NCBI RefSeq assembly: GCF_001753245.1 | Contig: NZ_CP017415.1 | Span: 682,001-746,000, forward strand | Direction: 5' to 3' | DNA length: 64,000 bases | Source: Acidihalobacter yilgarnensis | GTDB taxonomy: Bacteria; Pseudomonadota; Gammaproteobacteria; DSM-5130; Acidihalobacteraceae | In this document: positions 1-64,000 of the stretch, piece by piece | Numbering within the stretch: the stretch's first letter is position 1 | How the letters are laid out: every line of letters begins with the position of its first letter | Made by a program: the position numbers and the translations under genes | Notes under the pieces: model-generated | Seen by the model: the letters and a program-made list of their open reading frames with translations, nothing else | Database searches by the model: none | What the model was told of the DNA's origin: nothing

Positions 1-2
1 TG

Positions 3-1784
3 GATACGCGCTCGGATGTGTTCGCGCTCGGGGTTTTGTTTTACGAGTTGTTGACTGGCAAGCGCGCCTTTACCGGCGATTCGCCCGAGGCGATCCGCCG
101 CAACATCGTACAGCGTCGTCTCGATCCACCCTCTCGGGTTGCCGGTCAGGGGGATCCCAGGCTTGACCAGTTGGTGCTGCGCGCCACCGCACGGACACCC
201 GAGGACCGCTACACGGACGCGGGTGAATTTCGTCTGGCGCTTGCCGCGTTGAGTGACGTGAGCCATGAGGCCGGGCGCGGTAGCGGTCTGGATTTCATGC
301 TCCGACGCATCAAGCGCAAACCCGATTTTCCCGGATTTTCGCGTGCGATCCAGGAAATTAACCGCCTGTCTGCCGAGGCGAGCAACCGCAGCGTGGGACA
401 GCTCGCGAATGTCGTCCTGCAGGATTACGCGACCACACAAAAGCTGCTGCGACTGGCCAATTCGTCCTATTACGGTCAATTTGGCGGCAATATTCGTACA
501 ATCAGCCGGGCGATCATGATCCTAGGCTTCGAGCAGGTGCGTATGGCCGCGCTTAGCCTGATCCTGTTCGAGAATCTCAAGGATTCCGGTACTGACAGGC
601 ATCTGGTCGAGGGTTTGATCGCAGCCTTGCACAGCGCTGTGATCGCCAAGGCCGTGGCCGAGCAGCACACCAATTTGGAACCGGAGCAGGTCTTCATCTG
701 CGCGCTGATGTACACCGTAGGCCGGTTGCTGGTGATTTATTATTTTCCCGAAGAGTATGCGGATATCCGCCTGACGGCGGAGCGCCGCCGAGTGCCGGAA
801 TCGAGTGCTGCACGCGAGGTGTTGGGTGTTGATTACGCGCGTATCGGTAAGGCGGTGCTCAAGGAATGGAATTTCCCCGCCCCGATGATCCAGACGCTCA
901 CGCCGGTACCCGAGGGGACGGTCTCCAAGCCTGGCGCCGAGGATGAGCGCCTGCGTGTGGTGTGCGCATTTGCCAACGAACTCAGTGGCGAGGTGTCGAC
1001 CAAGAGCGCGGATGCCAGTCGTCGGTTGGATCGCCTGGCGACCCGTTTTCAGCCGGCACTGGGCCTCAAGCGTCGTCAGCTCGACGAGTTGATCGAATCC
1101 TCGCGCAGCAGCCTTCGCGCCTTCGTGGCCGGCACCGGTATCAGCCTACCCGATTGGGCGCTCTCGAAGATGCATGTGCCATCGACCGGCAGCGCTGGAG
1201 CTGCCGATGCAGGAGAGGCGGGCGCGATGACCGATTTCGACGCGCCTACGGCGTTGCAGATGAGCGATGAGCAACGTTTGGGCATGCTGATGGCTGGGGT
1301 CAATGACGTGACCGCCAGCCTGATGGATAAATTCAATCTGGCCGAGTTGCTCCAGGGCGTGCTGGAGATCATGTATCGCGGGGCGGGCGCCGAGCATGCG
1401 GTGTTGTTCCTGCTCGATGCGGCAGGTGGGCACGTGACCGCGCGCCTCGTGCTGGGAGATCGTGCCGAGGCTTTGTTTGGTCTGCGCCTACCGAGCGGTG
1501 CCGAACGGCGTGACGTGATAGCCCTTGGATTGTCGGTGGACAAGGATATCGTGGTGCAGGAGGTCGCAGCGGTGGAGCGGCCTGCACAGCGTTATCTGCC
1601 GAGCGAACTCGATGGCTTGTTGCGTGGCGAGCGCTTCCTCGTGTTGCCGCTGGTTGCGGCTGGTCGCCGGCTCGGTTTGTTCTATCTGGATCTTCCGCCG
1701 GGATTGATACTGGGAGACACGGTGCTGGCAGCCATCAAGACCTTGCGCAATCAGGCGGTCATGGCCTTGCGCCAAGGCAGGTAG
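3..1784 (+). CDS. Protein kinase (C-lobe)-HDOD-GAF signalling protein, 5' end outside window
   Basis: The reading frame is open from base 3, so the start lies upstream of the window. The first residues, DTRSDVFALG, are the kinase subdomain IX motif of a Hanks-type Ser/Thr kinase, followed by the C-lobe to about residue 80. Residues ~105-320 form an HDOD domain (a degenerate HD fold used in signalling), and ~425-585 look like a GAF domain. The catalytic kinase lobe is off-window, so kinase activity cannot be judged. The three-domain order suggests an intracellular signal integrator. The frame ends at TAG 1782-1784. The ligand of the GAF domain is unknown. Confidence 0.8.
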   Translation, partial: DTRSDVFALGVLFYELLTGKRAFTGDSPEAIRRNIVQRRLDPPSRVAGQGDPRLDQLVLRATARTPEDRYTDAGEFRLALAALSDVSHEAGRGSGLDFMLRRIKRKPDFPGFSRAIQEINRLSAEASNRSVGQLANVVLQDYATTQKLLRLANSSYYGQFGGNIRTISRAIMILGFEQVRMAALSLILFENLKDSGTDRHLVEGLIAALHSAVIAKAVAEQHTNLEPEQVFICALMYTVGRLLVIYYFPEEYADIRLTAERRRVPESSAAREVLGVDYARIGKAVLKEWNFPAPMIQTLTPVPEGTVSKPGAEDERLRVVCAFANELSGEVSTKSADASRRLDRLATRFQPALGLKRRQLDELIESSRSSLRAFVAGTGISLPDWALSKMHVPSTGSAGAADAGEAGAMTDFDAPTALQMSDEQRLGMLMAGVNDVTASLMDKFNLAELLQGVLEIMYRGAGAEHAVLFLLDAAGGHVTARLVLGDRAEALFGLRLPSGAERRDVIALGLSVDKDIVVQEVAAVERPAQRYLPSELDGLLRGERFLVLPLVAAGRRLGLFYLDLPPGLILGDTVLAAIKTLRNQAVMALRQGR

Positions 1785-2154
1785 GACGCGCCGGCGCGGC
1801 TGGGCCCAGTCAGCACCGTGAACAATCGATATGTAGCCGCTGACGGAACCTTGAGGCACCCTTGCGGGCGCCGTTCGCGTATTGATTTCCCGTTTGCTCT
1901 TTCCGTATTTGATCGAGATTATTATCAGCCGGGATCGTGAATCGATGAGCGATATCGAGGCAACGCATCGTGCAACCGAGTGCCTGAACGAGGTCGTTGA
2001 GGATTGGCATTGTACGGTCTGACGTTTTGACTGGAGCCGCTCGGTACGCCGCTAACGGTGGCGCGGTCTGGCGTCCGCTGAGGCGCGCGCGATCTGTTAA
2101 GCTGCGCCTTTGCGGTCGCCCGGCCGCAGTATCCAAGGCATCAAGAGGACTGCC
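1785..2154. other. Intergenic region upstream of ctpA, no gene seen
   Basis: This 370-base gap contains only short frames without ribosome binding sites. A TTGACT hexamer at 2027-2032 resembles a -35 element, but no good -10 lies 16-18 bases downstream. A small GC palindrome (1788-1797) follows the kinase stop codon. I see no terminator with a T-tract. Confidence 0.5.
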
Positions 2155-3447
2155 GTGAAGCCAGCATCTTCCCCTCGTCGATTACGACTGTCGACCGTCG
2201 TCCTTGTGTTCGTTTTCGGGCTGGTGGCCGGTATCGCGCTTGACCGCCAGTATCTCGCCGGCATCATTCCGGCAGCGGTCGTGCCCTGGAAGGCGGTTCC
2301 AGATTTTCTGCTGATGTCGCGGGCCTGGAATCTGATCGATGCGCATTACGTTGATCGCGCCTCGATCAAGCCGACCGACATGACCTATGCGGCCATCAGT
2401 GGCATGGTCGATTCACTGGGTGACACCGGACACAGCACCTTCCTGACGCCTGATATGGTCAAGATGGCCGACTCGGTCATCAGCGGGCACTTTGCCGGCA
2501 TCGGCGCAGAGGTCCAGCTCAAGGGGCGACAGGTCATGATCGTCACGCCGCTTGACGGCACGCCCGCACAACGCGCGCACCTACGGCCTGGTGACATTAT
2601 TCTCAAGGTTGATGGCAAGGATGTCACCGGCGAGCCCCTGGGCGAAGTGGTTGACCACATTCGTGGCCCAGTGGGTACGCGCGTGGTGCTCGATCTGATG
2701 GATCCGGCTACCGGCAAGAAGCGCATGGTCACACTGGTGCGCGCAAAGATACCGATCCACACCGTGAGCTGGCACATGCTACCGGGCACCGTGGTAGCCG
2801 ATGTGCGTATCTCCAGCTTCAGCAATGGCACGGCAGAGCAGCTTGCCAAGGCGCTGGGTGCAGCACGCAATGCCGGCGCGCGCGGGATTATTCTGGATTT
2901 ACGCAACGATCCGGGGGGGCTGCTCACCGAGGCGATCGACGTGGCCAGCCAGTTCGTGCCGAGTGGCAACGTAATGCTGGAACGCAACGTGCGGGGGCGT
3001 GTGCGCCCGATCAAGGTCAATCCCGATGTACCCAAGACCGGATTGCCGGTCGTGGTGTTGATCAATGGCGGCACAGCGAGTGCCGCCGAGATTGTCGCCG
3101 GCGCGCTCAAGGACGACCTGAATGCGCCACTGATCGGGGAGAAGACCTTCGGTACGGGTACGGTGTTGCAGCAGTTCATGTTGCCCGATGGCGCTGCGCT
3201 GTTGCTCGCGGTTGAGGAGTGGCTGACACCCAATGGTCATTCCTTCTGGCACAAGGGTCTGCAGCCGACGCAGAAGGTCGTGTTGCCGGCTGACGCGATG
3301 CTATTGCGACCCGACGCGATGTCCGATCTAACCGCAGCAGCCTTGCGCAAGTCGCAGGACGTGCAATTGCTCGCCGGTTTGCATGCGGTCGAGGGGCGTA
3401 TGAAAAAAGCGGCACAGGAAACCGTGGCGGTGTTGGGCAATCATTGA
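2155..3447 (+). CDS. ctpA: Carboxy-terminal processing protease (S41, CtpA/Prc type)
   Basis: Periplasmic serine endoprotease that trims C-termini of exported or membrane proteins. An N-terminal hydrophobic anchor (about residues 12-35) is followed by a PDZ domain (~100-185, with the LRPGDIILKVDGKDV core) and the S41 catalytic domain. The nucleophile lies in GGTASAAEIVAGAL and the catalytic Lys in GEKTFGTGTV. GTG 2155 is preferred because AGAGGA sits six bases upstream; a TTG at 2110 in the same frame has no such site. At 430 aa the length is normal for the family. A strong terminator follows the stop codon, so it appears monocistronic. Confidence 0.9.
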   Translation: MKPASSPRRLRLSTVVLVFVFGLVAGIALDRQYLAGIIPAAVVPWKAVPDFLLMSRAWNLIDAHYVDRASIKPTDMTYAAISGMVDSLGDTGHSTFLTPDMVKMADSVISGHFAGIGAEVQLKGRQVMIVTPLDGTPAQRAHLRPGDIILKVDGKDVTGEPLGEVVDHIRGPVGTRVVLDLMDPATGKKRMVTLVRAKIPIHTVSWHMLPGTVVADVRISSFSNGTAEQLAKALGAARNAGARGIILDLRNDPGGLLTEAIDVASQFVPSGNVMLERNVRGRVRPIKVNPDVPKTGLPVVVLINGGTASAAEIVAGALKDDLNAPLIGEKTFGTGTVLQQFMLPDGAALLLAVEEWLTPNGHSFWHKGLQPTQKVVLPADAMLLRPDAMSDLTAAALRKSQDVQLLAGLHAVEGRMKKAAQETVAVLGNH

Positions 3448-3453
3448 GTGAGT

Positions 3454-3490
3454 CCCGCCGGGCGGCTTCTCTCCCGGCGGGCTCTCGTTT
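3454..3490 (+). terminator. Intrinsic terminator of ctpA
   Basis: Perfect 9-bp stem CCCGCCGGG (3454-3462) / CCCGGCGGG (3473-3481) followed by CTCTCGTTT. It starts seven bases after the ctpA stop codon. It overlaps the region where the -35 element of the gcv promoter should lie. Confidence 0.75.
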
Positions 3491-3495
3491 ATAGT
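3467..3495 (+). promoter_or_regulatory. Candidate promoter of the gcv operon
   Basis: TATAGT at 3490-3495 matches the -10 consensus in five of six positions and lies about 25 bases upstream of the glycine riboswitch. The -35 at the right spacing (TTCTCT, 3467-3472) is poor, so the call rests on the -10 and its position. Confidence 0.4.
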
Positions 3496-3514
3496 TGGCC
3501 GCTCGATAGACAAG

Positions 3515-3692
3515 CCCGCTTGGAGAGACCCCGCCGTACGCGGGGCGCCGAAGGCGCAAACCGCCCGGAAACGCTCAGGCAAAAGGACACGCGGGCCGAT
3601 ATCGACTCTGGAGAGCGGCGGGTTGTACCCGCCCACCGAAGGGGAGGGCCCGCATCACGGGGTCTGATCTCTCAGGTCCGTGGACAGAGGGG
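3515..3692 (+). promoter_or_regulatory. Tandem glycine riboswitch
   Basis: Two glycine aptamers in series lie in the leader of gcvT. Aptamer 1 runs from about 3515 to 3600, with the conserved GGAGAG at 3522-3527, CGCCGAAGGCGCAAA around 3546-3560 and the ACGCTCAGGCAAAAGGAC block (3571-3588). Aptamer 2 runs from about 3607 to 3692, with GGAGAG at 3610-3615, CACCGAAGGGG around 3634-3644, CTCTCAGGT (3669-3677) and GGACAGAGGGG (3682-3692). Glycine riboswitches normally activate glycine-cleavage genes when glycine is high. The terminator that starts at the aptamer 2 boundary fits transcriptional control. Confidence 0.95.
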
Positions 3693-3732
3693 CGGCGACC
3701 GACATCCGGTGGATGTCGCCTGCCGCCTTTTT
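3691..3732 (+). terminator. Riboswitch expression-platform terminator
   Basis: Outer stem GGCGGC (3691-3696) / GCCGCC (3722-3727), inner stem CGACATCC (3700-3707) / GGATGTCG (3711-3718) with a three-base loop, then TTTTT at 3728-3732. The hairpin begins within the last bases of aptamer 2, so glycine binding can compete with it. gcvT begins 17 bases after the T-tract. Confidence 0.88.
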
Positions 3733-3748
3733 GATGGGAACCCGAGTG

Positions 3749-4834
3749 ATGACCCAACGTACCGCCTTGCACACCGAACACCTCGCCGCTGGCGCCAAGA
3801 TGGTCGATTTTGCCGGCTGGGACATGCCGTTGCATTATGGCTCTCAGTTGGAAGAGCATCACCGGGTCCGCCGCGGTGCCGGCGTCTTTGATGTTTCCCA
3901 TATGACCGTGCTGGATCTCGCCGGTCCCGGCGCGCGCGATTTTCTGCGACACCTGCTCGCCAACGATGTCGATCGACTCAAGCAGCCAGGCAAGGCGCTG
4001 TACAGCTGTATGTTGCAGGCCGATGGCGGCGTGATCGATGATCTAATTACCTACTACCTGGGCGAAGGCCGCTACCGCACGGTGGTGAATGCCGCCACCC
4101 GCGACAAAGATCTTGCGTGGATACGCCACCAGGCCGAGGCCTTCGAGGTTGTCGTCACCGTGCGCGACGATCTGTCGATGCTCGCCGTGCAGGGACCAAA
4201 CGCGCGCACCCTCGCTGCCACGGTATTGGGTGGCGAGGCGGGTATGCGGGCCCTCGAACTCAGCATCTTCCAGGCCGTCGAGCTGGGCGAACGATTCGTG
4301 GCACGTACCGGCTATACCGGTGAGGACGGCTTCGAGATCATGTTGCCGAACGAGGAAGCTGCAGAATTCTGGCGCGCGCTACTGGCGGCCGGTGTGCACC
4401 CCATTGGCCTCGGCGCGCGCGATACCCTGCGTTTAGAGGCCGGCATGAATTTGTATGGTACCGACATGGACGAAACCATCACGCCGCTCGAATGCGGGCT
4501 TGCATGGACCCTCGCCTGGGAACCTCTGTCGCGTGACTTCATTGGGCGCAAGGCGCTGGAGCATCAACGCGCCGAGGGTCGCCTGCGTCGCTTCGTGGGC
4601 TTGGTGCTGGAGGATCGCGGCGTGCTGCGCGGTCATCAGCGCGTGATCGTCGAGGGATCTGGCGAGGGCGAAACCACCAGTGGCACTTTTTCACCTACCT
4701 TGGGTATGGCGATCGCGCTGGCGCGGGTGCCCGCGGGGACGGAGGAGACCTGCGAGGTCGAAATTCGCGGCAAGCGCCTGAAGGCACGTGTAGTTAAACC
4801 GCCTTTCGTGCGCAATGGGCAGAGCTGTCTCTAG
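3749..4834 (+). CDS. gcvT: Glycine cleavage system T protein (aminomethyltransferase)
   Basis: T subunit of the glycine cleavage complex. It transfers the aminomethyl carbon from lipoylated GcvH to tetrahydrofolate, giving methylene-THF and ammonia. The 361-aa protein has the usual family length. It begins [19 protein letters not shown] and carries the folate-binding core [19 protein letters not shown] and the later [10 protein letters not shown] motif. The frame is open further upstream, but an earlier start would lie inside the riboswitch and terminator, so ATG 3749 is chosen. First gene of the gcvT-gcvH-gcvPA-tpx-gcvPB operon. Confidence 0.96.
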
Positions 4835-4896
4835 CCGAAATGCGGCTGGAATAGACATTAACAATTCATGCAAAACAGTCTCGGGAGACAATCGCA

Positions 4897-5289
4897 ATGA
4901 GTCAGCAGATGGCGGAACTGAAATTCACTCGGAGTCATGAATGGGTGCGCGACAATGGTGATGGCAGCTGCACCGTCGGCATCACCGATCATGCGCAGGA
5001 ACTACTGGGCGATCTGGTCTTCGTCGAGCCACCCGAGGCTGGCCGACAGGTCCATGCGGGCGATGCCTGTGCCGTGGTGGAATCGGTCAAGGCCGCTTCC
5101 GATGTGTATGCACCGTTGGCCGGCGAGGTACTGGAAGGTAACGAAGCGCTCGCGGATAGTCCTGAGCTGATCAACCAGGATGCCTACGGTGATGGTTGGA
5201 TTTTTCGTCTGCGCCTGAATGCGGTAGGCGATCTGGCCGAACTGATGGATGCGGATGCCTATACCGCTTTTGTGGAAGCCGAGGGCTAA
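4897..5289 (+). CDS. gcvH: Glycine cleavage system H protein (lipoyl carrier)
   Basis: Small lipoyl-domain protein (130 aa) that shuttles the aminomethyl intermediate between the P, T and L subunits. The lipoylated lysine is Lys65 in [17 protein letters not shown]. Start ATG 4897 is preceded by GGGAGA ten bases upstream. It lies 62 bases after gcvT and 24 bases before gcvPA, so it is cotranscribed. Confidence 0.96.
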
Positions 5290-5313
5290 GGCCCCGTCGA
5301 GGACAACACACTA

Positions 5314-6675
5314 ATGCCGTTTATTCCACATACCGACGCCGATGTCCGCGACATGCTCGCAGCCATTGGCGTGGCCGATATCGAAGATCTGTTCGACGAA
5401 ATTCCCACAGCGTTGCGCGCCAAGGGCTTGGATGGTGTGCCGCCGGCACTGTCCGAGATGGAAACCCTGCGGCTGATGCGCGAGCGAGCGAGTCAGGACC
5501 GCGCGATGCTCAATTTCATCGGCGCGGGTGCCTATGAGCACCACATCCCGGCGGCGGTCTGGGAAATCGCCACCCGCGGCGAGTTCTACAGCGCCTACAC
5601 ACCCTATCAGGCCGAGGCCTCGCAGGGCACGCTGCAACTGATTTACGAATACCAGACCATGATGACCGGGCTGACCGGCATGGCGGTGTCTAACGCGTCG
5701 CTGTACGACGGTGCCTCCGCGTTGGCCGAGGCAGTGCTCATGGCGGTGCGTCTCAACCGACGCGCAACTACGCGTCGCGTGCTGGTCCCCACCAGCCTCA
5801 ATCCCGCATGGCGCGCCACGACGCATAATATCGTGCACAACCAGGGTATCCAGCTGGTCGATCTGCCCTGCGATCCGGTCAGCGGCCGTATAGACGTCTC
5901 GACGCTCGCAGCCTATGAAGGACAGGGCGCGGTGACCGCCCTGGTCGTGCCGCAGCCGAATTTCTTCGGCGTGCTCGAGGAGGTCGATGCACTGACCGAC
6001 TGGGCCGCGCAGCACGATGTGATCCTGATCGCGGCCGTCAATCCGCTCACCTTGGCGCTGCTCAAACCGCCGGGCGAGTGGGGCGCGGCCGGTGTCGACA
6101 TCGTCGTCGGTGATGGTCAGCCTCTCGGTGCCCCATTGTCCTACGGTGGTCCGTACTATGGTTTTATGTGTGCCCGTAAACAGCACGTGCGGCAGATGCC
6201 TGGGCGTATTGTCGGTCGCGCGGTAGATGCCGACGGCAAGCCCGGTTTCGTGCTCACGCTGCAGGCACGCGAGCAGCACATCCGCCGCTCCAAGGCGACC
6301 TCCAATATTTGCACCAATCAAGGTCTGGTGGTGACGGCCTCGACCATTCACATGGCGATTCTCGGTCCAGAAGGGCTGGCGCGCGCGGCCGGGAGCAGCT
6401 ACGCGAACACCCATGCGCTGGTTGATCGCGCGGATGCTTTGGGGGTCCGCCCCGTGTTTACCGGCGATTATTTCCACGAAGTTGCCCTGCGCCTGCCGCG
6501 CCCAGCGGCCGACGTACTGGCGGCTATGGCCGCAGATGGGATTCAGGCGGGTTACGATCTCGGTAAAATCGATTCCTCACTGGACAACGCGCTATTGGTC
6601 TGTGCTACCGAAACCAAAATACCGGAAGATATTGACCGTTATATCGACAGTCTCAAGCGTGCCCTCAAGGGCTGA
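5314..6675 (+). CDS. gcvPA: Glycine dehydrogenase (decarboxylating) subunit 1
   Basis: N-terminal half of the P protein in organisms that split glycine decarboxylase into two polypeptides (alpha2beta2). It begins [15 protein letters not shown] and carries the family segments [16 protein letters not shown] and [14 protein letters not shown]. At 453 aa it has the expected length for subunit 1. The PLP lysine is on the partner subunit gcvPB, which here is separated from gcvPA by tpx. Confidence 0.95.
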
Positions 6676-6696
6676 CCACAACCGAAGGAGAAGCAG

Positions 6697-7197
6697 ATGG
6701 CCACGATCACCCTGCAAGGCAATCCGATCCATACTCACGGCGAGCTACCCAAGATCGGTGCGTCAGCGCCGGATTTCCATCTCGTGGACGGCGATCTGAA
6801 CGACGTCAATCTGGCCAGCTATGCCGGCAAGAAAAAACTGCTCAATATCGTGCCGAGTCTGGATACACCGACCTGCGCACTGTCTACACGCAAATTCAAC
6901 GAGTTCGCCAAGGGGCGTGACGGTGTGGTGATGCTGATGGTCTCCGCCGACCTGCCGTTCGCGCAAAAGCGCTTCTGTGATGACGCAGGCTTGTCCAATG
7001 TGATCTCGCTGTCGCTGATGCGTACTCGCGCCTTCGCCAAGGACTACGGTGTGTTGATCGAGGACGGTCCGCTGGCAGGCATCACCGCGCGCGCAGTGGT
7101 CGTACTTGATGAGAACGACCAGGTGGTTTACACCCAAATGGTATCCGAGATCGCCGACGAACCCGATTACGAAGCTGCCCTGGCGGCCCTGGCTTGA
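6697..7197 (+). CDS. tpx: Thiol peroxidase (atypical 2-Cys peroxiredoxin)
   Basis: Thioredoxin-dependent peroxidase that reduces H2O2 and alkyl hydroperoxides. The 166-aa protein has peroxidatic Cys60 in [15 protein letters not shown] and resolving Cys94 in [12 protein letters not shown], the spacing of the Tpx family. AAGGAG precedes ATG 6697. It lies 21 bases after gcvPA and 70 bases before gcvPB, so it sits inside the glycine-cleavage operon. That position is unusual and would put peroxide defence under the riboswitch. Confidence 0.95.
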
Positions 7198-7267
7198 AGC
7201 TGCGCCGCCGGCGTGCGTCCAGCCGTACCGGCGGCGTTATTCCATTCATTTTGAGAGTGTGTCACCC

Positions 7268-8719
7268 ATGCTGATCTTCGAACACGCCCGTCCGGGCCGT
7301 CGTGCCGCTGCTCAGGCACCGTTGCAGGCCGCCGTTACGGCAAGTCTGCCAGAACGTTTCCGGCGCGGCAGCGCCACGGGGTTGCCCGAAGTGTCCGAGT
7401 TGCAGGCGGTGCGTCATTACACCCGGTTGTCGCAGAAGAACTTCTCCATCGACACGCACTTCTATCCGTTGGGGTCGTGCACCATGAAGTACAACCCGCG
7501 GGGCTCGAACGCCGCGGCGATGCTCGACGGTTTTCTCGGCCTGCATCCGCATACTCCTGACGCCTACGCGCAAGGCATGCTGAGCTGTCTCCACGAACTG
7601 CAGGAGATGCTCAAGGGCGTGACCGGCATGCGCGGCGTCTCGTTGACGCCGATGGCGGGTGCGCAGGGCGAATTCGCCGGCGTGGCGATGATCCGTGCGT
7701 ATCACGAGGCTCGCGGTGACAGCGCGCGGACCGAGATCCTGGTGCCTGACGCCGCGCACGGCACCAACCCGGCGACTGCGACCATGTGCGGTTACGGCGT
7801 GCGTGAAATTCCGACCGACGCCGAGGGCGACGTCGACATGGCGGCTCTGCGCGCCGCCGTCGGTCCACAGACTGCGGGCATCATGTTGACCAATCCTTCG
7901 ACGCTGGGCGTGTTTGAGCGCCGCATCCACGAGATTGCTGCGATCGTGCACGAGGCGGGCGGTCTGCTGTACTACGACGGCGCCAATCTCAACGCCATTC
8001 TCGGCAAGGTGCGCCCCGGCGACATGGGCTTTGATGTCATCCACATGAATCTGCACAAGACCTTTTCCACCCCACATGGCGGCGGCGGTCCAGGCGCTGG
8101 CGCGGTCGGCGTCGGCGAACGTTTGCTGCCTTTCATGCCGGTGCCTGTGGTGGCGCGTGAGGAGGCGGGATACAGATTGCTGACCGAACACGATATGCCG
8201 CAGAGCATCGGCCGGCTGTCTGCCTTCATGGGCAATGTCGGCGTTCTGCTGCGCGCTTATGCTTACATGCGCATGCTGGGACACGAGGGCATGCAGCGCG
8301 TGGCCGAGTACGCCACCCTGAATGCCAACTACCTCGCCGTCCGGTTACGCGACGCGGGCTTCACACTGGCCTATCCGCGACGCCGGGCAACGCATGAATT
8401 CGTGGTCACGCTCAAGCGTGAGGCCAAGGAAACTGGCGTGACGGCGATGGATTACGCCAAGCGTCTGCTCGATTACGGCTTCCATGCGCCGACTACCTAT
8501 TTCCCTTTGCTGGTACCCGAGTGCCTGCTGATCGAGCCGACGGAGACCGAGGCGCGCGAGGATTTGGATGGTTTTATCGAGGCGATGGCGACGATCCGTC
8601 GCGAATCAATGAGCGAAGCCGATATGGTCAAGGGCGCGCCCTACCGATTGCCCAACCGTCGTTTCGACGAGGTGCGCGCGGCGCGCGAGCTGGACCTGCG
8701 CTGGCAGCCGGGACAGTGA
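7268..8719 (+). CDS. gcvPB: Glycine dehydrogenase (decarboxylating) subunit 2
   Basis: C-terminal half of the split P protein; it binds PLP and decarboxylates glycine. The PLP lysine is Lys264 in [18 protein letters not shown], followed by the glycine-rich loop. ATG 7268 ([13 protein letters not shown]) is preferred over a start at 7106, which would overlap tpx by 90 bases. At 483 aa the length is normal. Last gene of the operon; no gcvL (lipoamide dehydrogenase) is nearby. Confidence 0.95.
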
Positions 8720-8805
8720 AGCCTATGAAGCCCTGAGGCCAATTCATCGCCCTGAAACCTTTCCCCGTTAGCGTGTTGTCTTCGCGCAACGGGGTATGGG
8801 GTTTC

Positions 8806-9165
8806 ATGGCGTCGAGCGGTTACACGGGCTTCAAGCGTATCGTCAAGGCGGCCGGCTACTCCTGGCACGGCTTGTGTTCCACCTTTCGCCACGAGTCCGC
8901 CTTTCGACAGGAGCTGGCGCTCAGTGCCGTGCTCGTGCCGCTGGCGTTCTGGTTGGGCCAGGACGCCGTTGCACGGGCACTGATGATTGGCTGCGTCTTT
9001 CTGGTGCTCGTCGTCGAGTTGCTCAATTCCGCAATCGAGGCGGCCATCGACCGCTTCGGAGGCGAGCACCACCTGTTGTCCGCACGAGCGAAGGACATGG
9101 GCTCGGCGGCAGTGCTGGTCGCGATCCTCAATGCGCTAATCGTGTGGGCACTGTTGTTAATCTGA
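8806..9165 (+). CDS. dgkA: Diacylglycerol kinase (prokaryotic DgkA)
   Basis: Inner-membrane kinase that converts diacylglycerol to phosphatidic acid. The 119-aa protein has three membrane segments and the signature ELLNSAIEAAIDRFG with the catalytic Glu, followed by RAKDMGSAAV. ATG 8806 is chosen because it gives the normal family length; a TTG at 8773 would add 11 residues. It recycles diacylglycerol, which matters given the phospholipase and PAP2-type genes nearby. Confidence 0.93.
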   Translation: MASSGYTGFKRIVKAAGYSWHGLCSTFRHESAFRQELALSAVLVPLAFWLGQDAVARALMIGCVFLVLVVELLNSAIEAAIDRFGGEHHLLSARAKDMGSAAVLVAILNALIVWALLLI

Positions 9166-9262
9166 GTGCTGAAGGCGTCTTCATCGCATCGTCAAACCGA
9201 TGAGATCGGGTTGTCATCTTGTCCACCCATAGTGCCTCCATCCGGGCGGCTGGGGATGGGGC

Positions 9263-10105
9263 ATGGAACCACTCGATTACCGAGCGATCTTCATTTCCGA
9301 CATACATCTGGGGACGGCCGACTGCCGTGCCGATTACCTGCTGGATTTTTTACGCCATACGCGCTGCGATACGCTTTATCTGGTCGGTGACGTCGTCGAT
9401 CTGTGGGCGATGCGGCGACAAGTGCACTGGCCACAGAGCCACAGCGAGGTTGTGAGAACCTTCTTCGAGCTTGCCGCCAGCGGTACCCGGGTGGTGTACA
9501 TCCCAGGTAATCACGATGAGGCGCTACGCGCACTGAGCGGTTGCCACTTCAACGGTATTGAGATACTTCGGGATACGGTGCATGTGACGCGCGACGGTCT
9601 CGGGCTGCGGGTGAGTCATGGAGACGAGTTCGATGCAGCCGTACGTTGTGGGCGCTTGGTACAGGCCATTGGCGATGTGGCCTACAACGTTCTGCTCTGG
9701 CTCAATCGGCACACCGCGCGGTTGCGTGGTCGCTACGGCCGTCCCTATTGGTCGTTGTCCGCCTGGCTTAAGGAACGCGTAGGCGGCGCCAGACGTTATG
9801 TCCGTCGTTTCATGCTGGCAGCAGTGCACGAAGCCCGGCAGGGTGATTTTGACGGCTATGTGTGCGGCCACATTCACGTGGCCGGGATCGAGCAGGTCGA
9901 TGGCATGCTGTATTGCAACGATGGCGACTGGGTGGAGCATTGCACCGCGCTGGTCGAAAATCGCGACGGTCGCCTGCAGCTGATCCATTGGGCGGACCAT
10001 AAGCGGGTGGAACGCGAGCATACCGGGGATGAGGTGCTTGATGCCGTCAGTCCCTTGCCGGTGCCCGAGTTGGTGGCTCAGTGGGCCAGGCAGTTATCCA
10101 GGTGA
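9263..10105 (+). CDS. Calcineurin-like metallophosphoesterase (LpxH2/PlcP-like)
   Basis: Binuclear-metal phosphoesterase of 280 aa. Metal ligands are visible in SDIHLGT (near residue 12), GDVVDLW, GNHDE, SHGDEFD and CGHIHV. The WPQSHSEVV, FNGIEI and PYWSLSAWLKE segments and the terminal GDWVEHCTALVE resemble the group annotated as UDP-2,3-diacylglucosamine diphosphatase-like. That group includes the PlcP phospholipase C used in lipid remodelling by marine and rhizobial bacteria. Lipid A synthesis versus phospholipid breakdown cannot be decided from sequence alone. Its 3' end overlaps the convergent znuA 3' end by 28 bases. Confidence 0.75.
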   Translation: MEPLDYRAIFISDIHLGTADCRADYLLDFLRHTRCDTLYLVGDVVDLWAMRRQVHWPQSHSEVVRTFFELAASGTRVVYIPGNHDEALRALSGCHFNGIEILRDTVHVTRDGLGLRVSHGDEFDAAVRCGRLVQAIGDVAYNVLLWLNRHTARLRGRYGRPYWSLSAWLKERVGGARRYVRRFMLAAVHEARQGDFDGYVCGHIHVAGIEQVDGMLYCNDGDWVEHCTALVENRDGRLQLIHWADHKRVEREHTGDEVLDAVSPLPVPELVAQWARQLSR

Positions 10106-11043
10106 GTCCCGAGAGCGTCCATCAGCTCGAAATACAGGTCCGGGCCGGGTTTTAGATCGGCGCCGAGAGGGTCGAGTACACCAATGCGTACGTCGCTACC
10201 GGCGGTAACCGTGCGAACGAGCGGCGAGGCGAATTCGGGTTCGCGAAACATACAGCGTACCCCGTAGTGCGTGATTGCCTGACGCGCTGCTTCCACTCGC
10301 CGTGCGCCTGGCGGCAGCGATGGCTCCACGGTCAACGCACCGACCGCGCGCAGGCCGTAGCGGGTGTCGAGATAGGCGTAGGCATCGTGAAACACCATGA
10401 ACGGGACGGTCTTGACTGGTGCAAGTATGTGCGCCAGGTGCTGATCCAGACGCGAGAGCCTCGCTTCCAGCGCTGTTGCGTTGGTTTGGTAGCGCGCTGC
10501 GTGCGCCGGATCGATGGTGCTGAGTACACGGGTGATTTCATGCACCATGGCCTCTGCATTGCGAGGGTCCAGCCAGATATGTGGATTGATTTCGGCATCG
10601 TGCGGCAACGAGCGGTGTGCGTGATCCGCGATGTCTTCGTCTGGGGCAATGCCGAAACCGGCGCGCACCGGCAATAGCTTGATTCCAGGTGCCTGCGACA
10701 GCGCCACCACGCGTACGTCCGCAGGCAAGTTTTTCAGTGGGCGATTGAGAAATGTTTCGAGCATGGGGCCGACCCAAAAGACCACGCGGGCTTGGCTGAG
10801 CGCGCGCATATCGCTAGGACGCAAGCTGTAGGTATGCGGTGAGGCTGCGCCGGGTACGAGCAAGTACGGCTCATCGCCAGTACCGGCCATCACGCCGGCA
10901 ACCAGTGACTCGATGGGTTTGATACTGGCGACCACGAGCGGTGTACTGGCTTGTGCGGCAGCGGAACAGGCGAGCAGGAACGCACACAGGGCAGTGAACA
11001 AGCCGGAGGTGTGGCGTAGCAACGGCGAAGGGCGTGCATGCAT
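10078..11043 (-). CDS. znuA: Zinc ABC transporter, periplasmic binding protein
   Basis: Cluster A-1 metal-binding lipoprotein-type receptor (321 aa) that delivers Zn2+ to ZnuBC. ATG at 11043 gives a clean signal peptide (MHARPSPLLRHTSGLFTALC, then a hydrophobic stretch to about residue 30). Likely metal ligands lie in PGAASPHTYSL, in NPHIWLDPRNAEAM and in VFHDAYAYL, plus an acidic residue near the C-terminus. The usual long His-rich loop is reduced to DHAHRSLPHD. It diverges from zur-znuCB across a Zur box, so zinc repression of both units is expected. Confidence 0.9.
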   Translation of the reverse strand: MHARPSPLLRHTSGLFTALCAFLLACSAAAQASTPLVVASIKPIESLVAGVMAGTGDEPYLLVPGAASPHTYSLRPSDMRALSQARVVFWVGPMLETFLNRPLKNLPADVRVVALSQAPGIKLLPVRAGFGIAPDEDIADHAHRSLPHDAEINPHIWLDPRNAEAMVHEITRVLSTIDPAHAARYQTNATALEARLSRLDQHLAHILAPVKTVPFMVFHDAYAYLDTRYGLRAVGALTVEPSLPPGARRVEAARQAITHYGVRCMFREPEFASPLVRTVTAGSDVRIGVLDPLGADLKPGPDLYFELMDALGTHLDNCLAH

Positions 11044-11077
11044 GGTCAGTCCCGTCAGTGGCGCATAATTATGAAAG

Positions 11078-11090
11078 GTTATAATATAAC
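11078..11090. promoter_or_regulatory. Zur box between znuA and zur
   Basis: Perfect 13-bp palindrome GTTATA-A-TATAAC, within a longer GAAAGGTTATAATATAAC context that closely matches the gammaproteobacterial Zur operator. It contains a consensus -10 (TATAAT, 11080-11085) reading toward zur, so zinc-bound Zur would block that promoter. It lies 35 bases upstream of znuA on the other strand. Confidence 0.9.
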
Positions 11091-11114
11091 AAAAACTCAC
11101 CCAGGCAAGCGATT

Positions 11115-11579
11115 ATGGACCCGCGTACCAGTACAGAGGATGCCGGCTGGCGTCATCGTCTCGACCAGGCAGAGAGATTATGTCGTGAGCGTGGCGCACG
11201 TTTCACGCCTTTGAGGCGCCGTGTATTCGAATGTCTGCTGACACGTGGGGCGCCTGTGGGTGCGTACGAGTTACTGGCGGAATTGCGCGAGGAGGGTTTT
11301 GCGGACGGGCCGCCGACCGTGTACCGAGCGCTCGATTTTCTGCGTGCGCAAGGTCTGGCGCATCGGGTGCGTAGCACGAACGCCTTCGTGGCCTGCGATC
11401 ACCCTGGTGACGCACATGGAGGGTTGCTGCTGATTTGCCGCGAGTGTGGCGGTAGCGTGGAGGTCGAGCCGGATGTTGTGGGTGCGGTTGTGCGCGAACA
11501 GGCTGCGCTCCACGACTTCGAAGCGGCTACTCAGTTGATCGAGATCAGCGGGTGGTGTCAGCGGTGCCGGCCGTTATGA
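11115..11579 (+). CDS. zur: Zinc uptake regulator, Fur family
   Basis: Fur-family repressor (154 aa) with a winged-helix domain (about residues 20-90; the PTVYRALDFL recognition helix is clear). The dimerisation/metal domain has structural-zinc cysteines in ICRECGG and WCQRC. Assigned to Zur rather than Fur because it is flanked by znuA and overlaps znuC, and because the intervening operator matches a Zur box. The stop overlaps the znuC start (ATGA), giving translational coupling. Autoregulation is likely. Confidence 0.92.
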   Translation: MDPRTSTEDAGWRHRLDQAERLCRERGARFTPLRRRVFECLLTRGAPVGAYELLAELREEGFADGPPTVYRALDFLRAQGLAHRVRSTNAFVACDHPGDAHGGLLLICRECGGSVEVEPDVVGAVVREQAALHDFEAATQLIEISGWCQRCRPL

Positions 11580-12352
11580 CGCTGTCATCCGCAGTCTTGA
11601 TCGAGGCCACGGGGCTGGCCGTCACGTTCGGGGAAAGGCAAGTATTGGAAAATGTCGACCTGAGCCTGAGCGAGCGGGAGATCGTGACGCTGATCGGGCC
11701 CAACGGCGCAGGTAAGACCACGCTGGTGAGGACATTGTTGGGTTTGCAGCGTCCGAGCACTGGTAAGCTGACACGTCGCCCCGGCCTTCGTATCGGCTAT
11801 ATGCCCCAGCGCGTGACGGTGGACGCAATACTGCCGATGAATGTAGAGCGCTTCCTGCGTTTGGGTGCGCGCCGCCGCTCGGCGGTTGCACATACGGCGG
11901 CGCGTTTGGGTGTTAGCGATTTGTTGCACAGTCCGATACAGGGCCTCTCCGGTGGAGAGATGCAACGTGTATTGCTCGCGCGTGCGCTGCTGCGTGATCC
12001 ACAACTGCTGGTCTTGGATGAGCCGGCGCAGGGTGTGGATGTCGGCTTGCAAAGCGCTTTCTATCGGCTGATCCGGCAGATACGTGACGAGCAGGCCTGT
12101 GGCGTGCTGATGGTATCGCATGACCTGCATCTGGTGATGGCCGCAACGGATCGTGTCATTTGTCTCAACGGGCATGTCTGCTGTACAGGGCGGCCGGAAG
12201 CGGTCAGCCGCGACCCGGCCTATCAACGGTTGTTCGGCGGTGCCGACACGCGCGGGCTGGCTGTATATGCGCATGACCATGACCATACGCACGATGCCAT
12301 GCCGCTTGCACCGGACGAAGTGATTTCGGAAGAGGAGAAGGGCAGTGCCTGA
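11576..12352 (+). CDS. znuC: Zinc ABC transporter, ATP-binding protein
   Basis: ATPase of the ZnuABC importer (258 aa). Walker A is GPNGAGKTTLV, the signature is LSGGEMQRVLLARAL and Walker B is LLVLDEPAQGVD. ATG 11576 overlaps the zur stop by four bases; an upstream GTG at 11552 would overlap zur further. The C-terminal tail is histidine-rich (YAHDHDHTHDAM), a feature seen in some ZnuC proteins and consistent with zinc sensing. Confidence 0.93.
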   Translation: MTLSSAVLIEATGLAVTFGERQVLENVDLSLSEREIVTLIGPNGAGKTTLVRTLLGLQRPSTGKLTRRPGLRIGYMPQRVTVDAILPMNVERFLRLGARRRSAVAHTAARLGVSDLLHSPIQGLSGGEMQRVLLARALLRDPQLLVLDEPAQGVDVGLQSAFYRLIRQIRDEQACGVLMVSHDLHLVMAATDRVICLNGHVCCTGRPEAVSRDPAYQRLFGGADTRGLAVYAHDHDHTHDAMPLAPDEVISEEEKGSA

Positions 12353-13160
12353 TTTCGTCTGGCATGCGTTGCTTGGGGGCATGGGGGTGGCGTGTGTTGC
12401 CGGTCCGCTGGGTTGCTTCGTGGTCTGGCGACGCATGGCCTATTTCGGCGATACCTTGTCGCATTCCGCCTTGCTCGGGGTCGCCTTGGGTTTCCTATTG
12501 GGGATCGATCTGCGCATCGGTATTCTGGTGGTATGCCTGCTCGCCGGCTTGCTGTTGGTGGCTATGCATGGTCGCCAGCGCCTAGCGAGCGATACCCTGC
12601 TCGGCATTATTGCGCACACGGCGCTCTCGCTGGGTATGGTGACTATCGCCTTCCTGCCGTCCCTGCGCATCGACCTGATGGGTTATCTATTCGGCGACAT
12701 CCTCGCAATCAGTCAGCGTGATTTGCTGACTATTGCACTTGGCGGTTTGATGGTGCTGATAGCGCTTGCGAATATTTGGCGCGGCCTGCTTTCGGCGACG
12801 GTACATGAGGATTTGGCACGCGTGGAAGGCGTGCCGACAGCGCGCAACAATTTGATTTTCGTCCTGCTGCTGGCGCTGGTCGTGGCTGTGGCGATGAAGG
12901 TGGTGGGGATGCTGCTGATCACGGCCCTGCTGATTATCCCGGCAGCCACGGCGCGGCGCTTCGCGGGTTCGCCAGAGCGCATGGCTTTGCTGGCTGCCCT
13001 CGTGGGCATATTGGCCGTAGCGGGTGGAGTCTTTGGGTCCTTACGCTGGGACACGCCGGCCGGCCCATCGATCGTGGTGGCGGCAACCATTTTGTTCATG
13101 TTGGCGTTTTTGCTGCCTGTAATGCGCCGTGAGTCGGTATTGCCACCTCGCCGTTTATGA
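12345..13160 (+). CDS. znuB: Zinc ABC transporter, membrane permease
   Basis: ABC-3 family permease (271 aa) with about eight membrane helices and the family segment FGDTLSHSALLGVALG near residue 35. GTG 12345 is preceded by GAGGAGAAGG and overlaps the znuC stop by eight bases, so the genes are coupled. Last gene of zur-znuC-znuB; the feo promoter starts within 30 bases of its stop codon. Confidence 0.93.
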   Translation: MPDFVWHALLGGMGVACVAGPLGCFVVWRRMAYFGDTLSHSALLGVALGFLLGIDLRIGILVVCLLAGLLLVAMHGRQRLASDTLLGIIAHTALSLGMVTIAFLPSLRIDLMGYLFGDILAISQRDLLTIALGGLMVLIALANIWRGLLSATVHEDLARVEGVPTARNNLIFVLLLALVVAVAMKVVGMLLITALLIIPAATARRFAGSPERMALLAALVGILAVAGGVFGSLRWDTPAGPSIVVAATILFMLAFLLPVMRRESVLPPRRL

Positions 13161-13170
13161 GATTGGTAAC

Positions 13171-13207
13171 AATAATGGTTCTCATTACATGTAAATTCAG
13201 GTATACT
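13171..13207 (+). promoter_or_regulatory. Fur box and promoter of the feo operon
   Basis: AATAATGGTTCTCATTACA (13171-13189) matches the 19-bp Fur consensus in about 14 positions. It overlaps a -35-like TTCTCA (13179-13184). A good -10, TATACT (13202-13207), follows at 17-bp spacing. feoA starts at 13243. Iron-bound Fur would block this promoter. Confidence 0.8.
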
Positions 13208-13242
13208 CTCCTCAAGTTCAACGCAGTATCCGGAGTTTATCG

Positions 13243-13521
13243 ATGATCGCTTCCGCAACCGGGCTTGCCGCTAACCATCAAGGTGCCGTTCAAGGTGGTT
13301 TTCCGCTCGCGATGGCCTCAACAGGAGAGCAGGTTCGGGTCGTGGCCCTGAGTGGCGGCGATGCGCTGGAAAAGCGTTTGGCGGCCATGGGTTTGGGACT
13401 GGGCAGCGAATTTGCACTTGCACAACGCGAGGGCGCAGCCGGGGCCGTGATCAGCCTAGCCTCCACGCGACTGGCGCTAAGCCTTGGCATGTTACATCGG
13501 ATACGGGTTGTGAAGGTTTGA
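13243..13521 (+). CDS. feoA: FeoA family protein (first copy)
   Basis: Small SH3-like cytoplasmic partner of FeoB (92 aa). The FeoA core starts near residue 26 (EQVRVVALSGGDALEKRLAAMG) after an extra N-terminal tail of about 25 residues not present in the second copy. CCGGAG precedes ATG 13243. Directly downstream of the Fur-box promoter and 16 bases from the second feoA. Confidence 0.85.
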   Translation: MIASATGLAANHQGAVQGGFPLAMASTGEQVRVVALSGGDALEKRLAAMGLGLGSEFALAQREGAAGAVISLASTRLALSLGMLHRIRVVKV

Positions 13522-13537
13522 TGGGGGGAGTAAGGCG

Positions 13538-13765
13538 ATGGTCCTAGCGGACCTTAAAGTCGGGGAGTCAGGACGGGTGCGCGGATTCGCACAATCCGAG
13601 GCAATTTATCGCCGCAAGCTGATGGCGATGGGGCTGACCTTGGGGGCGGAATTCACGATCACTCGCCTGGCTCCGCTCGGCGACCCGGTGGAAATCCGGG
13701 TGCGGGGTTCGGCACTGACCCTGCGGAAGGATGAGGCCGCCGCGCTGCGAATCGAAAAAATTTGA
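13538..13765 (+). CDS. feoA: FeoA family protein (second copy)
   Basis: 75-aa FeoA with the typical start VLADLKVGESGRVRGF and the LMAMGLTLGAEFTITRLAPLGDP core. It is shorter than the first copy and the closer match to canonical FeoA. The last codons form the left arm of an intrinsic terminator (13737-13790), so part of the coding sequence doubles as a transcription signal ahead of feoB. Confidence 0.88.
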   Translation: MVLADLKVGESGRVRGFAQSEAIYRRKLMAMGLTLGAEFTITRLAPLGDPVEIRVRGSALTLRKDEAAALRIEKI

Positions 13766-13790
13766 TTTGATGCAGCTCGGCGGTTTTTTT
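13737..13790 (+). terminator. Intrinsic terminator between feoA2 and feoB
   Basis: CCGCCGCGCTGC (13737-13748) pairs with GCAGCTCGGCGG (13772-13783) with one mismatch, and an inner ATCGAA/TTTGAT stem extends it. It is followed by TTTTTTT (13784-13790). The left arm lies inside the feoA2 coding sequence. Confidence 0.8.
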
Positions 13791-13800
13791 ATCCACATGT

Positions 13801-13819
13801 GGTAATGATTCTCAATCAA
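13801..13819 (+). promoter_or_regulatory. Second Fur-box-like site, upstream of feoB
   Basis: GGTAATGATTCTCAATCAA matches the Fur consensus in about 13 of 19 positions. It lies between the feoAA terminator and feoB (ATG 13831), so feoB may have its own iron-controlled start or block. No convincing -35/-10 pair was found here. Confidence 0.55.
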
Positions 13820-13830
13820 TAGAGGTTGCT

Positions 13831-16167
13831 ATGACCCACGGTGTCATCGGCCTAATCGGCAATCCCAATTGTGGCAAAACAACGCTGTTCAATGCCTTGA
13901 CCGGTTCCCGACAAAAGGTCGGCAACTGGCCGGGCGTGACCGTGGAGCGCAAGGAAGGTCGCTTCGAATGGGATGGTGGGTCGATCGTAGTGGTTGATCT
14001 TCCGGGGACCTATTCGCTGGATGCTGGATCAAGCGCGTCCCTGGATGAGGCCATCGCGCGGGATTATGCCCTTGCCGGCGAGGCGAATCTGATTGTCAAC
14101 ATCGTCGATGCCTCTAATCTGGAACGCAACCTCTATTTGACCACCCAGTTGCTGGAAATGCGATTGCCGTTGGTGCTGGCGGTGAATATGCTCGACGCCG
14201 CACAGGAAGCGGGCGTGCGGTTGGATATGGAACGCCTGGCTGAAGGGCTCGGCTGTCACGTCGTGCCGATGGTAGCCACGCGCGGAGAGGGCGTCGAGGT
14301 ACTCAAGCGTGTGGTGGTGACTCAGGTACGGTCATCCCCACGGCGCGGGGTGGAGATAATATACGCGCCGATGATCGAGGAGGCGTTGAGCGAGCTCGTC
14401 GGTCTGCTGGAGGCCCCGGCGAGGGCGCACGGTATGGATGCGCGCTGGTTAGGAGTCAAGTTGCTGGAGGGCGATATACAAGCGGAGTCGCTTGCGCCGG
14501 AAGCGGCGCTGGCGTTGGCAAGACACCACCAGACACGTATTGAGGGGCACCTGGGCGAGCCCGCCGATGTGTTCATTGCCGAGGCGCGCTACAACTTCGT
14601 GCACGAGCTGTTGCAGGAATCGATGCGTCGCGAAGGACAGGTGCGACGCAGTACCTCAGATCGGATCGATCGGGTGGTACTCAACCGATATCTCGGTATC
14701 CCGGTATTCCTGCTGGTGATGTACTTACTGTTCGTGATCAGCTTCAACGGTGGCAACATCTTCCTGGATTTTTTCGACCAGACGAGTCACGCAATCTTCG
14801 TCGAAGGTTTTGCCCGTTTGCTGGCGTCTGTGGGAAGCCCTGATTGGATGATCAGTCTGCTCGCGTATTCGCTGGGTGGGTCGATCCAGCTGGTTTCAAC
14901 CTTCATCGCCCCCATCGGTATGACCTTCCTGTTCTTGTCCGTACTGGAAGATTCGGGTTACATGGCGCGTGCAGCCTTCGTGATGGATCGATTCATGCGC
15001 CGGATCGGTTTGCCTGGCAAAGCCTTCGTGCCGATGATTGTCGGTTTCGGTTGCAACGTACCGGCGGTCATGGCGACCCGCACGCTAGAGGATCCGCGTG
15101 AGCGTTTGGTGGCTGCGCTGATGCAACCGTTCATGTCGTGCAGCGCGCGCCTGACGGTGTATATGGCCTTCGTGGCCGTCTTTTTTCGCGAATATGGCGG
15201 CCAGCTTGTTTTCGGGCTGTATGTACTCGGCATCGTGGTCGCAATCCTGACCGCGTTCATTCTCAAGCGTACGGCTTTGCGTGGTGAGGCGAGTCCCTTC
15301 GTCATGGAATTACCGTCATATCACTTCCCGACGTTGCGGGGCACGCTGCGTAGTACCTGGGAGCGGCTTTCGGTGTTTTTATTGCGCGTGGGCAAGGTGA
15401 TTATCATCGCCTCCATGGTCGTGACCGCACTGGCGAGCATCAGCCCCACCGGGCGCGGCCTTGGGGATCACGAGGTAGGTGAGTCGATCCTGGCCGAGGT
15501 GGGCAAGGGCCTGACGCCGGTCTTTGCCCCCATGGGCATCACCCAGGAGAATTGGCCGGCCACGGTGGGTCTGCTCTCCGGGGTGGTGGTCAAGGAAATC
15601 GTGATGGGCACGCTCAATGGCGTCTACAGCAAGTTGGGCGCGCCGGACGGTGGCAGCATGGGCGGTGCTTCAAATAAGTCCGGGCTGTTAGAGCAGCTCG
15701 GCGCCGCTGTCGCGACCATCCCGACCAACGCGGCCGCTTTTGCGCATGGCTTCCTTGACCCTCTGGGTTTCGGTGGCCTGCAGCGTGCGTCTGGCGACCT
15801 CAAGACCTCGGCTGAGGCCCAGGGTCTCCAGGTCAATACGCTGACGCGCCTGGGTAGCCTGTTCACTGTGCCGGCGGCCATCGCCTATCTGATTTTCATC
15901 CTGCTTTACATGCCCTGCGTCAATACCATTGCGGCGATCCGGCGGGAGACCGGCAGCCGAGGCTGGACGGCCTTTGCCGTACTGTGGGGGCTGTTGTGGG
16001 CTTATGGTCTGGCGGTGCTCTACTACCAGATGGCAACCTTCGGCGAGCATCCTGCTAGTGCACTACTCTGGCTGGTTGGGGTCCTGGCGACACTGGCATC
16101 GGTTGTTGTGGGTCTGCGCCGCTATGGTTTGCGCCGTGAGCTCACGGCTCAGTTGCGGCGGATATGA
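13831..16167 (+). CDS. feoB: Ferrous iron transporter FeoB
   Basis: GTP-driven Fe2+ permease of the inner membrane (778 aa). The N-terminal G domain has G1 GNPNCGKTT, G3 DLPG and G4 NMLD; a helical domain follows to about residue 270. The rest is a polytopic membrane domain with two Gate-type halves, visible in DSGYMARAAFVMDRFM and in VVVKEIVMGTL. The length is normal for gammaproteobacterial FeoB. Its stop overlaps the feoC start (ATGATG). Confidence 0.96.
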   Translation: MTHGVIGLIGNPNCGKTTLFNALTGSRQKVGNWPGVTVERKEGRFEWDGGSIVVVDLPGTYSLDAGSSASLDEAIARDYALAGEANLIVNIVDASNLERNLYLTTQLLEMRLPLVLAVNMLDAAQEAGVRLDMERLAEGLGCHVVPMVATRGEGVEVLKRVVVTQVRSSPRRGVEIIYAPMIEEALSELVGLLEAPARAHGMDARWLGVKLLEGDIQAESLAPEAALALARHHQTRIEGHLGEPADVFIAEARYNFVHELLQESMRREGQVRRSTSDRIDRVVLNRYLGIPVFLLVMYLLFVISFNGGNIFLDFFDQTSHAIFVEGFARLLASVGSPDWMISLLAYSLGGSIQLVSTFIAPIGMTFLFLSVLEDSGYMARAAFVMDRFMRRIGLPGKAFVPMIVGFGCNVPAVMATRTLEDPRERLVAALMQPFMSCSARLTVYMAFVAVFFREYGGQLVFGLYVLGIVVAILTAFILKRTALRGEASPFVMELPSYHFPTLRGTLRSTWERLSVFLLRVGKVIIIASMVVTALASISPTGRGLGDHEVGESILAEVGKGLTPVFAPMGITQENWPATVGLLSGVVVKEIVMGTLNGVYSKLGAPDGGSMGGASNKSGLLEQLGAAVATIPTNAAAFAHGFLDPLGFGGLQRASGDLKTSAEAQGLQVNTLTRLGSLFTVPAAIAYLIFILLYMPCVNTIAAIRRETGSRGWTAFAVLWGLLWAYGLAVLYYQMATFGEHPASALLWLVGVLATLASVVVGLRRYGLRRELTAQLRRI

Positions 16168-16570
16168 TGGGTCCGGCCGCCGTCAAGGCCTATCTGGCGG
16201 AGCGCGGCAGAGCGCCAATGTCGGATTTGGTCCATCGCTTTGACAGCGATCCTCGAGCGCTTTTAGGCGTTCTCGAATTCTGGATGCGTCGAGGCAAGGT
16301 GCGACGACTTGCCGGCGATGCATGTTCGGGGGGTGTGGTGGAGGTTGCGGGATTGCCCGTGAGCCGGAATTGACGGCGATCTACGAGTGGGTCAAGGCGG
16401 ATCAACCTTTGCGGTTCGTGTCGCCGGAGGCTTGGCGGCGTAAGCCCGCTGAGAGGCCTAGCCTAGCTGATCATGCCGCCGGAAAAGGCATACAGGCTGG
16501 CGGCTGCGGTGAGACTGCCGATCAACGCCCCAGCGATGACGTCGCTGGGGTAATGCAGCCCGAGCACTAG
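16164..16570 (+). pseudogene. feoC: FeoC-like Fe-S winged-helix protein, frameshifted at a G6 tract
   Basis: As read, the frame from ATG 16164 ends at 16373 after 69 aa: a FeoC winged-helix (AVKAYLAERGRAPMSDLVHRF) followed by GDACSGG and unrelated residues. At the six-G run 16328-16333 the -1 frame continues with CGGGCGIAREPELTAIYEWV. Together these give the C-x3-C-x3-C cluster motif and the ...YEWV ending typical of FeoC. One extra G would restore a frame running to about 16570 (135 aa). A -1 programmed slip at G-GGG-GGT is the alternative. It overlaps feoB, so it belongs to the feo operon. Confidence 0.75.
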
Positions 16571-17002
16571 ACGCGATAGCGCGACTAGAAGCGTGAACGG
16601 GATCACTATGATGGACCACATCGGGTAATAGGCGATGAGGATAATGCTGAAGCCGACGGCGTGCATGGTGTGGCCGGAAGGGAAGCTGAACTCGTCCAGC
16701 GGCGCTACGCTTTGCAGAATACCGACCTCGGCTTGGCAGGGTCGTGGACGACTGGTGGTGTGTTTGAGCCAGCGGTAGAGGAATAGCGAGATCAAGCCGA
16801 CCGCGACCATCTGCAGACTGACTCGTGCGGCTGCGGCGCCGTGTATCAGGGGCAAGGTCAGGATAATGGCATACCAGAAGACGCCGTCGCCCAGGCGGCT
16901 GACCGCAGCGAATAGGCGTGCGGGCATCCGCCGGCGATTGGCGCGATTGAACAGGCGGCAGACATGCTGGTCCACCTCAGTCAGACGTTCAAGCAGTCGC
17001 AT
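16463..17002 (-). CDS. PAP2-family membrane phosphatase
   Basis: Membrane phosphatase (179 aa) of the PAP2 superfamily, which dephosphorylates phosphatidate, undecaprenyl pyrophosphate or related lipids on the periplasmic side. The three motifs are complete: KHTTSRPRP, PSGHTMHAVGF and SRLVLGLHYPSDVIAG. ATG at 17002 has GGAGGA upstream and overlaps the end of the glycosyltransferase by 14 bases. Operon position after GT4, olsA and olsB suggests a lipid substrate. The 3' end faces the extended feoC frame. Confidence 0.88.
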   Translation of the reverse strand: MRLLERLTEVDQHVCRLFNRANRRRMPARLFAAVSRLGDGVFWYAIILTLPLIHGAAAARVSLQMVAVGLISLFLYRWLKHTTSRPRPCQAEVGILQSVAPLDEFSFPSGHTMHAVGFSIILIAYYPMWSIIVIPFTLLVALSRLVLGLHYPSDVIAGALIGSLTAAASLYAFSGGMIS

Positions 17003-18239
17003 GGCAATCCTCCTCCGGAGACGGGGATCCATCAGGTAGAGCATACTCGTAGAGTAGCGCTTCCAGTTGGTCGGTGATATGTGACCAGTCCAAGGTTTCA
17101 GCGGTATGACGTGCTGCGGGCCGTATGCGTTCCAACAATGCGGAGTCGCTTGCGATGTGGGCTGCTTGTGCGTAAAAGGCGGTTTCCTCGCCGAGCGGTG
17201 CGAGCAGGCCATTGATGCCGGACTCGATATGTTCACGGCCGGCGGCATAGTCGAAGCCGACGACCGCGAGTCCGCTGGCCATGGCTTCGAGCACGACGTT
17301 GCCGAAGGTTTCGCTGATGCTCGGGAAGAGGAAAATATCCGAGCTGGCGTAGTGTCGCGCGAGATCCTCTCCGACACGTGGTCCGGCAAAGATCAAATCC
17401 GGGTGATCGCGTCGCAGCGCCATCTCATGCGGCCCGTGGCCGACCAGTACGAAGCGCAGCGACGGCGCATGCGTCTGCATGTGGCGGTAGGTGCTGACCG
17501 CTAGGGCGATGTTTTTTTCCGGCGCGAGTCTGCCAACGTACAACACCACGGGGGTTTCGGCGTCGACGCCCCATTCGCGCCGTAATTCCAAGTCACGCCG
17601 ATGCGGACCGAAGAGTTGGGTGTTGACCCCTCGGGAAATGACCTTCGCGTTGTTGAAGCCCTGCTGGCCAAGTTTTAGCGCCAGCTCGCGAGTAGGCACC
17701 AGGGTACTGGATGAGCGGTTATGGAATCGTCGCAACACGGCTCGGATGACGGGCTCCAACCAGCCAAGTCGATAGTGTCGGCTATAGAAATCGAAGCGTG
17801 TATGAAAACCGGTAATTGCCGGGATGCCGAGCCGACGGGCGACGCGCAATGCGGCCGCGCCCAGTGGCCCTTCCGTCGCGATATACACGATGGTCGGGCG
17901 GAAACGGGCCCATTGACGGTGCAGCGCACGGGCAACCGGCAATCCGAAGCGTAGCCCCCGGTAGCCGGGTATTGGCAGTCCGGGTACGAGACATTCCTCC
18001 AGGCCGCCAGCCTCGGGCCGGCTGCGGTCTTGTCCACCCTGACTAGGACGTGTCAGCTGGATGCGATGTCCGCGCTCCAGCAGCCCGCCCGCCCAGTGTC
18101 GCAAGGTGTTCGCGACACCATTGATTTCCGGTGGCCAAGTTTCCGTGATCAGGGCGATTCGCAGACGGGGGGGCGAAGCGTCACCTTCCCCGTGAGCCGG
18201 GGCGGGGGAGATCGGCAGGTGGTCGGCTAATGCGTTCAT
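16989..18239 (-). CDS. GT4-family glycosyltransferase (lipid glycosyltransferase candidate)
   Basis: GT-B fold retaining glycosyltransferase (416 aa). N-terminal acceptor half RIALITETWPPEINGVANTL; C-terminal nucleotide-sugar half with LYVGRLAPEKNI, VGHGPHE and FLFPSISETFGNVVLEAMAS. It resembles the MgtA/Agt/SQD2-type enzymes that glycosylate diacylglycerol or mannosylate lipids. Its ATG overlaps the olsA stop (ATGA), so it is coupled to lipid genes. The sugar and acceptor are not determined. Confidence 0.8.
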   Translation of the reverse strand: MNALADHLPISPAPAHGEGDASPPRLRIALITETWPPEINGVANTLRHWAGGLLERGHRIQLTRPSQGGQDRSRPEAGGLEECLVPGLPIPGYRGLRFGLPVARALHRQWARFRPTIVYIATEGPLGAAALRVARRLGIPAITGFHTRFDFYSRHYRLGWLEPVIRAVLRRFHNRSSSTLVPTRELALKLGQQGFNNAKVISRGVNTQLFGPHRRDLELRREWGVDAETPVVLYVGRLAPEKNIALAVSTYRHMQTHAPSLRFVLVGHGPHEMALRRDHPDLIFAGPRVGEDLARHYASSDIFLFPSISETFGNVVLEAMASGLAVVGFDYAAGREHIESGINGLLAPLGEETAFYAQAAHIASDSALLERIRPAARHTAETLDWSHITDQLEALLYEYALPDGSPSPEEDCHATA

Positions 18240-19036
18240 GCGCAGTCACCCAAACGACCCATTTGGATGGCGTCGCTGGTCGTGCCGGTGACCTGTGCGT
18301 TGACGATATCGTGCGTGGCTCTGGCCAGTACCTTGCGTTCAAGGTCGTCATGCACCGCCAAGGGCTTCAGGAAGGCCAGTTCAACGTGAATAAGAGGCTC
18401 TCCGAGCACGCGCCACGCGTGCGCCAGCAGGGTGTCGTCATCGACGAAGGGCGCAATCGGGTGGGGTTCACCATAAGGCGCCCCGATGCGCGGGAGGTAG
18501 CGTAAGGCGATTGGCTGTACCGGAACGCCCGCCCGGATGGCAGCGGCGAACAGGCGTGGATGGAATGTACGTACTCGGTCACCTCGCGTGGTGGTCGCCT
18601 CGGCAAACAGGACCACACGTCGCCCCCGAATGAGGTGCCAGGTAATCTCTTCGGCTGCCGCATCGGCGCCACCTCGCGCACCTCGGCGGATGAACAAGGT
18701 GCCGCCGCGCGTGGCCAGCCAGCCAATGATGGGCCAGCCTCGAACCTCGGATTTGGATAGGAAGCTCACGGGCATCTGCCCGCCGAGCACTGCAATATCG
18801 ATCCAGGAAATGTGGTTGGCCACCCAGAGTGCGCCGCCTGGCGTCGGCTTTCCCTTGGTCTCGATGCGCAGCCCGAGGATGCGACCGATGCGAGCCCGCC
18901 ACCAACAGGCGATCGCATCGAACAGGGGGCTAGGAGCTGTCTGTCGCGCGCGGGTGAAGGCGAGCGTAAGCCCCACGCCGAGTGCGGCATGGACGATTAG
19001 GCTCAGCAGTTTATAGATACGTCTCAGGTTGCGCAT
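18236..19036 (-). CDS. olsA: 1-acyl-glycerol/lyso-ornithine lipid acyltransferase (PlsC family)
   Basis: Membrane acyltransferase (266 aa) with an N-terminal hydrophobic segment. The PlsC motifs are NHISWID (HX4D-type active site), a glycine-arginine block ending GTLFIRRG, FAEATTTRG (a variant of the usual FPEGTRS) and VPVQPIALRY. It overlaps the end of olsB by 26 bases, and the two steps together make ornithine lipid, so OlsA is the favoured assignment over PlsC. Confidence 0.78.
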   Translation of the reverse strand: MRNLRRIYKLLSLIVHAALGVGLTLAFTRARQTAPSPLFDAIACWWRARIGRILGLRIETKGKPTPGGALWVANHISWIDIAVLGGQMPVSFLSKSEVRGWPIIGWLATRGGTLFIRRGARGGADAAAEEITWHLIRGRRVVLFAEATTTRGDRVRTFHPRLFAAAIRAGVPVQPIALRYLPRIGAPYGEPHPIAPFVDDDTLLAHAWRVLGEPLIHVELAFLKPLAVHDDLERKVLARATHDIVNAQVTGTTSDAIQMGRLGDCA

Positions 19037-19844
19037 CGACGTGTTGACCGGGGCGGCTCAGGTAGGTCGCGGGCAGGCGCCGCGGCGTGCCGGAGTGGAG
19101 GAAGTGCCGGCCATAGCGCGGGTTGAGGCGATCAACCTCAAGCAAAATGAGTAGATCGGCGACATTGAATGCCTTGTCCTCACAGGGTTCTCCGCAAATC
19201 CAAGCGCCCAGCCGGAGATAGGCCTTGAGCAACGGCGGAATGCTCAGGGGTGATAGCGTACCACGCCCGGGCATGGTCTCCAGCGGATGGCGGGGTGCAA
19301 CGCGCAGTTCGGCAGGCGATAGATAGCCCTGTTTGCGGATGCGAGCCATGATCGCATGCGCCTCTTGTCCGCCGTCGCGCAGTCCGATGCTGGCGCAGCC
19401 GATCATGTAGTCCACGCGATGGATGCTCATGAAGCGGCCGAGTGCGGACCACAATACGCTAATCGCGACACCGTTGCGGTAGTCCGGGTGGATGCAGGTA
19501 CGGCCTATCTCGATGATTCGCCCAGGCAGGCCAAGTATCGGACCCAGGTCGAACTCGGATTCCGAGTAAAAACCGCCTGACAGCCGGGATTGTGTATCCG
19601 TCAAAATACGCGTGCTACCGATCACCTCGCCACTACGCGTGTCGCGCACCAGCAGGTGGTGGCAATAGTGATCGAAGCCGTCGGTTTCGAGCCCAGGAGA
19701 TGTCGAGTGGACCAGCGCGCCCATCTCCTCGGCAAAGATGCGATAGCGTAGTTGCTGCGATTCGCTGACCTGCGAGTCGGTGGTTGCGAGCTCGGCTACC
19801 AGGTGCATTTGCACCAGGCTATTGCGGGCCAAATTGTCACCCAT
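19011..19844 (-). CDS. olsB: L-ornithine N-alpha-acyltransferase (OlsB, GNAT family)
   Basis: Transfers a 3-hydroxyacyl chain from ACP to ornithine, the first step of ornithine lipid synthesis. Family residues include QQLRYRIFAEEMGA, DHYCHHLLVRD, EIGRTCIHPDYR and the GCASIGLRDGG segment. ATG at 19844 (MGDNLARNSL) is preferred because AGGAGA lies upstream at good spacing; an in-frame ATG further out has none. 277 aa. First gene of olsB-olsA-GT4-PAP2. Confidence 0.85.
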   Translation of the reverse strand: MGDNLARNSLVQMHLVAELATTDSQVSESQQLRYRIFAEEMGALVHSTSPGLETDGFDHYCHHLLVRDTRSGEVIGSTRILTDTQSRLSGGFYSESEFDLGPILGLPGRIIEIGRTCIHPDYRNGVAISVLWSALGRFMSIHRVDYMIGCASIGLRDGGQEAHAIMARIRKQGYLSPAELRVAPRHPLETMPGRGTLSPLSIPPLLKAYLRLGAWICGEPCEDKAFNVADLLILLEVDRLNPRYGRHFLHSGTPRRLPATYLSRPGQHVDAQPETYL

Positions 19845-19939
19845 GTTCCATCTCCTGTCCGACATTTTCGCCATGCTAGGTGGGCTTGTTGTCAACGCCG
19901 TGACCAGGATGTGATGCTTCGATTACACCTTTGGTCCGC

Positions 19940-20350
19940 TCAGGGCAGGGGGTGCGCATAGTCACCGGATTCCGTCGCATAGTCCTCCGCATCCCATAAC
20001 TTGAGACCACCTGAGAGGTTTAGAACATGAGAGAAGCCCATTAGTTGCAGATTGTCTGCAGCCAGTGCGCTACGACCTCCGGTATCGCAATAAAGCACGA
20101 CGGTCTTGTCTCGCGCTTCGTGCAGTGCCGCCACTCGACGGGCATTGTGTGGGTCCGCGGCGCTCTCGATTAACCCGCGTGGAATCAACAGCGCGTCGGG
20201 GATGTGGGCCTTCGCATATTCATACGGCTCGCGCGTATCGATGAGTACGAGGTCTTCCCCCGCTTCTAGTCGTTCCGCCAGTTCGTCGGCGCTGATGTCG
20301 GTGACGCGCGCGCGCGCGTCGGCAATGAAGTCTGCGAGGGTCTTGTTCAT
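19940..20350 (-). CDS. Single-domain rhodanese-like sulfurtransferase
   Basis: Rhodanese domain (136 aa) with DTREPYEYAKAHIPDALLIPRG and active-site loop YCDTGGRSA (Cys nucleophile). ATG at 20350 has ACGGAG upstream. No signal peptide, so cytoplasmic. It is divergent from the ODP-like gene with a shared 102-base control region. It is similar in design to the rhodanese at 58007 but shorter at the N-terminus. Confidence 0.85.
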   Translation of the reverse strand: MNKTLADFIADARARVTDISADELAERLEAGEDLVLIDTREPYEYAKAHIPDALLIPRGLIESAADPHNARRVAALHEARDKTVVLYCDTGGRSALAADNLQLMGFSHVLNLSGGLKLWDAEDYATESGDYAHPLP

Positions 20351-20376
20351 GGGGCTCCGTGTCGATTTTGTTGGCA

Positions 20377-20401
20377 ATTACCGCTTTAAAATAATGGTAA
20401 T
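20377..20401. promoter_or_regulatory. Inverted repeat in divergent promoter region
   Basis: ATTACC (20377-20382) and GGTAAT (20396-20401) form a dyad around an AT-rich spacer between the divergent rhodanese and ODP-like genes. Its position suggests an operator, but I do not recognise the regulator. Confidence 0.35.
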
Positions 20402-20452
20402 GTACCCGGTTGGGCATGGGGTAAATGTGAATAGCTTATGGAGGTTGGGTCG

Positions 20453-21223
20453 ATGTCGGTAGTGTTGTATGAGCATGGGGACCATCGTTGTCTGGCATTC
20501 GGCGACTTGGTGGCAGGCGGTAGCGGCGTGCAGGCTAACCAGTTCGTGATCATAGACGACGGGCAGAGCGCGATCCTCGATCCAGGTGGCGAGCTGACCT
20601 TTACCGCATTGACGGTCGAGCTTGGCAGGCATCTGAGTTTGGACAAGCTGACGTATCTGATCGCTTCGCATCAGGATCCGGACATCATCTCCTCGCTGCA
20701 AAGCTGGGTGACGCGTACACGGGCAACCGTCGTTTGTTCGAAGCTGTGGTCGCGCTTCCTGCCCCATCTCGTGCCTTCGTATCTTGGTGATCGCGTTGGA
20801 GGTAACTGCCTGGCATTGCCGGACGAGGGCATGGACATTCCGCTGGGCCGACATGTACTCAAGGCCATTCCAGCGCACTTTCTGCATTCGGTGGGCAACT
20901 TCCATTTTTACGATCCAGTCAGCCGAATCCTGTTTTCTGGCGACATGGGGGCTTCGATGGGTGCAGGCGGCGTTGAGACACCAGTGACGGACTTCGACGC
21001 CCATGTCCCGCGTATGCTCGGTTTCCACCAACGCTATATGACCGGTAATCGGGCCTGTCGTCTGTGGGCCGACATGATTCGCAAGCTGGATGTCGAGATG
21101 ATCGTGCCACAGCACGGGCAGCCGTTCGCCGGTGCGGAGATGATCGGACGCTTTCTGGACTGGATTTCGAAGCTGCAATGCGGTGTTGACCTGATGACGG
21201 AACGCGACTACGCCATCCCATAG
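20453..21223 (+). CDS. Metallo-beta-lactamase-fold protein, oxygen-binding diiron (ODP) type
   Basis: Cytoplasmic MBL-fold protein (256 aa) resembling ODP and the diiron half of flavodiiron proteins. Metal-site segments are ASHQDPDIISSL, HFLHSVGNFHFYDP, FSGDMGAS and VPQHGQPF. The HxExD of flavodiiron enzymes is replaced by HQDPD, as in ODP-like proteins that bind O2 rather than turn it over. ATG 20453 has GGAGG nine bases upstream; ATG 20438 is less likely. There is no flavodoxin domain. Confidence 0.75.
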   Translation: MSVVLYEHGDHRCLAFGDLVAGGSGVQANQFVIIDDGQSAILDPGGELTFTALTVELGRHLSLDKLTYLIASHQDPDIISSLQSWVTRTRATVVCSKLWSRFLPHLVPSYLGDRVGGNCLALPDEGMDIPLGRHVLKAIPAHFLHSVGNFHFYDPVSRILFSGDMGASMGAGGVETPVTDFDAHVPRMLGFHQRYMTGNRACRLWADMIRKLDVEMIVPQHGQPFAGAEMIGRFLDWISKLQCGVDLMTERDYAIP

Positions 21224-21267
21224 ACTTCGGCGCCCAGCGCCGCATGACACCGAATGTTCACGAACTC

Positions 21268-21292
21268 GACCCGGCCTTGCCGGGTCTTTCTT
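21268..21292 (+). terminator. Intrinsic terminator after the ODP-like gene
   Basis: Perfect 8-bp stem GACCCGGC / GCCGGGTC with a CTT loop followed by TTTCTT. It separates the ODP-like gene from the Tat-exported phosphoesterase. Confidence 0.8.
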
Positions 21293-21340
21293 GCAGAATG
21301 GGCGTGTGCCCGCCAATCGGTGTATTCATTGAGGTGCTGC

Positions 21341-22939
21341 ATGGCTGAATCGCAAGAGCGTATCGATAATGGGCGCCGGCGTCTGCTTAAAACGGCAGGC
21401 GCGGCCGCTGCGGGTGTGGTGGCCGCGCCGTGGTTGGCGCCGCTGGCCAAGGCGGCGGGCACGGAGCCACTGAGCGGTCTGCGCGACCGCATCGATCACA
21501 TCATCGTGATCTACCAGGAAAACCGCAGCTTCGACCATTATTTCGGTACCTACCGCAACCCTAACGGGTATCCGGTCGCCAACCTGCTCGACACGGCGGG
21601 GAAAATCGATCGCCGCTTCGACGGTCTGCAGAAGGACCCCGCCGGCGTGGCCTACGGGGTGCTGCCGGTGCCGCTCGACATCCCCGCCTTCGACAGCGCG
21701 AGCCTGCCCAACAAGCCGTTCCATCTCGCGCCTTACATCCCTGCCGGCGACAACGTGCCCTGGGACCCAGCGCACCACTTTTTCCGCATGTACGAACAGG
21801 TCAACAGCGGCAAGATGGACCGCTTCGTCGGACTCGCGCAGACACGGCACGTCGCCGACATCGAGGCGCAGATCCGGCGCATGCCCAAGGCGGGTACGGC
21901 CGCCCATCACGAGGCCGTGGTCAAACTGTTGATGGCGGCATCCAAGCCCTCGGGCGCCGTACTGGGCCATTATCGTCGCGAAGATATCCCCGAATATCAC
22001 GCGTTGGCCGATGAATACACGCTCTTCGACCACTTCTTCCAGGCCATGTCCGGCGGTTCCACGGGTAACGCGCTGTATTTGGCCGCTGCGCGTTCATGCC
22101 AGTGGTCTCAGGCGCCGGCCAAGCTGGAGGGCCAGCTCGATCCACCGATTCTAGACAAGCCCTACGACCGCCACGGTATCCTGATCAACGATCTGCCGCC
22201 GCTGCTCGGCCCGACCGAGGCCTGGTACGGTGCGCTCAAGATATCACCGCCGCCGGACGAGCAGCGCTTCGCCAATATCGGCGATCTGCTCAGCCATGCC
22301 GGCCAGGACTGGGCTTGGTACGCCGAGGGCTGGGACAAGGTCAAGCCCTGGGCGCTCAAAACCGCCTTCGGTCCGGACGACGGCTCGGCGGTGGTGCAGT
22401 CGGATCTCATCTATAACCCGCACCACAATCCCTTCCAGTATTTCCCGCGTTGGCCGGGCTACGTGCGCGGTGGGCATATGCGAGATGTGGCGGATTTTCG
22501 CGCCGATACGCGCGACGGCAAACTGCCGCCGGTGAGCTTCATCAAGGCCAGCGCAGCGCATGATGAGCACCCGGAGAATTCCGCGCCGGCCATCGGTATG
22601 CATTGGGTAATGGATCGCCTCAAAGAGTTGGCGGCGAGCCCAGCCTGGCATCGTTCGCTGGTGCTGATCACCTATGACGAGGGTGGTGGCTTCTGGGATC
22701 ACGTTGCCCCGCCGCGCCCGGACGCTTACGGCTGCGGGACGCGCATTCCAGCGTTGATGGTTGGTCCCTACGTGCGCCGTGGGTACGTGGATTCGCACGT
22801 GGCTGACACCACCTCCGTGCTGCGCTTGATCGAGCGCCGCTTCGGCTTGCCGAGCCTGACCGCGCGCGACGCTCATGCCTACGATCTGCTGGGGGCGCTC
22901 GACTTCGCCCAGCGTCCGCGCGAAGCGATGTTTCTCTAG
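21341..22939 (+). CDS. Tat-exported phosphoesterase (phospholipase C / acid phosphatase AcpA superfamily)
   Basis: Alkaline-phosphatase-fold enzyme (PF04185 type, 532 aa) hydrolysing phosphoesters outside the cytoplasm. The Tat signal is visible in GRRRLLKTAGAAAAG followed by LAPLAKAAG. The catalytic start is HIIVIYQENRSFDHYFGTY, and later metal ligands lie in LITYDEGGGFWDHV. ATG 21341 follows GAGGTG and sits correctly ahead of the twin-arginine motif; an earlier ATG at 21254 overlaps the terminator. Whether it is a phospholipase C or a general acid phosphatase is open. Confidence 0.85.
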   Translation: MAESQERIDNGRRRLLKTAGAAAAGVVAAPWLAPLAKAAGTEPLSGLRDRIDHIIVIYQENRSFDHYFGTYRNPNGYPVANLLDTAGKIDRRFDGLQKDPAGVAYGVLPVPLDIPAFDSASLPNKPFHLAPYIPAGDNVPWDPAHHFFRMYEQVNSGKMDRFVGLAQTRHVADIEAQIRRMPKAGTAAHHEAVVKLLMAASKPSGAVLGHYRREDIPEYHALADEYTLFDHFFQAMSGGSTGNALYLAAARSCQWSQAPAKLEGQLDPPILDKPYDRHGILINDLPPLLGPTEAWYGALKISPPPDEQRFANIGDLLSHAGQDWAWYAEGWDKVKPWALKTAFGPDDGSAVVQSDLIYNPHHNPFQYFPRWPGYVRGGHMRDVADFRADTRDGKLPPVSFIKASAAHDEHPENSAPAIGMHWVMDRLKELAASPAWHRSLVLITYDEGGGFWDHVAPPRPDAYGCGTRIPALMVGPYVRRGYVDSHVADTTSVLRLIERRFGLPSLTARDAHAYDLLGALDFAQRPREAMFL

Positions 22940-22973
22940 CGCGAAATCGGTCGCAGCCGTCCGCCGTGCGGCC

Positions 22974-25073
<2,100 letters not shown>

Positions 25074-25199
25074 GGAGATCCGTGTGTGTAGGGTGTTGCA
25101 TGCACTTTAGCCCAGCGAGACCGGGGCTGTCGCGATGATGGGTATCTCCCGGTTGCGGATGATGTTGCTTAGAGGGCCGCCGACTGATATGAAGTCCAT

Positions 25200-25937
25200 A
25201 TGGAAACAGACAGACCGGAAACGGCCACGCTGGACGGCTTTGCCCTCGATCTCGCGGTTGCTCAGGCGCTGCGGCTGTCCCCGGAGTTGACCGATGGTGT
25301 TGTATCTGTCGATGGCGTGCGTTTTGCGCCCTCGCGAGACTGGGCCGACGGCGGACCACTGATCGAGCGCTTTCGGATGCGTATCCATGTGCTGGAGCTG
25401 ACCTGGGGACGGGGCGAGACTCTGTGGGCCGCCGAATTTCCAGGTTTCGGTTTCGAGGCTGAGGGTTTCGCGCACGGCTGGAGTACGGGGCCAAATCCGC
25501 TGCTGGCGGCGATGCGGGCACTGGCGGCTGCACGCGCACTCCATCGCACGACATCCGTCGCTGAAGGTGACTGGGCCGAGGGTGGGCATCAGGAATCCAT
25601 AGCCCTGCTGGTCGAGTTGGTGCGTCGAGCCGGTGTGCGGTGCCCAGCCACCCCGATGCGTCTGCAGCGACTGGTGGCGCGATTGCAGCAGGATGGCGTC
25701 GACTTGGGCTATCGCTTCGCCGAGCGTCCCTATGGACAGTATTGCGAGGCATTGGCCAGTGACTTGGCGCGGCTTGCAGCACTGGGTGTCCTGAGATTGA
25801 GACGAGAGACGGCGGGTGTGTCCAGTTATATGCCTGGCAGCGAGGCGACGGGCTTCGTCGCTGACGCCCGTCGCTACATCGATCGCCACCGGCTTGCGCT
25901 AGACCGGCTGCTGCACGATGGCGAGGATACCCCCTGA
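25200..25937 (+). CDS. Hypothetical two-part protein, NinX/DUF2591-like N-terminus and SocA/YwgA-like C-terminus
   Basis: 245 aa with no signal peptide or membrane segment. Residues ~35-110 contain FAPSRDWADGGPLIERFRM and GPNPLLAAMRALAAARA, which resemble the DWxxGGPxIER and GPTPLIAAMR motifs of phage DUF2591/NinX proteins. Residues ~135-200 (MRLQRLVARLQQDG, then RPYGQYCEALASDLARL) resemble the helical core of SocA/Panacea or YwgA proteins. Both assignments are from memory of motifs and moderate only. Neighbours are unrelated, and no phage genes are present. Confidence 0.6.
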   Translation: METDRPETATLDGFALDLAVAQALRLSPELTDGVVSVDGVRFAPSRDWADGGPLIERFRMRIHVLELTWGRGETLWAAEFPGFGFEAEGFAHGWSTGPNPLLAAMRALAAARALHRTTSVAEGDWAEGGHQESIALLVELVRRAGVRCPATPMRLQRLVARLQQDGVDLGYRFAERPYGQYCEALASDLARLAALGVLRLRRETAGVSSYMPGSEATGFVADARRYIDRHRLALDRLLHDGEDTP

Positions 25938-25989
25938 CGCGGGGGCGTTTGCCGTACAATGACCGACCCCTCTTCGGGCTGGAGCTGTT

Positions 25990-27189
25990 GTGTCTGATAT
26001 CCCGTTACCCCCGCTTCGGCTCAAGCCGAGGGAAGAACGCCGTCTGCGCGCTGGTCACCTCTGGGTGTTCAGCAATGAGGTCGATGTCGCGCGCACGCCG
26101 CTGACGGCCTTTTCACCTGGTGACCCGGTGACCATCGAGGATGCTCAGGGGCATTATCTGGGCACCGGCTACGTCAATCCGCATTCGCTCATCTGCGCGC
26201 GGCTGGTCTCGCGCGACCGACGCCATCCTTGGGGCGAGTCGCTGATCGTGCACCGGCTCAAGGTCGCCCTCGCCCTGCGCGAGCGGCTCATCGGTACGCC
26301 CTATTACCGCTTGGTTCACGGCGAGGGAGATGCCCTGCCGGGGCTGGTGGTGGATCGCTACGGCGACGTGCTGGTGGTGCAGGTCACGACCGCCGGCATG
26401 GAGCGCCAGCTCGACGGCTTGCTCGCGGCGCTGGATAAGGTGGTGCGCCCGACGGCCATCCTGTTGCGCAACGATACTGCGGTGCGCGAGTTGGAAGGCT
26501 TGGAGCGCTACGTGCGCCCGGCATTGGGCGAGCCGCCGGAGGAGATTGAAATCGAGGAGGGCGGGCATCGCTTTCGCGCGCCGCTGGGTGCGGGACAGAA
26601 GACCGGCTGGTTCTACGATCAACGCGACAACCGCGACCGTCTGGCCCCTTATGTGGCGGGTGCGCGCGTGCTCGACGTGTTCAGTTACGTCGGTGCTTGG
26701 GGCGTGCGCGCGGCGCTCGGCGGTGCGAACGAGGTGCTGTGCGTGGACGAATCGCAGACGGCACTGGACTTCGTCGCGCGCAATGCGGCCGACAATGGTG
26801 TTGGCGACCGCGTGACCACGCGTCGCGGCGATGCCTTTGAGGTTTTGCGCGCACTGCGCGAGGCCGAGGAGCACTTCGACGTGGTGATTCTCGATCCGCC
26901 GGCCTTCATCAAGCGGCGCAAGGATCAGCGTGCCGGCGAGGATGCCTATCGGCGCCTGAACCAATTGGGGATGCAATTGATCGGCCGCGACGGCTTCCTG
27001 GTGTCTTGTTCCTGTTCCTATCATCTGCCGCGCGACATCCTGGTTGCCCAGATGTTGCAGAGCGCGCGGCACATCGAGCGTGACCTACAGGTGCTGGCAC
27101 ATGGGCAGCAGTCGGTCGACCACCCCGTGCATCCGGCGATTCAGGAAACGGCCTATCTGAAGGTCGTGTTTTCGCGTGTGCATCGCTGA
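25990..27189 (+). CDS. rlmI: 23S rRNA m5C1962 methyltransferase RlmI-type
   Basis: SAM-dependent rRNA methyltransferase (399 aa) with an N-terminal PUA domain (LRLKPREERRLRAGHLWVFS), a middle beta domain, and a Rossmann domain carrying VLDVFSYVGAWGV, DPPAFIKRRKD and SCSCSYHL (catalytic Cys region). GTG 25990 follows GGAGCTGTT. Length matches E. coli RlmI (396 aa). Confidence 0.9.
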   Translation: MSDIPLPPLRLKPREERRLRAGHLWVFSNEVDVARTPLTAFSPGDPVTIEDAQGHYLGTGYVNPHSLICARLVSRDRRHPWGESLIVHRLKVALALRERLIGTPYYRLVHGEGDALPGLVVDRYGDVLVVQVTTAGMERQLDGLLAALDKVVRPTAILLRNDTAVRELEGLERYVRPALGEPPEEIEIEEGGHRFRAPLGAGQKTGWFYDQRDNRDRLAPYVAGARVLDVFSYVGAWGVRAALGGANEVLCVDESQTALDFVARNAADNGVGDRVTTRRGDAFEVLRALREAEEHFDVVILDPPAFIKRRKDQRAGEDAYRRLNQLGMQLIGRDGFLVSCSCSYHLPRDILVAQMLQSARHIERDLQVLAHGQQSVDHPVHPAIQETAYLKVVFSRVHR

Positions 27190-27217
27190 GCCGACGAGTT
27201 TGGTAGCATAAACGGCC

Positions 27218-28015
27218 ATGATTCCCTATCCGCATATCGACCCGATCGCATTTGCCATCGGCCCGGTCAAAATCCACTGGTACGGCATCATGTACCTGGC
27301 CGGCTTCGCCGCCTATCTGGCGCTCGGTACCTACCGCGCGCGCAAGCCTGAATCTCCCCTCAAGCCTGAGCAGGTCGGTGACGCGCTGTTCTACGGTGCG
27401 CTCGGGGTGGTGCTCGGCGGGCGCATCGGCTACGTACTGTTCTATAACCTGCCGTTCTATCTCGCGCACCCCGCACAGGTGTTCGCGGTATGGGACGGCG
27501 GCATGAGCTTCCACGGCGGTATGGTCGGCGTGATCCTCGCGATGGCCTGGTACGCGCGTCGTATCGGCCTGAGGTTATTCCAGGTGACCGATTTCATCGC
27601 ACCGATGGTGCCAATTGGACTCGCCTGCGGACGGATCGGTAACTTCATCAACGGCGAGTTGTGGGGCAAGGTCACCACGCTGCCCTGGGGCATGGTCTTC
27701 CCCAATGCTGGCCCGTTGCCACGTCAGCCGAGCCAGCTCTACGAGTTTTTCTTCGAGGGCGTGGTGCTGTTCACGACGCTGTGGGTGTTCTCGAAAAAAC
27801 CACGGCCGCTCGGCGCCGTGTCAGGGCTGTTCTTGCTGTTCTACGGCATCTTCCGCTTCCTGGTCGAATTCGTGCGCGAGCCTGACCCGCAGCTCGGTTA
27901 TCTCGCCTTCGGCTGGGTGACCATGGGGCAGATACTCAGCCTGCCAATGATCCTGGGTGGTGCCGGCCTGTTGATGTGGGCCTACCGCGCACAGCAGAGA
28001 GGCAAACCGGCATGA
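27218..28015 (+). CDS. lgt: Prolipoprotein diacylglyceryl transferase
   Basis: Inner-membrane enzyme (265 aa, about seven helices) that attaches diacylglycerol from phosphatidylglycerol to the lipobox Cys. The signature [17 protein letters not shown] with its conserved Arg/Asn is intact, as is HGGMVG near the active site. Overlaps thyA by four bases (ATGA); lgt-thyA-folA is a common gene order. Confidence 0.96.
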
Positions 28016-28806
28016 AGCAGTATCTCGATCTGATGCGTCATGTGCTCGAACACGGCACACGCAAGGAAGACCGCACCGGCACCGGCACGTTGTCGGTATT
28101 CGGCCACCAGATGCGTTTCGATCTGGCGCAGGGTTTTCCGATGGTTACCACCAAGAAGCTGCACCTGCGTTCGATCATCCACGAACTGCTGTGGTTCCTG
28201 CGTGGCGACACCAACATCGGCTATCTGCACGAAAATAAGGTCACCATCTGGGATGAGTGGGCCGACGCGCACGGCGATCTCGGCCCGGTCTACGGCAAGC
28301 AATGGCGTTCCTGGGCCACGGCCGATGGCAGTGCGATCGACCAGATCGCGGAGGTCGTCGAGGCGATTCGCCGGACCCCCGACTCGCGGCGACTGATCGT
28401 CAGCGCCTGGAACGTCGGCGAGCTGAACCAGATGGCGCTGCCGCCTTGTCATCTGCTGTTCCAGTTCTATGTCGCCGACGGCAAGCTTTCCTGCCAGCTT
28501 TACCAGCGCAGTGCCGACATTTTTCTCGGTGTGCCCTTCAACATCGCCTCCTACGCGCTGCTCACGCAGATGATTGCGCAGGTCGTCGGCCTTGCGCCCG
28601 GCGACTTCGTGCACACCTTGGGCGACGCGCACCTGTACCTCAATCATCTCGAACAGGCCCGCACGCAGCTTGCGCGCGAACCCCTGCCGCTGCCGCGACT
28701 GAGTCTCACTCCAGACGTGAAATCGGTGTTCGACTTCCGCTTCGATGATATCGCCGTCGAGGGTTATCAGAGCCACGCCGCGATCCGCGCGCCGGTGGCA
28801 GTGTGA
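28012..28806 (+). CDS. thyA: Thymidylate synthase
   Basis: Converts dUMP and methylene-THF to dTMP and DHF. At 264 aa it is the same length as the E. coli enzyme. [21 protein letters not shown], the catalytic Cys in [13 protein letters not shown] and [17 protein letters not shown] are all intact. ATG 28012 overlaps the lgt stop; an earlier GTG/ATG in frame would intrude into lgt. Coupled to folA, which regenerates the THF it consumes. Confidence 0.97.
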
Positions 28807-29297
28807 GCCAGCCCATCGTCTCACTGGTATTCGCGGTCGCGCGCAACGGCGTGATCGGCCGTGATAACGATTTGCCCTGGCGCCTGCCCGACGACCTCAA
28901 ACGCTTCAAGGCCATCACCCTGGGCAAGCCGGTGGTGATGGGACGCAAGACCTTTGAATCCATCGGCCGGCCGCTGCCGGGGCGGGAAAACCGCGTGATC
29001 ACGCGTCAGCCGGGGTTCGAGGCGCCAGGCTGCCGCGTCTTCGCTAACCTAGAAGAGGCGCTAACCGGTCCAGAGGATGAAGTCATGGTGATCGGCGGCG
29101 GGCAGATCTATGCCGAGGCGCTGCCGTTGGCGGGCCGCCTGTACCTCACTGAGGTCGAAGTCGAAGTCGAGGGCGATGCGCATTTTCCCGAGATCGATCC
29201 TACCGAATGGCGCGAAGTGAGCCGGGAGGCGCATGCACCCGACGAGCGACATGCGTATGCGTTCGTATTTCGCGTACTGGAGCGGATACGCGACTAA
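28803..29297 (+). CDS. folA: Dihydrofolate reductase
   Basis: NADPH-dependent DHFR (164 aa). Substrate and cofactor residues are visible in [37 protein letters not shown] and [11 protein letters not shown] 28803 overlaps the thyA stop (GTGA). Last gene of the lgt-thyA-folA run. Confidence 0.96.
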
Positions 29298-29634
29298 CAT
29301 CTTCGTGCCGGGTTCATCATGGGACTGGCCACGATCCCCGCAAGCGCTGTCTGCGAATATGCCCTGCAGCCCAATCGTATCGGGCTTGAACCTTGATGCC
29401 TAGCTGCTCGCTGTCCTCGACGGCCTGCGGCTCACGATGGCGAAAAGTCGGATCGATGACCGTGATGCGGTTGGTGTGGATGGTCCATCTCCATGGGCCG
29501 GTCTTTGAGGTGATGAGCGAGTCGTCGAAGGCGCACGATTTCGCGCTGAGCGGGTACTGGACGTGCCGCCATCTTGGATTTTACCCCGATTCGGTCGGGC
29601 CGGGTGGCGCTTCGCCCGTCCGGCCCGGCTACGT
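29298..29634. other. Intergenic region between convergent folA and chemoreceptor genes
   Basis: 337 bases without a supported gene. The only structure seen is a GC-rich hairpin at 29597-29626 (GGGCCGG / CCGGCCC arms, further GGCG/CGCC pairing inside) without a T-tract on either side, perhaps a transcript end for the minus-strand chemoreceptor. Confidence 0.45.
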
Positions 29635-31104
29635 TCAGGCCGCTGATCGTTGCTGCTCTCCGCGACGTTCCTCGACCATGGCTTCGAGCGTTTCGCCGAG
29701 GCGTTCGCTGGCCTGCTCGGTAGCCCGGAAGCTCTTGAGGATGTCGTTCTGCAGTTCTGGATCGTGTTCCCAATCCTGTCCCAGAAGCTCTAGTACACGG
29801 GCCAGGTTGCTGTGGATGAAGGTATGTGGCTGTTCCAGCGCGCGGTACTGGCCCAGATTCGAGAAACGTGCGTCGCCCTCGTCGTACCAGCGTCCGAAGC
29901 GGCAGTCGTGATGATCCGAGCGAATGGCCGTGGCCTCTCGTGATTCGGTGCCGTTGTAGATCACGAGATAGCCATTTTGCTTATAGATCATATGGTCGAC
30001 ACGGGCGAGTGAGGTGAAGCAAAGATCGCTGGCGTACTGCATCGAATGCGTGGTGGCCTGGGCGGTTTCGGTGAATTGAGTAAACAGCGTTTCGATGCCT
30101 GAGACTTGCGAGCCCAACTGTTGCGACATGGTGAGCATGTCTTTGGAGTTGGTCTGCATGGTGGCGGATTCGCGGCGGAAAGTGTCGACGACGCTGCGGG
30201 TTTCCTCGGTGGCGCGCTTGGTATTCGCCGCGAGTGCGCGTACCTCGTCGGCGACCACGGCGAAGCCGCGACCGTGCTCGCCGGCACGCGCGGCCTCGAT
30301 GCTGGCATTGAGTGCAAGCAGATTGGTGTTATCCGCGATCTGGTTGATGAGCTGCATGACCTTGGCGATTTCGTCGCTCATGCGAGTCATCGCCTTCATG
30401 GACTCGCGCGATTGTTCGAGCATCTGCTCGGTGCGTTTGAGCGATCCGACCATGTCGCGCACGTTGCTTACGCTGTCCGCTGCCTGCTTGGCATTGGTGC
30501 TGGCGATGGCGCTGATGCGGTCGACCTCGTCGTTGATGCGACCGAGGTCGTTTTGGCTCTGCTGCAGGTTGCCCATGGTGTTCTCGGCGTTGAGCTGCTG
30601 GAGTTGTGAGAGCAGGGCGTTACGCTGTACGTAGCGCGCATTTTCCTCGATCGCGCTCATGGATTGGTTGATGTTGTTCAATGTGGTGGCGGCGGTGCCG
30701 GAAAGACCCACGGCCAGTGCGCGGCGGTAGTATTTACCCTGGCTGACCAAGGTGAAGGTGGTGTTGACCTCGCGAAAAAAAGTCTCGACCTGATCGAGGA
30801 ACTCGTTGAGTTCCCAAGCGATTTGGCCAACCTCGCCCATCCAGCGGACGTTGGTGATGCGGTTGCTCAGGTTGCCGGCGTGTGCCTCACGGATCACGTG
30901 GCGGATGCGGTGCATGGCTTCGACCACCGGCAGGATGGCACGCCATAGATACACGCCGAACAAAAGGCTGATGAAGAGCATCGCCAGCAGCCAGGGGTTG
31001 AATCCATCGTGGGTGAGGGCGTCTACGGTAATCGTGATCGCGACGAAGGCCACGAAGCCGGTGATGATGAGCCGGAACTTAGAGACTAAGAATAAACGTT
31101 TCAT
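29635..31104 (-). CDS. Methyl-accepting chemotaxis protein with C-terminal CZB domain
   Basis: Membrane chemoreceptor (489 aa): two hydrophobic segments (about residues 10-55) with almost no periplasmic loop, HAMP-like coiled coil (55-130), and a signalling tip with [21 protein letters not shown]. The end domain (~375-465) has [21 protein letters not shown] and [10 protein letters not shown], the His/Cys set of the chemoreceptor zinc-binding domain. It overlaps the upstream PAS gene by 26 bases; the pair looks like an Aer-type redox receptor split in two. Confidence 0.9.
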
Positions 31105-31597
31105 AGGTCATTCCCCGATCCGCAATTATTCGGTTGAGGTGGTCGAGCGAGGCCGATGGGGCCTGGTTGGCGGTCGCAGTGGCTTCGATGGCGCACATCT
31201 CGCGGTACAAGCCGGAAACGAATTGCACAGCACCCGCCGTGGGCTTGCGGCGCACCGAGTAGTAGCCCGTGATCTCGGCGTTCGGTCCGCGATCCGCCGT
31301 GACGTTGGCGAGCACCCAGTAGTAGTCGCCGCTCTTGCACTGGTTTTTGATGTAGGCGAAGCACTCTTCACCGCTACGGATGGTGTCCCATAGCAGCTTG
31401 AATACGCCGCGTGGCATGTCCGGGTGACGCACGATGCTCTGTGGCTGGCCCAATAGTTCGGGTTCGAGATATCCCGAGATGGACATGAATACGCGGTTCG
31501 CGTAGGTGATTCGCCCCCGCGGATCGGTCTTCGACACGATGAACGAGTCGGCGGGGAGTATGATCTCCCGCTGAGTTGGAATGGGACGCGATGACAT
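31079..31597 (-). CDS. PAS-domain protein, Aer-type redox/energy sensor
   Basis: Soluble 172-aa protein with a single PAS domain (about 15-120): [40 protein letters not shown] and [12 protein letters not shown]. The RHPDMP and YWVLANV motifs are those of the FAD-binding PAS of Aer. The last ~50 residues are helical. It overlaps the chemoreceptor gene, so the two are likely made together and interact at the membrane. Confidence 0.87.
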
Positions 31598-32136
31598 GGC
31601 GTCGATCTCTCCTGATAATTGTATGGTTATGGCCCAGGGTATCTTTTAGCAGCTTCACGTTATCCTGCGGCGGATATTGTACTGTCGTTTGTCAGGTTTT
31701 ATCGGTCGGTCACAGGCAAACATGAACCGGTGACGACCAACGGAAAATCGAAGATGGCGTGCTGGCGCACCCGAGGGGAGTCGTGACGGGTGTGTGGTGC
31801 TCGGTTGCGCGTCTGATCGGAGATGGGTGCGATGTGGTGGATACGCGCAGCCCCTTGTGAATGGCGGCGCGGCATCAAGGCGAGGAATGAGGAATGTGTT
31901 ATTTAGAGTTTAATTTTTTTTAAATCAAATGGATATTCATTGTTCTGTCGGGATTTTCGTTATCGCGATGGATGTCGTCGGGTGCGTTTGCACTCCGATA
32001 TCTACGGCATAGAATGTTCCGGGGGGAGGCGTCGTGTACCTGATTGATTGGAGGTGTATTGACCATCCAGGGTCGCTGGGGGGCGTCGTGAACTTGGTTC
32101 GGCTTATCGATTCAAGCGTCGTGGCCCGCCTTTCGG
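31598..32136. other. Long intergenic region upstream of the PAS gene
   Basis: 539 bases with no supported gene. An AT-rich stretch at about 31896-31945, very unlike the surrounding GC-rich DNA, could be a promoter or upstream element. A weak sigma-28-like site on the minus strand (31699-31725) has a good -10 half (ACCGATAA) but a poor -35 (TCAT). No terminator was found. Confidence 0.4.
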
Positions 32137-33408
32137 TTACTGGGACGCTACCCGAGACAGATCTTCGGCCATTTGAATCTGGTTTCTCAGTGCCTTGGCT
32201 TGAAGCTTTGGCAGATCGCTGGGATGTAGGCCGAGTTGCAGACTGAACTCGGCAACGGCGGGGTGGTCGGCTTGTTCGAGTGCCTGCGTGAGCGCGAGCA
32301 TTTGCCCCAAGGTGCCTTCCTGCGCCAGCAGCGCACCGCTCATTTCATCCGGTAGTGTGAGGCTTTCGACGAGTTGGGCCATGGAATGGTGCAGCAGCGT
32401 GTCGAGCAGCGAAAGACATCCGACGGCACTGGCTTCATCCACGTGCTCGCGTGAGTAGTGTCTCGATTCGGCGAGTACGCCCATCAGCTCGGCGCGGTGG
32501 TTGGCGAGTTCGAGCAGGGATTCGGCGGCGGCATGTGTATCTCGGGCGCTGGCATAGAGTTCGAGCGTGAGCCAGCGCTGGAGGTTGCGCCGGCCCAGGC
32601 GCGTAATGGCGGCACTCAAGTTCTGCGGCGTGGTGGTGGCGCCGAAGGTCACCGAGCCGGCATATCGGAGCAATCGATAGAGCAGGGCTGTGTCACGACT
32701 CAGGACGCGTTCGAGCTCCTGGGTGTCGGCATCCTCGCGGACGCGCCGCAGGGCATCGAGCAGTGTTGCGGCAGCCGCTGGTAGCTTGGTCTCGGTGAAA
32801 ATTTCCGGACGAGCGAAAAAATAACCCTGGAAGGCGTCGCAGCCAAGTCCTCGGCAATATTCAAATTCAGCCCGGTTTTCCACCTTTTCGGCAATGATCC
32901 AAAGCCCCCGGGCTTTTGCCTGGTGTACGTGTGCCTTCAGGGCTGCCTCGTTGAGTGCACGAACATCGAGTTTGACGATGTCGACGATATCGAGGAAGGG
33001 ATCCCAGGCGGGCTGATAGACGAAGTCGTCCAGTGCAAGGCGGTAACCCAGGGCCTTCCACTCGCGACAACGGGCCAGGAGGTTGGCATTGGGCGTGGCG
33101 GTTTCCAGGATTTCAAGCACCACTTGTTCGGGTGTCAGCAGTTCGGGCGTGTCTTCGAACAGGTTGGCATCGTCGAAGTTGATGTAGACCGGTCGACCGG
33201 CGGCGAGCGTCGAAAGGCCGATAATGCCTAATGCATGTAGCATCACGCTGGCGGTTGCCTCGCGCGCGAGCGCATCGGGGGCGTGGTTTCGAGGGCCGTT
33301 GCGATACAGCAGTTCATAGGCAACGACCTGCTCGCGCGCGTTCAGGATGGGTTGGCGTGCCAGGAATGCGGCGTGGGGGTTCGTTGGGAGGACGGAATGT
33401 GCCGGCAT
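32137..33408 (-). CDS. EAL-HDOD signalling protein (YuxH type, degenerate EAL)
   Basis: 423-aa cytoplasmic protein. Residues ~10-200 form an EAL-like fold with YELLYRNG in place of EALLR, EILETA, LALDDFVY and QGYFFARPE. Residues ~205-400 form an HDOD domain. The altered EAL motif suggests it no longer cleaves c-di-GMP but may bind it, as in YuxH-type proteins. Its partners are unknown. Downstream and upstream gaps suggest its own transcript. Confidence 0.85.
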   Translation of the reverse strand: MPAHSVLPTNPHAAFLARQPILNAREQVVAYELLYRNGPRNHAPDALAREATASVMLHALGIIGLSTLAAGRPVYINFDDANLFEDTPELLTPEQVVLEILETATPNANLLARCREWKALGYRLALDDFVYQPAWDPFLDIVDIVKLDVRALNEAALKAHVHQAKARGLWIIAEKVENRAEFEYCRGLGCDAFQGYFFARPEIFTETKLPAAAATLLDALRRVREDADTQELERVLSRDTALLYRLLRYAGSVTFGATTTPQNLSAAITRLGRRNLQRWLTLELYASARDTHAAAESLLELANHRAELMGVLAESRHYSREHVDEASAVGCLSLLDTLLHHSMAQLVESLTLPDEMSGALLAQEGTLGQMLALTQALEQADHPAVAEFSLQLGLHPSDLPKLQAKALRNQIQMAEDLSRVASQ

Positions 33409-33509
33409 GGTCCTATGGATCGTTTCGGTTACTGTTACTGCCAGTGTAGGTGGTGTTTTACGGTTTATCCGAGTCGGGAGACAGGCGGCGGGCGCGGCCT
33501 ACGAGCCGG

Positions 33510-33773
33510 TTACGCACGTCCCGGCGAGCTATCCGCGTGCAGCAGCCTGTCTAGCTCAGGTTTTTGCGTGGCGAATGTGCCGTAGAGGGCGGTGCCGTCG
33601 ATCACGGTGATCGGCGCTATGCGCACGCCATAGCGACTTTTGGCCTCGTCGGCGACTTCCGGTACGGTGACGTCGTATTCCTCGAATGCGACGTCACGCG
33701 CCTCAAGATATCGTCGAACGGCGGCGCAGTCCGGGCAGCCCGGACTGGTATAGAGCAGCACGCTGTGCGCCAT
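33510..33773 (-). CDS. Glutaredoxin-like protein
   Basis: 87-aa thioredoxin-fold protein beginning MAHSVLLYTSPGCPDCAAV, with active site CPDC. The cis-Pro segment is RIAPITVIDGT. It lies four bases after copZ, in the copper operon, so it may handle copper-stressed thiols. It is not a classical NrdH (no CMQC motif). Confidence 0.85.
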   Translation of the reverse strand: MAHSVLLYTSPGCPDCAAVRRYLEARDVAFEEYDVTVPEVADEAKSRYGVRIAPITVIDGTALYGTFATQKPELDRLLHADSSPGRA

Positions 33774-33777
33774 GAGG

Positions 33778-33981
33778 TCAGAGCCTCTCGGCGGTGTAGC
33801 CTTCTTCGGCGATGGCCGCGATCAAGGCCTCAAGCGGGGCGTCGCCGTGAACCACGGCTTGCCCCGGCTCCAGGGTGACTTCGACCCGGGTCACGCCAGG
33901 TACACCTTCGAGTGCCTGGGTGGCGGCGCGTACGCAATGACTGCAGGTCATGCCGGTGATTTTGAGTGTGGTGTCGTTCAT
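33778..33981 (-). CDS. copZ: Copper chaperone, HMA domain (CopZ)
   Basis: 67-aa single heavy-metal-associated domain with the metal site GMTCSHC (Cys13, Cys16). Carries Cu+ to CopA in the cytoplasm. Located 59 bases downstream of copA in the same direction. Confidence 0.9.
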   Translation of the reverse strand: MNDTTLKITGMTCSHCVRAATQALEGVPGVTRVEVTLEPGQAVVHGDAPLEALIAAIAEEGYTAERL

Positions 33982-34040
33982 CGATGTCTCCAGTGTGGTT
34001 TGAGTGAACAGGGGAATCGTCCCGCTGAAGGGCTAAGGTT

Positions 34041-36539
34041 TCATGGGTGGGCCGGCGTGGTCGTTGGGCGTGTGTCTGCCACCGCTGGCAGCGGTGACGG
34101 CGTGACCTGGAAGCCCTGCATGCGCTTGAGTCGAAGGCTATTGCCGAGTACGAATACGGACGACAGCCCCATGGCTACGCCGGCGAGCATGGGGTTGAGA
34201 TGGACGCCCAGCGGTGCGGCCACGCCGGCGGCGATGGGGATCAGCAGGATGTTGTAGATAAAGGCCCAAAACAAGTTGCTGCGGATGGTCGACAGCGTGC
34301 GCCGTGCGGCAAGCGTGGCCGTGACCACGCCACCGAGGTGTCCGTGGGTCAGGGTGACGTCTGCGGCTTCCATCGCGATGTCGGTGCCGGAGGCCAGCGC
34401 GATGCCGACATCGGCCTGGGCGAGGGCTGGCGCATCGTTGATGCCGTCACCGACGAAGGCGACGCGGTGCCCGGCTTTTTGCAAGCGTTCCACCACCTCG
34501 GCCTTGCCCTGCGGCAGGATCTCGGCATGCACCTCGTCGATGCCCAGTTGCTCGGCGATCGCCTGTGCGCTGCGCTGCGCGTCGCCGGTGACCATGGCGA
34601 TATGTAGCCCATACCCGCGTAGCGCAGCAATCACGGCTCCGGACTCCGCCTTGATCGGGTCTGCGATGGCGATCAGGCCGATGATCTGGTGATCCTGCGC
34701 GACGTAGACCACGCTGCGACCGGTGGTTTCCAGTGTGCGTGCCTGCGTGCTCCAGCTAGCATCAACCGGAATGTCGGAAGTGCGCATGAAGCGCTCCGCA
34801 CCGACGCGTATCGTGCGCGCCTCGATTTGTCCGACGATGCCGTGGCCGGCAACGGCATTGAAGTCTTCCACTGCGGGCAAATCGAGACTGCGGGCGCGTG
34901 CGGCCTCGACGATGGCGCGCCCTAATGGGTGTTCGGAAGCGATTTCCAGAGCGGCCGCGAGGCGCAGCACATCACCTTCCGCATCCGCGACGATCTCGGT
35001 CACGCTGGGCCGCCCGGCGGTGAGTGTGCCTGTTTTGTCGAACAGAATCGTGTCGATACCAGACAGTGCTTCCAGTGCTTCCCCCTTGCGGAACAACACG
35101 CCCATTTCGGCGGCTCGACCCGTGCCGACGACAATGGCGGCGGGCGTTGCCAGCCCCATGGCGCAGGGACAGGCGACCACGAGCACGGCAACGGCGGCCA
35201 CCAGCGCGAGACTGATATTGCCGTCGAGTAGCATCCAGGCCGTAAAGGCGATGATGGCGATCACGATCACGGCGGGACTGAATACCCGGATGACGCGGTC
35301 AGCGATACCCTGAATCGGTAGTTTGCCGGTCTGCGCGCGTTCGACCAGGCCGATGATCTGCGCGAGTACGGTATCGCGGCCGACCGAGGTGGCTTCCATC
35401 ATCAGCCGGCCATCGAGATTCACGGTGCCGCCGACCACATCGTCACCCACATCCTTGGCCACCGGCAGCGGTTCACCGGTCAGCATGGATTGGTCAACGT
35501 GCGCACGGCCCTCATCGACCCGGCCGTCGGTGGGAATGCGTTCGCCGGGGCGTACGACCAAGCGGTCGCCGACGCGCAGCAGGGCGATCGGGACATCGGA
35601 CTCGTGGCCGTCAGCGTCGAGACGGTGCACGGTCTTGACTTGCAGGCCGGCGAGCTTGCGAATGGCGGCGGAGCTGCGGCCTTTGGCCAGAGCTTCCAGA
35701 TACTTGCCGAGCAACACGGCGGCGATGACCACGGCGGCGGAATCGAAATAGACATGCCGTGCCTCGGGCGGGAATAGCCCAGGCAGCAACAAGACCAGCA
35801 GGCTATACAGCCACGCGGCGCCGGTGCCGGTCGCCACTAGCGAATTCATGTCCGGTGACCAGTGGCGGTAGGCGATCAGGCCGGGGCGGAAGAAGCGTCT
35901 GCCGGGGCCGAACAGCACCGCAGTGGCCAACGCCGCCTGCACCCAGGCCCAGAATCCGACAAACGGGCTGCTCGTTTGTAGTGCGTGCTCGAAGGCCGGT
36001 ATGAAGTCGGCGCCCATGGCCAGCAGCATCACGATGAATCCAAGCACGGCGGCGAGGATCACATCGCGCTTTAGGGCACGCAAGGCCCGGTGATGGCTGT
36101 CTTCGTCCGGTGCGGCATCGGCTTCCAGGGTGTGTGCGGCATAGCCGGCCGCATTTACCGCTGCGGCCAAGGTAGACGCGTCGGTCATCGCCGGTAGAAA
36201 GCGGAGGTGGGCGCGTTCGGTGGCGAGGTTGACGCTTGCATCGATCACGCCTGGTGCACGTCGCAGCGCACGTTCGACGCGGCCGACGCAGGAGGCGCAG
36301 GTCATGCCTTCTACCGCGAGCTCCGCTTCCTCGATCACCGGCGTGTACCCGATGTCGGTGACCGCTTGCGCGATGCGCTCGGGCGTCACTTGTTGCGGGT
36401 CGTAATCGACTTCCGCCCGTTCGGTGGCGAGATTGACGGTGGCACTGCCTACGCCCGTCACCTTACGCAGGCCGCGTTCCACCCGTGCGCTGCAGGAGGC
36501 GCAGGTCATGCCTTGTATGTCGATTTCGAGTGCGTTCAT
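34041..36539 (-). CDS. copA: Copper-exporting P1B-type ATPase
   Basis: Cu+ efflux ATPase (832 aa). Two N-terminal HMA domains, each with GMTCASC (Cys13/16 and near residue 85). Eight membrane helices carry the ion-site CPC in [12 protein letters not shown]. The catalytic phosphorylation motif is DKTGTLTAG, with SEHPLG in the nucleotide domain and [16 protein letters not shown] in the hinge. Length and motifs match CopA. Placed 28 bases after cueR. Confidence 0.95.
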
Positions 36540-36567
36540 ATCGGATATCCTCTGCGGCGCCCGAGGC

Positions 36568-36978
36568 TCAGTCCTCTTGCTTGATCAAGGCGCCCAAGAT
36601 CGGACAGTCCGCGGTGGTGCCGTGCCCCGGACATTGTTGAGTCAATGCCTCCAGCCCTTGTTTCATGCGTTGGAGATCATCGATTTTGCCCTGAATTTCA
36701 TCGATTTTGCCTTGTGCAAGGGTATTCACTTCGACCATGTCCGCTTCGGGATAGGCATGTAGCGACAGTAGTTGGGCGATTTCTCCCAGCGAAAACCCCA
36801 GTGTTTGGGCGCGGCGGATGAAGCGTAACCGCTGTTCCGCCTCCACGCCGTATAGGCGGTAGTTGGCGGCAGTGCGGCGGCTGGGCTCGATCAGTCCGAG
36901 CCGTTCGTAGTAGCGCAGCGTTTCAGCCGTAAGGCCGGCGCGTCCTGCGAGGGTGCCGATGGTGATGTCTTCGCGCAT
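36568..36978 (-). CDS. cueR: Copper-responsive MerR-family regulator
   Basis: 136-aa MerR activator with a winged-helix N-terminus ([20 protein letters not shown]), a coiled-coil, and the metal-binding loop [13 protein letters not shown]. The two cysteines eight residues apart are as in CueR, which senses Cu+/Ag+. First gene of cueR-copA-copZ-grx, so it controls its own transcript through the operator upstream. Confidence 0.9.
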
Positions 36979-37017
36979 GTCGCGCCTCTCTCACTGGACT
37001 GATGGCGACAACTCTAC

Positions 37018-37042
37018 ACCTTAAAGTAGACTGCAAGGTCAA
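37018..37042 (-). promoter_or_regulatory. MerR/CueR-type promoter-operator of the cop operon
   Basis: On the minus strand TTGACC (37042-37037) is a -35, and a dyad ACCTT-N12-AAGGT (37018-37039) fills an extended spacer of 19-20 bp before a poor -10 (GTAGAG/TAGAGT). Over-long spacers of this kind are the hallmark of MerR-activated promoters. Confidence 0.78.
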
Positions 37043-37081
37043 GTCAGTGCGTATCGCGACAGGCATGATTACCGGGCCGGG

Positions 37082-37444
37082 TTAGGCCTGGGACTTGTGT
37101 GCGGCAATCTCCGCAGCGAGATGGTCGAGCAGGGTGCGGTTGCCGCGTCGCGCGCCGCGGCGTGCATCCTCCATGCCCCAGATCCAGAATGGTATCCAGA
37201 GCAGTACCGGGTAGCCGTAACGCACGGCAGCGGTGGCTCCAGCCACGTAGAGCGCGGCGAGTACCAGGCCGCGCAGATATGCACCGTTGTAGAGCTGGCC
37301 TGCGCCAGTGAGGAGAAAGCTCAGAGCCATGGCGAGGGCCGGGCTTCGCTGATGTGCGAGGAACCGCTGATGCGCTTCGCGGTACAGCGCGTCCCGCGCT
37401 TCGTCCTTCGGTTGGGAGGGCTGTTGATTCATGATGACGGTCAT
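37082..37444 (-). CDS. TM2-like small membrane protein
   Basis: 120-aa protein with an N-terminal charged soluble part (~45 residues) and two to three hydrophobic segments. The segment ALSFLLTGAGQLYNGAYLRG resembles the TM2-domain core G-x-GQ-xYxG. ATG at 37444 follows CGGAG and overlaps the stop of the upstream membrane gene (ATGA). Function unknown. Confidence 0.65.
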   Translation of the reverse strand: MTVIMNQQPSQPKDEARDALYREAHQRFLAHQRSPALAMALSFLLTGAGQLYNGAYLRGLVLAALYVAGATAAVRYGYPVLLWIPFWIWGMEDARRGARRGNRTLLDHLAAEIAAHKSQA

Positions 37445-38142
37445 TGTAGTACTCCGGCGCGGTTGACGAGACGACGATTGCGTGCCGTTTCGCTGACGCG
37501 TATCCAGCGGAACAGATATAGCACCACGGCCTTGACGGTACCGCCGGATAGGGCCAGTACCAAGAGAGGCCAGCCGGTGCCGAGCCCCATGGTGAACGCG
37601 AACAACAAGGTCGACAGATGCATGGCGAGTACCCACTGGTTCATGCGCAGATTGACCGCGCCGGTGTCGCCCGCGAGCAGGATTACGCGGATTTGATGCA
37701 TCCCGCCCTGCGCCAGGATGATGGAGTTGGCCAGTATCAGCGCGGTGGAGAAGTGGCGTCCCTCATCACTCAGGTGTCCACCCCAGGCCAGACCGGCGAT
37801 GCCGGTGGCCAGGGCTGCCAGGGCAACGCTGAGCACGGCGGTGGCCGGACGACTGCGCCGGTCACGCCAAATCTCGTGGAGAATGGCCAGTACAAGCAGC
37901 GCGGCGATGAGGCGCGACCAGACGAGATAGGGGTTGAAGGGCTGGATCGAGTAGCCGTAGACGAATACCGCGTAATAGGAAAGGAAGCTCGATGCGAACT
38001 GATTGAGGGACAGCTGCGCGGTGGGCCTGCCCGCGGCGGGTGTGGCTTTGCGTCGCCAGATGGTGCGGATTTGCGCGCCGATGCCGAATAGGCTGAACAG
38101 GACGATCGTGGCGTTCAGCAGGCCGGCGAGATTGTAGAACAT
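37441..38142 (-). CDS. Polytopic membrane protein of unknown function
   Basis: 233 aa with about seven hydrophobic segments. The first ~75 residues (LLNATIVLFSLFGIGAQIRT, then a Lys/Arg-rich loop, and SLNQFASSFLSYYAVFVYGY) weakly recall PQ-loop/SemiSWEET proteins, but I would not assign a transport role. ATG at 38142 is chosen because the longer upstream frame has no hydrophobic or domain content. It is coupled to the TM2-like gene. Confidence 0.55.
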   Translation of the reverse strand: MFYNLAGLLNATIVLFSLFGIGAQIRTIWRRKATPAAGRPTAQLSLNQFASSFLSYYAVFVYGYSIQPFNPYLVWSRLIAALLVLAILHEIWRDRRSRPATAVLSVALAALATGIAGLAWGGHLSDEGRHFSTALILANSIILAQGGMHQIRVILLAGDTGAVNLRMNQWVLAMHLSTLLFAFTMGLGTGWPLLVLALSGGTVKAVVLYLFRWIRVSETARNRRLVNRAGVLQ

Positions 38143-38254
38143 GTGTACGCGTCCAATAGGCGGGGTTTGAGCAAAGCGCGATTCTCGGTCCGTGGTCGAT
38201 GCGAGGCAAGTCGACGGTGCGCGTCCGGGTGCGTAGAGCTTATATACTAGGTGC

Positions 38255-38596
38255 ATGCGTTTCACGCCTCTGACCCAATTCGATTTCCACCATCGCCTAG
38301 CCGAGGTGCCGGGTACGGCGCTGGTATTGTTCACCGCGCCCGGTTGTGGCGCCTGCCGGCGGATGCACACGGTATTGGCGGCATTGGCGCCGCATCATCC
38401 GGACTGGCGGGTGTTCGAGGTCGACGCTGGCCAGGATCTGGCGCTGACTCGTGAATTCGAAGTGTTCCACCTGCCCGGCCTGTTCCTGTATCGGAATGGG
38501 CATTACCACGCGGCGCTGGAGACAGAGGCCGTACCGGCACGCGTGGAAGCTGCGGTGCGGTTGTCGTCCGCCAGGCCTTCGGAGGAGATGCCGTGA
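38255..38596 (+). CDS. Thioredoxin-like protein (CGAC active site)
   Basis: 113-aa thioredoxin fold with active site FTAPGCGACRRMHTVL. It has the cis-Pro region VFHLPGLFLYRNG, and the N-terminus shows no signal peptide. The variant CGAC is common in thioredoxin relatives with non-standard partners. Its stop overlaps ampD (GTGA). Confidence 0.83.
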   Translation: MRFTPLTQFDFHHRLAEVPGTALVLFTAPGCGACRRMHTVLAALAPHHPDWRVFEVDAGQDLALTREFEVFHLPGLFLYRNGHYHAALETEAVPARVEAAVRLSSARPSEEMP

Positions 38597-39162
38597 AGGT
38601 GGATACGATGACAGGTCTGACCGAGGGTGCGACCTGGCGCACCTCGCCAAATGCCGACGAGCGGCCTGCGGGGGCGGTGCCGGAGCTGGTGGTGATACAC
38701 AATATCAGCCTGCCACCCGGAGAATTCGGTGGGCCGTGGATCGATGCCCTGTTCACCAACCGCCTGCCGGCCCGACATCATCCCTATTTTGCAGCCATTG
38801 CCGATCTGCAGGTCTCGGCGCATGCCATGATCAGACGCGATGGTGAGCTGATACAGTATGTCCCTTGGCACCGGCGTGCCTGGCACGCCGGTCTGTCCTG
38901 TTGGAACGGCCGCGAGCGCTGTAACGATTTTTCCGTCGGCATCGAGCTGGAAGGTACGGACGACCAACCCTACGAACCGGCGCAGTACAGGCGATTGATC
39001 GAGCTGCTGGTCGCGTTGTTCGAGGCTTATCCCACACTCGTGCCGGAACGCGTGGTTGGACATGCGGACATTTCTCCAGGGCGCAAAACGGACCCTGGCG
39101 AGAGTTTCGATTGGCGGCGCCTGCGCGCCGAGCTGGGCAAGCAGCTTGCAAGCGCCGAGTAA
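38593..39162 (+). CDS. ampD: 1,6-anhydro-N-acetylmuramyl-L-alanine amidase
   Basis: Cytoplasmic zinc amidase (189 aa) recycling peptidoglycan: it removes the peptide from anhydroMurNAc. Zinc ligands are seen in LVVIHNISLPPG (His), WHAGLS and the C-terminal VVGHADISPGRKTDPG (His and Asp). GTG 38593 has GGAGGAG six bases upstream. Followed by ampE, the normal ampDE order. Confidence 0.93.
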   Translation: MKVDTMTGLTEGATWRTSPNADERPAGAVPELVVIHNISLPPGEFGGPWIDALFTNRLPARHHPYFAAIADLQVSAHAMIRRDGELIQYVPWHRRAWHAGLSCWNGRERCNDFSVGIELEGTDDQPYEPAQYRRLIELLVALFEAYPTLVPERVVGHADISPGRKTDPGESFDWRRLRAELGKQLASAE

Positions 39163-39213
39163 TCCCGTAAAACTGCCGGTGCCCACGGCGCATCACTTCG
39201 AAAAGGGGAACCC

Positions 39214-40151
39214 ATGACGCTGATTACCTTGCTCCTTGCGTTGGCATTGGAGCGTTTCCTCGGCTACATGAGCGATTTCCGCGATCCGCGGCGTCTTAAC
39301 GCCTATGCCGAACGCTTATCCACACTGCTCGATTCCATCGCGCTCAAGCATCCTGGCCTCAAGCTGCTGTTGATCGTATTGCCGCCGATATTGCTGGTGG
39401 GTTGGTTGCAGTCCTGGCTGTCGGGTGTCCTGCTGGGTTTGCCGGGACTTATCTTCGGCGTCGCGGTATTGCTTTACTGCCTTGGTCCGGAAGATCTGGA
39501 GGAGGAGATCAACAACTACGTCGAGGCCGTGGCGGTGGGAGACGAGGCGCGTCAGCGCCGAGTGGCCGCACGTCTGCTCGGTGAGGTGCCACCGGATGAG
39601 CCCGTCGCGCGGGCGCGGCGGGTGGCGCTCGCGGGATTTTCCGAATCCAACGATCGCCTGTTCACCGTGATCTTCTGGTTCGTGCTCCTCGGGCCGGCTG
39701 CTGCGGTGTTGTACCGCCTGATACACGGCCTCGCACGGTTGGATCCGCTTGCAACCGAGGAGACCGACGCTCAGGCCTCGGAGGAGGAGGGCGGTTCGGA
39801 ACCGATGCGCGAACAATTGGCTCGCGTGGCCTCCGGCCTGGCCGCGCTGATGGAGTGGGCCCCAGCCCGACTCGCCGCACTGGGCTATGCCGTGACCGGT
39901 AGCTTCGATCACGCCCTGGTCGGTTTGCGCGAGCGTTTCTGGGGGGGCTTGCCAACCTGCGCGAGGGCAATCGTGTCCTGCTCAGCGAGAGCGGTGCGGG
40001 TGCTGTGCGCCTTGATGAACTGCTCGACGAGGAGGCGGACGCGGCGACGCTGAGTGGGGTCTTCGCCACCGTGACCAATCATATTCAGCGGAATCTGATT
40101 GTCTGGATGGCCGCGCTGGCGTTGCTGACACTGGGTGGATGGGCGAGCTGA
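39214..40151 (+). pseudogene. ampE: AmpE, regulatory signalling modulator; single-base frameshift at a G7 tract
   Basis: Inner-membrane protein of the ampDE pair, linked to beta-lactamase regulation. From ATG 39214 the frame reads normally (MTLITLLLALALERFLGYMS, then helices) as far as WGG at residue 243-245, then becomes Cys/Arg-rich and stops at 40053. In the -1 frame from 39948 the sequence continues LANLREGNRVLLSES and ends with a last membrane helix NLIVWMAALALLTLGGWAS before TGA 40149-40151. One extra G in the run 39941-39947 would give a 312-aa AmpE. Confidence 0.85.
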
Positions 40152-40879
40152 ACGCTGGCGATGTCACTGCAGTGGGCGATACTGCCGCCGCCGTGACGCG
40201 GCCGCTCGAAGTGACACTCCTGCGACACGGCGAGCCGATGGGCGGGCGCCGTTATCGGGGTGATGGGGTAGACGATCCGCTAAGCGAATTGGGCTGGCGT
40301 CAAATGTGGTCGGCGTTGGAGTTTAAGGGGCCGTGGGCCAGCGTGGTGACTTCGCCGATGCGGCGCGCGCGCGAGTTTGCTGAGGCCTATGCCGGGCGTA
40401 ATAATCTTCCGTTGCGCGTGGAGGCCGGTCTGCGTGAAATCGGCATGGGCGAATGGGAGGGCCGCAGTCCTAGTGAGGTGGCGGCAAGCGATCCGGCAGG
40501 TTATGCCGCCTATTATGCCGATCCCGCCCGCGGACTGCCTGTGGGTGCCGAGCCGCTCGATGCATTTTATGCCCGCGTCGGTAGCGCGCTCGATGCACTC
40601 GACGGGCCGACGCCGATCCTGGTGGTCGCACACGCTGGCGTGGTGCGAGTGGCCCTTGCCCACGCACTAGAGGGTTCGCTAGCCGCGATGATGCGAGTCA
40701 AGGTGCCTTACGCCGGGCTGAGTCGTTTAACGCGGGATGCCAGAGGTTGGACTTGCACTCGCACGCCGGAGCCTGATGGACGATCCGAATCATGGACGCG
40801 CGGGAGGGTGAGCGCATGGATATCAAGAGGAGTGACGAGAGCGGCGACCTGCGTTTGTCCGAAGTCATCGGCGCCTTGA
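40139..40879 (+). CDS. Histidine phosphatase family protein
   Basis: Phosphoglycerate-mutase-like phosphatase with the RHGEP catalytic motif (LLRHGEPMGGRRY), SPMRRARE and a later catalytic His in VVAHAGVVR. It may be a CobC-type alpha-ribazole phosphatase, but the substrate is not clear. ATG 40139 overlaps the restored ampE end; a GTG at 40193 would give a shorter, equally plausible start. The C-terminal ~35 residues lack domain character and overlap the HD-GYP gene by 64 bases, so an upstream frameshift cannot be ruled out. Confidence 0.75.
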   Translation: MGELNAGDVTAVGDTAAAVTRPLEVTLLRHGEPMGGRRYRGDGVDDPLSELGWRQMWSALEFKGPWASVVTSPMRRAREFAEAYAGRNNLPLRVEAGLREIGMGEWEGRSPSEVAASDPAGYAAYYADPARGLPVGAEPLDAFYARVGSALDALDGPTPILVVAHAGVVRVALAHALEGSLAAMMRVKVPYAGLSRLTRDARGWTCTRTPEPDGRSESWTRGRVSAWISRGVTRAATCVCPKSSAP

Positions 40880-42180
40880 GCCATGCCTTGGATATGACCG
40901 AGGGGCAGCCTCCTGGCCATTGCCTGCGCTGCTGTTGGATAGGCATGCACATCGGTGCCGAGATGGCGCTCTCCGGTACCGAGCGCGCAGATCTGTATTA
41001 CACCCTGTTGCTCAAAGATGCTGGATGCAGCAGTAATGCCGCCCGCCTGTGGGAGCTATACGGAGGCGATGATCGTCTGATCAAGGAGGATTTCAAGCGG
41101 ATCGATTCGCAGAGCATATTGCAACTCGGGCGCTTCGTGCTGAACCACGCGGCACCTAGCGCTGCGCTGCGCGAGCGTTTCCATCGCGTGTTGAATTTGG
41201 TACGGCATGGCAACGATCTGGCGACCGAGTTGGTGGCTACGCGCTGCGAACGCGGTGCCGATATCGCCTTGCAACTCGGTTTCTCGGCGGCCGTAGCCGA
41301 TGGTATTCGGTCGCTTGACGAACATTGGAATGGTCAGGGACGTCCACGCGGTTTGATCGGTGAAGCCATTCCCCTGCAAGCGCGGATTGCGCTGATCGCT
41401 CAGGTTATCGATGTTTTCCATTTAAGCGGCGGACCAGATGCGGCGCTGGCAGAAGTGCGTGGTCGGGCCGGACAGTGGTTCGACCCGGCGCTGACGGCTG
41501 CGCTGGAGCGGGTTTCGCGACAGCCAGGATTCTGGATGGGGTTGGCGGATGCGGGGATACCCCAGCGCGTGGCCGATCTCGAACCGGCTGAATCGGTGAT
41601 GTTGGTTGACGAGGATCGCCTGGATGGGATCGCCGCGGCCTTCGGGCAGGTGGTGGATGCCAAGAGTCCTTACACCTACGGGCACAGTGCACGCGTGGCG
41701 CGCTTTGCCGAGGCGATTGCCAGCCGTTTCGAGCTACCACCGGCGCGACGTCGCTGGCTGCGCCGCGGAGCTCTGCTCCATGACATCGGCAAGCTCGGAG
41801 TGAGTAATGGTGTTTTGGATAAACCGGGAGCGCTGGATGCCAATGAGTGGGAACAGATGCGTGCGCATGCGCGTTATACCGAGGAGATTCTCGCGCGCAT
41901 CGGGCTATTCGGCGAGCTGGCGAAGGTGGCCGGGGCGCACCACGAACGGTTGGACGGCAAGGGTTATCCTCATGGGTTGATGGCCGAGGAGATCAGCCTG
42001 GAGACGCGTATCATTACCACCGCCGACATCTTCGACGCAATCACGGCCGAGCGTCCTTACCGGGGGGCGATTCCGGTTCCTGAGGCACTGCGTATCATGC
42101 GTAGCCAGATCGGCAATGCCCTCGACGGATGTTGCCTCGATGCATTGGAATCGGTCTTGCCGGCGCTCGATCTGGCTTGA
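40816..42180 (+). CDS. HD-GYP domain c-di-GMP phosphodiesterase with degenerate N-terminal HD-GYP
   Basis: 454 aa. The C-terminal half (about 270-450) is a complete HD-GYP: HSARVARFAEAIA, LLHDIGKLGVSN, and HHERLDGKGYPHGL. The N-terminal half has a related fold in which the metal motif is replaced (LLLKDAGCSSNAARL) and GYP is GRP in DEHWNGQGRPRGL, so it is probably regulatory. ATG 40816 has GGAGG upstream; ATG 40792 is possible. Acts on intracellular c-di-GMP. Confidence 0.85.
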   Translation: MDIKRSDESGDLRLSEVIGALSHALDMTEGQPPGHCLRCCWIGMHIGAEMALSGTERADLYYTLLLKDAGCSSNAARLWELYGGDDRLIKEDFKRIDSQSILQLGRFVLNHAAPSAALRERFHRVLNLVRHGNDLATELVATRCERGADIALQLGFSAAVADGIRSLDEHWNGQGRPRGLIGEAIPLQARIALIAQVIDVFHLSGGPDAALAEVRGRAGQWFDPALTAALERVSRQPGFWMGLADAGIPQRVADLEPAESVMLVDEDRLDGIAAAFGQVVDAKSPYTYGHSARVARFAEAIASRFELPPARRRWLRRGALLHDIGKLGVSNGVLDKPGALDANEWEQMRAHARYTEEILARIGLFGELAKVAGAHHERLDGKGYPHGLMAEEISLETRIITTADIFDAITAERPYRGAIPVPEALRIMRSQIGNALDGCCLDALESVLPALDLA

Positions 42181-42198
42181 GGCCCGACGAGGCGGGTA

Positions 42199-42969
42199 CT
42201 ACGACAGGTGTCGTGCCCCAAGCGCGCGCAGTGCCGGCACGGCAAGCTTGGCTTGGTCGGCCTGATTGAGGGCGCGGCGTAGGCGCGCGACGGCACTGCG
42301 GCCCTGGCAGCGATGCGTCGGATCTCCTTCGAAGGCGGTCTGCATGGCGGTCATCAACGCGGGACGGTCAAAGGGTTGACCAGCCAGGACCTGCTGCAGG
42401 TCAAGCACTTCGTGCGCAATTTCGGTCATCAATGTTGTATGCGTGCTCGCCAGTGTGGCCACGTCGCCGCCGACTTCGAGCCCGCAGAGATTGGTCGTCA
42501 GAATGTAGAGGTTCTTGCGCACCAGCTCGAACAGCAATGACTCGGCGCTGGCCAAGCGTACGCCATCGATCCCAACAGCGGACAGCGCATTGAGCACGAG
42601 CCCAGCCTGCGGGCCGTACACTGGCGTCGCCACCACCTGCTTCACATCCTGCCCCGGCTTTTTCTCGAACCACACGGACATGACCGTAGGTTCGGGGAGG
42701 TCATGACGCGCCCAGTCCTCGGGCAGTAGCTCATTCTGCAGCAACAGGCAGCGCTCGCGCCAGGGTGGCGGCAGGGCGTCAAGCACCGGGTGCAGCGCCT
42801 GTTCGCCGACGGCGATCACGACGAGTGCCGGCTCCGGCGTGTACCGCGTCTCGCGGGTGATGTCCATGCCGCGCGTGATTGGATAGACCGGGTGGCCGGC
42901 ACGTAGAAAGCCACGCGCCAAGATACCGCCTACTTCCCCGATTCCGATGAGGGTTATTGGGTCGTTCAT
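42199..42969 (-). CDS. Ketopantoate reductase-like NAD(P)-binding protein
   Basis: 256 aa with a Rossmann start PITLIGIGEVGGILARGFL (GxGxxG) and a C-terminal helical domain, in the general layout of ApbA/PanE and related reductases. The catalytic Lys region of PanE is not obvious, so the substrate should be left open. It is convergent with the HD-GYP gene (18-base gap) and divergent from the PAS-GGDEF-EAL gene. Confidence 0.6.
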   Translation of the reverse strand: MNDPITLIGIGEVGGILARGFLRAGHPVYPITRGMDITRETRYTPEPALVVIAVGEQALHPVLDALPPPWRERCLLLQNELLPEDWARHDLPEPTVMSVWFEKKPGQDVKQVVATPVYGPQAGLVLNALSAVGIDGVRLASAESLLFELVRKNLYILTTNLCGLEVGGDVATLASTHTTLMTEIAHEVLDLQQVLAGQPFDRPALMTAMQTAFEGDPTHRCQGRSAVARLRRALNQADQAKLAVPALRALGARHLS

Positions 42970-43139
42970 ATCGTCATTCCGGTTACGAGCAGGTATCTTA
43001 GGGGGCCGGCCATGAGCCGGGCAAGTCACCGATGCCCGGGCTATGGCATCGGGCAAGAGCAGCGAAACGCCAGGGGAGGCGGTAGTATGAGACACCAGAC
43101 GGGTGCGGTAGACGGCCGCATTCGAGGGCCTCGGCCGTC

Positions 43140-45410
43140 ATGAGCACACGGAAGCCAGCCTTGAAAAAACCGCCCCGAGACAAGGCAATCTATACCTTGC
43201 TGCGACGTATGCTGCGCGTCGCCCGTGCCTTGCCGTTGCCGATTTTTCTGAAGGACGCCTCTCTGCGCTGGCGATACGCGAACCCCGCCGCGCAGATGTT
43301 GTTCGGCCTGCGTCGTAAGGATTACCACGGAATGAGTGATGCCGCGCTGATGGACGATGTCAGTGCCGTTACCTGCCAGCTAAGCGATCGTGCGGCTTTG
43401 GAAGGGCGGGGCTTGATTCAGCGCAAAGAGAATGTTCTCGATCGCAGCTTCAGGGTTTACAAATACGCGCCACGGTCGGAAGACGGGGCGCCGCTGGGCA
43501 TCATTGCCCTGGCGATCGAGACCACCGAGCTGGAGGCGGCTCGTACCGAAGGCGAGCGTCTGCGTGATTTCTACGATGCCCTGTCGGAGATCAATCAGGG
43601 CATCGTGCGCGAGCGATACGGCGATACCGCGGAGCTGTTTGCGCACATCTGTCGCATTGTGGTCGGTCACACACCGGTATTGATGGCCGGTATCGCCATG
43701 ATCGACCGCGAGGCGGGCGTGTTGCACTACACACAGCAGGCTTGCCGTGTGGCGGATTTTCCAGATCTTGGCCGCGTGCGCCTGGATTTGGATCCGGACA
43801 GCGAATATGGCCGTGGCCCAGTGGCACGGGCGGCGCGCGGGCTGGAAACCGTGGTCGTCAACGACGTACTCGGCACCCCAGAGATGGCCCCCTGGCATGA
43901 ACTTTATCGCCGCTATAATGGCCGCTCGACCGCAGCGGTGCCGGTGATGGTGGGCGACCGCATAGAAGCCGTATTGTCGGTGTTCGCCAAGGAAATCGAC
44001 TTCTTCACCCCGGAGTTGGTCAGGCTGCTACGAGAGCTGGCGGATGATGTCGGATTTGCCATTCGCACCACGGAGCAGCGTGCACGCGTGCGCTATCTTG
44101 CCCTGATCGATCCACTGACGGACCTGCCCAACCGAGTGCATTTCCTGGAACTGGCTGAGCAGGCACTGGCCACGTCCGGTGGACAGGCACGTCGGGCCCA
44201 GTTGTTGCTGATCGATATTGCCGATTTCAAATTCCACAACGATCTACTCGGCCATGAGGTCGGCGATACGCTGCTGCGAGCCTTGGGTCGCCGTCTGGTG
44301 GCGGTGGTCGGCGAAACGGGTTTGGTCGGCCGCCTTGGTTCCGATGAATTTGCTGTGCTACTGGTCGAACCTGGCGATGGTAGCGAGACCGGCTTCGCCC
44401 GTTCCTTACGGGCCATCGATATGGAACTCGATCAGCCCTACGACGTGGGCTTGAGCGAATCCTTGTTGCTCAAGACGGAGCAGAGCACGGCGTTGTTTCC
44501 GGACGACGGGCATCAGCCGGAATCGCTGTTACGGCGCGCAAGCATGGCCCTGCGGGCCGCCAAGCTGGCCGGACCTGGCTCGCGCGTGCCGTATTCAATG
44601 GCACTGGAGCGCCGACTCGAATACCGTCATCTGATCCGCCACCAGATCGAACGTGCCCTGGAGGCAGGCGAGGTCATTCCTTATTACCAACCGCAGATCG
44701 ACCTCGGCAGCGGTCGTGTCTGTGGATTGGAGGCGCTCGCCAGACTGGTTGGCCGTGATGGGACTATCCTCGAACCGATCGAGTTCATCGAAGAGGTGGA
44801 GGGCGATCGTGGGCTGGTTCGACGCCTGGGGCTGGCGATGATCGGAGCCGTGGCGGCGGATCTGACAGCGTTGTCGCATGCGGGCCTGGATGTGCCGATC
44901 GCGGTGAATATCGGCGCGCGCCATTTGCTCGCGCCGGGTTTCAAGCGTGACATCATCGATCAGCTTGGTCGTTACCCTGATATGCGCAGTGTGCTCGAGT
45001 TCGAAATCACGGAAACCACGCACTTGGGCGATCTCAGCCGCGCCACTGAGGCGGTACGTTGGCTGCGCGAGCAGGGATTATCTGTGGCGCTGGACGATTT
45101 TGGCAGCGGTTTTACCTCGATGAACCACCTGCAACGTTTGGCCATTCGCAAGCTCAAGCTGGATCAGGGCTTCGTGCTCGATTTGATCGACAATCCACGC
45201 GATCAGGCGATCGTGCGTGCAGTGGTGCAACTGGCCGAAGGGCTGAATATCGACCTCGTCGCCGAAGGCGTCGCCAGCGAGCCGCTCGGGGTCCTGTTGC
45301 GCGAGCTGGGTGTGACGAGATTGCAGGGACATGCGATCTCTCCGCCGCTGCCGTTGGATGCCCTGATCAGGTGGACGCACGATTGGCATTTGCCCTTGGA
45401 CTGGTGCTAG
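43140..45410 (+). CDS. PAS-GAF-GGDEF-EAL c-di-GMP phosphodiesterase
   Basis: 756-aa cytoplasmic protein: PAS (about 25-135), GAF (~150-315), GGDEF (~320-490) and EAL (~500-745). The GGDEF motif reads GSDEF in GRLGSDEFAVLL, with no RxxD inhibitory site, so cyclase activity is doubtful. The EAL domain is complete: EALARL, VNIGARHL, EITET, DDFGSGFTS, KLD, AEGV and QGHAISPPLP. Likely a c-di-GMP hydrolase driven by PAS/GAF input. Confidence 0.9.
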   Translation: MSTRKPALKKPPRDKAIYTLLRRMLRVARALPLPIFLKDASLRWRYANPAAQMLFGLRRKDYHGMSDAALMDDVSAVTCQLSDRAALEGRGLIQRKENVLDRSFRVYKYAPRSEDGAPLGIIALAIETTELEAARTEGERLRDFYDALSEINQGIVRERYGDTAELFAHICRIVVGHTPVLMAGIAMIDREAGVLHYTQQACRVADFPDLGRVRLDLDPDSEYGRGPVARAARGLETVVVNDVLGTPEMAPWHELYRRYNGRSTAAVPVMVGDRIEAVLSVFAKEIDFFTPELVRLLRELADDVGFAIRTTEQRARVRYLALIDPLTDLPNRVHFLELAEQALATSGGQARRAQLLLIDIADFKFHNDLLGHEVGDTLLRALGRRLVAVVGETGLVGRLGSDEFAVLLVEPGDGSETGFARSLRAIDMELDQPYDVGLSESLLLKTEQSTALFPDDGHQPESLLRRASMALRAAKLAGPGSRVPYSMALERRLEYRHLIRHQIERALEAGEVIPYYQPQIDLGSGRVCGLEALARLVGRDGTILEPIEFIEEVEGDRGLVRRLGLAMIGAVAADLTALSHAGLDVPIAVNIGARHLLAPGFKRDIIDQLGRYPDMRSVLEFEITETTHLGDLSRATEAVRWLREQGLSVALDDFGSGFTSMNHLQRLAIRKLKLDQGFVLDLIDNPRDQAIVRAVVQLAEGLNIDLVAEGVASEPLGVLLRELGVTRLQGHAISPPLPLDALIRWTHDWHLPLDWC

Positions 45411-45422
45411 ACGACGTCCGAT

Positions 45423-46622
45423 CTATTCCTCGCGCAACGCGGTCAGGGGATCGAGTCTCGCGGCATGCCGCGCCGGCAGCCCGCCCGCCAGCAAACCGAT
45501 GAGCGCCGCGGATAACTCAGCACCGAACAGATAGGCCCAGGGCGTGTGTACCGGCAAGGCGGGAAGCAGCAGGTGTAGCAGCCAGGCGCCGCCCAGGCCG
45601 ATGGCCAGCCCGGCGAGTCCCCCCAGTGTCGAGAGCAATACGGCTTCGCCCAGAAACAGGCTCAGTACCTGACTTCGGCGGGCACCGATGGCACGTAGCA
45701 GGCCGATTTCCGCAGTACGTTCGTTGACCGCGATAGTCATGATGGTGAAGATGCCGACCGCGCCGACCAGCAGCGAAATACCGCCGAGCGCGCCTACCGC
45801 CAGGGTGACGACGCCCAGGATGTTGTTCAGGGTGGCGAGCATGTCTTCCTGGGTCGTGAGAGTGAAGTCCTCGCGGCCGTGACGTTGCTTGAGCAGCGCC
45901 GTGATACGCCGGGCGAGCGTGCCCGATGAGGTGCCTGCGCGATAGGTCACGTCGATCTCCATCAGGCTGTCGCGATTGAACAAGGCAAGAGCGCGTCCGG
46001 CGGGGATGTAGATTGCGTCGTCCAGGTCGATGCCAAGGATCTGACCCTTGGGCGCCAGTACGCCGATGATTCGAAAGGTTTCGCCACCGACGCGAATGCG
46101 CTGGCCCAGCGGATTGGCATCACCGAACAGTTCGTTGCGCAGGCGGGCGCCGAGCACAGCGAAGGCGCGTGCGCTACGCGCGTCGTCATGCGGCAGGAAG
46201 CGTCCGCTGGCGATCCGGGCCTGCCATACGGCAGGCAGCGCCGGACCCGTGCCGAAGACGGTGGTTCGTCGCGTCCGTCCGTCCGCTGCTGCAAGCGCGT
46301 TGCCCTGCACGACCGGGACCATTGCATCGACCTGCGGCAGGCGCCCGATGGCCTCGGCATCTCCAAGCGTCATCGGGCGCACGTTGGCGATGACTCCGCC
46401 GGGTACGCCATGAGTGGTCGTGCGGCCTGGATTGATGGCGATCAAGTGGGTGCCGAACTGGGTGAACTCGTGGATCATGAAGCGGTGCACACCTTCGCCG
46501 ATCGAGGTGAGCAGTACCACGGCCGCGATGCCTACCGCGATGCCGAGCGCGGTCAACAGGCTGCGCATGCGTTGGCCGAAAACGGCATTCAGGGTCAAGC
46601 GGATGTAGTCGGCGGTTTGCAT
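45423..46622 (-). CDS. MacB-type ABC transporter permease (second copy)
   Basis: 399-aa FtsX/MacB-family permease: N-terminal helix, a large periplasmic domain (MacB_PCD, about 45-240) and three C-terminal helices with ISLLVGAVGIFTIMTIAVNE and LLRAIGARRSQVL. Begins seven bases after the first permease. Low identity to the other copy is evident by eye, so the two may form a heterodimer. Confidence 0.88.
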   Translation of the reverse strand: MQTADYIRLTLNAVFGQRMRSLLTALGIAVGIAAVVLLTSIGEGVHRFMIHEFTQFGTHLIAINPGRTTTHGVPGGVIANVRPMTLGDAEAIGRLPQVDAMVPVVQGNALAAADGRTRRTTVFGTGPALPAVWQARIASGRFLPHDDARSARAFAVLGARLRNELFGDANPLGQRIRVGGETFRIIGVLAPKGQILGIDLDDAIYIPAGRALALFNRDSLMEIDVTYRAGTSSGTLARRITALLKQRHGREDFTLTTQEDMLATLNNILGVVTLAVGALGGISLLVGAVGIFTIMTIAVNERTAEIGLLRAIGARRSQVLSLFLGEAVLLSTLGGLAGLAIGLGGAWLLHLLLPALPVHTPWAYLFGAELSAALIGLLAGGLPARHAARLDPLTALREE

Positions 46623-46629
46623 CCGTCCC

Positions 46630-47856
46630 TCAGTGTTTCGCTAACGCCTGGACGGGGTCCAGGCGTGCGGCGCGGCGCGCGGGGAGCACGCCGAAGATCA
46701 ATCCACTGAGCAAGGCAACGGCGATGCCGGCGAATGCGGCCCAAGCAGGCGCGGAGAGTGGAAACCGGGGAAAGAGCTGGCCCAGCACGAAAATTCCGCC
46801 ATAGCCGACCACGATACCGACGGCGCAACCGAACAGCGAGAGCAGCACGGCTTCGACTAGAAACAGCCGCGCGATGAGATGCGATGGGGCGCCTAGTGCC
46901 TTGAGCAAACCGATTTCGGCGGTGCGCTGGGAAACCGCCACGAGCATCACGTTCATGATCAGGATGCCCGCTACAATCAGGCTGATGCCGGCGATGCCGG
47001 CGACCGTCAGGGTCAGCGCGGTGAAGATGCGGTCGAAGGTCGCGAGGATCGCGTCGAGACTGATCAGCGTGACGTCGTTTTCGCCCTCGTGGCGCGCCGT
47101 GATGATCGCCTCGATCCGCCGCTTGGCCGCCGGCAGCGCCTCACGGCCGCGTACCTCGACCAGCACGCGGAACATCGAGCGGGTGTCGAACAGTGCTTGT
47201 GCGGCGGCCACCGGAATGATGATCACGTCGCTCATGTCCAACCCCATCGACTGCCCCTTGGGTGCGAGCACGCCGATCACGCGAAAGCGGCGGTCACCGA
47301 TGCGCAGGACCTCGCCGAGTGCCTGTGTGTGTCCGAACAGCTCGTCACGTAGTCGGCTGCCAATCACGCAGACTGCGCTGGCCGCGAAGGGATCGCCCGC
47401 CGGCAGGAAGCGCCCGCGTTCGAGTTCGAGATGCCGGATCGGCCCGAGTTCGGCGGTCGAGCCAATGACGTTGACCTCGCGCGAACGCGCGCCGAAGGCT
47501 ACCGGCGCCCCGCCGATCACGATGGGTGCGACCGCCGCCACCAGGCTGCTGCGTCGTAGGGCCAGCGCGTCGTCCAGGGTCAGGTCGCGCGGCGTGATGC
47601 CGAGCAGTAACGGTATGCCTCCGGTGGTTTCCGCGCGCCCGGGCATCACCGTCAGTACGTTGCTGCCGAGGCTGGCGAACTCGCCCAGCACGTAGTTCCG
47701 CGCGCCCTCGCCAAGGGCGGTCAGGAGCACAACGGCGGCCACGCCGATGGCCATCGCCAAGGTCATCATCGCAGTGCGCAGTCGAGCGGCGGCGACCGCA
47801 CGAAAGGCGAAACGCAGTGCCTCGACGAGCGGTAGCCGGCCGGTTGCCGTGCTCAT
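46630..47856 (-). CDS. MacB-type ABC transporter permease (first copy)
   Basis: 408-aa FtsX/MacB permease with the same layout (TM1, periplasmic domain, then three helices with GISLIVAGILIMNVMLVAVS and LLKALGAPSHLIA). Its ATG overlaps the ATPase stop (ATGA). Part of a membrane-fusion-protein/ATPase/permease/permease exporter, which normally needs a TolC-type outer-membrane partner not seen in this window. Confidence 0.88.
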   Translation of the reverse strand: MSTATGRLPLVEALRFAFRAVAAARLRTAMMTLAMAIGVAAVVLLTALGEGARNYVLGEFASLGSNVLTVMPGRAETTGGIPLLLGITPRDLTLDDALALRRSSLVAAVAPIVIGGAPVAFGARSREVNVIGSTAELGPIRHLELERGRFLPAGDPFAASAVCVIGSRLRDELFGHTQALGEVLRIGDRRFRVIGVLAPKGQSMGLDMSDVIIIPVAAAQALFDTRSMFRVLVEVRGREALPAAKRRIEAIITARHEGENDVTLISLDAILATFDRIFTALTLTVAGIAGISLIVAGILIMNVMLVAVSQRTAEIGLLKALGAPSHLIARLFLVEAVLLSLFGCAVGIVVGYGGIFVLGQLFPRFPLSAPAWAAFAGIAVALLSGLIFGVLPARRAARLDPVQALAKH

Positions 47857-48599
47857 CCGGCACGGATCTCGTCGTCCACGATGTGGCCGTCGACGAAGCG
47901 TACGAGCCGCTTTGCGCGCGCGCCGACGTTTGCGTCGTGGGTGACCACAATCAGGGTGATGCCGCGTGCGTTGAGAGCTTCCAGAATATCGATCACGTCA
48001 CTGCCGGAGGCGCTGTCAAGGTTGCCGGTGGGTTCGTCGGCCAGGATCACCTCGGGCTCCATGATGGTGGCACGGGCGATGGCCACGCGTTGGCGCTGCC
48101 CGCCGGAGAGCTGCTCAGGGCGGTGTCTAGCGCGATCACTGAGACCCAGATTATCGAGTGCCTGCTGCACACGAGGGCGGCGTACGACCGCTGGTATACC
48201 GCCTAGGATCAGTGGTAGCTCGATATTTTCGTAGGCAGTCAGGCGCGGGATCAGGTGAAAGAATTGGAACACGAAGCCGATCTTGCGGTGGCGCACGGCC
48301 GACTGGCTGGCGTCGCCGAGCGTGGTCGTTTCCACGCCGTCGAGCAGGTATTGACCCGTGCTGGGGCGGTCGAGCAGGCCCAGGATGTTTAACAGCGTCG
48401 ATTTGCCGGAACCGGAAGGCCCCATGATGGCGATGTATTCGCCGCGGACGATGCGCAAACTGACATCCTGCAAGGCATGCACGGTTTCGTCGCCCAGGCG
48501 GAAGCTACGGCAGAGGCCGTTAAGCGCGATGACCGGCGTGTCTACATCCGCCTCGGTTGCTTGGGCCAGTCCGGGGGATTGCGGGGCGCTAAAGGCCAT
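47853..48599 (-). CDS. MacB/LolD-type ABC transporter ATPase
   Basis: 248-aa ATPase with Walker A GPSGSGKSTLLN, signature LSGGQRQRVAIARA and Walker B ILADEPTGNLD. ATG at 48599 is used rather than a TTG at 48620; both overlap the end of the fusion-protein gene. Energises the two permeases encoded next. Confidence 0.92.
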   Translation of the reverse strand: MAFSAPQSPGLAQATEADVDTPVIALNGLCRSFRLGDETVHALQDVSLRIVRGEYIAIMGPSGSGKSTLLNILGLLDRPSTGQYLLDGVETTTLGDASQSAVRHRKIGFVFQFFHLIPRLTAYENIELPLILGGIPAVVRRPRVQQALDNLGLSDRARHRPEQLSGGQRQRVAIARATIMEPEVILADEPTGNLDSASGSDVIDILEALNARGITLIVVTHDANVGARAKRLVRFVDGHIVDDEIRAG

Positions 48600-49746
48600 C
48601 GGTAGGCTCGATCCGCGCAAGGGCGCCGTCGATGATGCCCTTTCGATCGACGTTGGTGACGACTTGTTCGCCCGCTTTCAACCCGGAGAGGACTTCGGTC
48701 CAGGCCCAGTTGGCGATGCCGGGCTTGAAGCGGGTCAGGTGCAGGATGTGTTCGTCGGGGTCGTAGACGTACACCTGATCACCGTTGATCACGGCCTCGG
48801 TGGGTATGCGCAGCACGTCTTTACGCGACTGCAGGATGATTTCCACGTCGGCGCTGTAGCCGGCCAGTAACTGCTTAGGGTCGCTTCCGTGGGCGAAGCG
48901 CACGTCCACGTCGACCGTGCGCGCCTGTTTCTCAAGATCGACCACGTAGGCGCCGATACGCGATACCGAGCCCTCGAAGTGTCGTTTACCGAAGGCGTCG
49001 AGGGTGATGCGCACGGGCAGGCCAACGCGCACCTTGGTGGCATCCACCTCGTCGATCGGTGCCGCGACGTAGAAACAGCTGTTGTCGATCAGGTCGATGA
49101 CCGGCGGGGTGGGTATGCCGGGTGGCGAGGGCGTGACATATTCGTTGACCTCGCCGTTGATCTCGGCGACGACACCGGCAAACGGGGCGGTTAGCACGGT
49201 ACGCGCGAGGTTGGCCTGAGCCAGGTCGATGCGCGCCACGGCGGCCTGGCTGCTGGCCGTGGCTGCCTCGCAGTCAGCGGCGCGGGCCTGTGCGGCACTC
49301 TCTGCCTTGTCCGTCTGTTCGGCGGAGACCATGCCACGTCGGCGCAGCGTGGTCTGGCGGCCAGCCTCGCGGGCGGCGACTGCGGCCTGTAGGCAGACCG
49401 AGCGCGCCTGCGCCGCGGCGACCTGCGCGTCGTCGCGGGCTAGGGCGAGCTGCGCCTTGAGGTCGGCGTTCCAGAGGCTGAGCAGTTTTTGACCACGGTC
49501 CACGTGCTCGCCCTTGTGCACGTCGAGTTGTTCGATTTGTCCGCCGGTGCCAGGCGAGAGCTTGGCGCGCCGGCAGGCCTTGACGGTGCCGGCGCGGGTA
49601 TTGCTGACGGTCGCCTCGACCAGACCTGCCTTGACCGGTTGGACGGTGACGGTAACGGGGTTGGGACGAGACAGCCAGATGGCCAGGGCGGCGACTACGA
49701 CCAGGATCAGGAGCAGGATCAGATAACGGGGGCGAAATAGGCGCAT
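48589..49746 (-). CDS. HlyD/MacA-type periplasmic membrane-fusion protein
   Basis: 385 aa: inner-membrane anchor LILLLILVVVAALAIWLS, lipoyl/barrel-sandwich half near residue 40-85, an alpha-hairpin rich in Ala/Gln (~95-170), then second barrel and membrane-proximal domain. ATG at 49746 has GGGAGA upstream; the longer frame has no site. It bridges the ABC permeases to an outer-membrane channel. Substrate unknown. Confidence 0.9.
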   Translation of the reverse strand: MRLFRPRYLILLLILVVVAALAIWLSRPNPVTVTVQPVKAGLVEATVSNTRAGTVKACRRAKLSPGTGGQIEQLDVHKGEHVDRGQKLLSLWNADLKAQLALARDDAQVAAAQARSVCLQAAVAAREAGRQTTLRRRGMVSAEQTDKAESAAQARAADCEAATASSQAAVARIDLAQANLARTVLTAPFAGVVAEINGEVNEYVTPSPPGIPTPPVIDLIDNSCFYVAAPIDEVDATKVRVGLPVRITLDAFGKRHFEGSVSRIGAYVVDLEKQARTVDVDVRFAHGSDPKQLLAGYSADVEIILQSRKDVLRIPTEAVINGDQVYVYDPDEHILHLTRFKPGIANWAWTEVLSGLKAGEQVVTNVDRKGIIDGALARIEPTDGL

Positions 49747-49818
49747 GGCGTCTCCCTGGGGGGGCTGCCAGTTCAAGCCTAGTCCCCCAGGGCGCCTCAC
49801 GCCATGATTTGGATCAGC

Positions 49819-50148
49819 CTAGCCCTCGGCCTTGGGCACGGCCTTGATTGAGTAGTAGAGGTCCTGTTCGACGATGGTGAACAGGCGGTCGATGTTCGGA
49901 TGTGCGCCGGGATTCGTACGGGCGTCGTCGGTATGCTCGGCGAACAGGGCGAGCGCCTCTTCGGCGGCCTTGGGCGTCAGTCCACCGTGCTTGACGGCGA
50001 CCTCGTAGTAGACGGCCAGCGCACCCTGGCTACCGGGACGGTTCTCGATCACGAAGGCGGGCTCGTAGCCATCGGCATAGCCTTCCAGCGCGGCAAGGCG
50101 GTCATGCGGCTGCTTGAGTGCCTTGAGGTTTTCATCGAAGCGGGACAT
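49819..50148 (-). CDS. DUF2322-like small protein
   Basis: 109-aa soluble protein with VIENRPGSQGALAVYYEV and HTDDARTNPGAHPNIDRL, which resemble the IENxPG and AEHTxDAxxxPGxHPNIDRL segments I associate with the DUF2322 family. No catalytic residues are evident and no function is known. It stands alone between an exporter operon and the divergent IMPase gene. Confidence 0.65.
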   Translation of the reverse strand: MSRFDENLKALKQPHDRLAALEGYADGYEPAFVIENRPGSQGALAVYYEVAVKHGGLTPKAAEEALALFAEHTDDARTNPGAHPNIDRLFTIVEQDLYYSIKAVPKAEG

Positions 50149-50262
50149 GGCGGGAGGCTTCTCCGTCCGTGGGTTGGATGCGCAGTGTAGTGAGGCCGGC
50201 GCGACGGCTCAAGCGCGGCGCGGCTGTTACAATGCGCCGAACCGTTCATGCAAGGATCCCCC

Positions 50263-51036
50263 ATGGAACAAAGCCTCCATCTGCAGACCGCACTGGCTGC
50301 CGCGCGTGCCGCCGAGGACGTGATCCGTCGATATTGGGACGAGGGTGTCGAAGTACGCCTCAAGGCCGATCAAAGCCCCGTGACCGAGGCGGATGTGGCG
50401 GCCGAACAGGTGATTCGGCAGGTGATTTTGGAGGCCTTTCCGACGCATGGCTTCTATGGTGAGGAGACCGGCCGTACCCGTGAGGGTGCGGAATACACCT
50501 GGCTGATCGACCCTATCGATGGCACCAAGAGCTTCATCCGCCGGACACCGTTCTTCTCGACCCAAATTGCGCTGATGCGCGGCGACAGCCTACTACTCGG
50601 GGTATCCAATGCGCCGCTGTATGGCGAGATGGCCTGGGCCGAGCGCGGCGGTGGCGCGTTCGTCAATGGCCAGTCGATGCGTACCGGCGAGGTAACGACG
50701 CTGGCGGACGCGGCGATTTCGCTCGGTAACATCAAGACCTTGGCGCAAGGCGAGGGCTGGGCACGCCTGGGTGGCATCGTCGCGGGCGTCAACCGCACGC
50801 GCGGCTATGGCGATTTCTGCCATTACCACATGCTCGCCGCCGGCCAGCTCGACCTTGTGATCGAATCCGATCTCAATATCCTCGACGTCGCCGCGCTTTC
50901 GGTGATCGTGGAGGAAGCCGGCGGTGTATTCACCACGCTGGACGGTCTATCGCTCGATCTTGAAACCAGCAGCGTGCTGGCCGCGGGCACGCCGGCGCTA
51001 CATGCGCTGGCACTTGAGCGTCTGAGCGCGGGTTGA
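50263..51036 (+). CDS. Inositol monophosphatase-family phosphatase (HisN-like)
   Basis: 257-aa Mg2+-dependent phosphatase with metal residues in SPVTEADVAAEQ, FYGEETG and WLIDPIDGTKSFIRRTPF, and the C-terminal LNILDVAALSVIVEEAGG. The sequence is closest by eye to histidinol-phosphate phosphatases of the IMPase family, but inositol or PAP phosphatase cannot be excluded. ATG 50263 has AAGGA at good spacing. Confidence 0.8.
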   Translation: MEQSLHLQTALAAARAAEDVIRRYWDEGVEVRLKADQSPVTEADVAAEQVIRQVILEAFPTHGFYGEETGRTREGAEYTWLIDPIDGTKSFIRRTPFFSTQIALMRGDSLLLGVSNAPLYGEMAWAERGGGAFVNGQSMRTGEVTTLADAAISLGNIKTLAQGEGWARLGGIVAGVNRTRGYGDFCHYHMLAAGQLDLVIESDLNILDVAALSVIVEEAGGVFTTLDGLSLDLETSSVLAAGTPALHALALERLSAG

Positions 51037-51271
51037 ATACGCCGCGTCGGTCGTCTCGGCCATCCGTTGAGCACGGCAGACTGCGGCAATATGCCATCTG
51101 GCAAGAGGCGTCCTTAAGGCCTAATCTGAACGGGTATCACCAGTCGAGCTAACGAAGCGAGGGGGCGGAATACCGCGAGGCGGTGTACTGGCCCGTCGGG
51201 CGGCCCGGCAGGCGGACTCGGATGGATGGGTGGCGGTGCCTTGGTCCTCCTCCCAGAGGGTGCCGGCCTTT

Positions 51272-51907
51272 TCAGGCCTCCCGTCCGAGGTCGCCTGCCA
51301 GGCCGCCCGGCGCTGGCGGACGTAGATTCCAGGCCAGCAGCGCCGATTCGCCGTGCAGTCGGCCGAGCAGGCCAAGGGCGCCGGAATCCAGCCCGAGGCG
51401 AGCACCGAGGCGAATGTCCTCTCCCAACCAACGTGCCGCCATGGCGCGCAGCAGATGCCCGTGCGCGAAGGCCAGCACTGGGCCGCCACGCCGTGCTCTG
51501 ATGCGTGCGATCAATCCATCCACGCGAGCAGATACCGCCATGGGGCTCTCGCCTTCGGCCCCGGCGCCGCCCGCCACGAAAACCGTCCAGCCCGGTGATT
51601 CGCTATGGATCTCGGGAGTTGTCATGCCCTCATAGTCGCCATAATCCCACTCGCGCAGCTCGGACACCACGCGTGCCCCAACATAGCCACAGGCATCCGC
51701 AGTTTCGCGCGCTCGGCGCAGCGGGCTGGTCCAGACCGCGACGGGCGACCAGCGCGCTAACCAGGGGCGCAGGCGTTCGGCCTCCGCTCGGCCTGCCGGC
51801 GTCAGGCCGAGATCGGTATGCGAGGTGTGTCGACCGGTGACGCTCCAGGGCGTTGCACCGTGCCGCACGACGATCAGATCGAGTTGTTCCGTGAGCTCGC
51901 TGGGCAT
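51272..51907 (-). CDS. Histidine phosphatase / phosphoglycerate mutase-like protein
   Basis: 211 aa with RHG motif (VVRHGATPWSVTGRHTSHTD), SPLRRARETA and a second catalytic His in FAHGHLLR. Segments REWDYGDYEGM fit an alpha-ribazole or 2,3-PGA-type phosphatase; the substrate is unclear. ATG at 51907 preferred to an upstream TTG. Not closely related by eye to the phosphatase at 40139. Confidence 0.82.
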   Translation of the reverse strand: MPSELTEQLDLIVVRHGATPWSVTGRHTSHTDLGLTPAGRAEAERLRPWLARWSPVAVWTSPLRRARETADACGYVGARVVSELREWDYGDYEGMTTPEIHSESPGWTVFVAGGAGAEGESPMAVSARVDGLIARIRARRGGPVLAFAHGHLLRAMAARWLGEDIRLGARLGLDSGALGLLGRLHGESALLAWNLRPPAPGGLAGDLGREA

Positions 51908-51970
51908 GGTCGTTCCCGCCAATGATGTGAACCTTGGACTGTGGGATGGTCACGGGGTTCGCGCCCGGAT

Positions 51971-52687
51971 TCAGTCCGTTGAGAAGGGGCGGTCGCAGCG
52001 CTGCCAGTATTCGTTGCTGTAGAACTCCAGGGGGCGGAAGCGGTTTTTGTAGCGCATCTTCGGTGATTCGTCGATCCAGTAGCCGAGATAGACGTAATCG
52101 AGCCCGCGGCGACGCGCCTCGGCTACCTGAGTCAGGATGGCGTAGGTGCCGAGCGAGCGCTCGGATTCGTCCGGCGAAAAGAAGGTGTAGTTGGCCGACA
52201 GTCCGTCATTGAGCTGATCGGTGACCGCTACCGCAAGCAGCCGGTCGTTGGTGCGAAACAGCATGAATTCGGTTTCCACGCCTGGGGTGCAGAGGAATTC
52301 ACGGAAGGAATCCGGCGTGGGTTTGTCCATGCCGCCGCCGGTATGGCGGTGCTTGAGGTAGGCGCGATAGAGCCGGAACAGCTCTTCGCTGTAATGAGGC
52401 GGGTGACATTCGAGCACGAGGTCTTCATTGCGGGCCTGACAGCGCCGCTGAGCCCGATTGAGGCGGAAGTCGTCCACCGGAATGCGCACCGCGATGCAGG
52501 ACTGACAGCCAGGGCATTCAGGTCGGTAGACGAATACGCCGCTGCGCCGAAAGCCCAGGCGAAACAGGTCGCTGAGGGTGGGCTGATCGATGGACATGCC
52601 GGGATCGGTCACCACATCCACCGCGCTGCGCTCGGGCAGGTAGGGACAGGGGTGCGGAATGGTTGCGTAGAACCTCAGGCGCTTCAT
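51971..52687 (-). CDS. bpt: Aspartate/glutamate leucyltransferase
   Basis: Adds Leu from Leu-tRNA to N-terminal Asp or Glu in the bacterial N-end rule. 238 aa with PHPCPYLPERSAVDVV, the Cys set CPGCQSC, RRSGVFVYRPECPGC, GYWIDESPKMRYKNRFRPLE. This is the usual length and motif set. The partner Aat (leucyl/phenylalanyl-tRNA protein transferase), often adjacent, is not in this window. Confidence 0.92.
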   Translation of the reverse strand: MKRLRFYATIPHPCPYLPERSAVDVVTDPGMSIDQPTLSDLFRLGFRRSGVFVYRPECPGCQSCIAVRIPVDDFRLNRAQRRCQARNEDLVLECHPPHYSEELFRLYRAYLKHRHTGGGMDKPTPDSFREFLCTPGVETEFMLFRTNDRLLAVAVTDQLNDGLSANYTFFSPDESERSLGTYAILTQVAEARRRGLDYVYLGYWIDESPKMRYKNRFRPLEFYSNEYWQRCDRPFSTD

Positions 52688-52921
52688 GTCGATCGCGCCG
52701 GGTTCACATCTTCTTCGCTGGGGGTTGTCCGCATAATCTCCCTCCTTCGATCAGAGCATAGTTCCGGCAATCCGGTTCCGTGTGCATGAGGTGCGGACCC
52801 TTGGCGGTTGATCAGAATATTTGAGCGAGTTGTTGCGAAAACGTCATGCTTGTCCCCTTTTCGCCGTTTTATCCTGGCCGGGTACTTGTCATCGTACTAT
52901 CCCATTCTGGAGGAGATCGCC

Positions 52922-53542
52922 ATGTCCGTGAAGGTTCAAGTCGTTTTCTACAGCATGTACGGCCACATTTATCAAATGGCGGAGGCGATTGCCCAGGGCG
53001 CGCGCGAGGCCGGGGCGGAGGTCGAACTGTACCGGGTGCCCGAGCTGGTCCCCGATGCGGTGCTGGAGCAGTACGGCGCCAAACAGGCGCAGACTGCGTA
53101 TGCCCATATACCGGTCATTCAGCCGGATCAGCTGGCCGAGGCGGATGCCGTGATTTTCGGTACACCGACACGCTTCGGCATGATGTGCGCGCAGATGCGA
53201 AATTTTCTCGATCAGACCGGTGGCTTGTGGATGCAGGGCAAGTTGATTGGCAAAATCGGCAGCGTCTTTACCTCCACGGGTACGCAGCATGGTGGTCACG
53301 AGACTACCATCACCAGCTTCCATACCACCTTATTGCACCAGGGCATGATCATTGTCGGCGTGCCCTATAGCGAGCAGGGGCTGACCAACATGAACGAGAT
53401 TACCGGCGGCTCGCCTTATGGTGCCGGTACGCTTGCCGGTGCGGATGGCTCTCGGCTGCCGAGCGAGAACGAGCTGAACATCGCCCGCTTCCAGGGCAAT
53501 CACGTCGCGGGCATTGCCGCGCGGCTCAAGGCCGGTTGCTAA
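52922..53542 (+). CDS. wrbA: NAD(P)H:quinone oxidoreductase WrbA
   Basis: Flavodoxin-like tetrameric FMN protein (206 aa). FMN-binding segments are [27 protein letters not shown] and [17 protein letters not shown] 52922 follows GGAGGA; upstream in-frame ATGs have no such site and no domain. Two-electron quinone reduction, so oxidative-stress defence. Confidence 0.93.
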
Positions 53543-53552
53543 ACGACGTTGG

Positions 53553-53581
53553 ACTGGCCGGCCCGACCAGGGCCGACCAGT
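53553..53581 (+). other. GC-rich hairpin after wrbA
   Basis: ACTGGCCGGCCC (53553-53564) / GGGCCGACCAGT (53570-53581) pair with one mismatch around a five-base loop. No T-tract follows, so it may act as a weak or factor-dependent terminator between wrbA and metH. Confidence 0.5.
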
Positions 53582-53630
53582 GGACGCATGCTAGAATCCA
53601 GCGTCTTTTCTTGCCAATGCAGCCGTGCCA

Positions 53631-57326
<3,696 letters not shown>

Positions 57327-57338
57327 GCGGGGCGCGTG

Positions 57339-57935
57339 ATGGAACGCCAGCGCTGCGCCTGGGCCTATGAAACCTCGCCCCACGAGATCGCCTATCACGA
57401 CACCGAATGGGGCGTGCCCGCCTACGGCGAGCGGCAGTTGTTTGAAATGCTGATCCTCGAGGGCGCGCAGGCGGGCCTATCGTGGCGCACCATCCTGGAC
57501 AAGCGCGAGGGCTACCGCCGCGCCTTTGCGGGCTTCGATCCCGAGCAGATGATTAGATTTTCGCCCGAGCGCCGCGCTGAACTATTGCTGGATGCGGGTA
57601 TCGTACGTAACCGACTGAAGATTGATGCGAGCTTTTCCAATGCGAGCGCGCTGCTTGCGCTACGCGACCGCGGCGTCGATTTGGCTGGATATCTATGGGG
57701 TTTCGTAGACGGCCAGTCGGTGCATAATCATTGGCGCGAGCCGGCCGATGTGCCGGTGACGACGCCGGCCTCCGAGGCCATGAGTCGCGATCTCAAGCGC
57801 TGCGGCTTCCGCTTCGTCGGCCCGACGATCTGCTATGCCTTCATGCAGGCGGTGGGCATGGTCAACGATCACCTGATCGGCTGCTTCCGGCATGCCGAGA
57901 TCAGCGCCGGCGCGACCCGCGCGAAACCGACCTGA
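57339..57935 (+). CDS. tag: DNA-3-methyladenine glycosylase I
   Basis: Base-excision glycosylase (198 aa) removing 3-methyladenine. Starts RCAWAYETSPHEIAYHDTEW with zinc Cys/His, has the tryptophan pocket FEMLILEGAQAGLSW, and CGFRFVGPTICYAFMQA. C-terminal zinc ligands in DHLIGCFRH. ATG 57339 preferred to the adjacent GTG 57336. 12 bases after metH. Confidence 0.94.
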   Translation: MERQRCAWAYETSPHEIAYHDTEWGVPAYGERQLFEMLILEGAQAGLSWRTILDKREGYRRAFAGFDPEQMIRFSPERRAELLLDAGIVRNRLKIDASFSNASALLALRDRGVDLAGYLWGFVDGQSVHNHWREPADVPVTTPASEAMSRDLKRCGFRFVGPTICYAFMQAVGMVNDHLIGCFRHAEISAGATRAKPT

Positions 57936-58006
57936 CACCGCGACGCGCTATCCTGGTGCTATAGCCGTCCGGTATTTCCCCAACTCACTCGAACGAGGCA
58001 TTGCGA

Positions 58007-58432
58007 ATGTATAACGTGTTCAAACCCGAGCAACCCGTCGGCCTGATGGACTTCGTCAAGGCCGCCAAGTCTTGCGTAAGCGAGGTCGACCCGGCCGGGT
58101 TGCTGCGTCTGAAGCAAGACAAGCCGGATCTGCTGATCGTAGACGTGCGCGAATCCTCCGAGCACGAACAAGGTCACATCGAGGGCGCACATCTGGTGCC
58201 GCGCGGCATCATCGAGGCCGCTGCCGATCCGGCTTATCCGAATCACGATCCGGTACTGGCAGGGGCACGCGGGCGTCCCGTGGTGGCCTATTGCGCGACT
58301 GGTGGCCGTTCTGCGATGGCCGCCGCGGTACTGCAGATGATGGGCTTCGGCGAGGTCTACAGCCTCGTTGGCGGCTACAGCGGTTGGGCTCAAGCCGGTC
58401 ATCCGGTGGTGCACGAGGCGCGCTTCGTCTGA
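58007..58432 (+). CDS. Rhodanese-like sulfurtransferase
   Basis: 141-aa single rhodanese domain. Signature IVDVRESSEHEQGHIEGAHLVPRG and active-site loop YCATGGRSAMAA. Cytoplasmic. ATG 58007 follows GAGG; an alternative ATG 6 bases earlier is weaker. Related in layout to the rhodanese at 19940-20350. Confidence 0.85.
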   Translation: MYNVFKPEQPVGLMDFVKAAKSCVSEVDPAGLLRLKQDKPDLLIVDVRESSEHEQGHIEGAHLVPRGIIEAAADPAYPNHDPVLAGARGRPVVAYCATGGRSAMAAAVLQMMGFGEVYSLVGGYSGWAQAGHPVVHEARFV

Positions 58433-58475
58433 GGCGTTTAGCGCACACCCATCCATCCGGGAAGGAGATCACGAC

Positions 58476-59138
58476 ATGCAGGCGGATTTCTGGCTTGAGC
58501 GTTGGCAGAATCAGCAGATCGGGTTCCACCAGGACCGGGTGAATGCCCATCTGGAAACATACTGGCCCTCATTAAGCGTGCCTGCGGGTGCTGCCGTGCT
58601 CGTGCCCCTGTGCGGCAAGAGCCGCGACATGCTTTGGTTGGCGGGGCAGGGCCATCGGGTGATCGGCGTTGAGCTCAGCCCGTTGGCCGCCGAGGCATTT
58701 TTCGCGGAAAACGGATTGTCGCCCTCGGTGAAGCGGGAAGGTGCCTTCGAGGTCTATCGGGTGGGTGAGATCGAAATTCGTTGTGGGGATTTCTTCGACC
58801 TGTCGTCTGCGGATCTGGCCGGCGTGCAAGCCGTTTATGATCGGGCTTCGCTGGTCGCATTGCCATCGGAGATGCGCCAGCGTTATGCGGCGCATCTTGC
58901 CGACTTGATGCCTGTTGCGGCCCAGGTGCTGTTGATCACCTTCGATTACCCGCAGGCCGAGATGCAGGGCCCGCCCTTTGCCGTGAATGAGGACGAGGTG
59001 CATCGACTCTACGACGCGCGCTTCGAGGTCGCTTCGCTTGTCAGCAAGGACGTGCTCGCGGAAAACGAACGTTTCCAGCGTGCGGGACTGACGCGCATGA
59101 GCGAGCGTGTGTTTAACCTGCGTCGTCGTGCAGATTGA
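58476..59138 (+). CDS. tpm: Thiopurine S-methyltransferase family protein
   Basis: SAM-dependent methyltransferase (220 aa) of the bacterial TPMT family: FWLERWQNQQIGFHQD, VLVPLCGKSRDMLWLAGQG and VYDRASLVALPSEMRQRYA. Bacterial homologues methylate thiols and can volatilise selenite or tellurite. ATG 58476 has AAGGAGA; a longer upstream start overlaps the rhodanese gene. Confidence 0.9.
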   Translation: MQADFWLERWQNQQIGFHQDRVNAHLETYWPSLSVPAGAAVLVPLCGKSRDMLWLAGQGHRVIGVELSPLAAEAFFAENGLSPSVKREGAFEVYRVGEIEIRCGDFFDLSSADLAGVQAVYDRASLVALPSEMRQRYAAHLADLMPVAAQVLLITFDYPQAEMQGPPFAVNEDEVHRLYDARFEVASLVSKDVLAENERFQRAGLTRMSERVFNLRRRAD

Positions 59139-59252
59139 GCGGCTGGAGGGCAATGCGCTAAAACTACAGGGTGTATCGATCGTTGGGTGGGTTGCTCAAA
59201 ATTGGCGGCGTCCCGAGGAGATAACGGACGAGTAAGCCGGCTGTGGTGGTGA

Positions 59253-59890
59253 CTAGCCAGCCTGGGCCAATGTCAGCCCCGCGTTCAGGAAGATCAGCGC
59301 GGCGTAGAGCATGATGGCGGTGACCACGACATTGATCGCCCGCCAGACCGGCGGGCGCGTCAGCCAGCGCGAGAGGGTTGCCGCGAGCAAGGTTACGCCG
59401 AAAAACCAGATGACCGAGCCGCTGATGGCACCGCCGGCGAAGGCGGCCCGCTCATCACCCTGGTAGCGCAGCGCGAAGGTGCCGAGCAGCACTGCGGTGT
59501 CCAGCCAGGCGTGCGGGTTGAGCCAGCTCAAGGCTAGGGCGTTGAGCACGATGCCGCGTCGCGGGGGAGAGGGGCGTCATCGTCGGCGTCGAGCGCCAGT
59601 GCCTGCTTGGCGCGAATCGCATCGCGTGCGGCGTGGAATGCGTGATGCCCAAGAAACAGGGCGCCGGCGAAATAGAACGCGGTTTCCAGACGTGGACTGG
59701 CCTGGATCACGGCGCCGAGTCCGGCCACGCCCAGCATAATCAACCCGACGTCGCTCAAGCTGCAGATCGAAGCAATCAGCCAGTGATGTTCGCGCCGGAT
59801 GGCCTGCCTCAGGACATAGGCGTTTTGGGCGCCGATGGCAACGATTAGGCTGAGGCCCAGAAGGAGGCCGTTGGTATAGCTGCTGAACAT
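59253..59890 (-). pseudogene. LysE/ArgO-family amino-acid exporter, single-base frameshift
   Basis: From ATG 59890 the frame reads MFSSYTNGLLLGLSLIVAIG and on for 118 aa, then ends early at 59534. The second half begins IVLNALALSWLNPHAWLDT and continues to 59253 in the -1 frame. The joined protein would be about 212 aa with six membrane helices, the normal size of LysE/ArgO exporters of basic amino acids. One extra C on the minus strand, at the G5 run 59563-59567 (or G4 59571-59574 on plus), would restore it. Confidence 0.85.
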
Positions 59891-60013
59891 GAAATTCTCG
59901 GGCGCTGCGCGGGGGACGATTTTAGCAGCTGGTACGACGGCTGGGTGGCGAACGGTGGCCTACGCGGTCGTCGGCGACTAATCTGATAATACGTCCGAGT
60001 CGAGGAATTGCCG

Positions 60014-60418
60014 ATGGCCTTTGAGGACCTCTATCGATTGAGCGCCCATGCCGTCATCACCGATGACGGTGGGCGGATTCTGATGCTCAAGGCGGACTAC
60101 GCCGATTATCGCTGGGGGCTGCCGGGAGGCGCCGTCGATCCCGGCGAAACACTGATCGAGACGCTGGTGCGCGAGTGCCGGGAAGAACTGGCTTGCGAGG
60201 TCGAAGTGGCGTATTTGAGCGGAATCTATTATCACGCAGCGGTCAATTCGCACTCCGCGATCTATCGGGCACGGCTGCATTTGCCGGCAACGATCATGCT
60301 CAGCGACGAACATTCGGAGTGGGGCTATTTTCCGCCGGAGACGCTCAGCCCGGTGCAGCGGCAGCGGGTGATGGCGTGTCTGAATTTTTGCGGTGAGGTC
60401 GCGTACGCGGCCTTTTGA
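60014..60418 (+). CDS. Nudix hydrolase
   Basis: 134-aa Nudix protein. The box GGAVDPGETLIETLVRECREEL matches GX5EX7REUXEEXGU except for a changed tail after REEL. ATG 60014 follows GAGGA. The substrate is unknown; nucleoside diphosphate derivatives are typical. Convergent with the barrel-protein gene, with a GC hairpin between them. Confidence 0.85.
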   Translation: MAFEDLYRLSAHAVITDDGGRILMLKADYADYRWGLPGGAVDPGETLIETLVRECREELACEVEVAYLSGIYYHAAVNSHSAIYRARLHLPATIMLSDEHSEWGYFPPETLSPVQRQRVMACLNFCGEVAYAAF

Positions 60419-60447
60419 GCGCCGCACCGCGGGACGGTGCGGCGCTC
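60417..60447. other. GC-rich hairpin between convergent genes
   Basis: Perfect 13-bp stem GAGCGCCGCACCG (60417-60429) / CGGTGCGGCGCTC (60435-60447) with a five-base loop. It overlaps the Nudix stop region and sits between two gene ends, so a bidirectional terminator is likely although no T-tract follows on either strand. Confidence 0.6.
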
Positions 60448-60455
60448 CCGACGAA

Positions 60456-61259
60456 TTAGAAGACGATCTGGCCGCCGAAACCGATACCGTAGCGCGCACT
60501 GCCGTTGCTCAGTCCCTTGTCGATATAGAGCTGGAAGCCGCTACCCTGAGTGGTGACGTTGTGATTCCAGGCGACGATTACGTCGGCCGGGCCTGCATAG
60601 CCCTTCTGCTCCGATTGCGAGCCGGCGAACATCGCGGTGAGGATGTTGGATTGCGAGCGGGGTAAGACGTAACTCGCGCCGAAGTCGTAGGTGGCGATAT
60701 TCTGCAGGCTGGAGTTTGCGGGTTTGCCCACCAGACGGTAGCCGACGTGCGCGAAGGGGAAGGTGTAGCCGCCGGCGCGCCCGTCGAAGCCGACGCCGAA
60801 TTCGTAATCGTTGTGACCGGAGCCGAGGCCGGCGGAGTGCGAGGCCGTGGCAATCTTTACCTTGGCGTAGGGATGCACGCCCACGTGCCCGTTGCTGGCA
60901 TGCGTGGCCGAATAGCGAACCGTGATCCAGGTGTCACCCATGCCGGAGGCTGAGCGTGTCTGCGTCTGTCCGCCGCGCGTGGACAGGTTGCTGCCGGCCA
61001 GCGTAGCCCCTTGCGGTAGGCCGGTGACCGATTCGTAGGGAATGGTCAGCTTGATGCGCAGGCGATCTTTACGATACTGGATATAGGTCGGCAGGTAGAA
61101 AATGTTGATGGTGTTGGCGGTGCCGTAGGTACCGGAGAAATAGGCGGGAACGCTGCCAACCGTCAACTGGGCATCCTTGGCCTGCGCGATGGGGGCCAGC
61201 AGCGCAGTGCTGAGGACCGAGGTGGCCAGTATGGCCGTCGTCCGGAAAGTTGTCGTCAT
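60456..61259 (-). CDS. Outer-membrane beta-barrel protein (transporter-like)
   Basis: 267 aa with a signal peptide (MTTTFRTTAILATSVLSTAL, cut near AQA) and a C-terminal phenylalanine, typical of outer-membrane barrels. Many short alternating hydrophobic/glycine strands. Parts (IFYLPTYIQYRKDRLRIK, KLTIPYESVTG) recall the MetA-pathway-of-phenol-degradation / FadL-like family often labelled OM transporter. Substrate unknown. Confidence 0.7.
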   Translation of the reverse strand: MTTTFRTTAILATSVLSTALLAPIAQAKDAQLTVGSVPAYFSGTYGTANTINIFYLPTYIQYRKDRLRIKLTIPYESVTGLPQGATLAGSNLSTRGGQTQTRSASGMGDTWITVRYSATHASNGHVGVHPYAKVKIATASHSAGLGSGHNDYEFGVGFDGRAGGYTFPFAHVGYRLVGKPANSSLQNIATYDFGASYVLPRSQSNILTAMFAGSQSEQKGYAGPADVIVAWNHNVTTQGSGFQLYIDKGLSNGSARYGIGFGGQIVF

Positions 61260-61318
61260 GGGGTGTCTCTCCCTGGGGCAAGTCTTGTTGTTATGGTTTG
61301 TTGCGTCATGCTGGACGT

Positions 61319-61349
61319 GACACTGCCGGCTTTATCGGCCGGCAGTGTC
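61319..61349. other. GC-rich hairpin downstream of the repeat-protein gene
   Basis: Perfect 12-bp stem GACACTGCCGGC (61319-61330) / GCCGGCAGTGTC (61338-61349) with a seven-base loop, between the end of the xPEVx repeat-protein gene and the barrel-protein gene on the minus strand. No T-tract on either side. Confidence 0.55.
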
Positions 61350-61373
61350 TGGGATATTGCCGTTACGGACAGT

Positions 61374-61703
61374 TCAGTGGTCGACCTGGGGCGTCTGTAC
61401 GTCGGGGCGCTGGACTTCAGGCTGCTGGATCTCGGGTCGCGAAACCTCAGGGGTCTGCACGTCCGGGCGTTCCACTTCGGGCTTCTCGACTTCCGGGCGA
61501 TTGACGTCGGGGGTTTCGAGCTCAATGCCGTTGCTGCCGGTCTGCATCGAATCGGTGTCAGGCGTCGGGTTGATGTCAGGCGTGGTGACCACGTTCGGCG
61601 AAGTGGCGACCGCCGCAGCAGCGGCACCCAGGGTCGCGAGATTGATACCGAAGGCGGCGATGAGGGCAAGCAGCAGGTGGCGCATATGCGTGTGTTTGTA
61701 CAT
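61374..61703 (-). CDS. Small exported protein with nine xP[E/D/Q][V/I]x repeats
   Basis: 109 aa with a signal peptide (THMRHLLLALIAAFGINLA, cut near the Ala-rich stretch at ~32). After a Thr/Pro/Asp-rich linker, residues 64-108 are nine consecutive five-residue units: TPDVN, RPEVE, KPEVE, RPDVQ, TPEVS, RPEIQ, QPEVQ, RPDVQ, TPQVD. This spells a rigid, charged extended chain. ATG at 61703 has AGGAGA upstream; a longer in-frame start has none. Function is not recognised; a periplasmic spacer or surface-exposed repeat is possible. Confidence 0.8.
   Translation of the reverse strand: MYKHTHMRHLLLALIAAFGINLATLGAAAAAVATSPNVVTTPDINPTPDTDSMQTGSNGIELETPDVNRPEVEKPEVERPDVQTPEVSRPEIQQPEVQRPDVQTPQVDH
61380..61514 (-). 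repeat. 15-bp-period tandem repeat (nine units) in the repeat-protein gene
   Basis: DNA encoding the nine xPEVx pentapeptides. The period is exactly 15 bp, but the units are not identical at the DNA level, suggesting old rather than recent expansion. Confidence 0.8.
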
Positions 61704-61839
61704 GGTGTCGATCTCCTGGTCGTTCCGGTGCGTGATCTTGCTGAATGAGTGGCGCAGTGTCGTTGCGCTCATCATCAGACACGCCGGGATACGGAAAAAG
61801 GTTCCAGGAATGAGGGTGGAGGATTGCGATTGAGGCAGG

Positions 61840-61860
61840 GCCGGCGGCAGTGCCGCCGGC
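61840..61860. other. GC palindrome near the end of the chemoreceptor gene
   Basis: GCCGGCGGCA-G-TGCCGCCGGC is a perfect 21-base dyad ten bases beyond the chemoreceptor stop. Likely a hairpin at the transcript end; no T-tract. Confidence 0.5.
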
Positions 61861-61870
61861 TGGGATCGGC

Positions 61871-63553
61871 TCAGATCTTGAACTGGTTGACCAGTGATTG
61901 TAGTTCTGCGGAGAGCTTGGCCAGCTCCTCGCTCGCGGTCGCGGTCTGTTGGGCGCCGGTAGCCGTTTGGTCGGTGGCGTGGCTGATGTTGCTGATATTG
62001 CGGTTGATTTCCTCGGCCACGGTGGATTGTTCTTCGGCCGCGCTGGCAATCATCGAATTCATGTCGCTGATACGTACCACCGAAGTGCTGATGGCCTCCA
62101 GCGAGGTGCCGGCCTCCTCGGCCTGGGCGACGCTCGCCTGGGCGCGTTCGCGCCCGGAGGCCATGGCTTCGACCGCACCCTTGGAACCGGTTTGCAGGCG
62201 CTCGATCATGCCGCGGATTTCTTCCGTCGAATCCTGCGTCCGTTTGGCCAGCGTGCGTACCTCGTCCGCGACCACAGCGAAGCCGCGGCCCTGCTCGCCG
62301 GCGCGCGCAGCCTCGATCGCGGCGTTCAGCGCCAGGAGGTTGGTTTGCTCCGATATCCCGCTAATCACCTCCAGCACTCGACCGATCTGCGCACTATCGC
62401 CTTCCAGGGCATGGATGACTTGTGCCGTGCGCTCGACCTCGTCGGCGAGCTGGCTGATGGATTTGATGGTGTTGCCGACGACCTTCTGCCCCTGTGCGGT
62501 AGCGCTGTTGGCGTCGTTCGCGGCGCGTGCCGCGTCGTTGGCGTTCTTGGCGACCTCTTGCACGGTGGAGGACATTTCGTTCATCGCGGCGGCGACCTGA
62601 TCGGTCTCGCTTTGCTGGCTGTGGACGTGCCGGCTGGTTTCTTCGCTGGTGGCGGACAGTTCCTCGGCCGCTGCGGCCATTTGCGCGGTGGAGCCGGCCA
62701 CTTGGCTGACGACGTTCTGGATGCGCTCGACGAATTGATTGAAGGCCGTGGAGAGCTGGTCGAGTTCGTCCTGACCGTGCGTGACCATGCGACGGGTCAG
62801 GTCACCCTCGCCTTGTGCGATGTCGCGCATGGTGTCGACCGTTAACCGCAGACGATTGCGCATGCTGAGCACGGCCACACCGATCAGGCTGGCGCCGATG
62901 ATCAGGGCGAGCGCCAGGAGGCTCAGGCTGACGATGTTCGAGATGCGCAGGTCTTTGAGCACCAGCTGTTTATCCTTGAGCGATTGAGCGTGTACGATCT
63001 TGGTTAGGGCGCGCAGCTCCTCGTCGATCTGCTCGGAGAGCGGGTAAGCGGCGGTGACCAATTCGTTCTCAGCGGAGGCGAACTGCAGCGACTTGAGGCG
63101 ACTGATGGTCAGCTCGTAATCGGCCTTACTCTTAGCCCAGAGACCGCCGATGTGATCGAGTTTTTCCTTGAATTTGGGGTTGGACTCGGCAAGCTGGCTC
63201 GCGCGGTTGTAGGCGTCATCCGCTTCTGAAACATGTTTGCGTGCGGCATTGACGTACTTGCCGTCGAGACTGTCCTGCATCAATTTTTGACTTAGAGCCG
63301 GGTCGACGCCACCAATACGAGTGAGATTCATGTTGAGTACGTTGTCGCGAATTGCGATACCGGTGCGCAAGGTGGCGCCGCTCATGCGCTGCAGCGCGTT
63401 GAGCAGCGCGGCCTCGTGGTCACTACGCAGGGTGTCGGTTTTGATGACGCCTCCGAACCAGACGGGCGTCAGCACTGCGGCGATGGCCAGTATGGCGGCG
63501 ATGCTGACGCTGGCCATGATGCGCGCGGAGATGGTGCGAACCATTATGGACAT
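61871..63553 (-). CDS. Methyl-accepting chemotaxis protein with four-helix-bundle sensor
   Basis: 560-aa membrane chemoreceptor. TM1 at about residues 8-30, a helical periplasmic sensor of the 4HB_MCP kind (31-200), TM2 near 205-230, HAMP (~230-285), then a signalling domain with [21 protein letters not shown]. Ligand unknown. ATG at 63553 has AGGAA upstream. A near-perfect sigma-28 promoter lies 112 bases upstream, so it belongs to the flagellar/chemotaxis regulon. Confidence 0.92.
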
Positions 63554-63664
63554 GGCGGTTCCTTTCTTATGTGTTTGTATAGGTGCCCCCGATCCCGCGG
63601 TGTGTTGCGACTCCCCCGCTCGCGGTACCCGCCGAGGCGGGCCGGGATGGCATGCTCACTGGAT

Positions 63665-63691
63665 TTATCGGCCTTCAATAAAAAATCTTTA
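63665..63691 (-). promoter_or_regulatory. Sigma-28 (FliA) promoter of the chemoreceptor gene
   Basis: On the minus strand TAAA (63691-63688), then exactly 15 bases, then GCCGATAA (63672-63665): a full match to the enterobacterial FliA consensus TAAA-N15-GCCGATAA. Correct strand and distance for the gene at 63553. Confidence 0.92.
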
Positions 63692-63750
63692 GTCTTGGAT
63701 TACCGGGTAATCCCATGTGTTCCGCTGTCGCCTCTGGTGGGATTTATAGA

Positions 63751-63999
63751 TCAATCCAGGGCGAGTTGTAGACGAAGGCTGAATACGGAGGCGTTGTGCG
63801 ATGAGCCGGAGAGATTGCGGATGAACTGAAGATCGGGTTGCAGGGCGAGTTGCGGGGTGAGGGCGAATTGATAGGTGGCTTCGTAGGCGGTCTCTGTGTC
63901 GAGGCCGCGCAGGGCCGCGCGCGTCACGCCGAGGGCGAGGCGGTCGTCGGGGCGGGAGGCGAGAGGGGCCGCGATATCCACGCCGAAGCTCAGGTGTTG
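63751..63999 (-). CDS. OprB-like carbohydrate porin, C-terminal fragment
   Basis: Open to the window edge; only the last ~83 residues are inside. TAYEATYQFALTPQLALQPD, then FIRNLSGSSHNASVFSLRL, is the ending of OprB-family barrels (ETAYE strand, T-x-L-x-LQPDLQ and a final hydrophobic strand). The rest lies beyond base 64000. Confidence 0.75.
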   Translation of the reverse strand, partial: QHLSFGVDIAAPLASRPDDRLALGVTRAALRGLDTETAYEATYQFALTPQLALQPDLQFIRNLSGSSHNASVFSLRLQLALD

Positions 64000-64000
64000 C

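Follow-up and report, generated by a model that had tools for sequence, protein, structure and literature searches.

A small exported protein of five-residue repeats is paired with a FapF-related outer-membrane barrel in Acidihalobacter yilgarnensis

Results

The repeat gene and its neighbours

The window, i.e., the whole 64,000-nucleotide stretch of A. yilgarnensis DNA that was analysed, carries a gene for a small exported repeat protein. As stated in the original prediction, which was made from the sequence alone, the gene lies between the genes for an outer-membrane barrel and a chemoreceptor. The features are the following:

61374 to 61703, minus strand: gene for the small exported repeat protein, read from the ATG at 61703 to the stop at 61374 (109 aa)
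61379 to 61516, minus strand: the nine five-residue units, residues 63–108, under purifying selection
61319 to 61349, minus strand: intergenic RNA hairpin with a 12-bp perfect stem, between the repeat and barrel genes
60456 to 61259, minus strand: outer-membrane barrel related to FapF by sequence profile, 267 aa including the signal peptide, with about 12 strands, downstream of the repeat gene
61871 to 63553, minus strand: methyl-accepting chemotaxis protein gene, a neighbour conserved in the genus only

The start at 61703 is preferred to the ATG at 61775, which opens the longest open reading frame, since AGGAG is located 9 nt before it and the orthologs share that start position. The predicted protein consists of a signal peptide (approximately residues 1–31), a linker (32–62), nine xP[DEQ][VI]x units and a C-terminal DH. 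The units read TPDVN RPEVE KPEVE RPDVQ TPEVS RPEIQ QPEVQ RPDVQ TPQV(DH), so the nine gapless units that had been described, with proline at position 2 and an acidic residue or glutamine at position 3, are indeed present. They far exceed the expectation from shuffling: when the mature-protein residues were shuffled 200,000 times, no run was longer than three units (reached 7 times), and none of the other open reading frames of the window had a run above one. The expected exported, extended and charged chain fits with the signal-like N-terminus, a net charge of −11 and an AlphaFold2 prediction with neither helix nor strand beyond the signal helix. Aromatic residues and cysteine are absent from the mature chain.

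The original prediction had recognised no family, and our searches of Pfam, NCBIfam, PHROGs and the PDB sequences agree with this, as they returned compositional matches only. Among these was Extensin_1 (PF02095), rejected at 25.6 bits against a cut-off of 105. A DNA satellite was also rejected as the source of the repeat. Tandem Repeats Finder detects no array at the locus; as DNA the repeat is therefore old, and it is in the protein that it has been kept.

The chemoreceptor gene is missing at a second copy of the pair in a same-genus genome (G001) and at distant loci, and thus probably lies outside the repeat–barrel unit. The hairpin is found at the same intergenic place in all four genus copies, its sequence differing between two pairs of them, with a z-score of −5.9 in the window and a weaker one in another same-genus genome (G002). 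The window stem is not followed by a T run, and an ordinary intrinsic terminator was therefore rejected. Elsewhere in the window, an ArgO/LysE-type exporter gene (59253–59890, minus strand) is broken into two overlapping frames, while the ortholog is one uninterrupted open reading frame in both G001 (L025) and G002 (L024); the window gene is either a frameshifted pseudogene or a sequence error.

Orthologs and paralogs within the genus

The search gives one copy of the repeat protein and no second one in the window's own genome (G000). The genes for repeat protein and barrel lie side by side in three species of the genus; the orthologs in G001 and G002 have the same setting of chemoreceptor, repeat protein and barrel. 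Among these orthologs the repeat is retained unit by unit, with differences mostly at the third codon position. Over the 47 C-terminal codons, the nearest ortholog from the same genus differs 5, 2 and 21 times at codon positions 1, 2 and 3, respectively, with dN 0.12 and dS 0.83. The resulting dN/dS of about 0.14 shows that selection keeps the repeat.

The second copy in G001 has a barrel of its own and no chemoreceptor. Between this copy (L026 6180–7191) and G002 (L024 8303–9310), the 3′ end of the repeat gene and the barrel gene are about 95% identical over 1 kb and the barrel proteins are identical, while other loci compared between the two genomes or within the genus are approximately 73–78% identical, which suggests a recent transfer. 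A G001 contig (C7, L116) carries an overlapping, near-identical stretch of 5,150 bp (99.96%). In G002, a paralog of seven units that ends in KPSMPD (L027 5934–6266, plus strand) has no barrel nearby and is flanked by a polysaccharide-deacetylase-like gene and a zinc alcohol dehydrogenase-like gene, as read from the open reading frames.

Variation in repeat number, which had been proposed as a check, was found: the four barrel-linked copies of the genus have 9 units each, the unlinked paralog has 7 and a more distant genome (G269) has 18. Family-level searches for such variation returned just two and three genomes.

Relation of the barrel to FapF

With the window barrel as query, Pfam gave no family at E ≤ 10, PF13557 (Phenol_MetA_deg) included. 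Among 28 barrel relatives, 12 match PF13557 at E ≤ 1, one of them (L103) above the curated cut-off. When a profile of the 28 barrels was run against all PDB sequences, a single protein was significant, namely FapF (E = 2.1 × 10−7, in two stretches), and the solved COG4313 channel Pput2725 (4rl8) was not found. A Foldseek search with the AlphaFold2 model of the barrel placed FapF at ranks 1 and 3–17 and 4rl8 lower; the model is of low confidence (pLDDT 50, pTM 0.46), and this result is read as support for that of the profile. At the level of sequence profiles, the relationship of the window barrel to FapF is thus established. The FapF-like N-terminal disordered or coiled-coil region and the plug are not present on the window barrel, as the first strand stands at the very start of the mature protein, only a few residues after the signal peptide.

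Pairing of the repeat gene and the barrel across genomes

The barrel profile matches 37 of 369 genomes and a three-unit DNA pattern of the repeat matches 19, while the reversed control pattern matches one. Both occur together in 10 genomes, where about 1.9 would be expected (p = 1.5 × 10−6), and the co-occurrence persists when the window's own genus is left out (p = 4 × 10−5). In nine loci checked, from several distant families, the repeat and barrel genes are on the same strand, 17–114 bp apart, the repeat gene coming first in five and the barrel in four. Of 29 barrels, 16 have a proline-charged exported open reading frame no more than 800 bp away, compared with 23 of 229 other genes (p = 6 × 10−8). 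This automatic test is crude and errs both ways, so the sequences were also read by eye; false positives include a cytochrome-like open reading frame in L105, and false negatives are L089 and L096, whose repeats are carried by a DUF5666 protein and a divergent gene. Repeat gene and barrel gene thus form a pair that is conserved across the class. The original prediction is upheld for the exported, extended and charged chain and not for the barrel, which it had treated as an incidental neighbour. We found no description of the pairing in the literature.

The proposed search for the period-5 pattern in relatives gave matches both in the same genus and in unrelated Gammaproteobacteria. Two metagenome contigs from other Gammaproteobacteria (JASBUN010000026.1 and JACQER010000147.1) carry genes for the repeat protein, the barrel, DUF5666 and DUF6502. 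In the wider phylum, a four-unit pattern matches 8 of 398 genomes, counted by pattern match alone. One genome (G005) encodes an exported protein with RPEIQRPEVQ repeats (L028 9712–10167, plus strand) and has no barrel match; DUF5666 and DUF6502 are present in it elsewhere than at this locus. The profile scan of viral contigs gave no barrel, and that of plasmid records only three distant matches, in Novosphingobium.

Partner types and the barrel tree

In other branches of the barrel tree the partner is a different small exported low-complexity protein: a period-6 MERPEL protein (L097), RPERPERP chains with a GIGYEYRxRHR motif (L094, L102, L104, L110 and variants), a period-3 PEK protein (L100) or a DUF3106 protein (L103, L108). 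Partner type follows the barrel tree, with 4 changes against a mean of 10.5 after shuffling (none of 200 shuffles was as low); for the xPEVx type alone two changes are needed. Partners in distant genomes also have in common a non-repeat block, AATPATPNGPGxAATPAxPGNP, so that their homology extends beyond the repeat. It has five strong matches in the 369 genomes, each of them adjacent to a barrel and each also a row of the alignment used for the search. At three RPERP-type loci (L094, L104 and L110) a gene for an OmpR-type response regulator adjoins the partner and the barrel, hinting at two-component control in that branch.

The DUF5666 and DUF6502 form

In several lineages a DUF5666 (PF18914) protein carries the same repeats as a C-terminal tail, and a DUF6502 (PF20112) gene adjoins. 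Such a tail ends the adjacent DUF5666 protein at L022/L089, L091, L092, L093 and L096, and the larger module is present in G059, G269, G175, G159, G262 and L023. Read by eye, several of the DUF5666 proteins have a lipobox. At five loci, the match of each tail to the small protein of its own locus ranked first among 120 pairings by shared 3-mers and sixth by alignment. Neither DUF gave a match in G000–G004 or in the window's genus or family; thus, the window carries the minimal two-gene form. One distant barrel (L111 8203–9591, plus strand) has a long low-complexity insert of the SDDNNDNSG type at the expected second extracellular loop, and the DUF5666 protein next to it has a DRDIDRDFDRD tail at its end. 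In the literature, DUF5666 came up only in passing, and DUF6502 in no paper that we found.

Discussion

The repeat protein appears to be the cognate small partner of the adjacent FapF-like barrel, and as a reading of the sequences we favour, with slightly less than even confidence, that it is the exported substrate. In favour count the linkage of the two genes, the agreement of partner type with the barrel tree, the shared non-repeat block, the likeness of the DUF5666 tails to the small protein of their own locus, the FapF match of the barrel, and the near-identical barrel and repeat 3′ end in G001 and G002. Sec would move it into the periplasm, where it would stay unfolded, since a proline at every fifth residue should prevent both helix and cross-beta structure. 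The chain would then thread through the barrel or dock its repeats in it, and end up stiff, extended and charged at the cell surface or in the matrix. The hairpin could favour the upstream repeat mRNA and so keep the repeat protein in excess over the pore. The DUF5666 protein with its repeat tail, present in other lineages, may be a second subunit that uses the same pore. We infer the direction of transport, the surface location and the role of the hairpin; homology does not fix the direction, because FapF sits in the PF13557/COG4313 superfamily, which includes importers. Export or display of an extended, charged and non-amyloid repeat chain by a FapF-like pore is put at a little under one chance in two. 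A broader version, proposed more tentatively, would be an undescribed envelope system found throughout the class. Its compact FapF-like pore would export charged, polyproline-like chains of a non-amyloid kind, whose flavour (period 3, 5 or 6) drifts while their physical character is kept, and DUF5666 would share the chain as a docking tail.

The main rival is that the repeat protein remains periplasmic, acting in trans as a gate, plug, chaperone or peptidoglycan spacer that replaces the coiled coil and plug of FapF. We consider this unlikely, at perhaps half the weight of export. The missing FapF N-terminal region and plug count in its favour and against export, as does the start of the barrel so close to its signal peptide. 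Some other branches have helical partners, or DUF3106 or weakly Metal_resist-like ones that look periplasmic, the latter also counting against export; the partner in L092 joins a coiled-coil-like region to the repeats, and the lipobox of several repeat-tailed DUF5666 proteins also fits. On the other hand, the repeats vary widely in number (7–18 units) and flavour, which suits a chain-like substrate better than a fitted plug, and the closest solved relative, FapF, exports disordered repeat proteins.

A second rival, which we regard as rather improbable, holds that the barrel moves a solute or metal and that the charged repeat protein binds ions or solute. The PF13557 matches of the barrel relatives are in line with this, as are the His/Met-rich nature of some partners (L090), a heavy-metal-sensor-like kinase upstream in L099 (read from sequence only) and a weak Metal_resist match of the L115 partner. 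However, the window protein has no cluster of His, Met or Cys, the content of metal ligands differs among partners while the proline-charged chain is kept, and the barrel profile misses the solved COG4313 importer. Least probable of all is a chance operon neighbour, a low-complexity exported protein of generic envelope role that shares transcription with the barrel, for while the G002 paralog and other period-5 P[DE][VI] proteins have no barrel nearby, the former also counting against export, distant families repeat the adjacency with the gene order turned round, and the type of partner tracks the tree of the barrels.

The outer-membrane exporters of unfolded chains known so far, CsgG of curli and FapF, are tied to amyloid. 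If our preferred reading of an exported non-amyloid chain is true, the export of disordered chains would be a wider principle, selected for chain physics and not for amyloid folding. A barrel family so far without annotation would also gain its first role, and DUF5666, DUF6502 and DUF3106 would come together in one testable setting.

Regular proline with charged residues in an extended chain is known from the TonB proline-rich spacer, titin PEVK and extensin; the window protein differs from these in having no C-terminal domain, no curated match, and another period and context. The PF13557/COG4313 channels such as Pput2725 belong to the same barrel superfamily, with 4rl8 among the fold hits, but are described as importers and without a repeat-protein partner. 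The extended module differs from the window pair by the two DUF families, both absent from the window's genome. In the Fap system, FapC, a disordered protein with repeats, is secreted by FapF and has repeats in common with FapB and FapE (PMC5557850). Both systems have a 12-stranded barrel, related by sequence profile and by fold (the latter from a weak model), with genes for disordered repeat proteins, exported there and predicted to be so here, adjoining that of the barrel, and both include more than one such protein with a common repeat (FapB, FapC and FapE there, the small protein and the DUF5666 tails of other lineages here). Unlike the repeats of Fap, those of the window have a proline every five residues and no predicted strand; they are not of the N/Q-rich, amyloid-forming kind and, judging from the model, should not form cross-beta structure. 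A FapD-type C39 peptidase (PF03412) has no match in the window's genome and is scattered in other genomes, none at the module. The window pair is not a Fap system, because it has no coiled coil or plug, no C39 peptidase and repeats unsuited to amyloid; by analogy, the repeat protein and its barrel most likely work like one.
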